DNA of 64,000 nt from Paenibacillus sp. FSL H8-0537 (lineage in GTDB: Bacteria; Bacillota; Bacilli; Paenibacillales; Paenibacillaceae): NCBI RefSeq assembly GCF_038051995.1, contig NZ_CP150290.1:1351501-1415500 (forward strand), given 5' to 3'. Below, piece by piece: positions 1 to 64,000 of the stretch (its first letter is position 1; each line of letters begins with the position of its first letter). The notes beneath the pieces were generated by a model, which was not told the origin of the DNA, did no database searches, and saw only the letters and a program-made list of their open reading frames with translations. Both the position numbers and the translations under genes were made by a program.

Positions 1-83
1 TTAGCGAAATTGTTGGCAGCAGCGATATTTCCGGCACCTGCCGCTCTTTTCTAGACAAGCTGGATAAATGGGGAGAGTCGTAA
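1..83 (+). CDS. C-terminal end of a ThiE/TenI-like protein (partial)
   Basis: A reading frame open from the window edge (first full codon at base 3) ends at TAA 81-83. It gives a 26-residue tail beginning SEIVGSSDIS. The pattern Ser-x-Ile-x-Gly-x-x-Asp followed by an Arg/Leu-rich helix resembles the C-terminus of thiamin-phosphate synthase or TenI (typically VVSAI.GA.DP....). The stop overlaps the thiS ATG (TAATG), so the two genes are translationally coupled, as expected in a thiazole operon. Only the tail is visible, so ThiE and TenI cannot be separated and the call rests partly on context. Confidence 0.5.
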   Translation, partial: SEIVGSSDISGTCRSFLDKLDKWGES

Positions 84-280
84 TGGAACTAGTCATTAAC
101 GGTGTGAAGCAGGAGCTGGCAGCGAAGACGATTGAAGAGGTCATTGCCCATTTTGGCCTCGCGGGCAAGCCGGTTGTCGTTGAAGCTGACGGAGCGGTGC
201 TGACCCAGGAGCAATGGGAAGCAACCGAGGTTCGTGAAGGCATGAAAATCGAGCTTGTACATTTTGTAGGAGGAGGCTAA
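83..280 (+). CDS. thiS: Sulfur carrier protein ThiS
   Basis: A 65-residue ubiquitin-like protein ending in Gly-Gly-Gly. The terminal Gly-Gly is the site that ThiF adenylates and that carries the thiocarboxylate used by ThiG to build the thiazole of thiamin. An in-frame ATG lies at 68, but the ATG at 83 is preferred: GGGGAG sits 7 bases upstream and it overlaps the preceding stop. thiG follows after 5 bases. No thiF is in the window, so adenylation must come from a gene upstream of the window or elsewhere. Confidence 0.92.
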
Positions 281-285
281 AGCGA

Positions 286-1065
286 ATGAAACCGGATGTA
301 TGGCATATTGGCAACCATGAACTAACGTCACGATTTTTTATCGGCACCGGGCTTTTCCCAAGCCCTTATGTACAGAGGGAGGCGATTGAGGCGTCAGGCG
401 CCGAGGTGCTGACGTTCGCTATTCGCCGCATTAACTTGGAGGCGACCGAGGACGATTCGATTCTTCAGCATTTGCAAGGGAAGTCGTATCAATATTTGCC
501 GAATACTTCAGGGGCAAGCACGGCGGAGGAAGCGGTGCGGATTGCACGTCTTGCGCGGGCTTCGGGTCTCAGTGACTGGATCAAGGTCGAGATTAGCGCC
601 AATGAACGCACGCTGCTGCCTGATCCGATTGAAACACTGAAGGCGACGGAAATTCTCGTAAAAGAGGGCTTTACCGTCCTTCCGTACACGTCGGATGATC
701 CGGTTATTTGCAAGCGGCTGGAGGAAGCGGGTGCTGCGGCTGTAATGCCGGGAGCGGCTCCAATTGGCACGGGTCTTGGTATTTTGAATCCTTATAATTT
801 GGGCCTTATTGTAGAGGAAGCGAAGGTTCCGATTATCGTCGATGCCGGACTTGGCTCGGTCAGCGATGTTACGCAGGCAATGGAGCTTGGCGTGGCGGGC
901 GTGCTGATGAATACACCGGTTGCGAAGGCGAAAGATCCGGCAGGCATGGCGCGGGCGATGAGGCTCGGCATCGAAGCTGGCCGTCTGGCTTATTTGTCCG
1001 GCCGTATTTCGAAGAAGCGTTATGCTTCGGCAAGCAGCGGTTACGAGGAGTTTAAGCTGAAATAA
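286..1065 (+). CDS. thiG: Thiazole synthase ThiG
   Basis: A 259-residue TIM-barrel protein of normal ThiG length. It condenses 1-deoxyxylulose 5-phosphate, dehydroglycine and ThiS-thiocarboxylate into the thiazole phosphate. Lys100 in the WIKVEI strand is the expected Schiff-base lysine; the phosphate-binding stretches PGAAPIGTG and DAGLG are intact. AGGAGG lies just upstream. The dehydroglycine would come from ThiO, encoded next, which fits the aerobic version of the pathway. Confidence 0.97.
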
Positions 1066-1098
1066 CAGCATCATTCAACAAGGAAAGCTGGTTAGGAC

Positions 1099-2208
1099 AT
1101 GGGAGAACGAATTGTAATCATGGGCGGCGGCATTATTGGCTTATCCTGTGCGTTCGAGCTGCGCAGCCGCGGCTATCAGGTGACTGTGCTGGAAATTGGC
1201 AGCTGCGGGGGACAGGCATCCGGAGCGGCTGCGGGGATGCTGGCTCCTTTTTCGGAAAATGTAGAGGGGCCGGATGATTTTTTTCGCTTATGTGCGCAGA
1301 GCTTGCGGCTTTATCCTTCCTTTACAGACCGCGTAAAGCAGGTTTCCGACCTGCCTTTCGAATATACCGAATCTGGAAGCATGTATATCGCTTACCATGA
1401 TGCGGATATTTTGGCGCTTGAAGGCAGGCTGCGCTGGCAGCGGGAGTATGGTTCGTCGGGCAGCCTGCTTGAGGGTGGCGACGTATTTCGGCTGGAGCCA
1501 AAGCTGTCAGGCAAGGTGCGGGCAGCGCTGTATACGCCGGAGGAAAGCCATCTGTATGCGCCGCATTATGTTAAAGCGCTGGAGGATGCCTGCCGCTTGA
1601 TGGATGTTCACATTCATGAGCATTTGGAGCAGGTTGCGATTAAGGACTGGCAGAGCTCGGTCGTGCTGGAAGCAGCGGACGGGCGTGTTTTTGAAGGGGA
1701 CCGGCTCGTTGTATGCTCGGGAGCTTGGGCGCAGCAGCTGGAAGCTGCATTTGGCCTTCGCATTCCGGTCTATCCGATTCGCGGACAAATTTGCGCCTAT
1801 ATGGCGGAGGAAAAGCCCGTTCATCATATGGTGTTTTGCAATCAAGGCTATCTCGTGGCCAAGGAAAATAATACGCTCGTATGCGGCGCTTCTGAGGATA
1901 TAGCTGGATTCGAGACGACCGTTACGGAGAAGGGCATTGAACGCCTGCGAAAATGGAACAAGCAAGCTTTCCCGTTTCTCGAAACGTGGACGCCATTCCA
2001 CACCTGGGCGGGCCTTCGCCCATCCACGCAGGATGGTTTTCCGCTGCTTGGTGCGCTCGCGCAATCGGGCCGCGTCGTGATGGCGGTAGGGCATTACCGC
2101 AATGGGATTTTGCTCAGTCCGGTTACAGCACAGCTCGTGGCTGATAGCGTAGAAGGCAAGAAGCTGCCGGACTTCATGCGGGCATTCGCTCCTGAGCGTT
2201 TCAGCTAG
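1099..2208 (+). CDS. thiO: Glycine oxidase ThiO (FAD-dependent)
   Basis: A 369-residue DAO-family flavoprotein. The Rossmann motif GGGIIG is at residues 9-14 with the ribose-binding Glu32. Near the C-terminus GLRPSTQDG and GHYRNGILLSP match the substrate- and flavin-contacting segments of glycine oxidases. It converts glycine to the imine used by ThiG, releasing hydrogen peroxide. It starts 33 bases after thiG with AGGAAAG upstream and is almost certainly in the same transcript. Other DAO-family amine oxidases are possible by sequence alone, but the position settles the role. Confidence 0.9.
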   Translation: MGERIVIMGGGIIGLSCAFELRSRGYQVTVLEIGSCGGQASGAAAGMLAPFSENVEGPDDFFRLCAQSLRLYPSFTDRVKQVSDLPFEYTESGSMYIAYHDADILALEGRLRWQREYGSSGSLLEGGDVFRLEPKLSGKVRAALYTPEESHLYAPHYVKALEDACRLMDVHIHEHLEQVAIKDWQSSVVLEAADGRVFEGDRLVVCSGAWAQQLEAAFGLRIPVYPIRGQICAYMAEEKPVHHMVFCNQGYLVAKENNTLVCGASEDIAGFETTVTEKGIERLRKWNKQAFPFLETWTPFHTWAGLRPSTQDGFPLLGALAQSGRVVMAVGHYRNGILLSPVTAQLVADSVEGKKLPDFMRAFAPERFS

Positions 2209-2302
2209 GCAGAGATAGGCAGAGCTAGGTACAGCGAGCTGGAGTTGGAGCTGGAAGTGGAAATCTGCGAAACCGAGAATCGGTGGACAAGCGTTTGATC
2301 TA

Positions 2303-2394
2303 AAATATAAGCATTTATAAGTTTCCTACTTATCATTAGGCTTATATTTCTCGGAGTGAAACGCGCCGCCGAAGGGCGGCGACAGCCGTTTCAC
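2303..2394. repeat. Dispersed hairpin repeat, family 1 copy 1, with AT-rich hairpin
   Basis: Two stem-loops lie side by side in the thiO-thiD gap. The first pairs AAATATAAG (2303-2311) with CTTATATTT (2341-2349), with an inner ATAAG/CTTAT stem. The second runs from GTGAAACG (2356) to CGTTTCAC (ends 2394), with GCCGCC/GGGCGGC inside. The second hairpin recurs at 17145, 17241 and 47597. It has no U-run and so is not a typical terminator. Confidence 0.75.
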
Positions 2395-2435
2395 CTTGGT
2401 TCTGTATTTGATGAAGAGAGGGGCGTGAGCAAAAC

Positions 2436-3284
2436 ATGAGCGTACATGAGAATGGGCAGGCACCACGCAGCGTCCCGACTGCTTTGACGATTGCGGGCTC
2501 GGACAGCGGCGGCGGGGCGGGCATTCAAGCGGATCTGAAAACCTTTCAGGAGCTTGGCGTATTCGGCATGTCCGCGGTGACCGCGATTACTGCGCAAAAT
2601 ACACTTGGTGTGCAGGGTGTATTTCCGCTCAGCGTGGAAGCCGTTGTGCAGCAAATGTATTCGGTCGGCTCGGATATTGGCGTCGATGCGCTGAAGACGG
2701 GCATGCTGTTCAATAGCGAGATCATTACGGCTGTTGCCGCAACGATTGCCGAGCTTGGCTGGAAAAATGTTGTCGTAGACCCGGTTATGATCGCCAAAGG
2801 CGGAGCCTCGCTGCTGCAAGAGGAAGCTATCCGGGCGATGACGGACAAGCTGCTGCCTGTAACGACGGTGATTACGCCGAACATACCGGAAGCGGAGAAG
2901 CTGACGGGCATTGCAATTGTCACGGCGGACGATAAGCGGGAAGCGGCGAAACGGCTCGCTGGATATGGAGCGGGCTACGTTATTATTAAGGGCGGCCACG
3001 ATACGGGCGAGGAAGCTATCGATCTGCTGTATGACGGCAGCGGCTTTACCGAGCTGGCAGGCAAACGCGTTGCAACGGCCCGCACGCATGGCACGGGCTG
3101 TACCTTTTCGGCGGCGCTTGCGGCAGGACTTGCCGAAGGAGCGGATATGGAAGCGGCGATGCGCCAAGCGAAGGCGTTTATTCAAGCGGCCATCGAGGAC
3201 GGCATTCAGATTGGCGGGGGGCATGGACCGACGAACCACTGGGCGTACCAGCGCAGCAAGCGAGCATTGCAAGCCCCCCTATAG
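2436..3284 (+). CDS. thiD: Hydroxymethylpyrimidine/phosphomethylpyrimidine kinase ThiD
   Basis: A 282-residue ribokinase-fold kinase that phosphorylates HMP and HMP-P in the pyrimidine branch of thiamin synthesis. AGSDSGGGAGIQADLKTF near residue 23 is the hallmark ThiD motif. THGTGCTFSAALA near residue 210 holds the anion hole and catalytic residues. The N-terminus is about 15 residues longer than usual before the first strand. GAGGGGCG is upstream of the ATG. It is 227 bases from thiO, separated by a hairpin repeat, so it may have its own promoter or be moderated by the hairpins. A PdxK-type pyridoxal kinase activity is possible as a side reaction in this family. Confidence 0.93.
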   Translation: MSVHENGQAPRSVPTALTIAGSDSGGGAGIQADLKTFQELGVFGMSAVTAITAQNTLGVQGVFPLSVEAVVQQMYSVGSDIGVDALKTGMLFNSEIITAVAATIAELGWKNVVVDPVMIAKGGASLLQEEAIRAMTDKLLPVTTVITPNIPEAEKLTGIAIVTADDKREAAKRLAGYGAGYVIIKGGHDTGEEAIDLLYDGSGFTELAGKRVATARTHGTGCTFSAALAAGLAEGADMEAAMRQAKAFIQAAIEDGIQIGGGHGPTNHWAYQRSKRALQAPL

Positions 3285-3287
3285 TAG

Positions 3288-3342
3288 AAAAAGCTATGCG
3301 GCTTCCGGTTATGTTCAAACCGAAGGTTGCATAGCTTTTTTT
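3288..3342. terminator. Bidirectional rho-independent terminator
   Basis: AAAAGCTATGC pairs with GCATAGCTTTT across a second complementary segment (CTTCCGGTT/AACCGAAG). There is a T-run on the right and an A-run on the left, so it can end thiD on the plus strand and the convergent small gene on the minus strand. Confidence 0.9.
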
Positions 3343-3383
3343 ACGTACTTGCTGCCTATCTGTTGTCTAGCTGCGTCTACCGG

Positions 3384-3623
3384 CTAAGTCCAGCCCCAGA
3401 AAAAACCTTCACGGTCCCAGGCTGCCTTGCCGCCATGGCCTTTTTTGAACGCTTTTTTTACTTCCTTGTCGATCGACGTATTTCCTTGCTCATTCACGTA
3501 AATGAACTGCTCTCCAAAATGCTCTGTAATATGGGCAACGGCCTTCTCCTGATGAAGAATGCCGGCAAACTTCAGTTCTCCGAGCATCCAATCGGCTACA
3601 TCCTGTGCGGTATGGCTCAACAT
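3384..3623 (-). CDS. Small DUF6953-type protein
   Basis: A 79-residue soluble protein starting MLSHTAQDVADWML with AGAGGAAGAG just upstream of its ATG. The pattern of an acidic N-terminal helix, an FGEQFIY segment followed by NEQGNTSIDKEV, and a terminal Trp-rich piece is that of the uncharacterised DUF6953 family of Bacillales (family name from memory). Function unknown. It converges with thiD onto a shared terminator and stands alone. Confidence 0.75.
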   Translation of the reverse strand: MLSHTAQDVADWMLGELKFAGILHQEKAVAHITEHFGEQFIYVNEQGNTSIDKEVKKAFKKGHGGKAAWDREGFFWGWT

Positions 3624-3834
3624 ATCTCTTCCTCTCTATTTCACAGCTCTCGCCCACTATTATAATCAACGGCAGCGAATATGCCAAATTTCCCGCAATT
3701 TGATTATCTGGTCGATGTCCAATCATTATTCTTATACAATGCGAAATACGCATAAATTGAATCAAAGCTTCCATCAACATTTGTCAAAATGAAGGAGGAA
3801 TCTCCATCCATTACGACTTTTCCTTGAATTTCAC

Positions 3835-3862
3835 TAAACAATTGACCGTCTATAGCCGATAT
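3835..3862 (+). promoter_or_regulatory. Sigma-D (motility) promoter
   Basis: TAAA at 3835-3838 and GCCGATAT at 3855-3862 with a 16-base spacer is a full match to the Bacillus sigma-D consensus (TAAA, 14-16 bases, GCCGATAT). It lies 45 bases before the chemoreceptor start, so that gene should be expressed with the flagellar regulon. Confidence 0.88.
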
Positions 3863-3906
3863 TTCTATTCATGAATAGTAATTAAATAAATAGGCGGGTG
3901 GGTCTC

Positions 3907-6048
3907 ATGTTTTTTAAATTATTAAGTCCTTTCACAGCTCTTATGTCCAAGTTGAAGTATGCACAGAAGTTCATGGTCGTTAGTGCTCTGTTTATGATCC
4001 CGCTGGTTTTGCTGCTTGTTCTATGGGTTAGCGAGCAGCAAGGAAACATTAAGTATATTAAAAAAGAACATGAAGGCGTGGCTTATATTAAAGATATAAT
4101 GCCGCTTATGCTCCAAGTGCAGCAGCACCGTGGGCTATCATCCGGCTTGTTGAATGGAAATCCTGATGCCAAGGCAGAGGTAGATGCCAAATCACAGGAA
4201 ATTGCGGGCTTGATTCAAACGCTAGACCCAGCTATAAAAGCGTCAGGCATGGCGGGGGCGCAGGAGCTGTGGGAGGCCTGGAAGCAGCAGTGGACACAAT
4301 TGGATTCGAGCAACGCTACGATGAAGGCTGACGACAGTTTTGACAACCATTCCACGCTTGTTTTAGATTTAACTAATATTATGAACAAGCTCTCTGATGA
4401 ATCGGGCCTGTCCCTTGATACGCAGATGGATTCTTATTATTTGGGTTCTATGTTCGTGCAGCAAATTCCTGCGCTCATGGAGCATGCGGCGCTTATTCGC
4501 GGCAAAGGAAATGGTGTGCTTACCAGCAAAGCAATGGGGGATGACGAAGAAATCAAGCTTCGTTTGGAAGCGGAAATGATTAATTATTCCCTGACGAATA
4601 TGAATAAGTCGCTGAGCAGCGCTTTAAGCTGGAACGAGGCACTGATACCATCATTGGAGAAAAGTGGCGCGATGACTGCGACATCGCTCAAAAGCTTTGT
4701 AGCGCTGCTTAAAACAGGTGTCCTTAACGGCTCTAACTTGACCATGGATGGGTCGGAGTTTTTTAAGTCGGGAACGGCGTCGATTGGTGTGTTAAACGAC
4801 TTTTATGTCCAGGTGAATACAGAGCTTGAGCAGGTGCTCCAGCAGCGTATCGATGAGCTGACGGCGACTCGAAATATGCTGCTTGGCTTGACGGCTCTGT
4901 CCTTGCTGCTCGTGGCTATTTTCTACGTGGCTTTCTACCGTAATGTGATGGTAACGGTGGCTGCACTCCGTAATCGTGCGGATGCAATGGCGAAAGGCGA
5001 CTTTTCCAAAGAACTCAATTTGGAAACGCGGGATGAGCTGCGTCAGGTCGGCCTGTCATTTAATGAAATGATTCGCTCCTTGAATGGGCTGCTGCGGAGA
5101 AACCAGATCGTATCTGAGCAGGCAGCGGCTTCGTCGGAGGAGCTCACAGCTATTTCACATGAATCGACGCAGGCGATGAAGCAAATTGCCGAGTCGATTC
5201 AAGGGGTATCCGAAGGAACGGACGTACAGCGCGTATCGGCGGATGAAACGTCGAAAGCGATGAATGAAATGGCGGTTGGCATTACCCGAATCGCCGAAGC
5301 AGCATCGGAAGTGGCGGACGCTGCGGTCAAGGTGACGGGCAACGCTCAAGTAGGCGAAGAGCAGCTTGGACAGACGGTACGCCAAATGAACAGTATTCAA
5401 GCATCGGCTGTCCGTTCGGGCGAGGTCGTCTCCAAGCTGGATGAGCATTCGGCGCAAATTGGCCAAATCGTGCAAGCGGTTATGGCGATAGCCAAGCAGA
5501 CGCAGCTATTGTCGCTGAATGCGAATATTGAAGCAGCGAGAGCTGGCGAGCATGGACGGGGCTTTAGCGTCGTAGCCTCCGAAGTAGGCAAGCTGGCCGA
5601 GCAGACGAGTGAGTCGGTGCAGACGATATCTGAGCTGGTCAGAGATATTCGGACGCTGGTGAGCGAGAATGTGAAGGCGATGAGCGAGATGAAATCGGAG
5701 ACGGCTTCTGGTCTTGCCTCTATTGAGCAGGCAAATACGACGATTGGCGATATTTTGCATGAGGTTCGCTCGATGAGCGATCAAATTCAGGAAGTGTCGG
5801 CAGCCGCCGAGGAAATTTCCGCAGGCATGGAAGAGGTCACGGCATCGGTTGGCGAAGTAGCGAACATCTCGAATAAAACGTCGGATGAGGCGGAAACGAT
5901 GGCCGCAGCTACGGAGGAGCAGCTTGCGTCGATGGAGGAAATTCAAGCATCGGCGGAAGCGCTGCGCGATATGGCCCAGCAGCTGCAGGATGATCTCAGC
6001 CACTTCGTACTGAGCAGCGAGGACACACAGCAAATGAAGGCTGGATAG
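3907..6048 (+). CDS. Methyl-accepting chemotaxis protein, helical sensor domain
   Basis: 713 residues from the ATG at 3907, which has GGCGGGTGG upstream; a GTG at 3898 is possible but lacks a site. Order: TM1 about 21-41; an all-helical extracellular sensor about 45-323, containing QQHRGLSSGLL, reminiscent of NIT-type sensors; TM2 about 324-345; HAMP about 346-398; and the cytoplasmic coiled-coil signalling domain. The conserved hairpin tip QTQLLSLNANIEAARAGE is intact. It should drive CheA at the pole. The ligand is unknown and no che genes are nearby, so it is an orphan receptor. Confidence 0.94.
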   Translation: MFFKLLSPFTALMSKLKYAQKFMVVSALFMIPLVLLLVLWVSEQQGNIKYIKKEHEGVAYIKDIMPLMLQVQQHRGLSSGLLNGNPDAKAEVDAKSQEIAGLIQTLDPAIKASGMAGAQELWEAWKQQWTQLDSSNATMKADDSFDNHSTLVLDLTNIMNKLSDESGLSLDTQMDSYYLGSMFVQQIPALMEHAALIRGKGNGVLTSKAMGDDEEIKLRLEAEMINYSLTNMNKSLSSALSWNEALIPSLEKSGAMTATSLKSFVALLKTGVLNGSNLTMDGSEFFKSGTASIGVLNDFYVQVNTELEQVLQQRIDELTATRNMLLGLTALSLLLVAIFYVAFYRNVMVTVAALRNRADAMAKGDFSKELNLETRDELRQVGLSFNEMIRSLNGLLRRNQIVSEQAAASSEELTAISHESTQAMKQIAESIQGVSEGTDVQRVSADETSKAMNEMAVGITRIAEAASEVADAAVKVTGNAQVGEEQLGQTVRQMNSIQASAVRSGEVVSKLDEHSAQIGQIVQAVMAIAKQTQLLSLNANIEAARAGEHGRGFSVVASEVGKLAEQTSESVQTISELVRDIRTLVSENVKAMSEMKSETASGLASIEQANTTIGDILHEVRSMSDQIQEVSAAAEEISAGMEEVTASVGEVANISNKTSDEAETMAAATEEQLASMEEIQASAEALRDMAQQLQDDLSHFVLSSEDTQQMKAG

Positions 6049-6060
6049 CGCGGAATCATG

Positions 6061-6107
6061 GATAATGCTCGGGCTGTGCAGACAGTATGAGCATTATCCT
6101 TTTTTTT
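6061..6107 (+). terminator. Terminator of the chemoreceptor gene
   Basis: GATAATGCTC (6061-6070) pairs with GAGCATTATC (6089-6098) followed by a run of eight T. Confidence 0.93.
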
Positions 6108-6171
6108 ATTTGGATAGAGTGGGATGGTAGAATGAGAGCAGCATTGAAAAGAACATAAAGGAGAGCAAGCA

Positions 6172-6825
6172 ATGAGATTTGTGAAAAGAACATTGATTTA
6201 TATATTGGTCGCGATTCCGCTCATTTTTCTATTGAATTATTTAAAGGTTGAAGGGCCGGCAGCGATTGTCATTATATTTTTAACGTTTTTGGCTGTGACA
6301 CTGGGCCCATTATTTTATACGATTTTAGGAACGAGAAGCTTGGTGAAAATTGAGAGGTTTCTGCTCGCGAACCGCAGCATACCCAGTTATTATATCAACT
6401 ACACGGTAGCCAATCGTTTGGATGACGAGTTTGAAGAGACGATGGCGAAGCTGCTCAAGCAGTACAAGCAAAAAAATAAACAGGCGCTGTTCAAGACGCT
6501 CCAAGCTCACTATAACAAGGATATCCAAAATGTTTTACACGAAATTGAGCTGATTCAGCCAGTGGAATATAGGCATTATTATCAAGCTTATTATTACATC
6601 GAGCGAAGAGAGTTCGCTGAGGCTCACGATCATATAAACCGAATCTCGAAGGCATGGATGAAGCAGTCGCTGCTATCTTACATGGAGTATAAACAGGGCA
6701 ATCGGCCAAGGGCAATTGAGCTGGCGGAGGAAGCGATGCAGGCAGCAAGGGGGCTCCAGCTGTATGTAATGGTGAAAACATTCGAACGGGAGTATCCCGA
6801 GTTAAGGCAGCAGATGGAGAAGTGA
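6172..6825 (+). CDS. Two-TM membrane protein with helical repeat (TPR-like) tail
   Basis: A 217-residue protein with AAAGGAGAG upstream. Two hydrophobic segments (about 7-25 and 30-53) are followed by about 160 residues of charged helices with Tyr/Ala spacing (YYQAYYYIERREFAEA, YKQGNRPRAIELAEEA) suggestive of one or two TPR-like hairpins facing the cytoplasm. No enzyme motif is seen. It stands between two terminators as a single-gene unit. I do not recognise a named family; a scaffold or assembly role would be a guess. Confidence 0.75.
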   Translation: MRFVKRTLIYILVAIPLIFLLNYLKVEGPAAIVIIFLTFLAVTLGPLFYTILGTRSLVKIERFLLANRSIPSYYINYTVANRLDDEFEETMAKLLKQYKQKNKQALFKTLQAHYNKDIQNVLHEIELIQPVEYRHYYQAYYYIERREFAEAHDHINRISKAWMKQSLLSYMEYKQGNRPRAIELAEEAMQAARGLQLYVMVKTFEREYPELRQQMEK

Positions 6826-6891
6826 CGCTCGTTATGGTCGCGGGGCATTCTAGACGCATCGTATAGAAACGAATGAGCCGTAAAGGGGAAA

Positions 6892-6948
6892 AGATGCAGA
6901 ACAGGCCGTTGCTAAAGCAGCAACGATGTCCGTTCTGCATTTTTTTTC
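6892..6948 (+). terminator. Rho-independent terminator
   Basis: ATGCAGAAC pairs with GTTCTGCAT, with an internal CGTTGCT/AGCAACG stem, then eight T. Confidence 0.93.
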
Positions 6949-7019
6949 GCTGGCAAAAGCGTTCGCGCGATTATAGATTTTTATAATCGACTAATAGATT
7001 ATTTCTGGGCTGATGCCGA

Positions 7020-7064
7020 TTGACGATTGGCTAGGGGTAACCTATACTTGCCTAAATACAAGTA
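7020..7064 (+). promoter_or_regulatory. Sigma-A promoter with overlapping palindromic operator
   Basis: TTGACG (7020-7025), 17 bases, TATACT (7043-7048). An inverted repeat TACTTG (7045-7050)/CAAGTA (7059-7064) with an 8-base spacer overlaps the -10 box and the start-point region, the usual place for a repressor. The regulator is not encoded nearby. Confidence 0.75.
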
Positions 7065-7130
7065 AACAACTATGAATAATGAGTATAAAGGACTGTGCAG
7101 CTGATTACAAACAAGGGGGCCCGCAAACAA

Positions 7131-8240
7131 ATGGTACAAGTAAAAGCACCAAATCAATATGTAAACGAGCCGAATGCCTGGGCAGACGGTGGAGCGAAAA
7201 TTGCAGAAATCGGCAGCAAGCTCTTTATTATCGGCGGGGAAAAAGCGCTTGAAGCAGCGGCTCCGCTGCTTGCCAGTCTAAATGCGGTCGATGTCACCTA
7301 TCAGGTGCATCGCTTTTCCGGGCAAGTAACGACGGAGCAGATCGCAGCCTACTCGGAGCTGGCAGCGAGCCAGGATATCAACGTGCTGGTTGGAATTGGC
7401 GGCGGTCGGGTGCTGGATTTGACGAAGGCGGTTGCGCAGCGGATTAATGTGCCGAGCGTGACGGTGCCGACAATTGCGGCAACCTGCGCGGCATGGTCAG
7501 CGCTCACCGTATTGTACGACGAGGAGGGGCGCTCGGCAGGCTACTTGCCGCTGAAGCAATCCCCGCAGCTGGTGCTTGCGGATACGGTAGCGCTTGCTGC
7601 TGCACCTAAGCGCTACCTCGCTTCGGGCATAGGCGATACGTATGTGAAATGGAACGAGACGGTCGTCAATGTGAAAAAGGTTCCGGCCGACCTTGATGTA
7701 CGGCTTGGCGTCAAAACGTCGGAGCTTGCGGTCGAGGTGCTGGACCGCTATGCGCAGCAGGCGTATGCAAACGCGGGCGACGGCATCGTGACACCCGCAT
7801 TCCATGAGGTGAGTCACGCAATTGTCTGGCTGGCCGGACAAGTGAACACCGTATCGGCAGGAGGCGCACGCGGCGCTTTGGCCCATGCCATCCACGACAG
7901 CCTGACGCAGTTTGCGCAAACGCATGGCTCGCTGCATGGCGAGAAGGTTGCGTTTGGGCTCGTTGCCCACACGCTGCTGCAAGGGCAAACGGCCGCGGAG
8001 ACGGAGCGGCTTGCTGCGAAGCTGGATGCACTTGGCCTGCCGGTTACGCTGGCGCAGCTCGGATTTGAAGAAAACGCACATAAAATCGCTTATGACATTG
8101 CGGGTAAAGTGCCGCTTGCTGGAGCGAAAGCTGCCGAGCTGCCATTCGCGGTTCATCCGGCGGCAATCGCTGAGGCGATTATTGCAGCGGACCAGCTGGG
8201 GCAGCGCATTAGAAGCAAGGCAGCTGCTGCTTCGCAATAA
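7131..8240 (+). CDS. Iron-type alcohol/glycerol dehydrogenase family oxidoreductase
   Basis: 369 residues from the ATG at 7131, preceded by AAGGGGG; an upstream in-frame GTG at 7095 lacks a site. GldA-like fold: NAD-binding GIGGGRVLDLTKA, then the metal ligands Asp in SGIGDTYVKW and His in AHAIHDSLT and SLHGEKVAFG. Closest by memory to the YbdH/HcxA (hydroxycarboxylate or 2-oxo acid reductase) branch rather than true glycerol dehydrogenase. It is first in an operon with an SsuABC-type importer (gap 56 bases), so its substrate is probably derived from the imported compound. This pairing is inference. Confidence 0.85.
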   Translation: MVQVKAPNQYVNEPNAWADGGAKIAEIGSKLFIIGGEKALEAAAPLLASLNAVDVTYQVHRFSGQVTTEQIAAYSELAASQDINVLVGIGGGRVLDLTKAVAQRINVPSVTVPTIAATCAAWSALTVLYDEEGRSAGYLPLKQSPQLVLADTVALAAAPKRYLASGIGDTYVKWNETVVNVKKVPADLDVRLGVKTSELAVEVLDRYAQQAYANAGDGIVTPAFHEVSHAIVWLAGQVNTVSAGGARGALAHAIHDSLTQFAQTHGSLHGEKVAFGLVAHTLLQGQTAAETERLAAKLDALGLPVTLAQLGFEENAHKIAYDIAGKVPLAGAKAAELPFAVHPAAIAEAIIAADQLGQRIRSKAAAASQ

Positions 8241-8296
8241 AGGGCATGCAATAAGGGGAAACCTTACACACGAGATCTAGAGAGGCGGAAACAACC

Positions 8297-9358
8297 GTGA
8301 AGAACAGAAAGAGACAATGGCTAGGCCTAAGCATAGCCATCATCTTAGCGAGCCTGCTCGCAGCATGCGGCAATACAGGGGGAACGACGAACACAGGAGC
8401 AGCATCGGCGAGCCCAGCTGCCGCTTCTCAAAGCAGCAGCCCGGCAGCGGAAGGCAGGCCGGATTTGAGCAAAGTCACGCTGAACATCGGTCAGACGGGC
8501 TGGGAAAATCTAAAGATCGGCTTCAAGGAAGCTGGACTCGATGATACGCCTTACAAAATCGAATTCAGCGTCTTCCAAGGCGGCAATTTGCAGCTGGAGG
8601 CCATGGCAGGCGGACATTTGGATGTCGCCTTGACGAGCGAAATCCCGCCCTTGTTTGCAGCACAGGCCGCAAACGGCGGCAATTTTAAAATTATTGCCAT
8701 TCAAAAATCCAGCACGCTCCAGCAGGAGCTGCTTATTCCAAAAGGATCGACGGTGAAATCCGTAGCCGATTTGAAGGGTAAAAAGGTAGCTTACGTCAGC
8801 AGCACAACCGCGCATTATTTTCTGCTGAAAATGCTTGAAGAAGCGGGGCTTAGCTGGACGGACATTGAGCCTGTAGCGCTATCGACCTCCGATGGCCTCA
8901 GCGCATTGATCGGCGGCAGCGTGGATGCATTGGCGAGCTACGGCAATGCGATCATTTCGGGACGCCAAAATGGCGCTACGACGCTGGCGTCTGCCCAGAA
9001 CATTTTATCCGGCAACTTCCCGATTGAAGCGAATCCGGCAGCGATTGAAGATCCGGGCAAGCATGCAGCGATTGCGGATTTCCTGAACAGGCTCAATCAG
9101 TACAATGAATGGATTCGTGCGAATCAGGAGAAATGGGCAGGCATTGTAGCTGAAAATACGAAGCAGCCTGTGGAGCAGGCGCTCCAAACGCTGAAGGACG
9201 GCGAAGCGCAGCAGCCGACGACGATTTTGCCGCCATCGGATGAAGCGATTGCTTCTCAGCAGGATATTGCCGATACGCTGCAAAAGGTCGATTTGCTTAA
9301 AAACCCGGTTGATGTGAAGACGATCTGGAGCGACGCTTTTGCGGACGCACTGAAATAA
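8297..9358 (+). CDS. SsuA/TauA/NMT1-type substrate-binding lipoprotein
   Basis: A 353-residue exported protein starting at GTG with AGAGGCGGAAA upstream. Signal peptide with lipobox LLAAC (Cys24), a Ser/Ala/Thr-rich linker to about residue 55, then a type-II periplasmic-binding fold. ALTSEIPPLFAAQAANG and VADLKGKKVAYVSSTTAHYF are typical of the aliphatic sulfonate, taurine and nitrate-binding family. It delivers substrate to the permease/ATPase encoded directly downstream. A sulfonate is the default guess; no monooxygenase (SsuD/TauD) gene is present to confirm it. Confidence 0.88.
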   Translation: MKNRKRQWLGLSIAIILASLLAACGNTGGTTNTGAASASPAAASQSSSPAAEGRPDLSKVTLNIGQTGWENLKIGFKEAGLDDTPYKIEFSVFQGGNLQLEAMAGGHLDVALTSEIPPLFAAQAANGGNFKIIAIQKSSTLQQELLIPKGSTVKSVADLKGKKVAYVSSTTAHYFLLKMLEEAGLSWTDIEPVALSTSDGLSALIGGSVDALASYGNAIISGRQNGATTLASAQNILSGNFPIEANPAAIEDPGKHAAIADFLNRLNQYNEWIRANQEKWAGIVAENTKQPVEQALQTLKDGEAQQPTTILPPSDEAIASQQDIADTLQKVDLLKNPVDVKTIWSDAFADALK

Positions 9359-9387
9359 TTCGGGGGCCGAAAGGAGAGAGCTATATT

Positions 9388-10176
9388 TTGCGAAAACCAT
9401 CCTACAGCTTCTGGACATCCTCCTTCACGCCATGGCTGCTGCCGATTTTGCTGCTAATCGCCTGGCATGTGCTGACGGTTACGGGCATTATCGCCGCTAA
9501 CGTTTTGCCGCAGCCGCTGCAGGTCATTGAGGAGCTGATCACTTCGATCAAGAGCGGCCAGCTGGCTGAAAATATTGCAATCAGCGCCCGTCGTGCCATA
9601 CTGGGCTTTCTCATTGGCGGCGGAATCGGCTTCCTGCTGGGCCTTATTAACGGTTTTTCCTCAAGAGCGGAAATCGTGATGGATTCGTCGATTCAAATGC
9701 TGCGCAATGTGCCGCATTTGGCACTCATTCCGCTCGTTATTATTTGGTTCGGCATTGGCGAAGAGGTGAAGCTGCTGCTGGTCGCGCTGGGCGTCTTTTT
9801 CCCAATCTATCTCAACACCTTTCATGGCATTCGCTCGATTGATCGCGGACTGATTGAGATGGCGAAGGTGTATGGGCTGCGGGGCTTCGACTTGTATAAA
9901 GAAGTGATTTTGCCGGGAGCGCTGCCTTCGGTATTGGTCGGCGTCCGTTATTCGCTCGGCATTATGTGGCTGACGCTCATCGTGGCGGAGACGGTAGCAG
10001 CGAATTCCGGCATCGGCTACATGGCGATGAATGCCCGCGAGTTTATGCAGCTGGATGTGACGGTGCTGAGCATCATCATTTATGCGCTGCTTGGCAAGCT
10101 GTCCGACAGCATTGCGAAAATACTTGAGAGGCGGCTGCTCCAGTGGAATCCGAATTACAGCCGTGCGAAAGCATAG
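9388..10176 (+). CDS. SsuC/TauC-type ABC transporter permease
   Basis: 262 residues beginning at TTG (9388) with AAGGAGAG 9 bases upstream. Six hydrophobic segments. The cytoplasmic EAA loop is at [25 protein letters not shown] (Gly at the expected place), the ATPase contact of binding-protein-dependent importers. Matches the SsuC/TauC/NrtB branch in length and loop. Sits between the binding protein and the ATPase in one operon. Confidence 0.9.
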
Positions 10177-10187
10177 GAGGGGATGAC

Positions 10188-10952
10188 ATGACCGATAGCC
10201 GCAAAGGGGCACAGCTCCAGTTAAGCCGGGTACGCAAGGAGTTTGCAGGCAAGGAGGTGCTAAAGGGCGTTGATCTGAAAATAGACCGTGGCGAATTTGT
10301 CGCCATCGTCGGCCGCAGCGGCTGTGGCAAAAGCACGCTGCTGCGGCTGATCGCCGGGCTGGATTTGCCGACGGAGGGCACGCTGCTGCTCGGCAGCGGC
10401 GAACAGCAAAGCGTAGGGACAGATATTCGCGTGCTGTTTCAGGAGGCGCGCTTGCTGCCCTGGAAGAGTGTGCTGGACAATGTGCGGATCGGCACGCCAG
10501 GCAAGGATAAGGCGAAGGCAGCGGAGGCGCTGGCGCAAGTTGGGCTTGCGGACCGCGCAGGCGAATGGCCGCATGTGCTTTCCGGCGGGCAGAAGCAGCG
10601 GGTTGCGCTGGCGCGGGGGCTGGCAAGCAAGCCTCGCCTGCTGCTGCTGGATGAGCCGCTGGGCGCGCTCGATGCGTTGACGCGCATTGAAATGCAGCAG
10701 CTGATTGAACGGCTGTGGCTGGAGCAGGGCTTCACGGTCGTTCTCGTCACGCATGATGTGAGCGAGGCCGTTGCGCTGGCAGACCGGGTTATTTTGATTG
10801 AGGAAGGCGTCATCTCCCTCGACAAGCGAATTACGCTAGATCGGCCGCGCAGCCGGGACAGCGGATTTATATATTTTGAAAACCTTATTCTAAATAAGGT
10901 GCTTGGCAAACAGGAAATACCGCTGCAGAAGAAGGTCAGCTATACGATATAA
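10188..10952 (+). CDS. SsuB/TauB-type ABC transporter ATP-binding protein
   Basis: 254 residues from the ATG at 10188, which has AGGAGGGG upstream; an in-frame ATG at 10143 lies inside the permease gene and is not used. Walker [10 protein letters not shown] (42-50), Q-loop FQEARLLPW, signature LSGGQKQR, Walker [13 protein letters not shown] and the switch His in LVTHDVSEA are all intact. Powers the SsuABC-type importer. The [10 protein letters not shown]-loop is characteristic of sulfonate/taurine/nitrate ATPases. Confidence 0.94.
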
Positions 10953-10979
10953 ACAGCGGTCAACGGACGGCTGCAACCT

Positions 10980-11024
10980 AAGGACAAAGACTTAGTTCAT
11001 ATGAACTAAGTCTTTGTCCTTTTT
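10980..11024 (+). terminator. Perfect 42-bp palindrome terminator
   Basis: Bases 10980-11021 form a perfect inverted repeat with no loop (centre TTCATATGAA), followed by a short T-run to 11024. It ends the dehydrogenase-ABC operon. Confidence 0.9.
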
Positions 11025-11341
11025 ATATTCATTTCAATGGTTTTGCAGCCGATAAAGGAAGAAGAAGGAAAATGAAAGCAGATAAGAGAAATCTATTTTC
11101 TTTTATAAGTTGAACAAAAGAAATGAATAGAGCAGGGGAGAAACGGAGAGAAAGATTGGAACTGTAGGAGCGATAGCGATCACCTTTGTTTTCGGAATTC
11201 ATCATCAAAAAAGAATCATTAAAGAAATCTGAAAACAACAGCGGCCGGAAGTCCAAACTTTCTCGTAGTGACGACCTTAGCACTATGAATATCACCTAGT
11301 TTTACTTATATAGAAAGGATTTCATAGGAGGCAGGAGTAGG
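11025..11341. other. 317-base purine-rich intergenic region
   Basis: No convincing gene: an 88-codon minus-strand frame (11029-11295) has no ribosome site and low-complexity composition. The region is purine-rich on the plus strand and must carry the promoter of the following chemoreceptor, but neither a clear sigma-A nor a sigma-D site is visible. Confidence 0.5.
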
Positions 11342-13444
11342 ATGAGTAGCATTCGTATTCACATCATGCTGGCTATTATTATTTTTGCAGTGCTGTCTGG
11401 AACAGTTGTAGGGTTTACAGGTTTGTATACTAGCAATACCATTTTGGAGCGCTATTCGCGGGATAATGCAGGGCTGACGGTCGATAGCGCCGCTGGCGAG
11501 CTGGATTCCAAAATCAATGCCATTCAAAATTCGGTTGATGGCCTGGCCATAACCGCTGTATCGCTGCTGGACAATTTGGAGCGCTTCAAGACAGATGGCG
11601 AATACGTTAGGCAATATGAAGAAACGCTGCGCCCGATTGCTGCGCAGTTTGCGGATGAGACGGAGGGCGCCATGTCCTTCTATGTACGGTTTAATCCTGC
11701 GTTTACCACTCCTACCTCCGGCATTTTTCATGCGGACTCGGATGACAGCGGCAAGATGCAGCAGCTGACACCAACCGATTTCAGCCAATATGATTCTAGC
11801 GATACCGCTCATGTAGGCTGGTATTATCTCCCCGTCCAGTCGGGAAAGGCGATGTGGCTCGACCCGTACCGCAATGAAAATATCGGCGTCGATATGATCA
11901 GCTATACAGTGCCGTTGTTTAAAAATGGAGAATCCGTCGGCATTGTGGGGATGGATATCCGTTTTGATCTTTTTCAAAGCTTTCTAGGCGATATTCGAAC
12001 GTTTGATGATACCTATGCGGTTCTGGTTAATGCCAGCCAGAAGCTGCTTATTGATCCTGTCCATACAGAGGCTGCTGTGCTTAAAGATGTGGATGCGGCC
12101 TTCGCCCAAAAGGTTGAGCAGGAGCCAAAGGGAATCATGCTGACGGATTGGGGCGGAGAAGAGACGCTCGTTGCCTATGCGAATTTGTCGAATGACTATA
12201 CGTTAATTGTGGCATCGCCCACCCATGATATTTATCAGGAGGTTAACCAGCAGACGTGGCTCATTCTTTATTTGCTGCTGGGCGTCATTGTGCTCGCCGT
12301 GCTGACCGCACTCCTTGTAGGCTCGCGCATGGTGCGGCCGCTGAAGCGAATCGTAGCGGATATGGAGCTGGTCAGCGCCGGACAACTGGATGTGCAGTCT
12401 CGCTATACAGGCAAGGATGAAATTGGACGCATCGGCAGCGGCTTTAATCATATGGTGCAGCAGCTGCGCCGCTTGACGGGCAGCATTAAGGAAACGACTG
12501 TGGAAATCGGCCAGTCGTCCCATACGCTGCTGGCCGTATCGCAGCAGACGACGGCTGCGGCGCAGGAAATGACCGCATCGGTCGCGGAAATTGCCAAGGG
12601 CAATCGGTCGCAATCGGCGATGCTGGCTTCCTGTGCGGATACCGCTACAGAGCTTGCGGATCAAGCTTCCGCGCTGCGCGACCAGACGGAGGAGGTATGG
12701 CAGGGCATCGTGCGGATGAATGAGGGCAATGAGCAGGGGCTTGTCTTGATGCAGGAGCTGGCAAGGCGCAATGACAGCAGCAATGAGGCGACGCAGCAGA
12801 TCGGCGAAATCATTAGCGATTTGCGGAGCAAGGCGGAAAGCGTGAATCAAATTTTGACGACGATTAGCGGCATCGCCAAGCAGACGGGCATTTTGGCGCT
12901 GAACGCTTCGATTGAAGCTTCCAGAGCGGGAGAGTCGGGTCGGAGCTTCGCTGTCGTAGCGGAGGAAGTGGGCAAGCTTGCCCAGCAGTCGCGCGAGGCG
13001 ACGGAAGAAACGGTGGCGCTCATTTCAGGTGTGCAGCAGGATATCGGGAAAACCGTTGTCTCTATGGCGGATGTGAGGGAGCAAAGCAGCAGGCAATCCG
13101 AGGTGGTGAAGCAGATGGATGAAGCGCTGCGCCACATCTCGCTGTCCGTATCAGGCAGCACGCGCCAAATCAAGGAGAGCAGCGAGCATATTGCTAAGCT
13201 TAGCATCGGTGTCGGCCAAGTGCATGAGCAGCTTGGCAGCCTTGCGGTTATTGCGGCGCAGAGCAGCGATTTGTCCAATCAGGTGGCCGAGGCAGTGGAG
13301 GAGCAGACGGATGGCTTTGAGCAGGTAACCGCTGCTGCTGAGCAGCTTGGCGGATTAGTGGAGCGGCTGGATAGTGCCGTTCAAGCTTTTCATGCAGAGG
13401 GGAGCGAACTCACGGGGAGCGGGCGGGAAGGAAGCGCTGTGTAA
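11342..13444 (+). CDS. Methyl-accepting chemotaxis protein with dCache-type sensor
   Basis: 700 residues; ATAGGAGGCAGGAG precedes the ATG. TM1 about 7-29, an alpha/beta double-Cache-like extracellular domain about 35-300 (MSFYVRFNPAF, WYYLPVQSGKAMWLDPY, VGIVGMDIRFD), TM2 about 306-328, HAMP about 329-385, signalling domain to the end with the tip QTGILALNASIEASRAGE. The Arg-x-Trp-Tyr amino-acid signature of dCache_1AA is incomplete (His-Val-Gly-Trp-Tyr-Tyr), so the ligand is unclear. Unlike the receptor at 3907, no sigma-D promoter is seen upstream. Confidence 0.93.
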   Translation: MSSIRIHIMLAIIIFAVLSGTVVGFTGLYTSNTILERYSRDNAGLTVDSAAGELDSKINAIQNSVDGLAITAVSLLDNLERFKTDGEYVRQYEETLRPIAAQFADETEGAMSFYVRFNPAFTTPTSGIFHADSDDSGKMQQLTPTDFSQYDSSDTAHVGWYYLPVQSGKAMWLDPYRNENIGVDMISYTVPLFKNGESVGIVGMDIRFDLFQSFLGDIRTFDDTYAVLVNASQKLLIDPVHTEAAVLKDVDAAFAQKVEQEPKGIMLTDWGGEETLVAYANLSNDYTLIVASPTHDIYQEVNQQTWLILYLLLGVIVLAVLTALLVGSRMVRPLKRIVADMELVSAGQLDVQSRYTGKDEIGRIGSGFNHMVQQLRRLTGSIKETTVEIGQSSHTLLAVSQQTTAAAQEMTASVAEIAKGNRSQSAMLASCADTATELADQASALRDQTEEVWQGIVRMNEGNEQGLVLMQELARRNDSSNEATQQIGEIISDLRSKAESVNQILTTISGIAKQTGILALNASIEASRAGESGRSFAVVAEEVGKLAQQSREATEETVALISGVQQDIGKTVVSMADVREQSSRQSEVVKQMDEALRHISLSVSGSTRQIKESSEHIAKLSIGVGQVHEQLGSLAVIAAQSSDLSNQVAEAVEEQTDGFEQVTAAAEQLGGLVERLDSAVQAFHAEGSELTGSGREGSAV

Positions 13445-13565
13445 GCTGATTGCATCGTATTAGCAGCTGGTACTAAGAGAAGATGGTACTATTTATTCCA
13501 GCGAAAACAGGTAAGATAAGGCTATCAAACAAATAACCGCAAGGTTATACGGGAGGACGCCTATC

Positions 13566-14051
13566 ATGGAAAATCAAATGCCTGTTCGCAAATCAATGAA
13601 CTTTTACCGTCGCCGGAATACACCAACTTATACGTTTATGGCTTGGGGAGCTTTTGTACTCGCATTCGCCTTTGAATTTATCGGCATTTATACGCTCAAT
13701 CAGCCGCTTTCAGTTCAGGGCTACTACGCCGTAACAGGAATTTTGCTCGTCATTACTTCGTTTACGCTCCAGAAGCTTGCCCGCGACAATGATGAGGATA
13801 AATTTCTGAAGGAGCAAAATCCTTCCTATCGCAATCGCAACACGCCAGCCTTTACGTTCATGGCTTGGATCGGCTTTATCATTGCTGTGCTTGCGCAATA
13901 CATCGGCCTGTACACCTTGGAGGAGCCATTCTATGTAAAAGGCTACTACGCTATTGCCGGAGCTTTCCTGATTGTAGCTTGCCTCGTGCTTCAGAAAACG
14001 GTTCGCGATAATGAGGAGGATAAAGTGCATTTGGGTCCGGAAGAGGAGTAA
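13566..14051 (+). CDS. YiaA/YiaB-family membrane protein with duplicated domain
   Basis: 161 residues made of two copies of about 70 residues (about 8-78 and 85-153). Each starts YRRRNTPTYTFMAW or YRNRNTPAFTFMAW, contains two transmembrane helices and ends LQK..RDN.EDK. This is the YiaA/B two-helix domain (PF05360 by memory), duplicated within one protein. Four TM helices in total. GGGAGG upstream. Function of the family is unknown. Confidence 0.85.
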   Translation: MENQMPVRKSMNFYRRRNTPTYTFMAWGAFVLAFAFEFIGIYTLNQPLSVQGYYAVTGILLVITSFTLQKLARDNDEDKFLKEQNPSYRNRNTPAFTFMAWIGFIIAVLAQYIGLYTLEEPFYVKGYYAIAGAFLIVACLVLQKTVRDNEEDKVHLGPEEE

Positions 14052-14144
14052 GACCGGCGCATTCTAGGGCATGTATGCAAATGTATGCAAATAGCAAGCA
14101 AATAGCAAGCAAATGTAAGCAAGCCAGCTCATGATCCTATTATT

Positions 14145-14328
14145 TGGCGGACCCAGCAGCGGCTATTTCAACGGAATTACGAGTTAAGGAACAGGCTCCG
14201 GACCCAGAAGCCGCTAATGCGCTGCTGTTAGCCATTTTGACGGGAAAATGAGGGTGATAACGGCTTTCCTGTCCGCCTACGGCCTGAAATCGGATTAAAA
14301 GCCAAAATAGCGAAACCTCAGTCCGTCA
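14145..14328 (-). repeat. Dispersed intergenic repeat, family 2 copy A
   Basis: The reverse complement aligns along its whole length with 39726-39905. Four approximately 20-bp modules (GCGGAC...CCGCTAT or its complement) lie at about 14147, 14199, 14257 and 14307, the first two in one orientation and the last two inverted. No ORF and no transposase. Confidence 0.8.
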
Positions 14329-14411
14329 AAAAAGAGGGGGCGTCTCGAGCTGTATTTCTTCAGCAAGGCTCGGATGCTGCGCTTCTTTAATGGGCAGGCT
14401 GCATGTGAATG

Positions 14412-14503
14412 AAAAGTGCACTTCTCAGAATTAGGTATTGGAAAAGTCTGCGTAAGCTGGCGCTAATCCAAAATCATTCTGGGAGGTGCACTTTTATTTT
14501 TTT
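14412..14503. terminator. Long inverted repeat, terminator-like
   Basis: Arms 14412-14431 and 14476-14495 are complementary at 18 of 20 positions (AAAAGTGCAC.../...GTGCACTTTT) around a 44-base loop, followed on the plus strand by a T-run to 14503. It sits just past the stop of the minus-strand SDR gene and could end transcription from either side. The large loop is unusual. Confidence 0.6.
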
Positions 14504-14504
14504 G

Positions 14505-15380
14505 TTACCCGTTAATAATTTCCCCGCCGTTGACATGCATCATCTGTCCGGTGACATAGCTGGAATCATCCGATGCGAGATAGACGTAAGCGGCGGCAAG
14601 CTCGGCAGGCTGGCCAGGGCGTTTCATCGGCGTATCGCCGCCGAAGGTGGCGACCTTCTGTGCGTCGAAGCTGGACGGAATAAGCGGCGTCCAGATGGGA
14701 CCCGGTGCGACGCCATTGACCCGAATGCCTTGTCCCGCCAAATTGGCGGATAGGGCGCGGGTGAAGGAGACGATCGCGCCTTTGGTGGCCGAATAGTCGA
14801 TCAGCGTCTCATTGCCGCGATAGGCGGTAATCGATGCCGTATTAATAATGGATGCGCCTTGCTTCAAATGGGCGAGCGCCGCTTTCGTCAAATAAAATAT
14901 CGCGAACACGTTGGTGCGGAACGTAGCGGTAAGCTGCTCCGCCGTAATATCCTCAAGGCGCTGCTGCACATGCTGCTCTGCAGCATTGTTGACGATGATG
15001 TCGAGCTTGCCGAATGCCTGAACCGTCTGCTCGACCGCTTGTTGACAGAAGGCTTCATCCCCGATATCGCCAGAAATCAGCAGGCAGCGTCTACCAAGCT
15101 GCTCAATCTCCTGTTTTACAACCTTCGCGTCGGAGTCCTCTTCCAAATAAACGATGCTGACATCGCAGCCCTCCATTGCAAAAGCGATCGCTGCGGCACG
15201 TCCAATTCCGCTGTCCCCTCCGGTAATAATCGCAGCTTTGCCCGTCAGTTTTCCAGCAGCCTTATAAGTTGCGGATTTATAGACAGGCTGCGGATGCATA
15301 ACGGATTCCAGTCCGGGCTGCTGATCCTGATGCTGGGGCGGCAGCGTCTGGGCTGGCGCTTGTGTTGTAGATGGACTCAT
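14505..15380 (-). CDS. SDR-family oxidoreductase (YdaD/general-stress type)
   Basis: 291 residues from the ATG at 15380, which has AAGGAGG 9 bases upstream; a longer frame to 15422 lacks a site. A Pro/Gln-rich N-terminal tail of about 35 residues precedes the Rossmann domain: cofactor motif TGGDSGIGRA, NNAA, catalytic Ser in NTASITAYRG, and the YSATK Tyr/Lys pair. The long tail with PGLESVMHPQP is typical of the B. subtilis YdaD (Gsp39)/YhxC group of stress-induced dehydrogenases. Cytosolic; substrate unknown. Not evidently in an operon. Confidence 0.9.
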   Translation of the reverse strand: MSPSTTQAPAQTLPPQHQDQQPGLESVMHPQPVYKSATYKAAGKLTGKAAIITGGDSGIGRAAAIAFAMEGCDVSIVYLEEDSDAKVVKQEIEQLGRRCLLISGDIGDEAFCQQAVEQTVQAFGKLDIIVNNAAEQHVQQRLEDITAEQLTATFRTNVFAIFYLTKAALAHLKQGASIINTASITAYRGNETLIDYSATKGAIVSFTRALSANLAGQGIRVNGVAPGPIWTPLIPSSFDAQKVATFGGDTPMKRPGQPAELAAAYVYLASDDSSYVTGQMMHVNGGEIING

Positions 15381-15471
15381 CCTATAACCTCCTTGTAATG
15401 GCGCGGCATGCGCCTGTAACAAAACGTTCTTATTGTGGAATAAACGTGCAGAGGTTATACATGGTTTTCCG

Positions 15472-17100
15472 TCATTTTACAGCATGCTGGCGATACCAGT
15501 CATTTGCTTCCTGTAGCACCTTAGTTCCGCCCGCCTTCATAAACTCATGGACGAAACGGTCAAAGTCCTCTAGCGGCTTCTCGCCGGTAATAAAGGCGAC
15601 ATAGGCTTTGTTTTTTAACTTGATTAATTCAGCTCCGTTATGGATTAAGGAGGGAGTCGCAACCTCCAAAGCGTTGTAGATGCCATCTTGATCAAGGTTC
15701 AAGGTTGAGGCCCATCGCTCTCTTCGTTCTTTAGGGACCAAGGGTACCGTCATGCCTAAATTGGCGCCGATTGTATTTTGATAGTTGAACATGGTGTCAT
15801 AGGGAGGCAGCACAATGACATCCTCCTTCACGTTTCCTGCCCATGTCCAGTGTGTGCCTTTGATCCCATATTTCATTGAGGCATATTCATCCGGGTCGGG
15901 ACTCGCGCTCACATAGTCAAGTATTTGAAGGATCATCTCCATCTTGCCTGGATCAACGGCTGCGTCAGCTCCGATAGCGGTGAAGCTCATCAGCATATCA
16001 TAGGCCTTGGAGCCTCGTTTTCCTTCCGGTCCACGAAAGGGCTGTCCGAACACAATTCGGGCCTGCGGATTGCCCGCCGTTAGTTCCTTTGCGTTAAATG
16101 TAGCTTCTACCGGAAGCTCCGCGCCATTCGCGCCGTCCTCATCCTCAAAGACTAAATAATCGCCATCTTGAATCCAGTGATAGTAATTGCCCATGGAGGT
16201 CATGCCGATTTTGCCATTGATAAAGGCATGGGACAGATGCTTGTAGCCCCCTTTATTTTCGCCGGTAATAAACTCGGGATCGATGATGCCATCAGCGTAC
16301 CACTTACGAAGATAGTGCAGTGCCTCCTGCATTTCCGGCTCCAATGCGCCGATGATGAGCTTTTCATTTTTCACCCCGAAGTAAAGCTGGTCTGCGAAGA
16401 CGATTTGCCCGAATGCGCCGAATACAACATTCATTCCTTCTCTGGACAAGCCGTACGTATCTTTCTTGCCATTGCCATCCGGATCTTCATTCGCGAATGC
16501 ATAGATGACCTTCTCAAAATCAGCTAGCGTCTCAGGTACCGTCAGGCCCAGCTTATCGAGCCAATCCTCTCTATATACGACAGGTATGCGATAAATGTTT
16601 GTGGGATTGACGACAGGAATGCCATAATATTTGCCGTCGATTTTGCCATAATCCTGATAGGCGGGCGCATTTTCTCGAATGGCCTTCATAATGTTTGGAG
16701 CGTACTGATTAAGCATTTCCTCGGGAATTTCGGCCAGCAAGCCTTGCTGTTGATATTTCAGGAGATCCTGAGTCTGTCTGATTCTGAATAAATCGGGAAT
16801 TTCACCCTGCGCCACCTTCATATCCAGAAGCGCTTCATAATTGTTGTTTTCTAAATTCCAGACGTCCAAATTGACATTGAATTTATTTTCAAGGAGGCGC
16901 ACCATCTCCGCATGGTCTGGAACAGGCAGATTGAGATGCATCGTCCAGGAAATATTGTGCTGCGGGCTGTCAGAAGCTATGGGGGTTTGCAAATCCTTGG
17001 CAGCAGACAGGTGCACAGAGCTAGTTTCGCACCCGCTGACCAAGCTCATACATACGACGGCGATAAGGGCGATGATACGCTGTAATTCCTTCATTTTCAT
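15472..17100 (-). CDS. Extracellular solute-binding lipoprotein (LplA/YtcQ type)
   Basis: 542 residues; signal peptide with lipobox LVSGC (Cys24), GAAGG upstream of the ATG. Large cluster-D carbohydrate-binding fold with DPDGNGKKDTYGLS (calcium-type loop) and FINGKIGMTSMGNYYHW, typical of the Paenibacillus/Bacillus LplA-YtcQ group that feeds oligosaccharides or glycosides to LplB/LplC-like permeases. No permease genes are adjacent; the upstream gene is a transmembrane AraC regulator that probably controls it. Substrate not predictable; nearby pectin genes suggest a plant oligosaccharide (inference). Confidence 0.9.
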   Translation of the reverse strand: MKMKELQRIIALIAVVCMSLVSGCETSSVHLSAAKDLQTPIASDSPQHNISWTMHLNLPVPDHAEMVRLLENKFNVNLDVWNLENNNYEALLDMKVAQGEIPDLFRIRQTQDLLKYQQQGLLAEIPEEMLNQYAPNIMKAIRENAPAYQDYGKIDGKYYGIPVVNPTNIYRIPVVYREDWLDKLGLTVPETLADFEKVIYAFANEDPDGNGKKDTYGLSREGMNVVFGAFGQIVFADQLYFGVKNEKLIIGALEPEMQEALHYLRKWYADGIIDPEFITGENKGGYKHLSHAFINGKIGMTSMGNYYHWIQDGDYLVFEDEDGANGAELPVEATFNAKELTAGNPQARIVFGQPFRGPEGKRGSKAYDMLMSFTAIGADAAVDPGKMEMILQILDYVSASPDPDEYASMKYGIKGTHWTWAGNVKEDVIVLPPYDTMFNYQNTIGANLGMTVPLVPKERRERWASTLNLDQDGIYNALEVATPSLIHNGAELIKLKNKAYVAFITGEKPLEDFDRFVHEFMKAGGTKVLQEANDWYRQHAVK

Positions 17101-17144
17101 GATGAAACCTTCCTTGAATCGTATTTCTGCATGTACGGTATGGC

Positions 17145-17288
17145 CGAAACGGAAGCTTTGCCGCCAGAGGACGGCTTCAGCCGTTTACGCTTGAAATATA
17201 GGAAAGTATATGACTTCGCCATACTTTCTCTATATTTCTACGCGAAACGGAAGCTTTGCCGCCAAGGGACGGCGACAGCCGTTTACGC
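17145..17288. repeat. Family 1 hairpin repeats, copies 2 and 3, around an AT-rich hairpin
   Basis: Two GAAACGG...CCGTTTACG hairpins (17145-17189 and 17241-17288) flank a long stem pairing GAAATATAGGAAAGTAT (17193-17209) with 17221-17238. The right copy overlaps the stop codon of the AraC-type gene (17283-17285). Same two-part layout as at 2303-2394. Confidence 0.8.
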
Positions 17289-19601
17289 TTGTTTAACGGT
17301 ATGGCGCAAATAATTGCCCGGTGTACACCCATGCCGTTCCTTAAATTTCTTAATAAAATAAGCCGCAGTCCTATAGCCGACTGTACTGGCAATTTGCTCA
17401 ACAGACATATTATTGTTCACGATTAAAGCGGTCGCTTTTTCCATTCGCTGGCTGGTGACATAGTCGGTATAGGTGATGCCGCTCTCTTCCTTAAAGAGCT
17501 TGCTCAAATACTTGGGACTAATAAACACCTGGGCAGCCACCGTCTCAAGCGACAGATCCTCCGATAAATGGTTGCGAATATATTGCTTGGCAGCGTCAAT
17601 GCTGGAGACAGCTCGATCGTTATTCCGTTTCTCCATTTGCTCAAGGCATGCCGATAAGGAGCTAACCAGCCATTCCTGAAAATGATAGATATTACGTGTC
17701 TCGTTAAACTGATTGTATAAATCCAAATGGCCTTGCTCGTGCTGCTGGTATCGAACGTTTTTCAAATAATCGGAGTAGACGTATACGGTGTTCGCCAAAA
17801 CAAAGCGGCAATAATCGGCAGAGTACATGCCTTCCCGCATCGTCACCACCAATTGCTCTACCGCTGCCGCAATTTCGTGGGCTTGACGGGCATGCAATTT
17901 ATCTCTGAACCTCATAAGCATCGCTTGCGGGATTTCTTCAAGGCTATGCTCGCGATCCAGTAGAGTACGATCGTTCAAAATGGATCTATCCGGCAGGAAA
18001 TAGCCGTATTTTATTAAGTTTTGGGCTTCCATATAGCTTTGGTGAACCTCGATAATATCCTGTACCCAGCACCCCTGTGAAATTTGAAAATCCAGCTGAA
18101 ACTGCTGCTTGGCTTCCGCTAATACAAAACGGGACAGCTGCTCTAAAAATTCGTCGCAGGTTTCGCTCGCGCAAACAAGGATAACGATCGTCTTGTCCGG
18201 CAGCTCCTCGGCAATGATATGCGCCTCCGGCACAGAAGCCCCCTCCAACTGGCTGATCATTCGGTACACGACATACTGCATTTCTCTGGAGCTTAAATGG
18301 GCATAGGCTTGGCCCGAATTTACAATCATGCTGCAATAATGACTGTAGGCCTGAGAGATGCCGAGAAAGGGGAGCTCTTCCGCCAATTTTTCTCTTGTAT
18401 TGCTATTGTGGAGCAGGTTCAGCAATACATTATGCCTAATAACCGAGCTATTGGCCTGAAGCGTCTCTTCCAGATTGCTGACCTTATCGTTCAGCCTAAT
18501 GAAAGCGGTATCAATAAACTTGAATTCATTCGTCACATTTTCAGGCGCATGCCCGGATAAGTCCTTTATTCTTCCCGCCAATCGCTTAATTGGGCTGTAA
18601 CTTACTCTCGCAAAAATCCCGGATAATACGATTCCTATCAATAGAGCAGCTACACAGATAACAAGTACAAGCTTTTGCACGAAAATCAACTTTTGATAGA
18701 AGAAGCTGGCAGGCATGGCGCTGTACATTTTCCAGCCGGTCGATGGCAGCGTTTGGTAGGAAACCGCATAAGGGGCATCATTAATCGTGTCTTTAAAGCG
18801 GCCAGACTCCGCCTGGGACAGCAAGGTTTCGGTGATGCTGGAGTCGGGAGCGTTGTGCAAACCTAGGCCTTCTTCGTCTGAACCCGTGATCAGGCTCCCG
18901 GAACGATCTAATATAAACGTGCTTTCATATTGCGCGGGCATCATATTCCGAATAACCCCGCTAATCGCACTTTCCTTCAAGTCAATCGCAATGATCAGAT
19001 CACTGTTTTCGCCAGAGGCTTGAAAGGGATAGCTATGCGTGTAGGTGATCAAGGCTTCTTTTTTGCTATTCGGCAGGCTGGAATAAATATCTTGTGGTAT
19101 CAATCGGGTTGTTGTCCAGAGCTGGTTTTGCTTATTGCCTCGCATCCCATTCATCCAATCGGCAAAAAATACGGCGCTGCTGCCTTGGTTGGCATTGAAT
19201 TTCAGCCCATAATTGGAGGAGAGCATGACATTTTGCTCCGGATAGTATAAATGCGCCGCATAGATGAGGTCTGAATGGGCAGCCACTTGTGACTGGAGCA
19301 ATTCCTGCAGATCAATGGCTTTGCTAAGGTTGTTTTTATAGGAGGAATCGGCAAATAAACGAATATCTGCGGTTTTATCGAGAGATAGATTCAGATAGAT
19401 TTGCTGTACGCTCTGAAGCACCGTGGCTTCAATCGTTTGGGCTGTGTTGTCTATAATCAGCTGATTTTTAGAGTGCAGCTCCTCTTCATAGCTTTTTGAG
19501 AAATAAATATAGAAGACGGAGCAGAGCAAGAGAACAATAACCAGCACGATGGAAATATAAGATACAGCCAGATTAGCAAATACAGAGTTCCACTTTTTCA
19601 C
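17283..19601 (-). CDS. Transmembrane AraC-family regulator (YesS-like)
   Basis: 772 residues: TM1 about 12-34; an extracellular Cache-like sensor about 40-295 (TTRLIPQDIYSSLPNSKKEALITYTHSYPF); TM2 about 303-325; a helical segment; and a C-terminal AraC double helix-turn-helix about 670-765 (FISPKYLSKLFKEESG and VEQIASTVGYRTAAYFIKKFKERHG). Such one-component regulators sense a sugar outside and activate adjacent transport genes. It lies directly upstream of the binding-protein gene (182 bases), which it probably regulates. It is divergent from the phosphatase gene at 19899. Confidence 0.92.
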   Translation of the reverse strand: MKKWNSVFANLAVSYISIVLVIVLLLCSVFYIYFSKSYEEELHSKNQLIIDNTAQTIEATVLQSVQQIYLNLSLDKTADIRLFADSSYKNNLSKAIDLQELLQSQVAAHSDLIYAAHLYYPEQNVMLSSNYGLKFNANQGSSAVFFADWMNGMRGNKQNQLWTTTRLIPQDIYSSLPNSKKEALITYTHSYPFQASGENSDLIIAIDLKESAISGVIRNMMPAQYESTFILDRSGSLITGSDEEGLGLHNAPDSSITETLLSQAESGRFKDTINDAPYAVSYQTLPSTGWKMYSAMPASFFYQKLIFVQKLVLVICVAALLIGIVLSGIFARVSYSPIKRLAGRIKDLSGHAPENVTNEFKFIDTAFIRLNDKVSNLEETLQANSSVIRHNVLLNLLHNSNTREKLAEELPFLGISQAYSHYCSMIVNSGQAYAHLSSREMQYVVYRMISQLEGASVPEAHIIAEELPDKTIVILVCASETCDEFLEQLSRFVLAEAKQQFQLDFQISQGCWVQDIIEVHQSYMEAQNLIKYGYFLPDRSILNDRTLLDREHSLEEIPQAMLMRFRDKLHARQAHEIAAAVEQLVVTMREGMYSADYCRFVLANTVYVYSDYLKNVRYQQHEQGHLDLYNQFNETRNIYHFQEWLVSSLSACLEQMEKRNNDRAVSSIDAAKQYIRNHLSEDLSLETVAAQVFISPKYLSKLFKEESGITYTDYVTSQRMEKATALIVNNNMSVEQIASTVGYRTAAYFIKKFKERHGCTPGNYLRHTVKQA

Positions 19602-19898
19602 GGTCTACGCCTCCTCACCGTCTCGATTATACACCACCGGATGGACGGACTTATACCCATTAATCAAATCTTAACACTATTCGGCTTGAGGAAGATATGC
19701 AGCAAAAGACTCTATAGCATAGAACCTATTTCTCATCCTTTCTCCAGCCAGAACAGGGGGAAAAGCAGGAATGAGAGAGGATAGGATACGATTTTTATAC
19801 ATTTCAGAAATTGTTATATTGAGGAGCAGCAGGGCCAAATGTTACGCTCGAAATCGATTCGGAAAACAAAATAACGAAACGATGGGAGTAGACTCAAC
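19602..19898. other. Divergent intergenic region
   Basis: 297 bases between the AraC-type gene and the surface phosphatase gene. It must hold both promoters. No hexamer pair is convincing by eye; the stretch before 19899 ends in GATGGGAG, a usable ribosome site. Confidence 0.4.
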
Positions 19899-22800
19899 TT
19901 GAAAAAGAATTCTACCAAAAAGGTCGTATCTGTTGCATTGGGCCTCTTACTGCTTTCCAATTCCGTAGTGGGGAATGCTGCAACCGCAGCATCAAACGGA
20001 GCTTCAATTGAACTGCCGCCGACTCCGGCATGGGGACATTTTGTAGACAGCTACAAAAACAATGTTCCTGTCAATCAGTCTGTATATGCCAACCCGGTCA
20101 TTGGCGTATTGTCAGGGTTTCAGGAGCTCTGGGAGCCTGGGACTTCATGGGACAATGGCACAAAGCGCAACAGCAGCGTACTGGACTACAACATTCAATA
20201 TGTAGCGAACATTGCTGCTACGCGTACAGCGGAGGATGAAAAGCTCGCTTATTACGTTGATCGAACGAATCAATCGTATGGAGCGACTGAAGGTCTTGGT
20301 GCTCTGACTGATGTGTATCGAGCCAAATCGGGAACCTTTACGACCATTACGAGTATTCCGAGCGATGCTACCACAGTTAAATACAACGATGGCAATGACT
20401 CCAACAAAGCGGGAGATTCCAATTCCGAGCTTGGCAAAATGGTGGATTTGATTGGAGCCCTGCGCGGCAACTCCGCCTCCGGCAACCCTGCTAAAAGCTT
20501 CTACAGCTATATGCGTCCTTACCGCTGGGCAAATGACATTACGATGATTGTTCCTACGCTAGTACCTGCAAGGAGTGCAACGCCAGCTACGGACGGCGGC
20601 TTCCCGAGCGGTCACACGAATGCTTCTTATCTGGCTTCTTATGCTCTTGCCTATGCGGTGCCTGAACGGTTCCAAGAGCTGCTGACCCGCGCCTCGGAGA
20701 TGGAGAACAGCCGAATTATTGCAGGCATGCATTCTCCGCTTGATGTTATTGGCGGACGTGTTATGGCAACGGCGCTAGCGGCGGCTGCCTTGTCTGACCC
20801 AGACCATGCGGCACTCAAGCAGGGTGCTTATGATCAAGCGCATGCCCTTCTATTGACGGAAACAGGAACAGCGGAAGACCGTTTTACGGATTATGAGAAA
20901 AATAAAGCGCAATTTACCGAGCGTTTGACCTACGGCTTCGATCAGATCCATTCGACAACCGAGCCGATGGTTGTGCCTAAAGGGGCAGAAGTGCTGATGG
21001 AAACGCGCCAGCCTTATTTGACGGATGAACAGCGCCGTGCCGTTTTGGCGACTACAGGCATTTCTTCTGGCTATCCGGTGCTGGATGATCCGGAAGGCTG
21101 GGGACGTCTTAATCTTTTTGTCGCAGCAGATGGCTATGGCGCATTTGACGGTGATGTAACGGTGACGATGGATGCCAGCAAGGGCGGCTTCCATGCAGCG
21201 GACAGCTGGAAGAATGACATTGCTGGTGCTGGCAAGCTGACGAAGGAAGGAAGCGGCGCCTTGAAGCTTCTCGGTACCAACACGTATTCCGGAGGTACTC
21301 AGATTAATGCGGGTAAGCTGGAGAGCGGTTCGGCAACAGCTCTTGGAAACGGCGATGTCGTGAATAACGGCGGAACGCTTACGGAGAATGTAGCTGGAAA
21401 AATGACGATTGGCGGAAATTTCACGCAAGCTGCGAGCGGTACGCTTGAGCTTAACGTTGCGAGCGCTAGTGATGTGCTTGAAATTAAAGGCGCGGTAAAA
21501 ACAAACGGGAAATTGCAGGTGAATTTTCCAAGCAGCTACGTGCCAAGCAATGGCTCAGTCACACTTGTGAGCTACGGTGCTAATCAGCAAAACGGACAGT
21601 TCACATCGGTCGAAATCAGCGGGGTGCCGAGCCAGTATAATGCTCAGGTCGTTTATCAAGCCGATAAAATCTCGCTGGAAATTACGAATAAATCGAGTTC
21701 GGGAGGCTCTGGTGGTTCTGGAGGCTCGGGTAATTCGTCAACGCCTTCACCAACACCTGCTCCAACGCCTACTCCAGCTAACCCTGTAGATCAGAATTCT
21801 GGTGTAACGGTGACAGCAAAGGCAGACGCTAATGGAAATGCAGAGGCTGTCATTGAAGATGCTCAGATTAAAACCGTAGTGGAGCAGGCTCAGGCAAAAG
21901 AAGCGGGATCGAGAATCGTCACGCTGACCGTTGAATCGGCAGATCATGCAAAATCAGTCGGCATCTCGCTATCCAAAGCCGCTGTTGCCAATCTGTCTGC
22001 TGGCAAAGTGGATAAAGTGGTCGTGGTGACACCATTCGGCACCCTTACGATTCAATCAACTACGCTGAATGCAATTGGAAAGGCAGCAGGCAATAACATT
22101 CATGTCAAGGTCACACAAAGCGAAGCAGATACGCTTACACCGGAAGCCAAAAGTGTAGTAGGCACAAGACCAGTGCTGGATATTGCAATTGAATCCGGAA
22201 CATCGAGTCTTTCTACCTTTGGCGGCAGCAGCATTCAAATTGATATTCCTTATACACCTGCACAGGGCGAGGATACAAGCGCTATTGTTGCTTATTATAT
22301 CGATAATGACGGGAAGCCTAGCATCATGAGCAATTCCAGCTACAGCAATGGCAAGGTTACTTTCGTAACGAACCATCTCAGCCATTACGCTGTTGGCTAC
22401 AATAAGATCAGCTTTAGCGATACAAACAGCCATTGGGGAGCTTCATTCATCTCCTATTTAGCTGCCCGTGATATGATTGAAGGCAGCGGCGGCAATCAGT
22501 TTGCACCGAATAAGAACATTACGAGAGCAGAATTTGCTAAAATACTGGCTGATATTGCAGGCGCAGATGTGTCTGGAAATACGACCTCCGCATTCGGAGA
22601 TGTCAAAGCCGGAGACTGGTACCTGCCTTATGTAGCTTGGGCAGCAGAGCATGCGATTGTCCAAGGAACATCCAGCAGCACATTCAAGCCAAATGAGCCG
22701 ATTAGCCGTGAGGAAATGGCGGTTATGCTGAAGCGATTTACGGATCAGGCTGGCTTTACGCTGCCTAAGTCGGCTAGCGGAGTTGCTTTTGCTGATCAAA

Positions 22801-22961
22801 GCAGCATTAGCTCGTGGGCAACAGATGCAATCGTTTCGTTGCAGCAGGCCGAAATCATCTCTGGCAAGGGCGGCAATGCCTTTGATCCGAAAGGCGGCGC
22901 AACAAGAGCCGAAGCGGCGAAGATGCTAGCTGTGCTGCATCAAAGCATGAATAAACAATAA
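19899..22961 (+). CDS. SLH-anchored PAP2 acid phosphatase with beta-repeat
   Basis: 1020 residues from a TTG start. Signal peptide about 1-30. A class A acid phosphatase/PAP2 core about 40-320 has the full catalytic set: Lys199-x6-Arg206-Pro207, PSGH 236-239, Ser271-Arg272-x5-His278-x3-Asp282. Next, an autotransporter-associated beta-strand repeat region about 440-590 (LTKEGSGALKLLGTNTYSGG), a Gly/Ser and Pro/Thr linker about 599-630, a further beta domain, then three S-layer homology domains about 842-1018 (ITRAEFAKIL, ISREEMAVML, ATRAEAAKML). It should hydrolyse phosphomonoesters at the cell wall, held by SLH binding to pyruvylated wall polymer. The fusion is much longer than a usual 250-residue class A phosphatase. 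Confidence 0.92.
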   Translation: MKKNSTKKVVSVALGLLLLSNSVVGNAATAASNGASIELPPTPAWGHFVDSYKNNVPVNQSVYANPVIGVLSGFQELWEPGTSWDNGTKRNSSVLDYNIQYVANIAATRTAEDEKLAYYVDRTNQSYGATEGLGALTDVYRAKSGTFTTITSIPSDATTVKYNDGNDSNKAGDSNSELGKMVDLIGALRGNSASGNPAKSFYSYMRPYRWANDITMIVPTLVPARSATPATDGGFPSGHTNASYLASYALAYAVPERFQELLTRASEMENSRIIAGMHSPLDVIGGRVMATALAAAALSDPDHAALKQGAYDQAHALLLTETGTAEDRFTDYEKNKAQFTERLTYGFDQIHSTTEPMVVPKGAEVLMETRQPYLTDEQRRAVLATTGISSGYPVLDDPEGWGRLNLFVAADGYGAFDGDVTVTMDASKGGFHAADSWKNDIAGAGKLTKEGSGALKLLGTNTYSGGTQINAGKLESGSATALGNGDVVNNGGTLTENVAGKMTIGGNFTQAASGTLELNVASASDVLEIKGAVKTNGKLQVNFPSSYVPSNGSVTLVSYGANQQNGQFTSVEISGVPSQYNAQVVYQADKISLEITNKSSSGGSGGSGGSGNSSTPSPTPAPTPTPANPVDQNSGVTVTAKADANGNAEAVIEDAQIKTVVEQAQAKEAGSRIVTLTVESADHAKSVGISLSKAAVANLSAGKVDKVVVVTPFGTLTIQSTTLNAIGKAAGNNIHVKVTQSEADTLTPEAKSVVGTRPVLDIAIESGTSSLSTFGGSSIQIDIPYTPAQGEDTSAIVAYYIDNDGKPSIMSNSSYSNGKVTFVTNHLSHYAVGYNKISFSDTNSHWGASFISYLAARDMIEGSGGNQFAPNKNITRAEFAKILADIAGADVSGNTTSAFGDVKAGDWYLPYVAWAAEHAIVQGTSSSTFKPNEPISREEMAVMLKRFTDQAGFTLPKSASGVAFADQSSISSWATDAIVSLQQAEIISGKGGNAFDPKGGATRAEAAKMLAVLHQSMNKQ

Positions 22962-23051
22962 TTTCGGCAAATATTCGAAAAAATAAGCTTTAAAGTGTGA
23001 GATTCAAGGGAACAGAAACCAGAAACCAGAAACCAGAAAACATGGAACAGT

Positions 23052-23082
23052 GAGAACTCGAAATTGGGGTTCTCTTTTTTTC
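23052..23082 (+). terminator. Terminator of the SLH phosphatase gene
   Basis: GAGAAC (23052-23057) pairs with GTTCTC (23069-23074), followed by seven T. Just before it, AGAAACC is tandemly repeated three times (about 23013-23036). Confidence 0.85.
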
Positions 23083-23202
23083 GTTTGACACAAGCGATTT
23101 AGCTTGGTCTATCGAATATAACACCAGTGATGAATCATGCTTGAAGCTGCTTAGACGAGGAGGCTCTACCCCAACTCCAAGCTTTGCTTGAAAATGGCTG
23201 CT

Positions 23203-23395
23203 GATAGCCGTGTCCTAGCGGACTGCACAGACCTTATTTTTTGAATTGAGATCATATATTCCTATTGGCGGACTGTGGGGCCGCTATCATCCGATTTCTG
23301 GTGGCATTTCACGGTTTTTGGAGACAATAGCGGCTTCTGAGTCCGCGAACCGAATAAAAAGGGGAAATGTTCAGTTTTAACGGCCTCTCTGTCCT
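23203..23395 (+). repeat. Dispersed intergenic repeat, family 2 copy C (diverged)
   Basis: Contains the shared core AATAGCGGCTTCTGAGTCCGC (23326-23346), its inverted partner GCGGACTGTGGGGCCGCTAT (23268-23287), and weaker outer modules near 23203 and 23379. More diverged than copies A and B. Confidence 0.65.
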
Positions 23396-23740
23396 CTCAC
23401 CCTCCCATCTCCTTTAGACAAGACTGACAGTAAGTTAGTCAGTCAGGACTCCAGTTCGATGGCTGCTCTTTCTTCCATTCTCTAGTTCAACTTATATTCA
23501 CGATATCCTTTGAGCTTACGAAAGGAGAGGGGGCAAGGGAGTATCTTCTAACGTCAGGAAAAGACGGTTATTTAATGGAAATACTCTGTTTTTTTCCTAG
23601 TTTCGCCAAATAGGAATCTATATACTAAAAAGGGATTTACTGCGCTAATCAGGTGCTGCGAAAAGGAGGAAGACGGGTTTAACCTTAATTTTTGTAAGCG
23701 CAACCAACTGATCTTCAAATCGAAAGGATGCGATTGATTC
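23396..23740. promoter_or_regulatory. Upstream region of the rhamnogalacturonan lyase gene
   Basis: No gene. An inverted repeat TTCCTA (23594-23599)/TAGGAA (23611-23616) precedes a -10-like TATACT (23621-23626), making a candidate operator, but no good -35 is visible. A second small inverted repeat GACTGAC/GTCAGTC lies at 23422-23444. Confidence 0.35.
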
Positions 23741-26464
23741 ATGTTCAGCAACCACTCCAACTGGCTTAAAAGGACGGCTGCCACGCTAACGGGGCTTACG
23801 CTGCTATGCGGCAGCGCCGCAGGCGCAGCTGCTGCGGAAACGGCAGCTTCAGGGCAAGCAGGGACAGCTATGAGCAAAGTACAGCTGGAATATTTGGATA
23901 GAGGACTTGTAGCGGTAGCTTCTTCGGAAAACGTATTTCTCAGCTGGCGGCTGCTAGGCAATGAGGTGACGGGCTATTCCGAGGGTGGAATGACCGGAGC
24001 GAATTTCAATGTTTATCGGGATGGTGCGCTCATTGCAACGGTGACGGACAGCACGAACTACTCGGACCCGCAGGGCAGCACTTCATCGCGTTATCAGGTA
24101 GCGGCTGTGGTGAATGGGGAAGAGCTGGCACGCAGCAGTGAAGCTATACCGTGGGGAAATGGTTATTATGATTTGCCGCTTAATAAACCGGCAGATGGGG
24201 TTACCCCTGTGGGTGAGGCTTTCACATATTCGGCTGCCGACATGAGCGTCGGCGATGTGGATGGCGACGGGCAATTTGAATATATCGTCAAATGGGACCC
24301 GTCGAACGCCAAGGATGTGTCGCAGAAGGGCTACACCGGCGAGGTTATTATTGATGCCTACGAGCTTGATGGCACGCAGCTGTATCGCATTGAGCTAGGG
24401 CCGAACATTCGCGCAGGAGCGCATTATACCGAATTTATGGTGTATGACTTTGACGGTGACGGCAAGGCGGAAATGATGTTCAAGACAGCGCCGGGCACCA
24501 AAATAACGAAATACGACAGCAGCGGAGGAATCGCTTCCGAAAATTATATTACGATGCCGCAAGAGGATATCGCAGCAGGCTACAGCAATAACGACGATTA
24601 TCGCGTGAGCAAGCAGGGCTATTACGAGCATGTCGTAAATATGTTCATGAAATGGGCCGAGCATGAGGAGGTCGTAAACGGTAATTGGCCGGCAACGCTG
24701 GAAGAAAGCTTCGGTATTGCGCCGAAATATGCCTATCCCCTGTCCCGCGAGGATGCGGAAGAACTGACGGATTATTTTATGGATGTATATGCGCCGGCGC
24801 GCAGCGGCAACAACAAGCTGCGTGATTTTGAAGGCTTTATTTTGAGCGGGCCAGAATATTTGACCGTGTTTGAAGGAGCGACAGGCAAGGAGCTGGAGAC
24901 GATCCCCTACAAGCCGGGCCGGCATGACGATGGCCTCATGTGGGGCGACTATGCGATGGGCCGGATTGAGCCGGGCAACCGTGTAGACCGTTTTCTTGCA
25001 GGCGTAGCTTATTTGGATGGCACGAAGCCTTATGCCGTATTTGCCCGCGGCTACTATACGCGCTCGACGCTCGTTTCCTATGAATGGGACGGCAAGCATT
25101 TGCGTGAGCACTGGTTTGTCGACAGCGGCTGGGTGCCGATGACGAATCCTTTCAACGATGGGCCGCATGGCAGACCGGGACTGAATCTGGCCTTTGCAAC
25201 GCTTACGACGCAGGGCGCGCATTCGCTAAGCACGGCGGATGTGGATGGCGATGGCAAGCAGGAAATTATTTATGGCTCCTCGACAATTGACCATGACGGT
25301 ACACTGCTCTACAGCTCGGGCGATATTTTGCCGCCGGGCAGCGCAAATCCGGGGACGTATGCAGGTCTTGGACATGGCGATGCGCTTCATGTCGCAGATA
25401 TTGATCCTGACCGTCCGGGCTTAGAAATTTTTATGGTGCATGAGGGTGGACCGTATGCCCCTTATGGCTACTCGCTGCGCGATGCTGCGACAGGCGAAGT
25501 CATTTATGGCGGCTACACCGGCAAGGATACCGGACGCGGCATGGTAGGCGATATCGACCCGAATCACAGAGGGCTGGAGACATGGGCGGTTGGCACATGG
25601 ACAGCAAGCGGAACGCAGATCAGCACCACCTCGCCGGGAACGAACATGAACATCAAATGGGCGGGCAATATGACGACGCAAATTGTGAATGGCTCCTTGG
25701 AAAACACGCCGACGATTGATGATTGGAAGCGTGGCAGATTGCTAACGGCAGATGGAACCCGCACGAATAACCATACGAAGGGAACGCCTTCGCTCGTAGC
25801 GGATATTTTCGGAGACTGGCGGGAGGAAATGCTTGTGCGCACCGTGGACAGCTCGGCTATCCGCATCTATACGAGCACGGAGCTGACAGATCGCAAGCTG
25901 TATACGCTGATGCATGATCCGCAGTACCGTACAGGCGTAGCTTGGCAAAATACGACGTATAACCAGCCAACGTACACAAGCTTCTATTTTGCATCGGACA
26001 CGAATTTTGCAGGTGTGCCGATTCCGAATTATTGGACACCCGTTGTGGATGATCGAAGCTCCATCGGCGCAACGCTCATTGGACCTCATGCAATGGCGAA
26101 GGGACAAAGCTTCGATGTCGTTTATGCCCTGCAAAATGTGCCAAGAGGCATTGCGGAGCAAAGCATTCGAATCGAATATGATCCGAATGTATTAGAGCTC
26201 GTAAGAACCCCGGAATCGCTTGATACAGGCAGATTTGTGATCAATGAGCATGCGGACGCTGCAGGCGTTATCAGCTTGAAGGGCAGTCATGTCGGCGACG
26301 GACTGAATAATCCGCTGGGCAATTTGTTGAAGCTGACCTTCCGCATTAAAGCGGGTGCGCCAGCTGATGTGACCGCGCTTGCGGTAACCAAGCTGATCGG
26401 CACGGACGGAGCAGGCGTGAATACGCAGCTTGCCGGCGATGTGCTGAATATTAAAGTTCACTAA
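23741..26464 (+). CDS. Secreted PL11 rhamnogalacturonan lyase with cohesin-like C-terminus
   Basis: 907 residues. Signal peptide about 1-32 ending AAGAAAAE; a short fibronectin-like domain about 48-140; the PL11 beta-propeller about 160-775 with repeated calcium loops (DVDGDGQFE, DFDGDGKAEM, DVDGDGKQE) as in B. subtilis YesW/YesX; and a cohesin-type beta-sandwich about 780-907 (GQSFDVVYAL, IRIEYDPNVLEL, LLKLTFRIKAGA). It cleaves the rhamnose-galacturonate backbone of pectin by beta-elimination outside the cell. YesW is about 620 residues, so the tail is an addition. Start at 23741: AAAGGA is 12 bases upstream, slightly far. Endo and exo modes cannot be told apart here. Confidence 0.93.
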   Translation: MFSNHSNWLKRTAATLTGLTLLCGSAAGAAAAETAASGQAGTAMSKVQLEYLDRGLVAVASSENVFLSWRLLGNEVTGYSEGGMTGANFNVYRDGALIATVTDSTNYSDPQGSTSSRYQVAAVVNGEELARSSEAIPWGNGYYDLPLNKPADGVTPVGEAFTYSAADMSVGDVDGDGQFEYIVKWDPSNAKDVSQKGYTGEVIIDAYELDGTQLYRIELGPNIRAGAHYTEFMVYDFDGDGKAEMMFKTAPGTKITKYDSSGGIASENYITMPQEDIAAGYSNNDDYRVSKQGYYEHVVNMFMKWAEHEEVVNGNWPATLEESFGIAPKYAYPLSREDAEELTDYFMDVYAPARSGNNKLRDFEGFILSGPEYLTVFEGATGKELETIPYKPGRHDDGLMWGDYAMGRIEPGNRVDRFLAGVAYLDGTKPYAVFARGYYTRSTLVSYEWDGKHLREHWFVDSGWVPMTNPFNDGPHGRPGLNLAFATLTTQGAHSLSTADVDGDGKQEIIYGSSTIDHDGTLLYSSGDILPPGSANPGTYAGLGHGDALHVADIDPDRPGLEIFMVHEGGPYAPYGYSLRDAATGEVIYGGYTGKDTGRGMVGDIDPNHRGLETWAVGTWTASGTQISTTSPGTNMNIKWAGNMTTQIVNGSLENTPTIDDWKRGRLLTADGTRTNNHTKGTPSLVADIFGDWREEMLVRTVDSSAIRIYTSTELTDRKLYTLMHDPQYRTGVAWQNTTYNQPTYTSFYFASDTNFAGVPIPNYWTPVVDDRSSIGATLIGPHAMAKGQSFDVVYALQNVPRGIAEQSIRIEYDPNVLELVRTPESLDTGRFVINEHADAAGVISLKGSHVGDGLNNPLGNLLKLTFRIKAGAPADVTALAVTKLIGTDGAGVNTQLAGDVLNIKVH

Positions 26465-26501
26465 CGGGAGCGCTTGGACATTAACGTTTCCAGTTATCCG
26501 T

Positions 26502-26547
26502 ACAACCTTCAAGGCCGCAAGCTCATGCGGCTTTGGAGGTTGTTTTC
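26502..26547 (+). terminator. Terminator of the PL11 lyase gene
   Basis: ACAACCTTCAAGGCCGCA pairs with TGCGGCTTTGGAGGTTGT around a 6-base loop, then TTTT. Confidence 0.92.
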
Positions 26548-26696
26548 GTAGGGAATACCCTTCGAAAAAAGAGGTATTTAAGGGCTGTTTTTGACCAGTT
26601 GGCTAGAAAATGGTTTATAGTAGAGAGGCAGAGTTGATAGGTGTTCATTCGTTCATGTTTGCGGGTAATTAGCATTAGAGTGTGGGGGCGAGTCAT

Positions 26697-27302
26697 ATGC
26701 GTAAATTAGTATTTTTTCTAGGCGGGGCGGGAGCGGGCAAGACGACGCTGGCCAAGGCGCTCGCACGGCGCAAGGGCGCTGCGATTTTTGATATGGATAC
26801 GCTGCTTCGTCCGGCTGCCGAAGCGATTATGACGGCATCGGGGCTCGATCCGAAGGATCGCGATTCGGAGCTGTATAAGGTGCGCTGCCGCGATCTCGGC
26901 TACCGGATTACGATGGATGCGGCTTTGGAAAATGTAGCGATTGGCACGGACGCGCTCGTCATCGGTCCTTTCACGAAGGAAACCGCTGATCCGCTGTGGA
27001 TTGAGCAGGAGCTGTCGGCTATCGGTGCAAGCCTGCGTGATGTGGCTGTGCGGGTCGTTCTTGTCTCCTTGCGGGATCAGGAGCTGCATCGCAGCCGGAT
27101 AGAGGAACGGGGCCTAGAGCTTGATGAATGGAAGCTTGGCAATTGGGAAGCCTTCAGCCGCTCACTGGGGCCGCGCAAGCTGAACTGGCCGATTTCAGCG
27201 TCTTCGGTGCTTGATTTTGATAATTCAGGCGAGCTGAATGAGGCAAAGCTGTTGCTGCTGGAGCACTTCGTATATGGTGATGACATCGTAGAAGGGGAGT
27301 GA
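26697..27302 (+). CDS. P-loop kinase/ATPase of unknown substrate
   Basis: 201 residues from the ATG at 26697 (GGGGGCG upstream; the in-frame GTG at 26682 would overlap that site). Walker A GGAGAGKTT at about residues 9-17, DMDTLLRP as the second-strand Asp motif, and an Arg-rich lid (LRDQELHRSRIEERG) give the adenylate/shikimate/polynucleotide kinase-like fold. It is not a full Pnkp kinase. It lies with the tubby-like gene (6-base gap) one terminator before hen1-pnkp, so a role in nucleic-acid or nucleotide phosphorylation is plausible but inferred. Confidence 0.75.
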   Translation: MRKLVFFLGGAGAGKTTLAKALARRKGAAIFDMDTLLRPAAEAIMTASGLDPKDRDSELYKVRCRDLGYRITMDAALENVAIGTDALVIGPFTKETADPLWIEQELSAIGASLRDVAVRVVLVSLRDQELHRSRIEERGLELDEWKLGNWEAFSRSLGPRKLNWPISASSVLDFDNSGELNEAKLLLLEHFVYGDDIVEGE

Positions 27303-27308
27303 GGCTGC

Positions 27309-27791
27309 ATGTCCTTATATTTCAGAGACAACTTCTTCAATTCCGGCAGTACAAGCATTATGAATGAGACTGGGCAGTCTGCGGGCTGGGTTAATCTGAA
27401 AAGTGCGTTCAGTACTTCGCTTGAAGTTTATAATGCCAATGATACGAAAATGTGCGAGGCGAGATTTCGATTTTTCTCGATGAAATGGGAAGTCAGCGAC
27501 AGTCAGGGCACTCCGCTTGGCACGCTGCGCCCTCGGATGAGCTTCATGAACAAGCGCTTCGATTATGATGCGGGCGAGCGAGGCTTTTATTTGATTGAGT
27601 CGCCGGCGTTTTCCAAGGAGTATATGATTATGAACCGCCGCGAGGAGTCGATTGCGAGCTTCGCGCAGACGAGCGGCTGGATGCAAAGCGGCGCTTATTG
27701 CTTATGGAATGAAACCCGCCTGCTTGGAGATTATGAGCTGATTGCCGTTATTATGGGCGTGAATGAAATTAGGAAGCGCCAGCACCAATAG
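27309..27791 (+). CDS. Tubby C-terminal/LURP-one-like domain protein
   Basis: 160 residues; GGGGAGTGAG upstream. An all-beta protein with the pattern NETGQSAGWVNLKSAF, SLEVYN, CEARFRFFSMKWEVSD, LGTLRPRMSF, then ALPxFS-like and NRREESIASF. This two-layered beta-strand/short linker rhythm is that of the YxjI/LURP-one (tubby-like) superfamily. No signal peptide. In other bacteria these are of unknown function, possibly phospholipid-binding. Six bases after the P-loop gene, so co-transcribed. Family call from pattern recognition only. Confidence 0.6.
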   Translation: MSLYFRDNFFNSGSTSIMNETGQSAGWVNLKSAFSTSLEVYNANDTKMCEARFRFFSMKWEVSDSQGTPLGTLRPRMSFMNKRFDYDAGERGFYLIESPAFSKEYMIMNRREESIASFAQTSGWMQSGAYCLWNETRLLGDYELIAVIMGVNEIRKRQHQ

Positions 27792-27837
27792 CGTGAATAG
27801 GAAAATGAACAGGCCGCCATGTCTTAATAATAGGCCT

Positions 27838-27873
27838 AAGTAAGCATGTGTGATTTCAACACATGCTTATTTG
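27838..27873 (+). terminator. Rho-independent terminator
   Basis: TAAGCATGTGT (27841-27851) pairs with ACACATGCTTA (27859-27869), followed by TTTG. Separates the P-loop/tubby pair from hen1-pnkp. Confidence 0.85.
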
Positions 27874-27975
27874 CCGTTGTCCTCCTATCAAAAAAATCAT
27901 GCTTCGTAATACTTCCGCCATGTTCATAAAGGCTTGCTTCGTGGAAAATGAAGGAAGTAGCCAGGGGGGGATAAC

Positions 27976-29397
27976 ATGTTTTTAACGATAAAAGCGCTGG
28001 GCGAGCATGCGGATAAGCATTCTTTTTTACTATCCAAGCATCCGGACCATTTATATGAACGCAAGGAAAAAGAGGCGCGCGTGTGCCTCGTTTATACGAT
28101 AAGCTCGCCAGAAGAAACGGAGGTTCTGCTGTTTGCAGAGCCCGATCCCATAGATTTGTACAAAGGAAGCCCGGAGCATTATGATATTACGCATTATATT
28201 AATGACCGCGAATTTGCGGTGAGCAGCTTGTTCTGTACCTACATGCGATCCGCACTCGGGACAGCCTTGAATGGCAAGCCGAAGGAGGCTTATGCCGAGT
28301 GGGTGCAGCATGCTTTCCAGCTGGAGCTGTCCTTCGGACCGCTCGCCTCGAATTTGCCGGACCGGACGATTGAAGAGCTGTTCGGCGCGCTCGGCTATGA
28401 GGTCGAGATTGAAAGGGCGGACATCGCCTATCCGTTTCAATTGAAAAGCCGCAGCTCGGCGCGGACGATTCGGCTTGCCGGCAAGCAGACGCTTCAGCTC
28501 GCCTTGCGCCAGCTGTTCATTATGCTGCCAATGCTGGACGATTATAAGCATTATTTTATTGGCGAGGATGAAACCGACAAGCTGCATCGGTATGGAGAAG
28601 GCTGGCTAGCGGGGCATCCGCAGCGCGAGCTTATTATTAGGCGCACGCTGCGCTTCAGCCCGCTGATTGCGAAGTTTAATCGCGAGCTTGCGCAGCAAAC
28701 GCAGCGGCAGCCGGAGGCTCAGCAGGTAGAGCAGGGCATAGTAGCCGGAGTAGAAATAGAAGTGGAGCCGCCGCGCAAAGCAAGGCTGAACGAGCTTCGT
28801 TATGAAGCGATAGCTGAAGTGGTGGAGGCGCTGCCTCAGCATGCGTCTATCGTAGACATGGGCTCAGGGGAAGGCAAGCTGGCGGCGAGGCTCGGAGCCG
28901 TAACGGGCGTGAACACGATTATGGCGGTAGAGCCTTCGGGCCGCTCGCAAATTCGCGCCTTGGAACGTTTTGCAAAGCTTGAGGGCAGGCAGGGCGCGGT
29001 AGTGCCGCAGGCTGTTATTGGCTCGCTTTTTTATTATGATGAATGGCTGTGTGGCAAAGATGTGCTGGTATTGTGTGAGGTCATTGAGCATATTGATGCC
29101 TTCCGGCTGGATCAGGCGATCGAAATGATTGTTTCGCGCTACAAGCCGCAGAGCTGGATCGTTACGACGCCGAATAAGGAATATAACACGCTGTATGAGC
29201 TGGACGACTATGAAATGAGGCATAACGATCATCGCTTCGAATGGACGCGGGAGCAATTCCGTGAATGGTGTGAAAAATGGGGCAAGCCATTCGGCTATGC
29301 AGTCCGTATATGCGGAGTTGGCGATGTGGATAGACAGTACGGACAGCCTACACAGATGGCTGTATTTACAAGATTAGAGGGGGATGGGCGATCATGA
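27976..29397 (+). CDS. hen1: RNA 3'-terminal ribose 2'-O-methyltransferase Hen1
   Basis: 473 residues, the bacterial Hen1 length. The N-terminal half (about 1-240) is the bacterial-specific domain that activates the Pnkp ligase. The C-terminal half (about 270-470) is the SAM methyltransferase: DMGSGEGKL 294-302, then the metal-binding set Glu368, Glu371 and His372 (CEVIEHID) and His419 (NDHRFEWTR). In the bacterial Pnkp/Hen1 system it marks the repaired RNA junction by 2'-O-methylation so a ribotoxin cannot recut it. AGGGGGG upstream. The stop overlaps the pnkp ATG (ATGA), so the two subunits are translationally coupled. Confidence 0.96.
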   Translation: MFLTIKALGEHADKHSFLLSKHPDHLYERKEKEARVCLVYTISSPEETEVLLFAEPDPIDLYKGSPEHYDITHYINDREFAVSSLFCTYMRSALGTALNGKPKEAYAEWVQHAFQLELSFGPLASNLPDRTIEELFGALGYEVEIERADIAYPFQLKSRSSARTIRLAGKQTLQLALRQLFIMLPMLDDYKHYFIGEDETDKLHRYGEGWLAGHPQRELIIRRTLRFSPLIAKFNRELAQQTQRQPEAQQVEQGIVAGVEIEVEPPRKARLNELRYEAIAEVVEALPQHASIVDMGSGEGKLAARLGAVTGVNTIMAVEPSGRSQIRALERFAKLEGRQGAVVPQAVIGSLFYYDEWLCGKDVLVLCEVIEHIDAFRLDQAIEMIVSRYKPQSWIVTTPNKEYNTLYELDDYEMRHNDHRFEWTREQFREWCEKWGKPFGYAVRICGVGDVDRQYGQPTQMAVFTRLEGDGRS

Positions 29398-32009
29398 GCG
29401 AACAGGATAAAAGGGTCATTCGGCTCCCCCATGCCGGTATTGTGCTATTGGTTGGCCCATCGAACAGCGGCAAAACGACGCTGCTGGACACGCTGATTGC
29501 AGCGGGTACGATCAAGGCGACTGAGGTTGTGTCTTCAGACCAGTTCCGCATGCTCGTTGGCGATGTGGAATTTATGGATTGGACCAGTCGCAGCAAGCTG
29601 GAATCCGATATTATTTACAAGCAGTATCAGCATATTTCGGCAAAAGCGTTCGAAGCGATGGAGGGCATGATCGCCATACGCTGTCGCTTGGATAAATTAA
29701 CGCTGATTGACGCAACGCATTTATATGAGGAAGACCGCAAGCGTTATGTGGAGCTTGCGCGGAAGCAGCATGTTCCGATTGTTGCGCTTGTGCTGGATAC
29801 GCCAGAAGAGGAGCTGCTTCGCCGGGATGGCAAGCGCGAGTTTCCTAGGGGCAAGCAGCGGGTGAAGAAGCAAGCGCATTTGTTCAAGCGCTCGCTGCGC
29901 AGCTTGAGGCTGGAAGGCTTTGACGCCAGTTATGTCGTGAAAGCGGCACAGCTTATGGATATTGCATTCGAGCGCAAAGTTAACCCGCTCGTTCATGAGG
30001 TGGGGCAAGGAATCGATATTATTGGCGACGTTCATGGCTGTTTTCAGGAGCAGTTGGAGCTGCTGGATAAGCTGGGCTATAAACCGGATGAAGCAGGGTT
30101 TTACCGCCATCCGGAAGGCAGATTGCCCGTATCGGTCGGGGATGTGATGAGCCGTGGGCCGGAATCGTTAGCGGCGATGGAATGGTGGCGCAAGCATGTG
30201 GAAGCAGGGCTTGCCTACATGACGGACAGCAATCATGGCTGGAAGATAGCGAGATTGCTAGACGGCAGGCAGGTTGAGCTTAGCCATGGCGACGAGAAAA
30301 CCGCAGCAGAGCTTGGGCAATTTGAGCGGGAGCATGGTGAAGAAGCAGCACGTATGCTGAAGGAGCGGCTTCGGATATTTTTACTGCAAGCGCCCCCGCA
30401 GCTCGTCTTTTGCCGCAATGGCGTGAGACAGCTCGTAGTTGTGCATGCGGGCATTCGCGACAGCTATATTGGCAAGCAATCGACTAAAATTCAGGACTAC
30501 TGCCGCTATGGGGAGCAGGGTGGTACCGATGCGGAGGGCAAGCCGCTGCGCAAGGAATGGTATAACGATCATGAGTCTGGCGAGCTTATCGTCTGGGGAC
30601 ATGATCCGCGAGTCGAGCCGACGATTATGAACCAAACGATTAATATTGATCAAGGCGCCGTATTTGGCGGGTATTTGACCGCATACCGTTACCCGGAGAA
30701 GCAGTTCGTACAAGTGAAGGCGTATGCTAATTATGCCGGGGAAGATCGCAATCCTTTGCTGGAGGGACAATTAAATCGGTTCAGGCAGCCAAATTTGCGA
30801 AAATATATTGAAGGGTACTCGGTGCTGACCTCCGCTTATGGCGATATAACGGCCCGAGGCGAATTCGTTAAAGCGGCGATTGATACCGTATCGCATTATA
30901 CGGTGCCGCTGGAGGAGCTGGTGTATATTCCGCCGACGATGAGTCCGCCGCCACAGACGGCTGAGGATGAGCGGTATTTGGAGCATCCGGCCGAAGCCTT
31001 CGCCTATTATCGTTCACAAGGCGTAGAGAAGATGATCATGGAGAAAAAGCATATGGGCAGCAGAGCCATCGTGCTGCTGTTTCGAAACGAAGCCGCAGCT
31101 GCCTCGTATGTCGGCCGGCAGACACTAGGCGTCATTTATACTCGAACAGGCAGAAGGTTCTTCGAGCCTATGCTTGAGGAGCAAGTGCTGCGGCAGTTGA
31201 ATGGCGATTTGACGAAGGCGAATTATTTTGACCGTTACGGTACGGATTTAGTGCTGCTGGATACGGAAATTGTCCCGTGGAATTTAAAGGCTCGGGAGCT
31301 GATTGCTTCGCAATATGCCCATGTGGCAGAGGTTTCGCTGATGGACAGACGGGCCAAAATCGCCAAGCTGCGGGAGGCGAACGGCGCGGGCAAAGCTGTG
31401 CAGCACTGGATTGATGAGCTGGAAATCAAGCTGGGCAACGCCGAAACGTTCGAGCAGGCATTCCAGCAATATTGCTGGGATACGAATGGCCTGGAAGGTA
31501 TTCGAATTGCGCCTTTCCACACGCTGGCGCATAGTACAGCAAGCTACCAAAGCAAGCAGCACAGCTGGCATATGGAGCATGCGCGCGAGCTGGCTGCTTG
31601 CTCGGAGCTGTTCATGGAAACGGAATATAAGGTTGTAACTGATGAGGCCAGTGAGCTTGCGGCGATTCGGTGGTGGGAGGAAATGACGGAGCAGGGGCAT
31701 GAAGGGGCTGTCGTTAAGCCGGAGTATTTTGTCGCCAGACATAAAGGAAGACTGATCCAGCCGGCCATTAAAGTCAGAGGCCGCAGCTATCTGCATATTA
31801 TTTATGGCATGGATTATTTGCTGCCCGAAAATCTGCAAAGGCTGAAGCAGCGCAAAACAAGCAAAAAGGAGCGTTATGCGCTCAAGGAATTTGCGCTGGG
31901 ACTGGAGTCGGTGGAACGGTTTATTCGCAAGGAATCGGTGGAGCGGATTCATGAATGTGTGCTTGCCGCTTTATCCATGGAGTCGGATTCGGTTGATCCG
32001 CGGCTTTAG
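29394..32009 (+). CDS. pnkp: Polynucleotide kinase-phosphatase-ligase Pnkp
   Basis: 871 residues, close to Clostridium thermocellum Pnkp (870). Kinase about 1-190 with P-loop GPSNSGKTT (21-29). Metallophosphatase about 205-445: Asp212/His214 (GDVHG), Asp250/Arg254 (GDVMSRGP), Asn280/His281, His351 (VVHAG), His403 (WGH). Ligase about 470-871 with adenylation Lys552 in KHMGSRA. It heals 5'-OH and 2',3'-cyclic phosphate RNA ends, then seals them with Hen1. Oddities: the usual GDxxDRG is GDVMSRG (Ser253 for Asp), the usual GNH is SNH and YGHT is WGHD; the core metal ligands remain. Overlaps hen1 by 4 bases. Confidence 0.96.
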   Translation: MSEQDKRVIRLPHAGIVLLVGPSNSGKTTLLDTLIAAGTIKATEVVSSDQFRMLVGDVEFMDWTSRSKLESDIIYKQYQHISAKAFEAMEGMIAIRCRLDKLTLIDATHLYEEDRKRYVELARKQHVPIVALVLDTPEEELLRRDGKREFPRGKQRVKKQAHLFKRSLRSLRLEGFDASYVVKAAQLMDIAFERKVNPLVHEVGQGIDIIGDVHGCFQEQLELLDKLGYKPDEAGFYRHPEGRLPVSVGDVMSRGPESLAAMEWWRKHVEAGLAYMTDSNHGWKIARLLDGRQVELSHGDEKTAAELGQFEREHGEEAARMLKERLRIFLLQAPPQLVFCRNGVRQLVVVHAGIRDSYIGKQSTKIQDYCRYGEQGGTDAEGKPLRKEWYNDHESGELIVWGHDPRVEPTIMNQTINIDQGAVFGGYLTAYRYPEKQFVQVKAYANYAGEDRNPLLEGQLNRFRQPNLRKYIEGYSVLTSAYGDITARGEFVKAAIDTVSHYTVPLEELVYIPPTMSPPPQTAEDERYLEHPAEAFAYYRSQGVEKMIMEKKHMGSRAIVLLFRNEAAAASYVGRQTLGVIYTRTGRRFFEPMLEEQVLRQLNGDLTKANYFDRYGTDLVLLDTEIVPWNLKARELIASQYAHVAEVSLMDRRAKIAKLREANGAGKAVQHWIDELEIKLGNAETFEQAFQQYCWDTNGLEGIRIAPFHTLAHSTASYQSKQHSWHMEHARELAACSELFMETEYKVVTDEASELAAIRWWEEMTEQGHEGAVVKPEYFVARHKGRLIQPAIKVRGRSYLHIIYGMDYLLPENLQRLKQRKTSKKERYALKEFALGLESVERFIRKESVERIHECVLAALSMESDSVDPRL

Positions 32010-32127
32010 AGGATGAGGGATGAGGGAAGGAAAGGTATAAAAGCGGGAGCTGCTCTTGAAAATGAGCGGCTCCCGCTATTTGCATTGTATTCGATCAGCA
32101 AACGTTTATCGGTAATATTCAAAAGGC

Positions 32128-32155
32128 TTGACAAATCATTTAATAATGTCATAAT
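32128..32155 (+). promoter_or_regulatory. Probable sigma-A promoter of the nrtR-like gene
   Basis: TTGACA (32128-32133) and CATAAT (32150-32155), 16 bases apart. The overlapping stretch TAATGTCATAATGATAATA contains repeated TAAT units and could be the NrtR operator (autoregulation), but no clean palindrome is visible. Confidence 0.55.
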
Positions 32156-32200
32156 GATAATATCAAATAGAAAATTAAATGGTAACAGGAAGTGAAGCAC

Positions 32201-32965
32201 TTGATCGAAAATGAATCCAACTATTCGCCCGATCATTACCGAACGCCGGACGGAGCGCCGACGGACATCGTGATCTTTACGATTGTTTCAACCGAGCGCA
32301 GCAAGGTTAAGAAAGCTTTGCCGCATCATGAGCTGCAGGTGCTGCTCATCAAACGTAACATTTGGCCTTTCGAAGGGCAATGGGCGCTGCCAGGCGGTTT
32401 TACATTGGAAACCGAGACGGTGCAGGAATGCGCCAGACGTGAGCTGCTCGAGGAGACGCAGGTTAGCGAGGTTCATCTCGAGTATTTTAATGTATATAGT
32501 GCGCCCGGACGTGATCCGCGGGGCTGGATGATTTCACATGCGTTTCTGGCACTCGTGGGTGAGCAGCAGCTTGCGAATCGGCAGGCGGCGGTCGACGCAT
32601 CGGAAGTACAGCTGTTCCCGGTAGCGGATGCGCTGAAGCTCCCGCTCGCCTTCGACCATCGGACTCTGATCGAGGATGCGCTGCTCCAAATTCAGCGGAA
32701 GATGCTGACGACGACGATAGCGAAAGCTTTTTTACCAGATGAATTTACGATTGCCGAGCTGTATCAGGTCATTCAAGCGGTCGTGCCGGATTTTGCGGAA
32801 CAAAACTTTATTCGGAAAATCACATCGACGCAAAGCCGCAGCGGCATTATTGAGAAAGCCGTGGACGCGGCGGGGGAGCCGAAGTCATCGAATTTGTATT
32901 CGCAGCGCCCGGCTCAGCTGTATCGGTTTACGGGACATGAACCGCAGCTGTCGATTTACGGTTAG
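32201..32965 (+). CDS. nrtR: NrtR-type Nudix-HTH transcriptional regulator of NAD metabolism
   Basis: About 254 residues from TTG 32201 (AGGAAG 9 bases upstream); a GTG at 32192 would sit directly against that site. Nudix-like domain about 10-145: LPGGFTLETETVQECARRELLEETQ keeps much of the Nudix box, but GX5E lies in a modified context. Winged-helix domain about 160-254 (FTIAELYQVIQAV...FIRKI, LYRF). NrtR proteins bind ADP-ribose as an inducer and repress NAD synthesis or salvage genes. It directly precedes a prs-like and a nampt-like gene, which makes NAD salvage the natural target. Confidence 0.86.
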   Translation: MIENESNYSPDHYRTPDGAPTDIVIFTIVSTERSKVKKALPHHELQVLLIKRNIWPFEGQWALPGGFTLETETVQECARRELLEETQVSEVHLEYFNVYSAPGRDPRGWMISHAFLALVGEQQLANRQAAVDASEVQLFPVADALKLPLAFDHRTLIEDALLQIQRKMLTTTIAKAFLPDEFTIAELYQVIQAVVPDFAEQNFIRKITSTQSRSGIIEKAVDAAGEPKSSNLYSQRPAQLYRFTGHEPQLSIYG

Positions 32966-33060
32966 CTCCCAGAGTAAGGGAAACAGAGCATATCAGAGTG
33001 TGTCAGAGCGGAATGGCAGATTTAAATAGTAACTACGTAGCAGCGAGGAGAGTGAGTTAG

Positions 33061-33870
33061 ATGATCAAGCTCAATGGCACGGAGCTAGCATTCAAGACGT
33101 TTCCCAATGGAGAAACGCTTGTAGATGGTGATGCGATTACGGAGCTTATGGCCGAGCAGAATACGCTTGCTTTTAAATATGAGAATGACAGCGACTTGAT
33201 TAAGCTGATGTTCGTGAAGCAATATTTGGACAGCCGTAAGGTGCACGCCGACTTGACGATTGCTTATATGCCCTACAGCCGAATGGACCGGATCGAGGGA
33301 GCCTCTGTTTTTACTTTGAAATATGTATGCGGCCTGATCAACTCCTTGGCATTTGGACAGGTGACGGTGCTGGAGCCGCATTCGGATGTGACGCTAGCGC
33401 TGCTTAACAATTGCTCGGCACGGTATCCGACGATTGAGCTGCTGGACCTTGTTGTTGAGGCAACGGGCTTTGACCGTGCGGCGGACTATTTATTTTTCCC
33501 TGATGCCGGGGCGCAGAAGCGCTACAGCAAAGTTCGCGGCTATAACGAGCTGGTCGGCTTTAAGGCGCGGAATTTTCAAACGGGTGAAATTGAACGGTTA
33601 GATGTGGTTGGGCAAGTGGCAAGCGAGGGCTTTAAGGCGATTATCGTCGATGATCTTTGCTCCTACGGGGGAACGTTTATGCGCAGTGCGGAGAAGCTCA
33701 AAGGCTTGGGCGCGGCGGAAATTTATTTGCTGGTAGGGCATTGTGAGCCTTCGATTCATAAGGGCAAGCTGCTTGATTCGCCGCTTATCGATAAAGTGTT
33801 TACGACCAATACGATGCTGAATGAAGCAGGACATGAGAAAATCCAACTTTTTGAATGGGGAGAGGTTTAA
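33061..33870 (+). CDS. Short PRPP synthetase-like protein (Prs family; possible Adps)
   Basis: 269 residues against about 315 for housekeeping Prs. N-terminal KTFPNGETLVDGD corresponds to the Prs FxDGE segment; YMPYSRMDR to the DxHxxQ/YxRxDR region; IIVDDLCSYGGTF is the PRPP-binding loop; FFPDAGAQKRYSKV replaces the usual DxGxxRA motif. GGAGAG upstream. One base separates it from the Nampt-like gene. Ordinary role: make PRPP for nicotinamide salvage. Alternative: ADP-ribose pyrophosphate synthetase (Adps), the first enzyme of the phage NARP1 NAD-rebuilding pathway, which looks like a Prs. Sequence reading alone cannot decide. Confidence 0.85.
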   Translation: MIKLNGTELAFKTFPNGETLVDGDAITELMAEQNTLAFKYENDSDLIKLMFVKQYLDSRKVHADLTIAYMPYSRMDRIEGASVFTLKYVCGLINSLAFGQVTVLEPHSDVTLALLNNCSARYPTIELLDLVVEATGFDRAADYLFFPDAGAQKRYSKVRGYNELVGFKARNFQTGEIERLDVVGQVASEGFKAIIVDDLCSYGGTFMRSAEKLKGLGAAEIYLLVGHCEPSIHKGKLLDSPLIDKVFTTNTMLNEAGHEKIQLFEWGEV

Positions 33871-33871
33871 A

Positions 33872-35359
33872 ATGACGACGAAGACAGCTTACCCTGCGAC
33901 ACTGCTATGCGATTTTTATAAAATCAGCCACAAAAACCAGTATCCGAAAGGGACGGAATTCGTCTACTCGACCTGGACCGCCCGTACTAGCCGGCTGGAA
34001 GGCGTGGAGGAAGTGGTCGCCTTTGGTTTTCAAGCCTTCATTAAGGAATATTTGATCGACTATTTCAATGAGCATTTTTTCGCAAGAACGAAGGAGGAGG
34101 TTGTGGAGGAATACTGCCGCGTGCTGAAATTTGCGCTGGGCGACGCTAATCCAGATGCTTCGCACATTGCTGCGCTGCATGAGCTTGGCTACTTGCCCAT
34201 TCGCATCAAGGCTGTGGAGGAAGGCTTGATCGTTCCGGTTAAAGTGCCGATGCTGACGATTGAAAATACGCATCCCGAATTTTTCTGGGTGACCAATTAT
34301 TTGGAGACGCTCATGTCGTGCCAGCTGTGGATGCCGACAACGAGCGCGACGATTGCTTTTGAATACCGTAAAATTTTGGAGCAATACGCTTTGCTGACAA
34401 GCGGCGATACGTCGGGCGTCCCTTTTCAGGGGCATGATTTTTCGATGCGGGGCATGAGCTCGCTGGAAGCGGCAAAAGGCAGCGGCGCTGGGCATTTGCT
34501 ATCGTTCACAGGAACGGATACGGTTCCGGCGATTTTGTATCTGGAGCAATTTTATGGCGCGGATATGGAGAAAGAGCTGGTTGGCACTTCGATTCCAGCA
34601 ACGGAGCACAGCGTCATGTGCGCCCATGGCACCGATGAAATGGCGTCGTACCGCTACCTGATTAATGAGGTATATCCGAAAGGCTTTGTCTCGATTGTTT
34701 CGGATACATGGGATTTGTGGAGCGTGCTCGATGTGGTGGTCAGAGGGCTTAAAGAGGATATTCTCGCCCGCGACGGCAAGGTTGTCATTCGTCCGGACAG
34801 TGGCGATCCGGTCAATATCATTTGCGGCGATCCCGATTCGGAGCATCCACTGGCGCGCAAAGGCGTTATTGAAATTTTGTGGGATATATTCGGCGGTACA
34901 GTGACCGAGAAGGGCTATAAGCAGCTTGACAGCCACATTGGCGCGATTTATGGGGATGCGATTACGATCAGCCGCTGCCGTGAAATTTGCGAGAGGCTGG
35001 CGGAGAAGGGCTTTGCATCGACAAATATGGTATTCGGCATCGGCTCGTTCACTTACCAGTACAATACACGCGATACATTCGGCTTTGCGCTGAAATCGAC
35101 GTTTACGATCATTAACGGCGAAGAGCGTAAAATTTTCAAAGACCCAGCAACCGATATCGGCAAAGTGAAAAAATCGCAAACCGGACTCGTACTCGTAACC
35201 GAGCAGGACGGCGTGCTGACACTCACGGACGATTTGAGCGTTCAAGAGTATGAGGCAAGGAAGCAGGAGGACGTAATGAAGCCGATTTTTGAAAATGGCA
35301 AGCTGGTGCGTGAGCAGGAGCTGGCAGGAATTCGTGCCAATTTGCTGGGGAACTTGTAG
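33872..35359 (+). CDS. nadV: Nicotinamide phosphoribosyltransferase-like protein (NadV/Nampt; possible Namat)
   Basis: 495 residues from the ATG at 33872 with GGGGAGAGG upstream; the longer frame to 33821 lies within the previous gene. Typical Nampt features: LLCDFYKISHKNQYPKGTE, HDFSMRGMSSLEAA, SVPATEHS-like STSIPATEHSVM, and VIRPDSGDPVNI binding the ribose phosphate. It would convert nicotinamide plus PRPP to NMN, or, if its partner is Adps, nicotinamide plus ADP-ribose pyrophosphate straight to NAD (Namat activity). Coupled to the prs-like gene by a 1-base gap. No NMN adenylyltransferase is in the cluster. Confidence 0.93.
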   Translation: MTTKTAYPATLLCDFYKISHKNQYPKGTEFVYSTWTARTSRLEGVEEVVAFGFQAFIKEYLIDYFNEHFFARTKEEVVEEYCRVLKFALGDANPDASHIAALHELGYLPIRIKAVEEGLIVPVKVPMLTIENTHPEFFWVTNYLETLMSCQLWMPTTSATIAFEYRKILEQYALLTSGDTSGVPFQGHDFSMRGMSSLEAAKGSGAGHLLSFTGTDTVPAILYLEQFYGADMEKELVGTSIPATEHSVMCAHGTDEMASYRYLINEVYPKGFVSIVSDTWDLWSVLDVVVRGLKEDILARDGKVVIRPDSGDPVNIICGDPDSEHPLARKGVIEILWDIFGGTVTEKGYKQLDSHIGAIYGDAITISRCREICERLAEKGFASTNMVFGIGSFTYQYNTRDTFGFALKSTFTIINGEERKIFKDPATDIGKVKKSQTGLVLVTEQDGVLTLTDDLSVQEYEARKQEDVMKPIFENGKLVREQELAGIRANLLGNL

Positions 35360-35445
35360 GAACGGTTGACGGATGGGTCAAGCGGTGGTGCCGCACATTT
35401 GTGAAATGCATATTTGTGAAATTATATTTAAAAAAAGATGGAATT

Positions 35446-35485
35446 TTAATGCCTCGCATCTAAATTAGATGCGGGGCATTTTTGC
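35446..35485 (+). terminator. Terminator of the NAD salvage operon
   Basis: AATGCCTCGCATCTAA pairs with TTAGATGCGGGGCATT, followed by TTTT. Confidence 0.92.
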
Positions 35486-35626
35486 GTTAGTAGGGAAGGG
35501 TTAGACGATTGATGAATAATTGCTCATATGTTAAGGTGAAGTGAGATTTCTTCTCTTAGATGGGAAATAGAAGCTTTCGTGTGAAGCGCTGCAATTTTTA
35601 TAAATCGTACAGGGGGCAGAAGCAGA

Positions 35627-36319
35627 ATGAAAAAGAAAAACGTGAAATCAAGGACATTAGTTTGGTACACCGTAATCATTGTCGTTGTTTTTATTGCGCT
35701 GTTCGCCATTAACGAGATTTCCAAAAGCCGGACGGGCATCGAGCAGGAAACAGCAGTGGCTCCGCCCATTTCCAGCCAGCCTACATGGGGAGACAAGGCA
35801 GCCAAGGTTTCTATCGTAGAGTTCGGAGATTACAAGTGCCCGTCCTGCAAGGCATGGGGCTCGCAGATTTGGCCGCAATTAAAGAAGGATTATGTAGATA
35901 CGAATCAAGCCTCGTTCTCGTATGTGAACGTTCTATTTCATGGGGCAGAATCAGCATTAGGCGCTTTGGCTGGGGAAGCGGTGCTCGAATCAAATCCGGC
36001 CGATTTCTGGCATTTCCATGAAGCTTTGTTTGCGGAGCAGCCGGATGCAGACCATGACGGACTTTGGATTACGGTAGAGAAGCTGATGCAGGTGGCGGAG
36101 GCGTCCGTTCCAGGGCTGGATAAAGACCAGTTCAAGGCCCTGCTGAGCTCGGAGGAAGTGCAGGGGCGGGTCGATCAGGATCAGCAGCTCGTGAAGGATT
36201 TTAATATTTTGCAGACTCCGACCATTTTGATTAACAACAAGAGAATAGGGAATCCGTTTGATTACGAGGCCATACAGGCTGTGATTGAACAGGAGTTGAG
36301 CGAGGCGGAAGCGGAATAA
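35627..36319 (+). CDS. DsbA-family thiol-disulfide oxidoreductase (BdbD-like)
   Basis: 230 residues. A single N-terminal TM anchor (about 11-28) places the thioredoxin-fold domain outside the membrane. Active site CPSC at residues 71-74 inside FGDYKCPSC; the cis-Pro loop is QTPTILINN. The helical insertion about 110-180 is that of DsbA/BdbD. It should introduce or shuffle disulfides in exported proteins. Its usual partner, the quinone reductase BdbC, is not beside it. The CaaX-like haem chaperone and caa3 oxidase genes 15 kb away are not obviously linked. AGGGGGCAG upstream. Confidence 0.88.
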   Translation: MKKKNVKSRTLVWYTVIIVVVFIALFAINEISKSRTGIEQETAVAPPISSQPTWGDKAAKVSIVEFGDYKCPSCKAWGSQIWPQLKKDYVDTNQASFSYVNVLFHGAESALGALAGEAVLESNPADFWHFHEALFAEQPDADHDGLWITVEKLMQVAEASVPGLDKDQFKALLSSEEVQGRVDQDQQLVKDFNILQTPTILINNKRIGNPFDYEAIQAVIEQELSEAEAE

Positions 36320-36359
36320 AGATTTGTGCTCGCAAGCCACATTTACCTAATTGAAAAGC

Positions 36360-36452
36360 CATACAGCCCGAATTCTCTTGAGTTCGGGCTGTATGATTAG
36401 CCTAACTCAAAGAGAATAGGGGGCGCGAAAACGGCATCTCTGCCGTTTTTTC
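36360..36452 (+). terminator. Two successive hairpins after the DsbA-like gene
   Basis: First: CATACAGCCCGAA (36360-36372) pairs with TTCGGGCTGTATG (36383-36395), without a T-run. Second: AAAACGGCA/TGCCGTTTTTT (36428-36451), a small classic terminator. Confidence 0.8.
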
Positions 36453-36670
36453 TATTTTCATCAAAGACTGGATTCAACTACAGAGTTAACTTTCCACAAA
36501 ATGAAGTCATAAGTCATGTGCTGCATGAGTGCAATCTTGAATCATTCCGCAGTAAAGCCTCGTGTGTCATTGTTTCTCAATAGCTCTTGTTTTCATACTT
36601 GAGACAATGGTAAAATTAAATAAGAACATACGTTTGTTTTTTTGTTTTCCAATGGATAGGGGGAATAGGC
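36453..36670. other. AT-rich intergenic region
   Basis: No gene seen. It ends in GGATAGGGGGAATAGG, the ribosome site of the following fragment. It must hold the promoter for the GyrI-like fragment and the glycosylase gene; no clear hexamers. Confidence 0.4.
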
Positions 36671-36868
36671 GTGGTTGAAATCGTTGGAAAAGAGCAATTT
36701 TCGATTATTAGAAAATTAGGAAAGGGGCTTGCTAATGAAGCGCCCCAATGGATACCATCGTTATGGCAAGAAGCAAATAGTAACTTTATTGAGATAAGCA
36801 AGCTCGCCATCCATCATCATGTGCAAGCGGATCCCGTTTGTTTCGTTAAGGAGCTGACGCGTACATGA
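36671..36868 (+). pseudogene. Truncated GyrI-like (AraC effector-binding) domain gene
   Basis: A 65-codon frame from GTG with GGGGGAATAGG upstream. The first about 38 residues (EIVGKEQFSIIRKLGKG...IPSLWQEANSN) match the start of GyrI-like small-molecule-binding domains, normally about 150 residues. The remaining 25 residues do not, so the gene appears cut by a deletion or fusion. Its TGA overlaps the ATG of the following glycosylase gene (ATGA), so the remnant may now act mainly as a translation leader. A true small protein cannot be excluded. Confidence 0.6.
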
Positions 36869-38058
36869 TCCAATTGACAAACCTTCAAGCACGGCAATTT
36901 CTGTTACTGAAGCACGGGCTGTTGGGCGAATATCAATTTACCGGAAAGCAGGGCGTAATGGATTTTGTGCGGCAGGTCAGCTGTATTCAATATGATCCCA
37001 TCGATGTTTGTGGAAAAAACGCCGAACTGGTGCTGCAGTCGCGAATCAAAGAATTTACCAAGAACATGCTCGACGAGTTGTTGTATAAAGATAGACTCCT
37101 GATCGATTATCCCGACAAGAATCTGGCTATTATCCCTGTTGAGGACTGGTCGTATTTTGAACGGTACAGGAATGCTGCCCGACAGCATGCCAAGCGCTAT
37201 CCCGAAATGGAAGCGTTGACAGAGCAAGTACGGGTTTACATCCAAAATCACGGTGCGCTAAGTTCGAATGATCTAAAATTGGATGGGAATTTCTCTTGGC
37301 AATCGGTGATCCACTGGAGCGGCGGAAGCAATACATCGCGGTCGGTGCTGGAGCAGATGTACTCAACAGGAGAGTTGATTATCCATCATAAAAAAGGAAC
37401 GCGTAAGTATTACGATATCGCGGGGAAGTACATACAGCCAAATTTGCTGAATGCGCCAGAGCCGCTAGAAGGCGAGCTTGAGCATTATAAGTGGCGGGTA
37501 CTGCGTCGAATCGGCGCTGTTGGACTTTTATGGAACCGAGCATCCGATGCCTGGCTGAACATATGGGGATTGAAAGCGGAGCAGCGCAACGAGGTTTTCC
37601 GCCATCTGTTGCACGAAGGTCGCATTATTGCTGTTGTCGTGGAACAGATGAAGGATATACTGTACTGCCGCGCGGAGGACTTGCCGCTTATTGAAGCCGT
37701 CCTGCAAAATCCGGCACCGAAATTGCGCTGCGAGCTGATTGCCCCACTAGATAATTTCTTATGGGACAGAAAACTGATCAACGAATTGTTTGGATTTGAT
37801 TACACCTGGGAGATTTACACGCCTGCAATCAAACGGAAATTCGGTTATTATGTGTTGCCTTTATTATACGGAGAAAGCCTCATCGGACGAGCTGAGGTAA
37901 TCGCGGAGCGAAAATCCGGGACGCTCGTTGTTAAAAACATTTGGTACGAGAACGGCATAAAGCCAACAAAGCAATTGCGAACAGCCTTAAAAAATTGTTT
38001 TCAAAATTTTGCATTATTCAACGGCTGCGAGACGATTTCGGCAGAGCCTATGAACTGA
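36865..38058 (+). CDS. YcaQ/AlkZ-like winged-helix DNA glycosylase
   Basis: 397 residues, the length of the HTH_42 (AlkZ/YcaQ) family. The catalytic Q-x-D motif is Gln42-Tyr-Asp44 in IQYDPIDV. Tandem winged helices follow (LTEQVRVYIQNHGALSSNDL; GAVGLLWNRASDAWLNIWGL; FRHLLHEGRI). The C-terminal beta-barrel has LIAPLDNFLWDRKLINELFGFDYTWEIYTP, a strong family signature. The family unhooks bulky N-alkyl adducts and interstrand crosslinks from DNA and is often near antibiotic genes. Here it starts inside a truncated upstream gene and is followed by a CRISPR array. Confidence 0.9.
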   Translation: MIQLTNLQARQFLLLKHGLLGEYQFTGKQGVMDFVRQVSCIQYDPIDVCGKNAELVLQSRIKEFTKNMLDELLYKDRLLIDYPDKNLAIIPVEDWSYFERYRNAARQHAKRYPEMEALTEQVRVYIQNHGALSSNDLKLDGNFSWQSVIHWSGGSNTSRSVLEQMYSTGELIIHHKKGTRKYYDIAGKYIQPNLLNAPEPLEGELEHYKWRVLRRIGAVGLLWNRASDAWLNIWGLKAEQRNEVFRHLLHEGRIIAVVVEQMKDILYCRAEDLPLIEAVLQNPAPKLRCELIAPLDNFLWDRKLINELFGFDYTWEIYTPAIKRKFGYYVLPLLYGESLIGRAEVIAERKSGTLVVKNIWYENGIKPTKQLRTALKNCFQNFALFNGCETISAEPMN

Positions 38059-38130
38059 TATTTTCAGTTCCCTAGTACCATTTGCCTACCAGCTTTTGCA
38101 TAATACGAAATTGATGTATCAGTTTCAATG

Positions 38131-38568
38131 TTTGCTACTGTTGCACTCCATACGGAGTGCTACTATTTGTCTGTAAGTATCCTAGACTCTTCGATAAGTT
38201 TCAATCCACGCACCCCATACGGAGTGTGACGGTATACGACACGATGCGCAACCGTGCTGCAGGCGTTTCAATACACGCACCCCATACGGAGTGCGACTGT
38301 TGCTTTAATGAGCTTGCCAGAGGCAAAAAGGTTTCAATCCACGCACTCCATACGGAGTGCGACTATGTATTCCCTAGGAGCGAGAATTGCTTATTTAAGG
38401 TTTCAATCCACGCACTCCATACAGAGTGCGACGCAAGCAACAGAGCAATAGTCATCTCACCGTAAGTGTTTCAATCCACGCACTCCATACAGAGTGCGAC
38501 GATACCTGGTACCGCAGTGGCTTTTCAAGAGGTCAGTTTCAATCCACGCACTCCATACAGAGTGCGAC
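38131..38568 (-). CRISPR. Orphan type I-C CRISPR array
   Basis: Six well-kept 33-bp repeats start at 38198, 38265, 38331, 38400, 38468 and 38536; each begins GTTTCAATCCACGCAC (one C-to-A change at 38265) and ends GAGTGCGAC (GAGTGTGAC at 38198). A seventh, decayed repeat ends at 38163. Spacers are 34, 34, 33, 36, 35 and 35 bases. The inner palindrome GCACTCC/GGAGTGC and the GTGGATTGAAAC end read on the minus strand are type I-C. Repeat decay at the low-coordinate end places the leader at the high end, so transcription is on the minus strand. No cas gene is in the window. A CGGA-to-CAGA change marks the three leader-proximal repeats. Confidence 0.96.
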
Positions 38569-38760
38569 AGCAAAAACATTACTAATTAATCCCATCATGG
38601 CATTAATCGGCGCTATTTTCAACGAAATAATATCGAAAAAAGATTAGAGTAAGCTTGACTTTTTGCGGATTAGCTCGTTTTCGTCACGGTTCGACAAAAT
38701 CTGGGGTGCGAATCCCCTAGGGATTTTAAGGGAGCTTCACATTCGCACCATAAAAGCGGA
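38569..38760 (-). promoter_or_regulatory. Probable CRISPR leader with conserved-type hairpin
   Basis: AT-rich DNA abutting the youngest repeat. Further out, GGTGCGAAT (about 38705) and ATTCGCACC (about 38743) form an inverted repeat around AATCCCCTAGGGATTTT. An analogous GTGCGAA hairpin occurs between cas2 and the array in several type I-C loci (from memory), which suggests a cas operon once lay to the right. Confidence 0.55.
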
Positions 38761-38825
38761 GAAATTTATTACCAAGGCGCGTTATCGTATCCGTAAAAAT
38801 AATAACAAAAATATTTTTTGAAAAC

Positions 38826-38858
38826 TACTTACAAAATTAAAGTAGATATATTATAATT
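38826..38858 (+). promoter_or_regulatory. Promoter with YodB/HxlR-like operator
   Basis: TTACAA (38830-38835), 17 bases, TATAAT (38853-38858). The inverted repeat CTACTT (38826-38831)/AAGTAG (38841-38846), 9-base spacer, covers the -35 box. It resembles the TACT...AGTA boxes bound by the quinone-sensing repressor YodB of B. subtilis, which controls yodC and azoR1. Confidence 0.65.
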
Positions 38859-38923
38859 ACAACATAGAAGCAAGCTTTTAAGCCACTTTACATAAAATGA
38901 TTTTTTAAAGGGAGCGTTTGAAC

Positions 38924-39565
38924 ATGGGAGAACTTAAAACGATTATCGAAAAACGTCGTTCGGCAGTGAATTTTGTGGAAAATGTAGCGATTTCGGAGGA
39001 GGAGCTTCAGCAGCTTTTTTCATTAAACCGCTTCGTTCCTTCAGCCTTTAACTTGCAGCACAGCCACTACATCGTGGCGACATCCGAGGAAAGCAAAGAA
39101 AAAATCTACTCGGCTTCCAAACAATATAAAGTAAAAAATGCTTCAGCAGCCATCGTTGTGCTTGGTGATACGAAGGCGCACCTCAATGTTGGAGAGCTGA
39201 ACGCAGGCATGCTCGCGCTGGGCATGATGAGCAAGCTCGATTACGATCAGGAAAATGAAAATGTGATTCAGTTTTACGAATCGCGCGGCGAGCAGTTCCA
39301 GCGGGACGATGCGATTCGCAATGCGAGCCTGTCGGCGATGCAGCTCATGCTGATCGCGAAGGATATGGGCTGGGACACATGCCCAATGATCGGTTTTGAC
39401 GCGGGAAAAGTGCAGGAGCTGTTCGAAATCCCTGATCGTTATGTGCCGGTTATGCTGATAACGCTGGGCAAAAGCAATCCAAATAAAGAGCGCCCGCGCG
39501 GCTACCGCAAGCCGGTTAATCAATATGTGAATATGAATGCTTTTCATTCCCCGGATACTCACTGA
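38924..39565 (+). CDS. YodC-like FMN nitroreductase
   Basis: 213 residues from the ATG at 38924 (GGGAG upstream; the in-frame TTG at 38918 is too near). Nitroreductase fold: N-terminal KRRSAVNF (FMN phosphate contact), FVPSAFNLQHSHYIV, ASLSAMQLMLIAKDMGWDTCPMIGFD, VMLITLGK. Very like B. subtilis YodC in order and motifs. It reduces nitroaromatics or quinones with NAD(P)H in the cytosol and is probably quinone/diamide-inducible given the operator upstream. Confidence 0.88.
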   Translation: MGELKTIIEKRRSAVNFVENVAISEEELQQLFSLNRFVPSAFNLQHSHYIVATSEESKEKIYSASKQYKVKNASAAIVVLGDTKAHLNVGELNAGMLALGMMSKLDYDQENENVIQFYESRGEQFQRDDAIRNASLSAMQLMLIAKDMGWDTCPMIGFDAGKVQELFEIPDRYVPVMLITLGKSNPNKERPRGYRKPVNQYVNMNAFHSPDTH

Positions 39566-39598
39566 AATCATTAAATCACAACTATTTCTATCCATACG

Positions 39599-39635
39599 AA
39601 AAAGCTGCCTCCTTCTAAGGATGCAGCTTTTTTAC
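39599..39635 (+). terminator. Terminator of the nitroreductase gene
   Basis: AAAAAGCTGC pairs with GCAGCTTTTTT, with CTCCTT/AAGGAT inside. Confidence 0.9.
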
Positions 39636-39725
39636 GTGTTACGTGCAGTTGTAATAGGGTGGTATGCAAACCGCAGCCTGCGATTAGCCCAGACCTCGCA
39701 GCTCGGGATGCTCACGCCTTTTTCG

Positions 39726-39905
39726 AGGACTGAGGTTCCGCTATTCTGGCTTTCGGGCCGATTTCAGGCGGTAAGCGGACAGGAAAGCCGCTATCACCCT
39801 CATTATCCCGACAAAATGGACATTTTCAGGGTAATAGCGGCTTCTGGGTCCGCAGCGACTGCCTAAACCCGTGATTCTACTAAAATAGCGCCTGCTGTGT
39901 CCGCC
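39726..39905 (+). repeat. Dispersed intergenic repeat, family 2 copy B
   Basis: Best-preserved copy. Modules: GGACTGAGGTTCCGCTAT (39728), GCGGACAGGAAAGCCGCTAT (39775), then inverted ATAGCGGCTTCTGGGTCCGC (39833) and ATAGCGCCTGCTGTGTCCGC (39885). Aligns end to end with the complement of copy A. No coding frame explains it. Confidence 0.82.
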
Positions 39906-40021
39906 AAAACGATCATGAAGCATCCGGCTTTAGCTTTGGGACAGCGTCGGCGTTTGCAAGTGCTGCTGCCCTTGCTTCTGCTTCTGCTGCTTCAGCCTCA
40001 TTAGTATGTGCATGCACACCA

Positions 40022-40071
40022 CTATACGCTCGCTTACAGAAACTAGCTATACGCTAGTTTACAGACACTAG
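40022..40071. repeat. Tandem 25-bp duplication
   Basis: CTATACGCT...ACTAG occurs twice head to tail (40022-40046, 40047-40071) with four differences. It runs into the stop region of the ArsR-type gene. Confidence 0.8.
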
Positions 40072-41006
40072 CTGTCGCTCTCCGCATTCTTCTCCTGCGG
40101 CTGCTTCGTATAATACAGGCGGAACACCAGATCCTGATTATGATTGCCGAAGCCGGAGCCGAACAGCGTGACACCGCCAATATGCTCGGCATTTTCCTCT
40201 ACGGCGATACGGAAGGTCCATTGATTGCTGCGAATATCAATATCGTCAATCGTCACATCGGACAACTTGATGCCATCCATGAAGGTGCCTTCCTTCTTCA
40301 CGATCAAATGCTTGAGCAGCCCATGCTGATTGACGCTTTCGAACCACCATGGCGGATTAAGCTTGCCTTTGCCGCCAAAGTCGCCGGGACTCGTCCACAT
40401 GCCCACCTTCATGCCGTTGAAAAAGAAGCTGATGTCCGAAGGCCAATTGTTGTTCGTAAAAGGGGCCTCCGAGGAAATTTCCATCGAAATTTCGAGCTGC
40501 TCCGGATTTTCGCTCCCCAGCATGTAATTAGGCATCTTGTATTCAATATACCCTTGCCCAAACCACAAAATTTTTGCGTTCAGCCGCTCCGGATCAAGAA
40601 AATGCCTCGGATCGTCGAATATGCCAATGATGGAATCCCGCGTACAAATGCCGCAGGTTGGTGTAATGTCCAAATCGGTAAAATGGCCAATCGAAATATC
40701 GGTCCGGCGCACCTCGCGCGGAATCACATCTTTGATCGGGAACATGATCTCCAAATTATCGATGCTGAGCGAGCAAACCTTCTGGGCTGCTCCGCCTTTG
40801 CCGGGCGTCATTTCCGAGTGGATGATGTTGGCTTTCTCCAGCTTCTTGACGTGCATCGTCATAATGGCGCTGCTCAGTCCAAGCGCTTCGGCGAGCTCGC
40901 GGATATTCATCGATTTTTGCGACAGAAGGTGAATAATTTGGATGCGGACGTTGCTGGACATAGCCTCGAATACAGGCAAATATTGTTCGGAAAGTTCTAT
41001 TTTCAA
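40068..41006 (-). CDS. ArsR-family regulator with C-terminal beta-sandwich
   Basis: 312 residues from a TTG start at 41006 (CCGGAGG 9 bases upstream). Winged helix about 5-80 (VFEAMSSNVRIQIIHLLSQKSMNIRELAEALGLS, MTMHVKKLEKANII). The other 230 residues are beta-rich (WFGQGYIEYKMPNY, SDISFFFNGMKVGMWTSPGDFGGKGKLNPPWW) with CGIC cysteines, suggesting a sugar-binding sandwich rather than a metal site. It is divergent from the GH43/ABC arabinan operon and is its likely regulator, sensing an oligosaccharide (inference). Confidence 0.85.
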   Translation of the reverse strand: MKIELSEQYLPVFEAMSSNVRIQIIHLLSQKSMNIRELAEALGLSSAIMTMHVKKLEKANIIHSEMTPGKGGAAQKVCSLSIDNLEIMFPIKDVIPREVRRTDISIGHFTDLDITPTCGICTRDSIIGIFDDPRHFLDPERLNAKILWFGQGYIEYKMPNYMLGSENPEQLEISMEISSEAPFTNNNWPSDISFFFNGMKVGMWTSPGDFGGKGKLNPPWWFESVNQHGLLKHLIVKKEGTFMDGIKLSDVTIDDIDIRSNQWTFRIAVEENAEHIGGVTLFGSGFGNHNQDLVFRLYYTKQPQEKNAESDS

Positions 41007-41028
41007 CGTGGCGTCCTCCGGAAATTGA

Positions 41029-41198
41029 AATATTAATAAATATGTGAATAACACTGATTGACACTAATGATACATGATTTGCTCGAAACAGACAAGGAAA
41101 CGCCTTTAAACAGGCATAATCCGGTTGACAGTCACATAAAACTGTTGATATATTAACATCGAAGAGAGTAAGTAATATATTTATGAATAATTAATAAA
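41029..41198 (+). promoter_or_regulatory. Divergent promoter region with repeated AT-rich operator motif
   Basis: TTGACA (41125-41130) and TATATT (41149-41154), 18 bases apart, serve the GH43 gene. AATAATTAATAAA occurs at 41186-41198, with a one-base-shorter version AATATTAATAAA at 41029-41040 before the regulator start. The same 13-mer recurs at 42288. Confidence 0.6.
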
Positions 41199-41210
41199 GG
41201 GGTTTTGATT

Positions 41211-42188
41211 ATGCTGGAACAGCAGATTCAAGTCGAGCAAGCTTTCGTCAATCCTATTATACCGCAGCGTGCGGACCCGTGGGTATATCTCCATTCCGAC
41301 GGCTACTACTATTTCACAGGTTCCGTTCCGGAATACGACCGTATTGAGCTTAGAAGAGCGCGCACGATCCAGCAGCTGGGGGAAGCAGAACCCGTTGTCG
41401 TCTGGCGAAAATATGCGGAAGGACCGATGAGCGCTAACATTTGGGCGCCGGAGCTGCACTTTGTTCAGGGCAAATGGTATATCTACTTCGCGGCCGCTCG
41501 GACGACGGAGACGGTCGAAGGACTGTTCGACCATCGCATGTTCGTATTGGAAAATGAATCAGCTAATCCGCTCGAAGGGCAGTGGGTGGAAAAAGGGCAG
41601 CTTGTCGCCAATTGGGAATCGTTTGCGCTGGATGCGACAAGCTTCGAGCATAAGGGGACGCAATATCTCGTGTGGGCCCAGAAGGATTTGGCGATAGCGG
41701 GCAACTCCAACTTGTATATAGCGGCAATGAGCAATCCTTGGACGATGAGCGGCAAGCAGATTTTGATTTCCAAGCCCGAATACGAATGGGAGAAAATCGG
41801 GTTTTACGTCAACGAAGGAGCCGCGGTGCTGAAGCGTGGTGGAACGATATTTATTAGTTATTCGGCGAGCGCAACGAATCATCATTATTGTATGGGACTC
41901 CTGAGCGCGTCGGAGGACAGCGATTTGCTCGATCCGGCCTCATGGAGCAAAGCACCTGAGCCTGTCTTTTCAACGAGTGAAGAGAACGGGCAATATGGCC
42001 CTGGACATAACAGCTTTACGGTGTCACCGGATGGCAAGCAGGATATTTTGATTTACCATGCCCGCAATTACAAGGAAATTACAGGAGATCCGCTTTATGA
42101 TCCAAACCGCCACACTAGAGCGCAAGTATTCGGCTGGGCAGCGGATGGCAGGCCTAGCTTTGGTGTTCCGGTGCGAGACGGCAAGTAG
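41211..42188 (+). CDS. Intracellular GH43 alpha-L-arabinofuranosidase
   Basis: 325 residues from the ATG at 41211 (AAAGGGG upstream), no signal peptide. Five-bladed propeller of GH43: catalytic base Asp22 in RADPWV, the pKa-modulating Asp in ALDATSF, and the acid Glu in NEGAAVL. MSANIWAPELHF and GPGHNSFTVS are typical blade motifs. It should release arabinose from imported arabino-oligosaccharides in the cytoplasm. First gene of the arabinan operon, 286 bases before the binding protein, which has its own promoter. Confidence 0.9.
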   Translation: MLEQQIQVEQAFVNPIIPQRADPWVYLHSDGYYYFTGSVPEYDRIELRRARTIQQLGEAEPVVVWRKYAEGPMSANIWAPELHFVQGKWYIYFAAARTTETVEGLFDHRMFVLENESANPLEGQWVEKGQLVANWESFALDATSFEHKGTQYLVWAQKDLAIAGNSNLYIAAMSNPWTMSGKQILISKPEYEWEKIGFYVNEGAAVLKRGGTIFISYSASATNHHYCMGLLSASEDSDLLDPASWSKAPEPVFSTSEENGQYGPGHNSFTVSPDGKQDILIYHARNYKEITGDPLYDPNRHTRAQVFGWAADGRPSFGVPVRDGK

Positions 42189-42239
42189 GCAGGAGGCTGG
42201 CAGCAGCACAACGGGTCTCCGATAATTAAACAAATATAG

Positions 42240-42316
42240 TTGACAATGTAAGCGCTTTGAACTATTATCATAAATAATAAAAACATTAATAATTAATAAA
42301 TTTGTTATTAATGTTT
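42240..42316 (+). promoter_or_regulatory. Promoter with cre site and 12-bp palindromic operator
   Basis: TTGACA (42240-42245), 17 bases, TATTAT (42263-42268). TGTAAGCGCTTTGA (42247-42260), a good CcpA cre match, fills the spacer. Just downstream of the start point, AAACATTAATAA (42281-42292) and TTATTAATGTTT (42305-42316) are perfect inverted copies; they contain the 13-mer also found at 41186. Confidence 0.8.
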
Positions 42317-42474
42317 ACTAAGCAATATGGAATCATAAGGAGCCATACAACGGTTGAAAGGCCAGTTGGCTTGCAAACGGGTGTGTCGCGTAAGCCAGCA
42401 CTTATACCATCATGATGCACATCAACATTTTTAAATTGTGTATGCGGTTTCATTTTATGGAGGAGGGCTTGAGG

Positions 42475-43824
42475 ATGAAAAAAAGTTTACTTGCAACAAT
42501 GGCAGCGACGATTGTGCTTGGGGGCGCTATCGCGGGCTGCAGCAGCAATTCGCAAACAGAAGGAAGCACCGAGGCTGGGCAGGGTGGCACGAAGCAAATT
42601 AGCTTTATGTTCCGCGGCGGGCCGGAGGAGCAGAAGGCGTATGAGGCGACGGTCAAGAAATTTGAGGCCGATCATCCTGGTGTAAAGGTGAAAATCATTA
42701 CGACGACGGGCGACCAATACGCGACGAAGCTGAAAGCAGCGATTACGGGCAAAAGCGTGCCGGATGTCTTTTATTTTGACCCAGGCGATTTAAGAGCTTA
42801 TGTGAATGCGGGAGTGCTCAAAGATATTACCGAATATGTGAAGGATGTCGACTTCGATAACCTATGGAAGCGCGGCGTCGATATTTACCGTTATGATGGC
42901 AATAACGTAGGCCAAGGCAGCATTTATGGTCTGCCGAAGGACGTTGGCCCATTTGCGCTCGGCTACAATAAAGACATGTTCACAGCGGCGGGAATCCCAT
43001 TGCCGGATAAGGAAAAGCCGTATACATGGGACGAATTCATCAAGGTCAATCAGCAATTGGTGAAGGATACGAATGGCGATGGGAAAATCGACCAGTACGG
43101 AACGGGCTTTAATGTCAACTGGGCGCTGCAGGCCTTCGTCTGGAGCAATGGCGCGGACTGGCTGGACGCAACGAATACGAAGGTGACGATTGACGATCCG
43201 AAGTTCGCGGAGGCGCTGCAATATTTTGCCGATATGCAAAATGTACATAAAATTACGCCTTCCATTGAAGATGCGGCGACGCTGGATACGTATCAGCGCT
43301 GGATGAAGGGCGAGCTTGCTTTCTTCCCGGTAGGTCCGTGGGATCTTGCGACGTATGAGACGCTGCCTTTCGATTATGATTTGATTCCTTACCCCGCTGG
43401 CTCGACGGGCAAATCGGCGACATTCCTTGGCTCGCTTGGCATTGGCGTATCCAGCAGCTCGAAAAATCCGGAAGAAGCGGCGCAGCTCGTAACGTATCTC
43501 ACCGCATCGCCGGAAGGCATGCAGCAGCTCGTTGATGCCAAGGTGCAAATTCCGAACCTGATTGATATGGCGGAAAAATGGGCAGCAGACACGACGACGA
43601 AGCCTGAAAATAAAGCAGAGTTTCTCCGTATCGTCGAGGATTACGGCAAGCCAATGCCTAACACGCTGACGTACAACTCGGAATGGTATCAGCTATTTTT
43701 CACCGACATTCAGCCTGTGCTTGATGGCAAGGTTACAGCTGCCGACTATGTGAAGGCAGAGCAGCCGAAGATGCAGAAGCTGCTTGATAAAGCGATTGAG
43801 CAGGAAGCGAAATCCAAGAAATAA
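42475..43824 (+). CDS. Sugar ABC transporter substrate-binding lipoprotein
   Basis: 449 residues from the ATG at 42475 (GGAGGAGGG upstream); an upstream frame to 42412 is not used. Lipobox IAGC (Cys22). Family 1 extracellular solute-binding fold: [45 protein letters not shown] (calcium loop), [14 protein letters not shown]. Followed by two permeases; no ATPase is present, as in other CUT1 sugar importers that share MsmX. Arabino-oligosaccharides are the likely cargo from the flanking GH43 enzymes. Confidence 0.92.
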
Positions 43825-43968
43825 AGGTTGAAAGCAGCAGCTAATCTCAGAGGTGATCTCAGTACCGGCAGGGTGGAGGGCAGGCGAAGCTGCGGCTCCT
43901 TGGCTTTCAAGGGGCAGCTGCAAAGAGCGTCTGTTCCTCTGGCCTCCGGTCATTTTGAGGGGTGAAAC

Positions 43969-44859
43969 ATGAAAGTAAGATCGAATCTCTACCGGAAGGA
44001 AAGCTACTACGGGTATTTATTCGTGCTGGCCCCCGTTGTTGGCTATCTCTTGTTTACGATGTATCCGCTGCTGTACTCCCTATATGGTTCTTTTACCGAT
44101 TGGGATGGGCTCGGGCAAATGACATTTATCGGGCTGGACAATTTCAAAGATATTCTCGCGGATGAGCTTTTTTATAAAGCGAGCTTTAATACGATTTTTA
44201 TGATGATTGGCATTCCGATTGAAATTACATTAGCGCTGCTGCTGGCGATGGGCCTGAATCGGAAAATGTTCGGTACGACAACGTTCCGGGTCATCTATTA
44301 TGTGCCGGTTATTTCTTCACTCGCGGCTGTATCGATTTTGTGGCAGTGGGCCTATAACGGCGACTATGGTCTGGTGAACCAGTTTCTAGCGCTGTTTGGT
44401 TTTGAGGGGCCGAACTGGCTCACGGATAAGTACACCGTAAAGCCTGCTCTTATTCTCATGATGATTTGGAAAAATATCGGGTATTCCATGCTGCTTTATT
44501 TGGCTGCTCTGCAAAGCGTGCCGAAGGACTATTATGAAGCGGCGCAGCTGGACGGCGCGAATAGCTGGAACATTTTCTGGAACATTACGTTCCCGATGGT
44601 GAAGCCTGTAACCTTCTTTATCGTCGTCACGAAAATTATCGGGGGAGCGCAAATTTTCACTGAGGTTAACATTATGACGCCGACGGGCGGACCGGAATAC
44701 AGCTCGGCAACGGTCGTTTTCTATGTATGGAAGAAAGCGTTCGAGAACCTGCAGATGGGCTATGCCTCGGGGATGGCGATGCTGCTGGGACTGTTTATTT
44801 TCGTCATTACACTCGTGCAGTTCCGCATGAATGAACGTTCCTCGAAGGATATGGAATAA
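43969..44859 (+). CDS. CUT1 sugar ABC permease, MalF/AraP-type
   Basis: 296 residues, six TM segments. The EAA loop is DYYEAAQLDGANSWNIFWNITFPMV with the conserved Gly. The short N-terminus (YLFVLAPVVGYLLFTMYPLLYSLYGSFTDWDG) is typical of AraP/UgpA-type subunits. GAGGGGTG upstream. Pairs with the next permease. Confidence 0.93.
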   Translation: MKVRSNLYRKESYYGYLFVLAPVVGYLLFTMYPLLYSLYGSFTDWDGLGQMTFIGLDNFKDILADELFYKASFNTIFMMIGIPIEITLALLLAMGLNRKMFGTTTFRVIYYVPVISSLAAVSILWQWAYNGDYGLVNQFLALFGFEGPNWLTDKYTVKPALILMMIWKNIGYSMLLYLAALQSVPKDYYEAAQLDGANSWNIFWNITFPMVKPVTFFIVVTKIIGGAQIFTEVNIMTPTGGPEYSSATVVFYVWKKAFENLQMGYASGMAMLLGLFIFVITLVQFRMNERSSKDME

Positions 44860-44892
44860 ACTTGCCGGCAGGAAAGGAGTGAAGCCTGACTT

Positions 44893-45735
44893 ATGCTATC
44901 GTTAAAAAGATTCAATCTGACCGATTTGCTCGCTTTTATCGTCATCAGTATCGGTGCCGTATTCATGATTGCCCCGCTGCTGTGGACGTTGTCTACCTCC
45001 TTTAAGTCGAAGGCGGAGGTTTTTGCGCTGCCTCCGGTATGGATACCGGAAACGTTCCATTTTGAGAAGTATATCGAAATTTGGGAAAAGGGCCCGCTGC
45101 TCAGCGGCATTCAGAACAGCCTGATCATTACGGTGTGCGTGACGATTATCGGCACATTCACCTCTAGTCTGGCGGCGTTTGCCTTCGCCAAGCTGCGGTT
45201 TCCTTTCAAAAATATGATTTTCCTGCTGCTGCTTTCCGCCCTAATGATTCCTTACCCGGCGGTTATGATTCCGCAGTTTATTCTGTTCTCTGAATTTGGC
45301 TGGGTTGATACGCTCAAGCCGCTGATCGTGCCGGGACTATTCGGCAACATTATGATGATTTTTTTCCTCCGGCAGTATTTGACGAGCGTGCCAGGGGCAA
45401 TTATTGAAGCGGCAAAAATTGATGGCAGCTCGTATTTCGGCATTTTCTCCAAAATCATTTTCCCGCTTATCCGTCCAGCTGTGGCGGCGCAGCTTATTTT
45501 ATGGTTTATGGCGGTATGGAATGATTATTTGGCCCCGATTATTTATCTGAATTCGCCGGAGAAGCAGACGCTCCAGCTCGTTATTGCGAATTTTAACGCG
45601 ACTTATGCGATTCAGACCGATTATGCGCTTATTATGGCGGCCTCTTTCATTGCGCTGCTGCCGATGCTTATTATTTTTCTCGTGTTCCAGAAGCAAATTA
45701 TTGAATCAGTTGCCATTTCTGGCGTGAAAGGTTAG
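44893..45735 (+). CDS. CUT1 sugar ABC permease, MalG/AraQ-type
   Basis: 280 residues, six TM segments; EAA loop IIEAAKIDGSSYFGIFSKIIFPLIRP. N-terminal APLLWTLSTSFKSKAEVFALPPVWIP is the classic MalG-side signature. AAGGAGTG is 11 bases upstream of the ATG. Forms the channel with the preceding subunit; energised by an ATPase encoded elsewhere. Confidence 0.94.
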   Translation: MLSLKRFNLTDLLAFIVISIGAVFMIAPLLWTLSTSFKSKAEVFALPPVWIPETFHFEKYIEIWEKGPLLSGIQNSLIITVCVTIIGTFTSSLAAFAFAKLRFPFKNMIFLLLLSALMIPYPAVMIPQFILFSEFGWVDTLKPLIVPGLFGNIMMIFFLRQYLTSVPGAIIEAAKIDGSSYFGIFSKIIFPLIRPAVAAQLILWFMAVWNDYLAPIIYLNSPEKQTLQLVIANFNATYAIQTDYALIMAASFIALLPMLIIFLVFQKQIIESVAISGVKG

Positions 45736-45743
45736 AGGCGCCT

Positions 45744-47153
45744 ATGAAAAGATATTTGTTAACGATAACGGCTGTTGCAACGGTATGGCTGTCTGGCTGC
45801 TCTGGCGAGAAAGTGATTTATCCGCAGGCGCCGCCTAGCTACCCGATGTACGATACTTCAACGATAGACAATGAGCAGGGCTGGAATATAAGCAATGTGC
45901 ATGATCCTTCTATTATTAAGGAAGGGGATACGTATTATATTTTCTCCACGGATGTTAAGGTTGGCGGAGTAGCAAAGCCGGGGCTCATGGTCAGAAAATC
46001 GAAGGATCTAATGAACTGGGAATGGGTAGGCTATGCGCTCGATGGTGTTCCTGCGGAAGCAGAGGCTTGGACGGGGGCAACGGGCATGTGGGCGCCGGAG
46101 GTGGCGAAGCTTGGTGAGCGCTTCTATTTGTATTATTCCGCGTCAACCTTCGGCTCGAATCGTTCGTTTATTGGCGTCGCAACAAGCGATTCGCTCGAAG
46201 GACCGTGGACGGATCAGGGGGAAGTCGTCAAGACGGGACCTGGTGATGAACCGAATGCCATTGACCCTAACATCGTAAAGGATGCCGAAGGCAAGCCTTG
46301 GTTTGTGTATGGTTCTTTTTTCGGAGGCATCTATGTATCTCCGCTTGATCCGGCTGCGGGCAAGCTTAAGGAGCAGGGCTACGGGACGAAAATCGCGGCT
46401 CGCGCTGCCTTGGAATCGGGTGCCGTGGAAGGCCCTTATATGATTTATAATGCTGAGCAGAAGCAATATTATTTGTTCGTTTCCTATGATTCGCTCAGCC
46501 AGGATTATAATGTGCGAGTAGGACGCTCGGCGTCGATAACAGGGCCTTTTCTGGATTCTCTAGGGCGGGATCTGCTCGATACCGCCTATGATCCAACCTT
46601 CGATGTCGGCAACAAGCTTATGGGCGGCTACCGATTTGCTGAAGGAGACGGCTGGATTGCTCCCGGCCATAATTCGATTTTGCAGGATGGCGGTAGCGAT
46701 TATATCGTTCATCATGCTCGCCCCGAGCAGGATTCGAACTGGATGTACCTGCATGTGCGCAAGCTGCTTTGGACTGGCGACGGCTGGCCGGTGGTGTCGC
46801 CGGAACGATTCGCGGGGGAACAGGTGCAGACGCTACCTAAGGCTGCGCTTGTGGGAACATGGGAGCGCATTGTACACGAGAAATATATAGACGGGCCTAT
46901 TGATTCGGAAAGGGTCGAGCTGAGAAAAGACGGTAAGATTGGCGCCAAAGACGCAAAAGATGTTGTAGACTATTGGGAGTTTGACGGCGAGCATACGCTG
47001 CGCTTGTACTTTCAAGAAGAGGATCAGACGGAGGCGGCGGTCGAAACGGTGCTGGTACTGCCAGCATGGGACTGGGAGCTGAACGAGCCTACGCTCGTAT
47101 TTACCGGCATGGACGACAAAGGGCTTGCTGTCTGGGGAAAACAGATCAAATAG
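45744..47153 (+). CDS. GH43 endo-arabinanase lipoprotein (AbnA/Abn2-like)
   Basis: 469 residues; lipobox LSGC (Cys19) anchors it outside the membrane. Propeller about 45-345 with catalytic Asp54 (NVHDPSII), Asp in NAIDPNIV and Glu in AVEGPYMIY; APGHNSI is the chloride/calcium-site loop. A C-terminal small beta domain about 365-469 (GTWERIVHEKYIDGPIDSERVELRKDG) matches the tail of two-domain arabinanases such as Abn2. It should cut arabinan at the surface into oligomers for the importer encoded just upstream (8-base gap). Confidence 0.92.
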   Translation: MKRYLLTITAVATVWLSGCSGEKVIYPQAPPSYPMYDTSTIDNEQGWNISNVHDPSIIKEGDTYYIFSTDVKVGGVAKPGLMVRKSKDLMNWEWVGYALDGVPAEAEAWTGATGMWAPEVAKLGERFYLYYSASTFGSNRSFIGVATSDSLEGPWTDQGEVVKTGPGDEPNAIDPNIVKDAEGKPWFVYGSFFGGIYVSPLDPAAGKLKEQGYGTKIAARAALESGAVEGPYMIYNAEQKQYYLFVSYDSLSQDYNVRVGRSASITGPFLDSLGRDLLDTAYDPTFDVGNKLMGGYRFAEGDGWIAPGHNSILQDGGSDYIVHHARPEQDSNWMYLHVRKLLWTGDGWPVVSPERFAGEQVQTLPKAALVGTWERIVHEKYIDGPIDSERVELRKDGKIGAKDAKDVVDYWEFDGEHTLRLYFQEEDQTEAAVETVLVLPAWDWELNEPTLVFTGMDDKGLAVWGKQIK

Positions 47154-47178
47154 CCAAAATACCTCTATAAAATTGGAT

Positions 47179-47215
47179 AGCGGCACCCTAATAATGGGTG
47201 CCGCTGTTTGTGTAT
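47179..47215 (+). terminator. Terminator of the arabinan operon
   Basis: AGCGGCACCC pairs with GGGTGCCGCT around a 7-base loop, followed by GTTTGTGT, a weak T-run. Confidence 0.75.
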
Positions 47216-47688
47216 CGTATATTTAACCGGGCCTTCTGCAACAAGACGGCCGTTATATCCCTTGTTAATCTTGCAAGACAGCATAATCTTGCCTCGTAAC
47301 CTAACTCCAAAACAACGGAAGCCCTACCTCTCTTCCATCCTTGCGGCTCCTAGACCGCGCCAGTGTGAATCAAAGCTCGTACAGCACGAACGTGAGAATT
47401 CAGAAATAACAGAAAAGAAAATCCAGAAAAGAAGATTAAGATCTGTGGAAAACATTGAATCTCTAGGAGGGATATTTGGGGGTTAAATATAACACATCAA
47501 AGTCTATTATAGCCCATATATAGAATAATTGCAAGGGGAGGCAAAAAGATGGCTCTATATGCATGACTTTTGCCTATCTGGATACGCTATTTTAAGGTGA
47601 AACAGCTGTCGCCGTCCTCTAGCGGCACGCGGCGTTTCAGTCCGCTTACCCGGGTAAGAGCAAACAAATGCAGGAGGCGTAACCTTTT
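47216..47688. other. Intergenic region with family 1 hairpin copy 4
   Basis: About 470 bases without a credible gene; a 92-codon frame at 47208-47486 has no ribosome site and low-complexity content. A stem GGCAAAA/TTTTGCC lies at about 47539-47573, followed by the TGAAAC...GTTTCA hairpin at 47597-47640, the inverted-orientation match of the repeats at 2356 and 17241. AGGAGG for the next gene is at its right end. Confidence 0.6.
47597..47640 (-). repeat. Dispersed hairpin repeat, family 1 copy 4
   Basis: The complement reads TGAAACGCCGCGTGCCGC then AGAGGACGGCGACAGCTG then TTTCAC, matching the GAAACGG...GGACGGCGACAGCCGTTT form of the copies at 17145-17288. Confidence 0.75.
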
Positions 47689-48534
47689 ATGCAGGATTGG
47701 TTGGAAATTACGCTGCGAACGTTGTCCTCGGTCGTTATATTGTTTATCATGACGAAGCTGCTGGGCAAACGGCAAATTTCGCAGCTGTCGTTATTTGAGT
47801 ATATTACGGGAATTACAATGGGGAACATTGCTTCGTATATTTCGCTTGACCTCGATAATGACTGGTATTTAGGTATTGTCGCTTTGTCGGTGTGGGTGAT
47901 TGTGTCTGTAGGGTTTGAGTTCGCGACGATGAAAAGCAAAAAGCTGCGCGACTTTATAGATGGAAGAGGAACGGTGCTTATTAAAAAAGGAAAGCTGCTG
48001 GAGAGAAATTTAAGCAAGGAGCGTTTGACTTTGGATGAGCTGCTGGAGCAGCTGCGCAAAAAGGATGTTTTTCAAGTAGCGGATGTGGAATTTGCGATCA
48101 TGGAGCAGAGCGGCGAGATCAACGTTCTATTGAAGAAGGAGCAGCACCCGCTCACCGCCGAAATGCTAGGTATCCAGGTTCCGGAGCAGGCAGAAGCCAA
48201 GACCATTATCATGGATGGAAAGGTGCTCCTGCCGGAGCTGAAAGCGGCAGGCCTTGATGAAAATTGGCTGAACAAAAAGCTACGTGAGCAGCAAATGAAA
48301 CTTAAGGACATTTTTTTGGGACAGGTGGATGATCAGGGAGGACTCATGCTTCAGACAAGCAGTAAATCCATTGAGCGAGCAAAGCCTAAAAATCCCAAAA
48401 CGCAGCTTCTTCAAATAATGAAGCAATTTGAGGTTCAACTGCAGCTTCAGGATCAGCTGTTTCTCGATGAGAAGGACAGGTCCGATTATCAAAGCGCGAT
48501 AAATAAGCTGCAAGCGCTAATTAATAAAAAATAG
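47689..48534 (+). CDS. DUF421 (YetF/YkjA-like) membrane protein
   Basis: 281 residues; AGGAGG upstream. Three N-terminal TM helices (about 10-28, 35-55, 62-82) with TLSSVVILFIMTKLLGKRQISQLSLFEYITGITMGNIAS, the signature of the DUF421 family. Then a cytoplasmic alpha/beta domain (VLIKKGKLLERNLSKERLTLDELLEQLRKKDVF, VEFAIMEQSGEINVLLKK), and a final about 80-residue helical extension with Gln/Lys bias, longer than the usual about 220-residue members. Related proteins act in spore germination complexes; the role here is unknown. Confidence 0.9.
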   Translation: MQDWLEITLRTLSSVVILFIMTKLLGKRQISQLSLFEYITGITMGNIASYISLDLDNDWYLGIVALSVWVIVSVGFEFATMKSKKLRDFIDGRGTVLIKKGKLLERNLSKERLTLDELLEQLRKKDVFQVADVEFAIMEQSGEINVLLKKEQHPLTAEMLGIQVPEQAEAKTIIMDGKVLLPELKAAGLDENWLNKKLREQQMKLKDIFLGQVDDQGGLMLQTSSKSIERAKPKNPKTQLLQIMKQFEVQLQLQDQLFLDEKDRSDYQSAINKLQALINKK

Positions 48535-48646
48535 GCCGGGCGGCCACTGGCGCTGTGTCATAAATGCTGTAAAATCGGCTGTTCAACGCAGACGATGTAT
48601 TTTAAAATATACGGAGGTGGATATACATAACGATAAGGGGCGAGCT

Positions 48647-49795
48647 ATGAGACAGGTTTTATTTTTGCGCGCATACAATTACTTCTATTTCTCGCTGTTT
48701 GCATTATTTCTCTCCTTTCTGCCGATTTATTTGGCTGAACGCGATATTAGTGCGACGAATATTGGGTTAATGCTGGGGCTGGGCAGTCTCATAGGCGTCG
48801 TATCTCAGCCGCTCTGGGGCATGATTAGCGACAAATATAAAGTAGTCAAAAAGGTTTTACTGCTGCTAATTGCGATATCCGTCGTAATCGGCGGACTGCT
48901 CTATCGCTCAACAGAGCTGGTGCCGTTGTTTGTAGGGATAAGCTTGATGTATTTTTTCTTCATGCCGACCGACCCTCTTGTTGAAAGTTTCAATTATCGT
49001 GTGTCCCGTCATTACAAGGTCCATTTTGGCTCGATTCGGATGTATGGCGCGCTTGGTTTTGCGATGGCCTCCTCCATCATCGGCTATGCGGGCAAGCACT
49101 ATGGCATCGGCAGCTTGGCGGTATTATTTCTCGTTTATGGGATCATTACCTTGCTGCTGTGCAGTCTGCTTGCAGAAGTGCCAGCAGCCTCCAAACCGAT
49201 TGCGATCAGGGATTTCGGCTTGTTTATCAAAAGCAAGCAGACGCTATGGTTTCTCGGGCTTGTGCTGTTTCTCGCCGTGCCGCACCGGTTGAATGATAAT
49301 TATATTGGCCTCTACATCAAAAGTTTAGGCGGTGATGTCCAACTGGTCGGGCAAGCCTGGACCGTTATGACGATTATTGAAGTTGTCTTTTTTGCCATTA
49401 GCCATTATTTTATTAAACCGGGAAAAGAGCTGGCTGTTATCGCTGCTGCTGCTAGTTTCTATGTGCTGCGCTTTGCGCTGTCTGCTGTCGTCACAGATCC
49501 TGCATCTCTCATGTGGCTGCAACTGCTGCAGGGTGTCTCCTTTGTGCTTTTTTATGCGGCTTCGATTCAGTATTTGTATGCGATTATTCCTGAGGAATGG
49601 AAGGCAACGGGGCAGACGGTGCTGGCGGTATTGCTGTTTGGGGTATCCAGCATAGTATCGGCAACCGTCGGAGGGTGGTTCATTGATCAGTACGGCGGGT
49701 CGAAGCTTTACGGGGCAATGGCGTTCTGGTCGCTTGCTGCCATGCTGCTATGTCTGTTCATTATGCTGAAACAGAAGAAAGGGGACCCTGCTTAA
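48647..49795 (+). CDS. MFS transporter (LacY/HcaT-like group)
   Basis: 382 residues from the ATG at 48647 (AAGGGGCG upstream). An earlier GTG at 48617 overlaps an excellent ACGGAGGTGG site whose natural start distance holds only ATA, so the start is somewhat uncertain. Twelve TM segments; QPLWGMISDKYKVVKK is the loop 2-3 motif, with FMPTDPLVESFNYR (charged pair in TM4/5) typical of the MFS_1-like sugar/phenylpropionate branch. Substrate unknown. Not obviously linked to its neighbours. Confidence 0.85.
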   Translation: MRQVLFLRAYNYFYFSLFALFLSFLPIYLAERDISATNIGLMLGLGSLIGVVSQPLWGMISDKYKVVKKVLLLLIAISVVIGGLLYRSTELVPLFVGISLMYFFFMPTDPLVESFNYRVSRHYKVHFGSIRMYGALGFAMASSIIGYAGKHYGIGSLAVLFLVYGIITLLLCSLLAEVPAASKPIAIRDFGLFIKSKQTLWFLGLVLFLAVPHRLNDNYIGLYIKSLGGDVQLVGQAWTVMTIIEVVFFAISHYFIKPGKELAVIAAAASFYVLRFALSAVVTDPASLMWLQLLQGVSFVLFYAASIQYLYAIIPEEWKATGQTVLAVLLFGVSSIVSATVGGWFIDQYGGSKLYGAMAFWSLAAMLLCLFIMLKQKKGDPA

Positions 49796-49812
49796 CGGTC
49801 CCCTTTCTTCAT
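49777..49812. terminator. Terminator overlapping the MFS stop codon
   Basis: GAAAGGGGACC (49777-49787) pairs with GGTCCCCTTTC (49797-49807). It can serve both the MFS gene and the convergent YhcN-like gene. Confidence 0.8.
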
Positions 49813-49876
49813 TATTGCGTTGCATCAGCATATATAATAGAAGAGTTTTTTTGATACACAAAGGCGAGGCACGACT

Positions 49877-50584
49877 TTATGGTGTCTTTTTGGATTGAAT
49901 AGGCTTAGGCATTTCCTTGCCGCCGATAAATTGATATTTCACCAAAGTATTAAAAGCATCGACATGCGGGGTCAGCGGCCGTCCGCCCCAAGATTCCACC
50001 GCATAATCATTCATTTGGTTCACAAAATCCATATTGGCGGATATGTGCACCTCCTGCACCATAGGGGCAAGCTCACGAATACGCTTGGCGATAGTCTGTT
50101 TAAGCTCAGGAGACAGCTCATTGTGGTCGTTGACTGAAAAATACGACTGATAGGGCCTGACGAGCAGCCGATTGTCCTCAAGCGGGCTGACACGGCTCGT
50201 GTTATAGGCGTCCTCAGGCTGTCCGCCGTTCAACTGCTCCCGATTGCCTCCAGCGCCTCTTGTGCCAACAGCGGTCCAATCAAGCACGATGCCGACATAA
50301 GCGTTTTTGTCCGTCAGCATGACGTTCGCCGAGGCGACGCCATTTAAATCCGTCACCTTTTTCGAGAGGGTATTGCTGTATTCAAAAAAAGCATTGTCAT
50401 GCTGATGCGGGTTGCTTGTCGTCGTTCCATACATTTTGCTGCCCAGCATTTTTGGATCGCCGGCTTTCCTGCTGCCATAATCGTAGTCGCTGTTTTGTAC
50501 CCGCTGCTCGTAGTTGCAGGCAGTGGATGAGCTAACGAGGAGGGCGGCGCATAATAACGCATTAAGCATTCGATTTTTAGGCAT
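49877..50584 (-). CDS. YhcN/YlaJ-family sporulation lipoprotein
   Basis: 235 residues from the ATG at 50584, 8 bases after GGAGG; an earlier in-frame ATG at 50599 lies before that site. Lipobox SSTAC (Cys23). Core: LNGVASANVMLTDKNAYVGIVLDW...LKQTIAKRIRELAPMVQEVHISANMDFVNQMNDYAV, the YhcN/YlaJ pattern of forespore-membrane lipoproteins (secretin/BON-like fold). Probably sporulation-specific and supports an endospore former. Divergent from the cta operon. Confidence 0.88.
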   Translation of the reverse strand: MPKNRMLNALLCAALLVSSSTACNYEQRVQNSDYDYGSRKAGDPKMLGSKMYGTTTSNPHQHDNAFFEYSNTLSKKVTDLNGVASANVMLTDKNAYVGIVLDWTAVGTRGAGGNREQLNGGQPEDAYNTSRVSPLEDNRLLVRPYQSYFSVNDHNELSPELKQTIAKRIRELAPMVQEVHISANMDFVNQMNDYAVESWGGRPLTPHVDAFNTLVKYQFIGGKEMPKPIQSKKTP

Positions 50585-50670
50585 TTGGATGTCCTCCATT
50601 CCTGCTGTAATAAGAATAGGGTTTGTAGGGAACGATTAAATATACACAGGAAAAGCTATACAGATTTGAC

Positions 50671-50793
50671 TTTGTGAACGGAAAGCCCGCGATTCTCGAA
50701 AAAAGCGCTTTAAAATAACGAATTTGACAGCTTTGCGAACAATTTGTGAACTCTCTGTGGAACATTGACAAATAAGGGCTTCAACTTTATATT
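50671..50793 (+). promoter_or_regulatory. ctaC promoter with ResD-like boxes
   Basis: TTGACA (50765-50770), 17 bases, TATATT (50788-50793). Upstream are TTTGTGAAC (50671-50679), TTTGCGAAC (50732-50740) and TTTGTGAAC (50743-50751), close to the B. subtilis ResD box TTTGTGAAT. The nearest pair is 11 bases apart, one helical turn, just before the -35. Confidence 0.72.
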
Positions 50794-50910
50794 TAATAAG
50801 GTATTAAGGTCGCAGAAGTTGTCATTTTTTATTAGCTTAAAAACAAGCAGTTTGCCACAATTTCGGGGTGTTTACAGCTGCAAAAACGTCAAAAGTGGGG
50901 TTGATTATTG

Positions 50911-51957
50911 ATGAATCGGTGGCAGTTTTTAAAACGGCTTACGCCGCTTCTGGCCTTGATGGTATTGGTGCTGTCAGCATGCGGACGAGCAGATCTATCC
51001 GCGCTGAATCCCCAGGGGCCCGTAGCGCAAGAGCAATTCGGATTGATGAAGCTCGCATTTTCAATCATGATCGGTGTAGTTGTGATTGTCTTCGCGCTTT
51101 GTTTGTTTGTCATTGTTCGTTTTCGCAGACGCAAGGGGGATAAGTCGATTCCCAAGCAGGTCGAAGGTAGCCACAAGCTAGAGATTATTTGGACCGTAAT
51201 TCCTATTATTCTCTTGATTATTTTAGGTGTACCTACTGTACAGTCCGTGTTTAACCTGTCAAAGGATTATTCAAACGATCCAGATGCGGTTAAAGTAATC
51301 GTAACTTCACACCAGTATTGGTGGGAATTCGAATATCCGGAGCTGGGCATTAAGACTGCGCAGGAACTGGTTATTCCTAAAGGCAAGATCATTACAATTG
51401 AAGCGAAGACAGCAGACGTGCTTCACTCGTTCTGGGTTCCTTCTCTTGCAGGTAAAATCGACACTAATCCTGGTGGTTCTACAAATAAAATGTTCTTCTC
51501 GGCACCAAAAGAAGGCGTTTACTTGGGCAAATGCGCCGAGCTTTGCGGACCTTCCCATGGCTTGATGGACTTTAAGGTGAAATCGGTTGATGATGCCTCG
51601 TTCGACCGTTGGGCAGCCGCGCTTCAAGAACCAGTAGCAATGCCAAGCGATCCGGTAGTTGCCGCTGCTTTCGAAAGCAAATGTCTCGTTTGCCACGCTG
51701 TTGGCGACAAAGGCGGACCATTGTATCCGAACCTTACCGGTATCGGAAGCCGTGATTCCGTTGGTGGTATCCTGATTAATACAGACGATCCTAAGTACTC
51801 CAATGAAGCTTCCACTTACGAAAATCTTCATCGTTGGATCGAAAATCCAGATGACATTAAACCTGGCAATCTGATGGGCAAGATCGATCTGACGCAGCAA
51901 GAGCTTGATGGTATTGCGAAATACTTATCGGAATTAACATTGGACTACGAAAAATAG
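50911..51957 (+). CDS. ctaC: caa3 cytochrome c oxidase subunit II with fused cytochrome c
   Basis: 348 residues from the ATG at 50911. Lipobox LSAC (Cys24), two TM helices (about 47-70, 92-113), then the CuA domain: LHSFWVPSL, CAELCGPSHGLM supplying the Cys, Glu, Cys, His and Met ligands. C-terminal cytochrome c domain with CLVCH haem attachment and an axial Met in NLMG. The fusion marks a caa3-type oxidase that takes electrons from cytochrome c. First gene of ctaCDEFG. Confidence 0.96.
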   Translation: MNRWQFLKRLTPLLALMVLVLSACGRADLSALNPQGPVAQEQFGLMKLAFSIMIGVVVIVFALCLFVIVRFRRRKGDKSIPKQVEGSHKLEIIWTVIPIILLIILGVPTVQSVFNLSKDYSNDPDAVKVIVTSHQYWWEFEYPELGIKTAQELVIPKGKIITIEAKTADVLHSFWVPSLAGKIDTNPGGSTNKMFFSAPKEGVYLGKCAELCGPSHGLMDFKVKSVDDASFDRWAAALQEPVAMPSDPVVAAAFESKCLVCHAVGDKGGPLYPNLTGIGSRDSVGGILINTDDPKYSNEASTYENLHRWIENPDDIKPGNLMGKIDLTQQELDGIAKYLSELTLDYEK

Positions 51958-51986
51958 ATCATCGGTGATGAAAAGGAGGTACCAAC

Positions 51987-53867
51987 TTGGCTCAAGGACA
52001 CGCGGTTAAGCGTTACTCTGGTCTGATGGACTGGTTAACAACGGTTGACCACAAAAAAATCGGTATTTTATATTTGATCGCCGGCGGTTTTTTCTTTCTA
52101 GTCGGTGGTTTGGAAGCACTTCTTATTCGGATTCAGCTTTGGAAGCCGCTAAATGATTTCGTTAGTGCGGATACATACAATGAGCTGATTACGATGCACG
52201 GTACGACGATGATTTTCTTGGCTGCGATGCCGATGCTGTTTGCTTTAATGAATGCGGTCGTTCCGCTGCAAATCGGCGCACGCGACGTTGCCTTTCCGTT
52301 TGTAAATGCACTAGGCTTCTGGACGTTTTTCTTCGGAGCGGTATTATTGAATGTCAGCTGGTTCACGAGTACAGGTGCGCCAGCAGCAGGCTGGACGGCC
52401 TATGCACCACTTTCGGGGCCGGCGTTCAGTACTGGCCATGGGATGGATTATTATGTCCTGGGTCTCCAGATAGCCGGTATTGGTACGCTAATCGGAGGCA
52501 TTAACTTCCTGGTAACGATTATTAATATGCGTGCTCCAGGCATGACCTTCATGCGGATGCCGATGTTTACATGGGCTTCGTTCATTACGTCGGCGCTTAT
52601 CTTGTTCGCTTTCCCTGCACTTGCTGTAGGCTTGGCAGCACTGATGTTCGACAGGATATTCGATGCCAACTTCTTCGACCCTAATAATGGCGGTAACGCT
52701 GTATTATGGGAGCATATTTTCTGGATTTTCGGACATCCTGAGGTATATATCCTCATCCTGCCTGCCTTCGGTGTTATTTCCGAGGTAATCAGTACGTTCT
52801 CGCGTAAACGCCTGTTCGGTTACAGCTCGATGGTGTTCGCGACCATTCTGATCGGCTTTTTGGGCTTCATGGTTTGGGCCCATCACATGTTTACGACGGG
52901 TCTAGGCCCTGTTGCAAACGCCTTGTTCTCAATAGCAACGATGCTGATTGCGGTACCAACAGGTATCAAAATCTTCAACTGGATCTTTACGATGTGGGGC
53001 GGCTCGATCAAGTTTACGAGCGCTAACTTGTATGCTGTTGGATTCATTCCAACCTTCGTTATGGGTGGCGTTACAGGCGTTATGCTTGCAGCTGCTCCAG
53101 CGGATTTCCAGTATCACGATACGTATTTCGTAGTTGCCCATTTCCACTACGTTATCGTCGGCGGTCTGATTTTAGGTATTTTCTCCGGTCTTCACTACTG
53201 GTGGCCTAAAATGTTCGGTCGCATTCTGAATGAAACGCTTGGAAAATGGACGTTCTGGATATTCTATATCGGCTTCCATCTGACATTCTTTATTCAGCAT
53301 TTCCTCGGCTTGCTCGGTATGCCGCGTCGTATTTGGACGTACCTGGACGGCCTTGGATTCAATGAAATGAACCTGATTAGTACAATCGGTGCGATTATGA
53401 TGGGTATTGGTACGATTATGTTCATTCTGAACGTAGTTATTACGAATGCAAAACCACAAAATGCAGCGGATGATCCTTGGGAGGATGGCCGTACGCTGGA
53501 ATGGACCATTCCATCGCCGCCTCCGGAATATAACTTTAAGCAAACTCCGCTTGTTCGCGGCTACGATGCTTATTGGAAAGAAAAAATGGATGGACACAAA
53601 GGCATGACACCTGCTGAGCCAATTGGCTCGATCCATATGCCATCTCCTTCTATTCTGCCGTTCACAATGTCGCTTGGCTTGTTCATTACAGGCTTTGGCC
53701 TGATGTATTCGAGGGATTGGACGTTTATTACAGAGCATATCGGCTTCTATGTTGCCGGTCTTGGCCTGCTCATTACGTTCGGAAGCATGTTCCTTCGCTC
53801 GGTATATGATGATCATGGTTTCCACATTGAGCCGGAAGAGTTGGAAGACAAGGGGGTTAAAGCATGA
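51987..53867 (+). CDS. ctaD: Cytochrome c oxidase subunit I
   Basis: 626 residues from a TTG start with AAGGAGGT 7 bases upstream. Haem-copper core: low-spin haem His in ITMHGTTMIF; CuB His and cross-linked Tyr in FWIFGHPEVYILILP; WAHHMF; HDTYFVVAHFHYVI with the haem a3 and low-spin ligands. The C-terminal extra helices match long Gram-positive CtaD (about 620). Embedded in the membrane with CtaC, E and F; reduces oxygen and pumps protons. Confidence 0.98.
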   Translation: MAQGHAVKRYSGLMDWLTTVDHKKIGILYLIAGGFFFLVGGLEALLIRIQLWKPLNDFVSADTYNELITMHGTTMIFLAAMPMLFALMNAVVPLQIGARDVAFPFVNALGFWTFFFGAVLLNVSWFTSTGAPAAGWTAYAPLSGPAFSTGHGMDYYVLGLQIAGIGTLIGGINFLVTIINMRAPGMTFMRMPMFTWASFITSALILFAFPALAVGLAALMFDRIFDANFFDPNNGGNAVLWEHIFWIFGHPEVYILILPAFGVISEVISTFSRKRLFGYSSMVFATILIGFLGFMVWAHHMFTTGLGPVANALFSIATMLIAVPTGIKIFNWIFTMWGGSIKFTSANLYAVGFIPTFVMGGVTGVMLAAAPADFQYHDTYFVVAHFHYVIVGGLILGIFSGLHYWWPKMFGRILNETLGKWTFWIFYIGFHLTFFIQHFLGLLGMPRRIWTYLDGLGFNEMNLISTIGAIMMGIGTIMFILNVVITNAKPQNAADDPWEDGRTLEWTIPSPPPEYNFKQTPLVRGYDAYWKEKMDGHKGMTPAEPIGSIHMPSPSILPFTMSLGLFITGFGLMYSRDWTFITEHIGFYVAGLGLLITFGSMFLRSVYDDHGFHIEPEELEDKGVKA

Positions 53868-54481
53868 GTACACATTCACATGCAGATGGGCATCTTCCTC
53901 ATGAGCCCGAGAAAGCCACTCTTGAGGGCCGCAATAAAGTATTAGGCTTCTGGCTATTTCTTGGTGGTGAAACGGTCTTGTTCGGAACGCTGTTCTCGGC
54001 GTTCCTTGCTCTTCGCCATCAAGTGCTGGATGGACCGCAGCCGAGCGAGCTGTTTAAGCTTTCGCTCGTTGCAGCAGCAACTGCTATTTTGCTTACATCA
54101 AGCTTGACTAGCGTATTTGCTATCCAAGCGCTGCATAATCATAATGTAAAAGCGTTAATCAACTGGTTGATCGTAACCGTAGTGCTCGGACTTGGATTCC
54201 TTGGACTCGAAATTTATGAGTTTTACCACTATGTGCATGAAGGACATGGCTTTACGACAAGTGCGTTCAGTTCTTCCTTCTATACGCTAGTCGGTTTCCA
54301 CGGTGCTCACGTTGCGTTCGGTATTTTCTGGATTTCCAGCATTATCGGACAGTTGATGAAAAAGGGCCTTACGGTTGTTACAGCTCCTAAAGTGTATGTT
54401 GCAGGTATGTACTGGCACTTTATCGACGTAGTTTGGGTATTTATCTTCACCGTCGTTTATTTGATGGGAAAGGTGGTCTAG
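53864..54481 (+). CDS. ctaE: Cytochrome c oxidase subunit III
   Basis: 205 residues, five TM helices as in Bacillus CtaE. GFWLFLGGETVLFGTLFSAFLALRH and SFYTLVGFHGAHVAFGIFW, then MYWHFIDVVWVFIFTVVYL with the conserved subunit III His. ATGA overlap with ctaD. Confidence 0.97.
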   Translation: MSTHSHADGHLPHEPEKATLEGRNKVLGFWLFLGGETVLFGTLFSAFLALRHQVLDGPQPSELFKLSLVAAATAILLTSSLTSVFAIQALHNHNVKALINWLIVTVVLGLGFLGLEIYEFYHYVHEGHGFTTSAFSSSFYTLVGFHGAHVAFGIFWISSIIGQLMKKGLTVVTAPKVYVAGMYWHFIDVVWVFIFTVVYLMGKVV

Positions 54482-54485
54482 CCAA

Positions 54486-54806
54486 ATGGCAAGCAATCAC
54501 TCGACAGCTGAAGACCAGCGTCCAGTTCGCCACAACTCAGAAGGACCGAAGAAGCACATTATTGCTTTCATTTTCTCCATATTGCTAACACTCGTGGCAT
54601 TCGCTGCGGTAGCGGCTGGCGAAATCAATAAAAGCTTCATCTATATCATTATCATGGGTTGCGCTATGCTCCAAGTATTCGTACAAATGGCATTCTGGAT
54701 GCATATGAAAGACCGCGGCCACGTTTTCGCTACGGTCGGCATTCTTATGGGTGTATTCATTGCATTCACGTGTATCATTATGGCGGAATATTGGGTTTGG
54801 TGGTAA
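54486..54806 (+). CDS. ctaF: Cytochrome c oxidase subunit IV (CtaF)
   Basis: 106 residues with three TM helices; AGGTGG upstream. The last helices (LQVFVQMAFWMHMKDRGH...IMAEYWVWW) match the COX4_pro family. Length and position after ctaE fix the assignment. Confidence 0.93.
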   Translation: MASNHSTAEDQRPVRHNSEGPKKHIIAFIFSILLTLVAFAAVAAGEINKSFIYIIIMGCAMLQVFVQMAFWMHMKDRGHVFATVGILMGVFIAFTCIIMAEYWVWW

Positions 54807-54825
54807 TACAGATTTACAATTGCAC

Positions 54826-54860
54826 AGAGGAGGGTTCCCGGGTGGGTTCCCTCCTCTTTT
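54826..54860 (+). terminator. Intra-operon terminator/attenuator between ctaF and ctaG
   Basis: AGAGGAGGG (54826-54834) pairs with CCCTCCTCT (54849-54857), then TTTT. It probably lowers expression of ctaG, an assembly factor needed in smaller amounts than the oxidase subunits. Confidence 0.85.
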
Positions 54861-54886
54861 GCAGAAGATAAAGGGAGGTTGCAGCC

Positions 54887-55783
54887 ATGCTTGGCCTGGA
54901 ATATTTCAGTTTTGAAGAGTTGTGGACCCCATGGTATATGTTCGGTACAATTGCAGTTATTATTTTGTATTTTTATTTGAACGGACCATGGCGGGAGAAG
55001 CACGCACCGCTTGAGGCGTCTGCAACAGGCAAGCAGCGGTTTATGTTTGTTGTTTCAGCTATTCTCTATTATTTGTGCAATGGCGGGCCGCTTAATTTCC
55101 TGGGACATTTAATGTTCACCTTCCATATGTTCAATATGTCGATTTCGTATCTCATTGTGCCGCCAATGCTTATTTTATCAATCCCTGCATTTATGTGGCG
55201 CAAGCTGTTTGCTTCGACAAAATGGCGTTCGCTCAATTTTTTAATGAATCCTATTTTATCGCTGCTGCTGTTTAATCTATTGTTTTCTTTTTACCATGTT
55301 CCAGGCATACATGACTTTGTCATGACTCACTATACGATTCACCGTATCTATTATTTTGTTATGCTAATTGCTGCGATTATGATGTGGTGGCAGATTGCAT
55401 GTCCCGTGCCGGAATGGAATCGCCTGACAGATTTGAAGAAGATGGCGTATGTTTTCGCGAATGGCATTTTGCTGACTCCCGCGTGCGCCTTAATTATATT
55501 TGCAAGCAGCCCCTTGTATGCGGTATATAATGATCCAAATGTTTGGGTTCTGGCGATGGGTTATTGTGTATCGGGTGATCCGACAAGGCTGCTTACGATG
55601 TTCGACGGTCCTCAATTTTTCAATTTGATGGAAGTGGTAGAGGACCAGCAGCTGGGCGGCATCGTCATGAAGCTATTGCAAGAGCTGATGTACGGCATTA
55701 TACTGGCGTATATATTCTCTCATTGGTACAAGCGTGAGAATAAGGAAGACGATTTGCCTAATACCAATACAGGTACGGCATAA
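54887..55783 (+). CDS. ctaG: Cytochrome c oxidase assembly factor CtaG (caa3_CtaG)
   Basis: 298 residues, seven TM helices; AAGGGAGG upstream. LNFLGHLMFTFHMFNMSISYLIVPPMLILSIP and VMTHYTIHRIYYFVMLIAAIMMWWQIACPVPEW carry conserved His residues of the caa3_CtaG family, needed for active caa3 oxidase (CuB insertion in this family). Distinct from the mitochondrial Cox11-type CtaG. Confidence 0.95.
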   Translation: MLGLEYFSFEELWTPWYMFGTIAVIILYFYLNGPWREKHAPLEASATGKQRFMFVVSAILYYLCNGGPLNFLGHLMFTFHMFNMSISYLIVPPMLILSIPAFMWRKLFASTKWRSLNFLMNPILSLLLFNLLFSFYHVPGIHDFVMTHYTIHRIYYFVMLIAAIMMWWQIACPVPEWNRLTDLKKMAYVFANGILLTPACALIIFASSPLYAVYNDPNVWVLAMGYCVSGDPTRLLTMFDGPQFFNLMEVVEDQQLGGIVMKLLQELMYGIILAYIFSHWYKRENKEDDLPNTNTGTA

Positions 55784-55909
55784 ACTTATATAAGCTGAAC
55801 CTAAGTGGTTATGGAGCAATGACGACCTTTGCTACCATGCCATTCATTAGTTCAACTTCTGTAATAGTCATGCGGATTTACTATTTTACCGATATAGGTG
55901 GGATCGACA

Positions 55910-56374
55910 TTGGATTGGTATTTTATTCTCCCTACAATAAGCACATCGTTTATCGTTATTAGTGCGATACTGGTTGCGATTGGTTGGGGACTGATTATTA
56001 AGCGGAAGGTTGAGGCGCATAAGAAAGTGATGATTGCAGCTGCAATTGCAGCCATCATCTTCTTTATTATTTACTCCTCACGAACAATAGTTGTCGGCAA
56101 TACGACATGGGGCGGACCCGACAGCATGCATCTCTATTATGTTATCTTTCTGATTTTCCATATTACGCTCGCAACGGTAGCAGCGGTATTCGGAATTACG
56201 ACGCTGGTGCTGGGCTTTAGGAGCAAATATGACAAGCATCGCAAATGGGGCCGTGTGACGTCGATCATCTGGTTTTTCACAGCGATTACGGGAGTTATTG
56301 TTTATGTGCTGCTTTATTTATTGTATCCGGGCGGCCATACGAAGCCGATGATTGATGCTATATTTGGTCTATAA
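55910..56374 (+). CDS. ctaM: DUF420 oxidase maturation protein CtaM (YozB)
   Basis: About 154 residues from TTG 55910, which has AGGTGGG 7 bases upstream; a GTG at 55898 would lie inside that site. The resulting DWYFILPTISTSFIVISAILVAIGW start matches YozB. Four to five TM helices with His residues (MHLYYVIFLIFHI, YDKHRKWGRVTSIIWF). In Staphylococcus aureus CtaM is required for mature haem-copper oxidase, and the position after ctaG fits. Confidence 0.92.
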   Translation: MDWYFILPTISTSFIVISAILVAIGWGLIIKRKVEAHKKVMIAAAIAAIIFFIIYSSRTIVVGNTTWGGPDSMHLYYVIFLIFHITLATVAAVFGITTLVLGFRSKYDKHRKWGRVTSIIWFFTAITGVIVYVLLYLLYPGGHTKPMIDAIFGL

Positions 56375-56393
56375 GGTTAAAATCACGACAAGG

Positions 56394-56425
56394 AAGCCGC
56401 GAAGCTGATTCGCGGCTTTGCTGTA
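56394..56425 (+). terminator. Terminator of the cta operon
   Basis: AAGCCGCGAA (56394-56403) pairs with TTCGCGGCTT (56409-56418), then TGCTGT; weak T-run but a strong stem. Confidence 0.8.
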
Positions 56426-56441
56426 TTAAGGGGGTCTTGCT

Positions 56442-58079
56442 TTGCCAAGAGAGATTCACGCAGATGAGCTGGCGGCGCTCAAGGAAATTGCCGAAATGCT
56501 CAATTCGATGAATGATATGAAGGTCATGCTGAATGCGGTGCTAGTAAAGCTTCTTGAGGTCACGAGCTTTACAACAGGCTGGATTTTCTTGCTCGATGAG
56601 CATTCAGACAGCATATGTGCGGCCGCGCAAAATCTCCCCTCAACCCTTGCGGCAAACGATAATGCAGCGATGTGCGGAGAAGGCTGCTGGTGCACCGAAA
56701 GCTATCGTCAGAACAAGCTGAATCGCGCGGTCAACATTATTGAATGCTCGCGAATCGTATATGCTGCGGAATACAACGCCGGCGATAAAGGCGGCTTGAC
56801 GCATCATGCGACGGTGCCGCTGAAAGCAGGCACAGAGAGCTTTGGACTGCTGAATGCTGCGCAGGCGGGCAAGGAATTTTTTTCGAATGAGGAGCTGGCC
56901 CTGCTGCAGGCGGTTGCCTACCAGATAGGAACAGCGATTAAGCGTATCCGGCTATTTCAGGCACAGGAGCGAAGTGCGCTGCTCTATGCGAAGCTTGGCG
57001 ACGTCATTACCCGAATCCATGCAGTGCAGGACATTAGCGAGCTTCCGCTTAAAGCCGTAGAACATATCGCTGAAGCATTCGACTGGCCGCAAATTGCTTT
57101 ATTCGTCTATGAGCAGGATAAGCTCTCGCTTCGTGCCAATTATGATGGACGGCAGACGAGGGAAGGCTGGCAGCAGCTCGATTGTGAAAATGGAGGGCTT
57201 GTTGCCGAAGCGTTTCACCATAATCGTCTCGTCGTTGTTGTGGATAGCAAGGAGGAAGCGGTTGTGCCGCTAACAGCAACGGGTCTAAAGGCATTCTCAT
57301 CGGCCGTGGCGATTCCGCTGCGAAGGGGAAGCTGTCCATATGGTGTTCTGTTCATTAGCAGTATGGATAATGGGCATTTCGATCATTATCATGAGGAGTT
57401 TATGTATGCGCTCGGCGAGCATTTGACGCTCAGCATTGATAATTTGAGAGTAATTGAGCAGCGTAGGGAGCTTGCCCGCATGGAGGAGCGAATCCGAATG
57501 GCACGGGATTTGCATGATTCGGTGATGCAGAAAATATTTTCGATGTCCTTTATCGCCAAAGGGGCAGAAAAGATTCTTGGCGGGAAAGAGCCGATTGTGG
57601 AGCGCTCGCTTCAGGAAATTGCCAGCTTGTCGCAGGAGACGCTAGGCGAGATGCGTACCCTTATTTGGCAGCTGCATCCCGCTGGCCTGGAGAATGGGCT
57701 GCTGCCTGCGCTTAAGCAATACGGCGAAAGGATGGAGCTTACCGTACATACGAAGGCAGAAGGGCTGAAGGAGCTTCCCCGAACGCTGGAGGAAGGGCTG
57801 TGGCGAATTGGCCAGGAAGGGCTCAACAACATTCGAAAGCATGCCGGCGTGAATGAGGCCTATATTCGACTGGTGAAATCGGAGCGGGCAGTATCGCTGG
57901 AGATCGAGGATCATGGGCGAGGCTTTTCGCCTAAACAACTGCACGAACAGACGATGGGAATGCTGTCCATGCGGGAAAGAGCAGAAGCGCTCGGCGGCGA
58001 ATTTATTATTCATAGCGAGCTGGGGCAGCGAACCATTATTCGGGCAAGCATACCGCTGGCATTAGAGGAGGGAGGGTAA
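56442..58079 (+). CDS. Soluble two-GAF histidine kinase, NarL group (YhcY-like)
   Basis: 545 residues from TTG (AGGGGGT upstream). GAF1 about 10-170, GAF2 about 180-335, HisKA_3 with phosphorylated His358 in ARDLHDSVMQKIF, and HATPase about 440-540 (EEGLWRIGQEGLNNIRKHA, DHGRGF). No TM helix. GAF1 carries a Cys cluster, Cys78, Cys82, Cys84 and Cys102 (CGEGCWC...NIIECSRI), suggesting redox or haem/metal sensing (inference). Four bases from the response regulator gene. Directly downstream of the oxidase operon. Confidence 0.92.
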   Translation: MPREIHADELAALKEIAEMLNSMNDMKVMLNAVLVKLLEVTSFTTGWIFLLDEHSDSICAAAQNLPSTLAANDNAAMCGEGCWCTESYRQNKLNRAVNIIECSRIVYAAEYNAGDKGGLTHHATVPLKAGTESFGLLNAAQAGKEFFSNEELALLQAVAYQIGTAIKRIRLFQAQERSALLYAKLGDVITRIHAVQDISELPLKAVEHIAEAFDWPQIALFVYEQDKLSLRANYDGRQTREGWQQLDCENGGLVAEAFHHNRLVVVVDSKEEAVVPLTATGLKAFSSAVAIPLRRGSCPYGVLFISSMDNGHFDHYHEEFMYALGEHLTLSIDNLRVIEQRRELARMEERIRMARDLHDSVMQKIFSMSFIAKGAEKILGGKEPIVERSLQEIASLSQETLGEMRTLIWQLHPAGLENGLLPALKQYGERMELTVHTKAEGLKELPRTLEEGLWRIGQEGLNNIRKHAGVNEAYIRLVKSERAVSLEIEDHGRGFSPKQLHEQTMGMLSMRERAEALGGEFIIHSELGQRTIIRASIPLALEEGG

Positions 58080-58082
58080 GCG

Positions 58083-58802
58083 GTGAAAATTAAGCTTTTA
58101 CTCGTTGACGATCATCAAATTGTTTTGAAGGGCATTGCTTTTTTTCTGAGCTTGCAGCCGGATTTCGAAATTGTCGGGGAGGCAGCCAATGGCCAGGAAG
58201 CGGTGGAGAAAGCGGCCGAGCTGCAGCCGGATATGATCTTGATGGATTTGCAAATGCCTGTCATGGACGGCATAGAGGCAAGCCGAATTATTGCCGAGCA
58301 GCATCCGGCGATAAAGGTGCTGGTGCTGACTAGCTTCGCAGACCGCAGCCATATTGTACCTGCTCTGCAGACGGGGGCGATTGGCTACATGCTGAAGGAT
58401 GTCGCACCGGATCAACTGGCGGAGGCGATACGCAGCGCCTATAAAGGCAATATTCAGCTGCATCCCGATATTACCAGCGTGTTAATCGGTACGGGAGCAG
58501 CCTCTTCCCGGCGCGATGGGACAGAGGATCGCTTATTCCATTCGCCCCTGCAAGCAGACTCGGAACGCGATTCATCACGCTCCAAGTCAGATCAAATAGC
58601 TTTCGCTTCGCTGACACCCCGTGAAATGGAGGTGCTTAGGCAATTGATGAGAGGAAGCAGCAATAAAGATATTGCCCGGGCATTAGTCGTTGCTGAGAAA
58701 ACAGTGAAAACTCATGTCAGCAGCATTCTTAGCAAGCTTGATGTAACCGATCGAACACAAGCGGCGCTGCGCGGCATTCATTATTTGGGCCCAGAGGCGT
58801 AA
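58083..58802 (+). CDS. NarL/LuxR-family response regulator
   Basis: 239 residues from GTG with GGAGGGAGGG upstream. Receiver about 1-120 with Asp9/Asp10, phosphoacceptor Asp55 (MDLQMP), Thr in VLTSF and Lys in LKD. A Ser/Arg-rich linker about 135-170, then the LuxR HTH (LTPREMEVLRQLMRGSSNKDIARALVVAEKTVKTHV). Partner of the preceding kinase. Targets unknown; the oxidase or the nearby azoreductase are candidates by position. Confidence 0.94.
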   Translation: MKIKLLLVDDHQIVLKGIAFFLSLQPDFEIVGEAANGQEAVEKAAELQPDMILMDLQMPVMDGIEASRIIAEQHPAIKVLVLTSFADRSHIVPALQTGAIGYMLKDVAPDQLAEAIRSAYKGNIQLHPDITSVLIGTGAASSRRDGTEDRLFHSPLQADSERDSSRSKSDQIAFASLTPREMEVLRQLMRGSSNKDIARALVVAEKTVKTHVSSILSKLDVTDRTQAALRGIHYLGPEA

Positions 58803-58957
58803 GGCTAGACCTAAGCCCTCCGCGCCTCCAAGCTGGCGACTTTCATGCTATTGGCCGATGTTTTGTGAGCAGAAGGCTTGTAAAATAAAGCTTATCACAA
58901 ATACACAATAGAGAAGCTGCCCGCATAGAGCGCTTTTTTTCGGAGGGAATATTTATT

Positions 58958-59584
58958 ATGAGCACTGTACTTTTTGTAAAAGCAAATGATCGTGGATTAG
59001 ACCAAGCGGTTAGCGTAAAGCTTTATCAAGCTTTTCTCGATTCTTATAAAGAAACACATCCGAATGATGTCGTTACGGAGCTGGATTTGTTCCAAGAAGA
59101 GCTTCCGTATATGAATGCCAATATGATTAATGGCAATTTCAAAGCGCCACGCGGCTATGAGCTGACACCTGAAGAGCAAGCAGCGGTTGACGTTTCCGGC
59201 AAATATATCGATCAATTTCTTGCGGCGGACAAAGTTGTTTTCGGTTTCCCACTGTGGAATTTGACAATTCCTGCTGTGCTGCACACTTATATTGACTACA
59301 TTTACCAAGCAGGCAAAACATTCAAATATACCGAGCAAGGTCCAGTTGGCCTTATTCCTGATAAAAAGGTTGCTCTGCTTAATGCAAGAGGCGGCGTGTA
59401 CTCAGAAGGTCCAGCAGCGGCAGCTGAAATGTCCCTCAATTATGTCCGCAATATTATGCAGTTTTTCGGCGTAACGAATTTCGAAATCGTTATTGCAGAA
59501 GGCCACAACCAGATGCCAAATGAAGCGGAAGCGATTGTTGCGCATGCAATTGAAGAAGCGAAAGCAGCGGCAGCACGTTTCTAA
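58958..59584 (+). CDS. azoR: FMN-dependent NADH-azoreductase AzoR
   Basis: 208 residues, flavodoxin-like fold. FPLWNLTIPAVLHTYIDYIYQAGKTFKYTEQGPVGL and LLNARGGVYSEGP are the FMN-binding segments of AzoR1/AzoR2. CGGAGGG upstream. Reduces quinones and azo compounds by two electrons in the cytosol. In B. subtilis azoR1 shares the YodB regulon with yodC; here the two homologues are 20 kb apart. Upstream, TTTGTGA (58862-58868) and TCACAAA (58895-58901) form a 7-bp inverted repeat, different from the YodB-like box at 38826. Confidence 0.93.
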   Translation: MSTVLFVKANDRGLDQAVSVKLYQAFLDSYKETHPNDVVTELDLFQEELPYMNANMINGNFKAPRGYELTPEEQAAVDVSGKYIDQFLAADKVVFGFPLWNLTIPAVLHTYIDYIYQAGKTFKYTEQGPVGLIPDKKVALLNARGGVYSEGPAAAAEMSLNYVRNIMQFFGVTNFEIVIAEGHNQMPNEAEAIVAHAIEEAKAAAARF

Positions 59585-59612
59585 ATCAACAACCTATAAA
59601 TTGAAAGAAGCA

Positions 59613-59658
59613 AAGCCTTGGCCAGAGCCTAATAAGCTCATGGACAAGGTTTTTTTGT
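59613..59658 (+). terminator. Terminator of azoR
   Basis: AAGCCTTGGCCAGAGCCT pairs with AGCTCATGGACAAGGTTT (imperfectly), then a run of T. Confidence 0.85.
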
Positions 59659-59716
59659 TTTGCCCCTGCTCGATGGTGTGGGTGAAGCAGCTTTATAAAA
59701 ATTTGCTGGCGATGGA

Positions 59717-59766
59717 TTGACATCGAAAAGAGGTGTGTTTATACTGTGTATAAAGATATATACAGT
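59717..59766 (+). promoter_or_regulatory. Promoter with YtrA-type operator
   Basis: TTGACA (59717-59722), 17 bases, TATACT (59740-59745). ACTGTGTATA (59743-59752) and TATATACAGT (59757-59766) form an inverted repeat (9 of 10 pairs, 4-base centre) that covers the start point. Likely bound by the GntR/YtrA regulator encoded at 60544. Confidence 0.8.
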
Positions 59767-59791
59767 ATACAGAGTGACAGGAGGAAAACTT

Positions 59792-60505
59792 GTGAGTATG
59801 TGGCAAGGGGCATGTCATATTTTAATCTACGAATTGCGGAAGACTCGTTGGGGTTTTCTAGGCTCGCTCTTTTTAGCTTTATATATGGCAATTATCGGAG
59901 GTATGCTCTTCCGTCTAGATGAGCCGCTGGTTTTGGCAGCCGAGTATTGGGCCATTGATTTTGTTTTTCTCACGACGCTTCCTTGTCTAGGCTTTGTGCT
60001 AAGCCATACGAATATGTTCTATTGGCGTAATGATACCTTTAGCGGGAAGCTGGCTGAATGGCGCATATTGCCGATACCGCTGCCTCAGTTGATTTGGGGA
60101 AGGCTGATGCAAATCGTTGTTATACTGCTTCCTATGCAAATTATTTTTTTCCTCCTTCAGTATTTTTTGGTCGATGGGATGAAAGAGACGATTTCTCCAG
60201 GCCCTTATATTTTATTCGGACTATTCTGGTTTCTATATTCACTTGGCATGGCAGCAACCTATGCCATTTGGGAATACGGCTACAGCGGAAAAACGTATAT
60301 GATCGTTTGTTTCTTATACTGCATTTTTTATCTGCTGCTCACCTTCTTGCTTAGTGTCAATGATATTTCGATTGTCCAAAGCTTGTTAAGAGGAATGGAA
60401 AATGGCGAGTGGTGGTATTTGTTAATCGGACTATTGATAAGTATCGTTGGAATTGCCGTCAGCTATATGAGTCTTAAACGCCGCTTGGAAACACGAAGCT
60501 TTTAA
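59792..60505 (+). CDS. ABC-2-type membrane subunit of the YtrA-controlled transporter
   Basis: 237 residues from GTG 59792 with AGGAGG upstream; a longer frame from 59717 starts within the promoter. Six TM helices (ALYMAIIGGMLF, FLTTLPCLGFVLSH, IVVILLPMQIIFFLLQYFL, and others) with no binding-protein loop. It probably forms an exporter with the ATPase at 60954. Such GntR-YtrA clusters respond to cell-wall antibiotics in B. subtilis; the cargo here is unknown. Confidence 0.82.
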   Translation: MSMWQGACHILIYELRKTRWGFLGSLFLALYMAIIGGMLFRLDEPLVLAAEYWAIDFVFLTTLPCLGFVLSHTNMFYWRNDTFSGKLAEWRILPIPLPQLIWGRLMQIVVILLPMQIIFFLLQYFLVDGMKETISPGPYILFGLFWFLYSLGMAATYAIWEYGYSGKTYMIVCFLYCIFYLLLTFLLSVNDISIVQSLLRGMENGEWWYLLIGLLISIVGIAVSYMSLKRRLETRSF

Positions 60506-60543
60506 AGCAAGACATTCAGTAATCAAGCAAAGAAGGTGAAGCC

Positions 60544-60939
60544 GTGTGGCTGCCGATTCAAATTAATGAGCAAAGCGCAGAACCGCTTTATTACCAAATA
60601 GAAGTACAGCTGAAAGCGCTGATTGTTAGTGGACAAGTGGCCGAAGGAACGCTGCTTCCGTCTATTCGGGAGTTCGCGCAATCGTTGAAATGCAGCGTCA
60701 TTACCGTTCGACGGGTTTATCAGGATCTGGAGTCGGAAGGGCTGCTGCGAACGAGACAGGGAACGGGAACCTACGTTGCAGCGGTTGAGCAGGGTGATCG
60801 TGACCGCTATCGGCTAAATGCTGTAGTTGAAGCATTCGAGACGGCTATTACAGCGGGACAGCGAGTGAAATGCTCTCGCGAGGAACTGGAACGGATTTTT
60901 CGCGAGCAGCTGGAGAAGCATTTTGAGGATCATGCTTAG
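60544..60939 (+). CDS. GntR-family regulator, YtrA subfamily
   Basis: 131 residues from GTG (AAGGTG upstream). Winged helix about 10-78: PLYYQIEVQLKALIVSGQVAEGTLLPSIREFAQSLKCSVITVRRVYQDLESEGLLRTRQGTGTYVA. Only a short about 45-residue helical dimer tail, which defines the YtrA subfamily of GntR. Expected to repress its own operon through the inverted repeat at 59743-59766. Confidence 0.93.
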   Translation: MWLPIQINEQSAEPLYYQIEVQLKALIVSGQVAEGTLLPSIREFAQSLKCSVITVRRVYQDLESEGLLRTRQGTGTYVAAVEQGDRDRYRLNAVVEAFETAITAGQRVKCSREELERIFREQLEKHFEDHA

Positions 60940-60953
60940 AGGGAGGGCAAGTC

Positions 60954-61865
60954 ATGAGCAACGATATTGCTATTCGAATACACGAAGTAGAGCTGCGGCA
61001 TGAGCGGTTCCAGCTGGGACCTTATTCATTGGAAGTGCCGAAGGGCTGCGTCACCGCAATTGTCGGTCCGAATGGCTCGGGCAAAAGCTCGACCTTCCGA
61101 ATGCTGCTGGGCCTGATCAAGCCGGATAAAGGAGAGCTTAGCATGCTTGGCCATTCCATCGCAGACCATAAAGATACTGGCTGGAAGAACAAAATCGGCT
61201 ATGTGCCTGAGCTGTTTGGCAGCCATGAGAATAGGCTGAGAGCCTCGGACAAGACGGACTTTGTGCGAAAATGGTATCCGAATTGGGATGTGAACCTGTA
61301 TCGTGAAATTTTACGGATATTCGAGGTTGATGACAGCATCAAGCTTGGCAAAATGTCCAAAGGGACGAGGCGCAAATATGAATTCGCGCTTGTGCTTGCC
61401 CATCGCCCTGAGCTGCTGCTCCTTGACGAGCCGTCCTCTGGCTTCGATCCGCTGGCTTGGCGCAGCATGATGAGCTTTTTGCACAATTATATGAATGATG
61501 GAGAGCGAACGATTCTGATGGCCTCCCACATTGTGGATGAGGTAAAGCGTCTCGCGGATTATATCGTCTTTATGTCGCAGGGCCGCATACTGGGCATGTA
61601 CGAGAAGGATGAGCTGCTCAGCAGCTGGCATATGTTTTATGTGAGTGGCAGAGAGCTTGATGGTGTTGATGTCAAGAGTATCCCCGGCGATTGCATAATG
61701 GAGGATGCAGGCGGCGGAAATATGCGAATCATTACGCGGCAGGCACTGGAAACCGAGCGCTGGCTTGAGCAGGCGAGCATTGAGATCATGGGGCGGCAGA
61801 CGCTCGACCTTGATGATATTTTAGCCGTATTAATTGAACAAGACAGACAGCATATTAGAGCATAA
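60954..61865 (+). CDS. ABC transporter ATP-binding protein (YtrB-like)
   Basis: 303 residues; GAGGGAGGG upstream of ATG. Walker A GPNGSGKSS, signature MSKGTRRKYEFAL (Lys instead of Gly, common in exporters), Walker B LLLLDEPSSGFD, switch MASHIVDE. A C-terminal about 85-residue domain follows (FYVSGRELDGVDVKSIPGD), as in YtrB-like or EcsA-like ATPases. Operates with the membrane protein at 59792. Confidence 0.92.
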   Translation: MSNDIAIRIHEVELRHERFQLGPYSLEVPKGCVTAIVGPNGSGKSSTFRMLLGLIKPDKGELSMLGHSIADHKDTGWKNKIGYVPELFGSHENRLRASDKTDFVRKWYPNWDVNLYREILRIFEVDDSIKLGKMSKGTRRKYEFALVLAHRPELLLLDEPSSGFDPLAWRSMMSFLHNYMNDGERTILMASHIVDEVKRLADYIVFMSQGRILGMYEKDELLSSWHMFYVSGRELDGVDVKSIPGDCIMEDAGGGNMRIITRQALETERWLEQASIEIMGRQTLDLDDILAVLIEQDRQHIRA

Positions 61866-61884
61866 TAATGAGGAGGACACGACG

Positions 61885-62787
61885 GTGAACCCATTAAAAA
61901 TTGAACAAATTTATAAGCAATATGGCGATAAAACAGCCGTAAATGGCATTAGTCTAGAAGTAGGAGAAGGCGAAATCTACGGCCTGCTAGGTGCGAACGG
62001 AGCTGGAAAAACGACGACGATGCGAATGGTGCTGGGACTTATTTTTCCCGATGGGGGCCAAATCTTATATAACGGCAAGCCTTACAGCCATAATCAGCTG
62101 CAAATGCTCGGTTATTTGCCAGAGGAGCGGGGCATGTATCCGCGTGTTCGTGTAAGTGACCAGCTGCTGTATTTGGCGAAGCTGCGGGGGATGTCGAAGC
62201 GGGATGCCGATCAAAGCCTAAAGTATTGGCTGGAAAAATTCGGCGTGCCGGAATATTACAATAAGAAGCTGGAGGAGCTGTCGAAGGGCAACCAGCAAAA
62301 AATTCAGTTCATTGCTTCGGTCATCCATAAGCCGAAAATCGTCATATTGGATGAAGCCTTTAGTGGGCTTGACCCGGTCAACGTGGAGCTGCTGAAGGCG
62401 GCGGTGAAGGAGCTGCGTGAAGAAGGAACGACTATGCTGTTCTCGACACACCGCATGGAGCATGTGGAGGAGCTGTGCCGCAATATTACGATCATGCACC
62501 GCTCGAACGCGGTACTGCAAGGCAATCTTAAGGAACTCAAGGGGCAGTATCCACGCGAGCGCGTCATGCTGGGAACCGAGCGCACCGTGAAGGGGCTGGA
62601 GACGCTGGAAGGCGTAACGAATGTGCAGCGCAATGAATCAGGTTACGAGCTCCGAATTGAGAACGAAGCGGCGGGCGGGCTTATTTTACGCCATGCGATG
62701 GAGCAGACGGAAGTTCGGCGCTTTGAGATTATGGAGCCAACCTTAAACGAAATCTTTATAAAATTGGTGGGTGAAAAGCATGAGTAA
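61885..62787 (+). CDS. natA: NatA-type ABC ATP-binding protein
   Basis: 300 residues from GTG 61885 (GAGGAGG upstream); a frame from 61834 overlaps the previous gene. Walker A GANGAGKTT, signature LSKGNQQKIQF, Walker B IVILDEAFSGLD, switch FSTHRME. The DUF4162-like C-terminus about 215-300 is that of NatA-like exporters. The stop overlaps the natB start by 8 bases. In B. subtilis NatAB expels sodium; other cargo is possible in this family. Confidence 0.88.
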   Translation: MNPLKIEQIYKQYGDKTAVNGISLEVGEGEIYGLLGANGAGKTTTMRMVLGLIFPDGGQILYNGKPYSHNQLQMLGYLPEERGMYPRVRVSDQLLYLAKLRGMSKRDADQSLKYWLEKFGVPEYYNKKLEELSKGNQQKIQFIASVIHKPKIVILDEAFSGLDPVNVELLKAAVKELREEGTTMLFSTHRMEHVEELCRNITIMHRSNAVLQGNLKELKGQYPRERVMLGTERTVKGLETLEGVTNVQRNESGYELRIENEAAGGLILRHAMEQTEVRRFEIMEPTLNEIFIKLVGEKHE

Positions 62788-64000
62788 TTTTTGGACAGTC
62801 GTCAGCTTTACCATTCGCAATAAGTTTCGGACAAAATCCTTTCTAGTTATGACATTGATTTTCGCAATCATTATTACGATTGGTACTAATCTTCCTTATC
62901 TGATTTCTCTGTTTAACAATGACAGTGTAAAAACGGCCTCCATCGGCTATATTCAGTCGGAAGCGGGCAGCGCGGCCGAGGGCACTAAGCTTGCCGAGCA
63001 GCTCAAAGTCTACTACACGCAGCAGGAGCAGCCGAATGTGGTACTGGTTGATTTTGCGGATACGGGTAGTGATGCGGGCAATGAGCAAGCACTTAAGCAG
63101 GGCATTATCGATCAGAAAATTAAAGGGTATTTGACCTTTGGCGACGTTCAAGCAAATGGCTTGCCAGCTGTAACCTATAAGTCTGAGAAGCTGCTGGATG
63201 AATCCACAACTCGTTCGCTGCAGGGGGCGCTGCAAAACATACGCACCGAAATGATTTTCAAGGAAGCCGGGCTGAGCGAGGAGCAGAAGGTGCAGCTGTT
63301 CGCGCCGGTTTCGATTGAGACGATGCAAATTGCTGCTGAAGCGGGAACAGGGTCCAATACCGAAGGGCTGTCGCCTGAGCAGCAGGCGGTCAATATGGGA
63401 CTTGTATCGATTATTGTCATTATGCTGTTCTTTGTTATTATGGTGACGGGGCAGCTGATTGCGACAGAAATTACATCGGAAAAAGGCTCGCGGGTTATGG
63501 AAATTCTCATTACTAGCGTATCGCCGCTGACACAAATGTTCGGAAAGGTGTTCGGAATGTTCCTCGTAGGCTTGTTCCAGCTGGTGCTGTATGGAGCCGT
63601 GATGATCATTAATTTATCGATGCCGCAAAATAAAAATGCGTTTATGAATTGGAATATTGATTTTAATCAAATTGATCCGTCGCTGATCATGTATGCGGTC
63701 ATCTACTACTTGGCAGGCTATTTCCTTTATGCCATGCTGTATGCGGCGATTGGCTCCATTGTGAGCCGGACGGAGGATTTGGCACAGGCGGTTATGCCGA
63801 TTACGATTTTATCGCTGGCAGGCTTCTACATTAGCACATTCAGCATTTCGAATCCGGATACCATGCTCGTGAAAGTCGCTTCCTTTGTGCCGTTTTTCTC
63901 GCCATTCGTCATGATGCTGCGAATTGGACTGACGAACCCGCCAGTATGGCAGGTGCTGCTATCCTTGGGCATTTTGTTCGTATCGATTTACATCTTCGGC
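62780..64000 (+). CDS. natB: NatB-type ABC exporter permease (partial, runs off the window)
   Basis: Open from ATG 62780 to the window end, 407 codons without a stop. TM1 about 22-43 (SFLVMTLIFAIIITIGTNLPYLI). A large extracellular domain about 50-205 (SIGYIQSEAGSAAEG, KIKGYLTFGDVQANG, VTYKSEKLLDESTTRSLQ). Then clustered TM helices (VSIIVIMLFFVIMVTGQLIATEI, YLAGYFLYAMLYAAIGSIVS). TSEKGSRVMEILITSVSP is the ABC-2 signature. About 15-20 residues should remain beyond the edge by comparison with about 400-430-residue NatB proteins. Confidence 0.88.
   Translation, partial: MSNFWTVVSFTIRNKFRTKSFLVMTLIFAIIITIGTNLPYLISLFNNDSVKTASIGYIQSEAGSAAEGTKLAEQLKVYYTQQEQPNVVLVDFADTGSDAGNEQALKQGIIDQKIKGYLTFGDVQANGLPAVTYKSEKLLDESTTRSLQGALQNIRTEMIFKEAGLSEEQKVQLFAPVSIETMQIAAEAGTGSNTEGLSPEQQAVNMGLVSIIVIMLFFVIMVTGQLIATEITSEKGSRVMEILITSVSPLTQMFGKVFGMFLVGLFQLVLYGAVMIINLSMPQNKNAFMNWNIDFNQIDPSLIMYAVIYYLAGYFLYAMLYAAIGSIVSRTEDLAQAVMPITILSLAGFYISTFSISNPDTMLVKVASFVPFFSPFVMMLRIGLTNPPVWQVLLSLGILFVSIYIFG

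Follow-up and report, generated by a model that had tools for sequence, protein, structure and literature searches.

A likely self-contained NARP1 operon with predicted NrtR-type control beside a probably independent hen1–pnkp RNA-repair unit in Paenibacillus

Two sets of genes lie side by side in Paenibacillus sp. FSL H8-0537 and, going by their sequences and those of their relatives, we think it likely that they are neighbours and not one pathway: a self-contained NARP1 operon under NrtR control, and an independent hen1–pnkp RNA-repair unit, sharing a common chromosomal site. NARP1 is the enzyme pair Adps–Namat, which makes NAD straight from ADP-ribose and nicotinamide. The original prediction had proposed a combined recovery system that both repairs RNA and restores NAD. 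The comparison does not support a single system, but it does support repeated clustering of the two kinds of gene in the Paenibacillaceae.

The window, by which we mean the whole 64,000-nucleotide stretch that was analysed, comes from a soil bacterium with a 7.0-Mb genome. Seven open reading frames run from 26697 to 35359 in the predicted order, all on the + strand, as are the sites described below. The first, kin (26697..27302), had been labelled a P-loop kinase, and the label is weak: its AAA_33 match, at 26.7 bits, stays just short of the cut-off of 27. It stands upstream of NARP1 in the window's clade, in the clade B loci and in genome G119, and so marks where NARP1 sits in the window's clade and most of clade B. 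The second (27309..27791) encodes a conserved 160-aa protein with no family label; the tubby/LURP-like assignment was not confirmed, since a Pfam search relaxed to E<=5 still matched nothing. A homologue lies directly 3' of namat in P. nasutitermitis (L007). An Rfam search over 23-40 kb of the window returned no matches, and PADLOC gave weak partial matches to pnkp (21.5 bits) and nrtR (24.1 bits) and none to the other window genes scanned.

The RNA-repair genes carry their labels and their coupling well. Hen1 (27976..29397), an RNA 3'-terminal 2'-O-methyltransferase, scores 366.6 bits against TIGR04074 (cut-off 340) and matches PF12623 (Hen1_L), with PDB relatives 4dqz and 3jwg. Pnkp (29394..32009), an RNA 5'-kinase/3'-phosphatase/ligase of the canonical bacterial Pnkp–Hen1 type, scores 767.3 bits against TIGR04075 (cut-off 750) and matches PF16542, with PDB relatives 4drf, 3ty8, 4j6o and 4gp6. 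The genes overlap by 4 nt. As an independent unit with its own terminator, the pair would 5'-phosphorylate RNA, remove 3'-phosphate, 2'-O-methylate and ligate.

The other half had been seen as a possible NAD-rebuilding pair, Prs-like and Nampt-like. One module does concern RNA repair and the other NAD, and the pair can be named more specifically than was guessed, as NARP1, which is not PRPP-based. The Prs-like gene is adps (33061..33870; ADP-ribose pyrophosphokinase; phrog_619, 233 bits) and the Nampt-like gene is namat (33872..35359; nicotinamide ADP-ribose transferase; phrog_448, 664 bits), with a 15-pair terminator-like hairpin beyond it (35448..35480). The open-reading-frame caller starts namat at 33821, but the ATG at 33872, one nucleotide past the adps stop, is the better start on grounds of homology and spacing. 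Adps adjoins namat in 44 of 44 loci. We assign NARP1 because the Namat signature GSx-Phi-x-Phi-x-Phi-TRD is present as GSFTYQYNTRD, and because each of the 20 residues that PMC12774641 lists as contacting NAD is identical by position in an alignment, including the clamp residues Arg40, Phe392, Tyr396, Thr398, Arg399 and Asp400 and the catalytic residues. The window's Namat scores 796 bits against PDB 9w5w, and identity to P. foliorum (L010) is 67% for Adps and 80% for Namat. Bacterial NARP1 is already known: the P. foliorum enzymes restore NAD in the test tube and, in living cells, work against an NADase (PMC12774641). A Namat search across the phylum found one genome in 398, the window's own.

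What lies between the two halves bears on whether they belong together. The 182 bp from pnkp to nrtR hold a terminator-like hairpin (32042..32077; a 14-bp stem, 10 pairs G-C), which would close hen1–pnkp, and a sigma-70-type promoter-like site (32128..32155; TTGACA-16-CATAAT, 11/12), which would serve the NARP1 operon. No other promoter-like site in the 9.3 kb scanned scores as high as the latter; such calls are consensus matches, and 18 promoter-like and 17 terminator-like sites compare with 9.1 and 10.0 in shuffles. Because hairpin and promoter-like site separate pnkp from nrtR, the halves share an orientation but probably not one transcript. The predicted NARP1 operator (at <=2 mismatches) is absent ahead of hen1, rtcB and rlaP in the loci scanned and in the window's own genome, so that, judged by sequence, neither a common transcript nor a common operator was found. 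A terminator-like hairpin intervenes, hen1–pnkp has no copy of the palindrome, and in the window's clade two genomes out of four keep NARP1 without hen1–pnkp; the RNA-repair pair therefore reads as a unit separate from NARP1.

Those two genomes retain traces of what they lost. In one (G043), hen1–pnkp is gone except for the last ~50 nt of pnkp and the terminator hairpin; what remains in the other (G203) is a stretch of 76 nt that matches the terminator region at 83%; NARP1 is intact in both. Four NARP1-negative genomes (G272, G252, G031 and G151, out of six such regions fetched) carry kin-GFO-(RtcB)-RlaP, and two others (G103 and G119) have NARP1 at the site and no repair genes there. In clade B, RtcB-RlaP(-Hen1'-Pnkp') lies 0.3-1.5 kb 3' of namat, Hen1'-Pnkp' being a divergent type first found via a 21-23% tblastn match. 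Cohnella endophytica has an array, TROVE-RlaP-Hen1'-Pnkp'-RtcB-SWIM-HEAT-MoxR-DUF5682-VWA, and then NARP1 182 bp on, while phage KKP_3916 has adps-namat, a small open reading frame and then a kinase-phosphatase-RNA ligase. One chromosomal site, it appears, gains and loses NARP1 and RNA-repair modules separately. Hen1–pnkp and NARP1 would be neighbours because this site takes up and drops each module, and the site is probably common to them because both serve recovery from attack.

The original prediction had set its own survey test, co-occurrence across the family beyond chance, and on that test it failed: canonical Pnkp is in 45 of 295 family genomes and Namat in 36 (a 37th match, G143, 34% identical, was excluded), and they occur together in two (G000 and G247) where 5.5 would be expected, so that in most relatives each is placed without regard to the other. 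Canonical Pnkp alone is an incomplete test, as it misses the divergent Hen1'-Pnkp' type. Counting RtcB, RlaP and divergent Pnkp as well, NARP1 lies within 25 kb of an RNA-repair gene in 17 of 36 genomes against ~0.5 expected, RtcB and RlaP having joined the query set after one such locus (L004) had been seen. By clade the figure is 4/14 against 0.19 expected (P 2.6e-5) or, minus the window's clade, 3/13 (P 5e-4; 15/32 genomes), with clades assigned by us from one Namat tree of weak deep support; the null is uniform placement, and draft contigs hide some distances. Recurrent physical clustering of NARP1 and RNA-repair genes in the Paenibacillaceae holds. It hints at a shared recovery role and falls short of proof, any shared purpose being argued from proximity in one bacterial family.

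Could the clustering be an accident of chromosome history, a proximity that arose once or twice and was then inherited with no selection? We regard this as a genuine possibility, somewhat short of an even chance. The window's clade and clade B have the kin site in common and may represent one event, and both Cohnella-type groups may be one further event; the strictest merging of clades cuts the excess at 25 kb to 2/12, with 0.16 expected (P 0.01), and at 2 kb to 1/12 (P 0.03). RtcB is common besides (30 of the 36 NARP1 genomes), and a uniform-placement null ignores insertion hotspots. Against accident stand the unmerged clade counts, with and without the window's clade, and the variety of what has been placed there: canonical Hen1–Pnkp, RtcB-RlaP-Hen1'-Pnkp' or just RtcB, and not always to the same side of NARP1, with phage KKP_3916 as an extra case.

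A single integrated system, in which damage by a phage or toxin induces hen1–pnkp and NARP1 jointly and the two work as one, we judge unlikely. Its appeal lies in the 182 bp between the modules in the window, in the close repair genes of clade B and Cohnella endophytica, in the pairing found in phage KKP_3916, and in a SIR2-STAND protein, a candidate NADase, encoded in the window's genome; TIR_2 was not found in that genome. The hairpin and promoter-like site that split the halves, and the operator missing from the repair genes, tell against it, as do the mere two joint occurrences of canonical Pnkp and Namat in 295 genomes and the finding of either module alone at the same site. Moreover, in 19 of the 36 genomes with NARP1 none of the repair genes tested lies within 25 kb of it, and RlaP (233/295) and Pnkp' (78/295, partial and split genes included) occur mostly without NARP1. 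None of six repair queries matched near any of 27 IMG/VR loci, one of which has a 24% TROVE match, and the same six (KptA, RtcA and LigT being outside the set) found nothing at non-Paenibacillaceae loci L025-L027, L030, L031 and L033, of which L025 and L033 are short and L033 ends before the Namat motif.

That a prophage left NARP1 in the window, as cargo against host defences, seems very improbable. Close relatives do occur in phages (KKP_3916, 72%; SPbetaL1, 69%), but no phage structural or integration gene was found among the 19 window open reading frames scanned, the same kin site recurs in several species, and bacterial loci have their own regulator in 43 of 44 cases, against nine phage records with an NrtR match (>=80% length) and 1936 with a Namat/Nampt match. 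Ordinary salvage, with a Prs homologue supplying PRPP and a Nampt homologue making NMN, is the least credible reading: family names, NCBIfam matches and the PRPP-to-NMN activity that Namat keeps in vitro (PMC12774641) favour it, but the Prs-like protein, at 269 aa against a 309-position model, reaches only 71 bits on TIGR01251 (cut-off 113), and its partner has the adenine clamp that defines Namat.

We return, then, to the self-contained operon and its regulator. The NrtR-type label stands: the nrtR-like gene (32192..32965) encodes a Nudix domain (PF00293, 64.9 bits) and a winged helix (PF21906, 29.9 bits, cut-off 27). The protein scores 94 bits against 3gz5 and 79 bits against 3gz8, which we take to be Shewanella NrtR, and 115.7 bits against the NCBI equivalog NF050029 (NtrR), far under the cut-off of 400; it thus falls outside that equivalog and is best described as an NrtR-type protein that has diverged. 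Because its Nudix box, GX5EX7RELLEETQV, keeps the catalytic glutamates and departs from the usual box just at its final Gly, it may hydrolyse ADP-ribose and not merely sense it. Of 44 Paenibacillaceae loci with adps-namat, 43 have such a gene linked to the pair, starting within 3.5 kb of namat.

The predicted operator (32143..32163) is an imperfect 21-bp palindrome, core TRTCATNATGAYAATAT, with 8 of 10 pairs matched (6 to 9 across NARP1 loci), and it overlaps the -10 box. At <=1 mismatch the core lies ahead of the first gene in 43 of 44 NARP1 loci, 40-117 bp from it; since that gene may be nrtR, adps or a HAD-like gene, the site appears to travel with the promoter and not with the regulator gene. 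The sole 0-mismatch site in the 7.0-Mb genome is the one at the NARP1 promoter. There are two further 1-mismatch sites (4137725 and 6079439), the genes in the wider surroundings of the latter matching none of the queries used, and 36 sites at <=2 mismatches against 7 for a reversed control pattern, an excess for which we have no explanation. The 7-1-7 form resembles Fur-family boxes, and another regulator could use the site.

How might such an operon (32128-35480) work? Anti-phage NADases, toxins or the transfer of ADP-ribosyl groups would split NAD into nicotinamide and ADP-ribose. Adps would use ATP to pyrophosphorylate ADP-ribose to ADPR-PP, and Namat would couple ADPR-PP with nicotinamide to give NAD, two steps overall. 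NrtR seated on the near-palindrome over the -10 box would repress the operon, and a rise in ADP-ribose would release it. According to PMC6800001, ADP-ribose releases M. smegmatis and S. suis NrtR from DNA; a point against is that C. glutamicum NrtR answers differently to NAD. Control of NARP1 seems unreported so far; the main text of PMC12774641 does not mention NrtR, Nudix, RNA repair or Pnkp. On this reading, the ADP-ribose set free when NAD is broken down may itself turn on the operon that recycles it.

More tentatively, and with rather more doubt than belief, we propose a modular 'after-attack recovery island' in Paenibacillaceae, in which NARP1, derepressed by ADP-ribose, turns the product of NADase immunity back into NAD beside interchangeable RNA-repair cassettes for ribotoxin damage, so that the cell outlives its own abortive defences. 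The dedicated NrtR-type gene and promoter site of 43 of 44 loci offer a concrete candidate trigger, ADP-ribose. If true, some bacteria sense NAD destruction through its product and reverse the loss, which bears on survival of NADase-type abortive infection, and repeated placement by RNA-repair genes would speak of programmed recovery, not only programmed death.

Set beside known systems, hen1–pnkp is an ordinary bacterial Pnkp–Hen1 pair in exceeding both equivalog cut-offs and in its adjacent, overlapping genes; it differs in its place beside NARP1 and in having no adjoining RlaP, which five of the seven canonical loci examined have. The NARP1 enzymes are the same two, in the same order and with the same adenine clamp and catalytic residues, as in phage SPbetaL1 and P. 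foliorum (PMC12774641), and in the window the operon has a regulator gene of its own and, at its promoter, a conserved site. That regulator resembles 3gz5/3gz8 and M. smegmatis NrtR (PMC6800001) in its Nudix domain and winged helix, its NAD-gene neighbour and the palindrome at its own promoter; its predicted target is NARP1 where theirs are nadA/B/C, the site sequence differs, and the window protein keeps the Nudix catalytic glutamates while scoring below the NCBI NtrR equivalog cut-off. With the Nudix- and WYL-controlled ADP-ribose systems predicted in PMC9503650 it shares the idea of a Nudix-HTH factor that senses ADP-ribose to control recovery; those systems carry ADP-ribosylglycohydrolase (ARG) domains, and the window's carries NARP1 instead.

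All seven forward-strand open reading frames named in the original prediction are present and fill 26697–35359, and the canonical RNA-repair pair held up well: hen1 (27976–29397) and pnkp (29394–32009) both score above the NCBI equivalog cut-offs and overlap by 4 nt. The first gene, kin (26697–27302), can be called P-loop kinase-like only tentatively, and the LURP/tubby label of the neighbouring protein found no support. Downstream of pnkp come, in order, genes for NrtR-like (32192–32965), Prs-like (33061–33870) and Nampt-like (33872–35359) proteins. The last two had been proposed to rebuild NAD. By sequence they should indeed restore it, but the Nampt-like partner bears the motif of Namat, and the pair is NARP1 (Adps plus Namat), which makes NAD from ADP-ribose and nicotinamide. 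The window Namat scores 796 bits against PDB chain 9w5w, which we take to be the SPbetaL1 Namat studied by Lan et al., versus about 238 for Nampt chains such as 6e68. It contains GSFTYQYNTRD, assigned by Lan et al. to Namat and said to be absent from Nampt, and is identical at 20 of the 20 NAD-contact residues listed in PMC12774641. That paper reports that the P. foliorum orthologues (67% identical to the window's for Adps, 80% for Namat) work both in vitro and in vivo, and it refers to previous surveys of NARP1 on chromosomes; that bacteria carry out this enzymatic step is therefore established already.

We assembled 44 Paenibacillaceae NARP1 loci: 36 from a 295-genome family sample, which gave 37 Namat matches before a weak one (G143) was left out, and 8 named-only loci, the remaining named loci being inferred to be identical to genomes already sampled. 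In all 44, adps adjoins namat. Ten carry a 134-aa HAD-like ORF before adps within the operon (e.g. L014:8792–9196); among 27 IMG/VR loci it sits next to adps or namat in 9, and it corresponds to phrog_1238, had no match in a Pfam search, and is a possible third NARP1 component. The 160-aa window protein that had carried the LURP/tubby label has a 55% homologue immediately after namat in P. nasutitermitis (L007:11558–12034). Shortly downstream in the window lie a gene of the AlkZ-like DNA glycosylase family (PF06224; 36865–38058) and a CRISPR-like array, presumably resembling type I-C, of 7 repeats spaced 66–69 nt apart (38128–38568).

The hen1-pnkp and NARP1 halves look like separate units. 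Between them lie a terminator-like hairpin (32042–32077) and then a promoter-like site at 32128; the operator predicted at the NARP1 promoter was sought at hen1 and was absent there. Another hairpin, before hen1 (about 27840–27870), is visible by eye and was not listed by the terminator scan. The window clade comprises four genomes (Namat 95–100%), and hen1-pnkp is present in the window's own and in G247. In G043, where the 160-aa gene directly precedes nrtR, the terminator survives together with ~50 nt from the 3' end of pnkp, a deletion scar; in G203 what survives is a 76-nt stretch matching the terminator region at 83%. Thus hen1-pnkp was present earlier and has been lost at least once, probably twice, with NARP1 kept. 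G247 and G203 have in common a 3-kb insert of unrelated genes (SfsA, HTH-WYL, NmrA) before nrtR.

Co-occurrence of the two modules beyond chance, which the original prediction named as a check, did not emerge for canonical Pnkp. It is encoded in 45 of the 295 family genomes (one copy a fragment) and Namat in 36; both occur in just two, the window's and a near relative, against 5.5 expected, so by this test they are not co-conserved. A tblastn search of the NARP1 loci with Pnkp nevertheless turned up, in six of the named loci, a 21–23% homologue lying a few kb after namat; in one of the loci (L004) the downstream region holds RtcB, RlaP, a Hen1 with a Hen1_N domain and a divergent Pnkp. Divergent Pnkp' (78/295) and RlaP (233/295) are mostly found without NARP1. 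Within the 36 NARP1 genomes, to which the RtcB search was confined, RtcB is present in 30 and RlaP in 31. Counting RlaP, RtcB, Pnkp and Pnkp' as repair genes, 10 of these 36 genomes (0.10 expected) and 2 of their 14 clades (0.04 expected, P 6e-4) have one no more than 2 kb from namat, 13 genomes (0.24) and 3 clades (0.09, P 9e-5) within 10 kb, and 17 genomes (0.50) and 4 clades (0.19, P 3e-5) within 25 kb. With the window clade excluded the counts are 1, 2 and 3 of 13 clades (P 0.03, 3e-3, 5e-4); with the window clade merged with clade B, a second NARP1 clade, and two Cohnella-type clades merged, they are 1, 2 and 2 of 12 (P 0.03, 2e-3, 0.01). The other 19 genomes have no repair gene within 25 kb, it being on another contig, farther off or absent. 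Four of the named-only loci have one within the available flank (L004 and L028 the full cluster, L010 and L016 RtcB only); L014, L017 and, in shortened flanks, L012 and L013 have none.

The arrangements are varied. In the window clade canonical hen1-pnkp lies upstream of NARP1. Clade B, which shares the kin site, reads kin-GFO-nrtR-adps-namat-RtcB-RlaP-Hen1'-Pnkp', with RtcB 0.3–1.5 kb after namat; some members have RtcB-RlaP or RlaP only, and G103 and G119 none. Of six repair regions without NARP1 that were compared, four (G272, G252, G031, G151) share the kin-GFO site, with RtcB or RlaP after GFO, and in G145 and G196 kin was not seen. In Cohnella endophytica (L158:69–15684) ten genes, TROVE-RlaP-Hen1'-Pnkp'-RtcB-SWIM-HEAT-MoxR-DUF5682-VWA, are followed after 182 bp by adps-namat-nrtR; in five other Cohnella-type genomes the repair genes (RlaP-RtcB-Hen1'-Pnkp' in four, RlaP and a split RtcB in G225) lie 8–21 kb from NARP1 with other genes intervening. 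RtcB stands 1.8 kb upstream of nrtR in P. foliorum, two ORFs between, and 0.4 kb after namat in P. radicis. Alicyclobacillus phage KKP_3916 (L177:7147–12028) has adps-namat, a small ORF and a kinase/phosphatase/T4-Rnl1-type ligase, the trifunctional protein being annotated only as hypothetical. On the other side, six repair queries, which would miss many phage RNA ligases, matched nothing in the stretch of phage SPbetaL1 from 8 kb before to 0.9 kb after namat, or near namat in the 27 IMG/VR loci, one of which has a 24% TROVE match. Bacillus phage G (L179) encodes a 47% identical NrtR-like protein in a cluster annotated with nicotinate phosphoribosyltransferase, KptA-like protein, nicotinate nucleotide adenylyltransferase and NAD synthetase, another NAD/RNA-repair mix.

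Clustering of NARP1 with RNA repair is thus recurrent, although the kin site common to the window clade and clade B, and a possible single Cohnella-type origin, mean that the independent bacterial juxtapositions may number only two or three. Each module is gained and lost on its own, and regulation looks separate. The single combined recovery system first envisaged therefore gives way to a looser reading: neighbours with a plausible common purpose rather than one machine. The window's genome also encodes a 1169-aa SIR2 and NB-ARC protein (at about 6.89 Mb of contig C1; L232:2968–6477) whose N-terminus resembles ThsA (98.9 bits), a candidate NAD-depleting defence that may provide a home-made source of ADP-ribose. 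Among the matches listed in the non-subscription literature searched, no paper combined NARP1 with RNA repair or joined NARP1 and NrtR.

In 43 of the 44 loci nrtR starts within 3.5 kb of namat (27 upstream, 16 downstream), and the first operon gene is preceded at 40–117 bp by TRTCATNATGAYAATAT, allowing one mismatch; the exception, G046 (L182), has a divergent adps-namat, its namat about 60% and partial, with neither nrtR nor operator. Where nrtR is downstream the site precedes adps or the HAD-like gene, and hence tracks the promoter rather than the gene for the regulator. Lengthened to 21 bp (32143–32163 in the window), it forms an imperfect palindrome in which 8 of 10 pairs match here and 6 to 9 of 10 in the other loci. 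The 7.0-Mb genome has one exact site, at NARP1, and two others with one mismatch; at up to two mismatches there are 36 against 7 for a reversed control pattern, the excess perhaps being boxes of another regulator. The predicted operator overlaps the -10 of the region's highest-scoring promoter-like site, as would be expected of a repressor site. Among phage records 1936 match Namat, Nampt included, and 55 match NrtR, of which just 9 do so across 80% or more of the protein. For related NrtR proteins PMC6800001 and PMC9503650 describe ADP-ribose as an antagonist, though behaviour varies among them (PMC6800001). The Nudix box of the window protein (32393–32464) retains its catalytic glutamates, whereas that of M. 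smegmatis NrtR is reported to be altered (PMC6800001), so the window protein may combine an enzymatic role with regulation.
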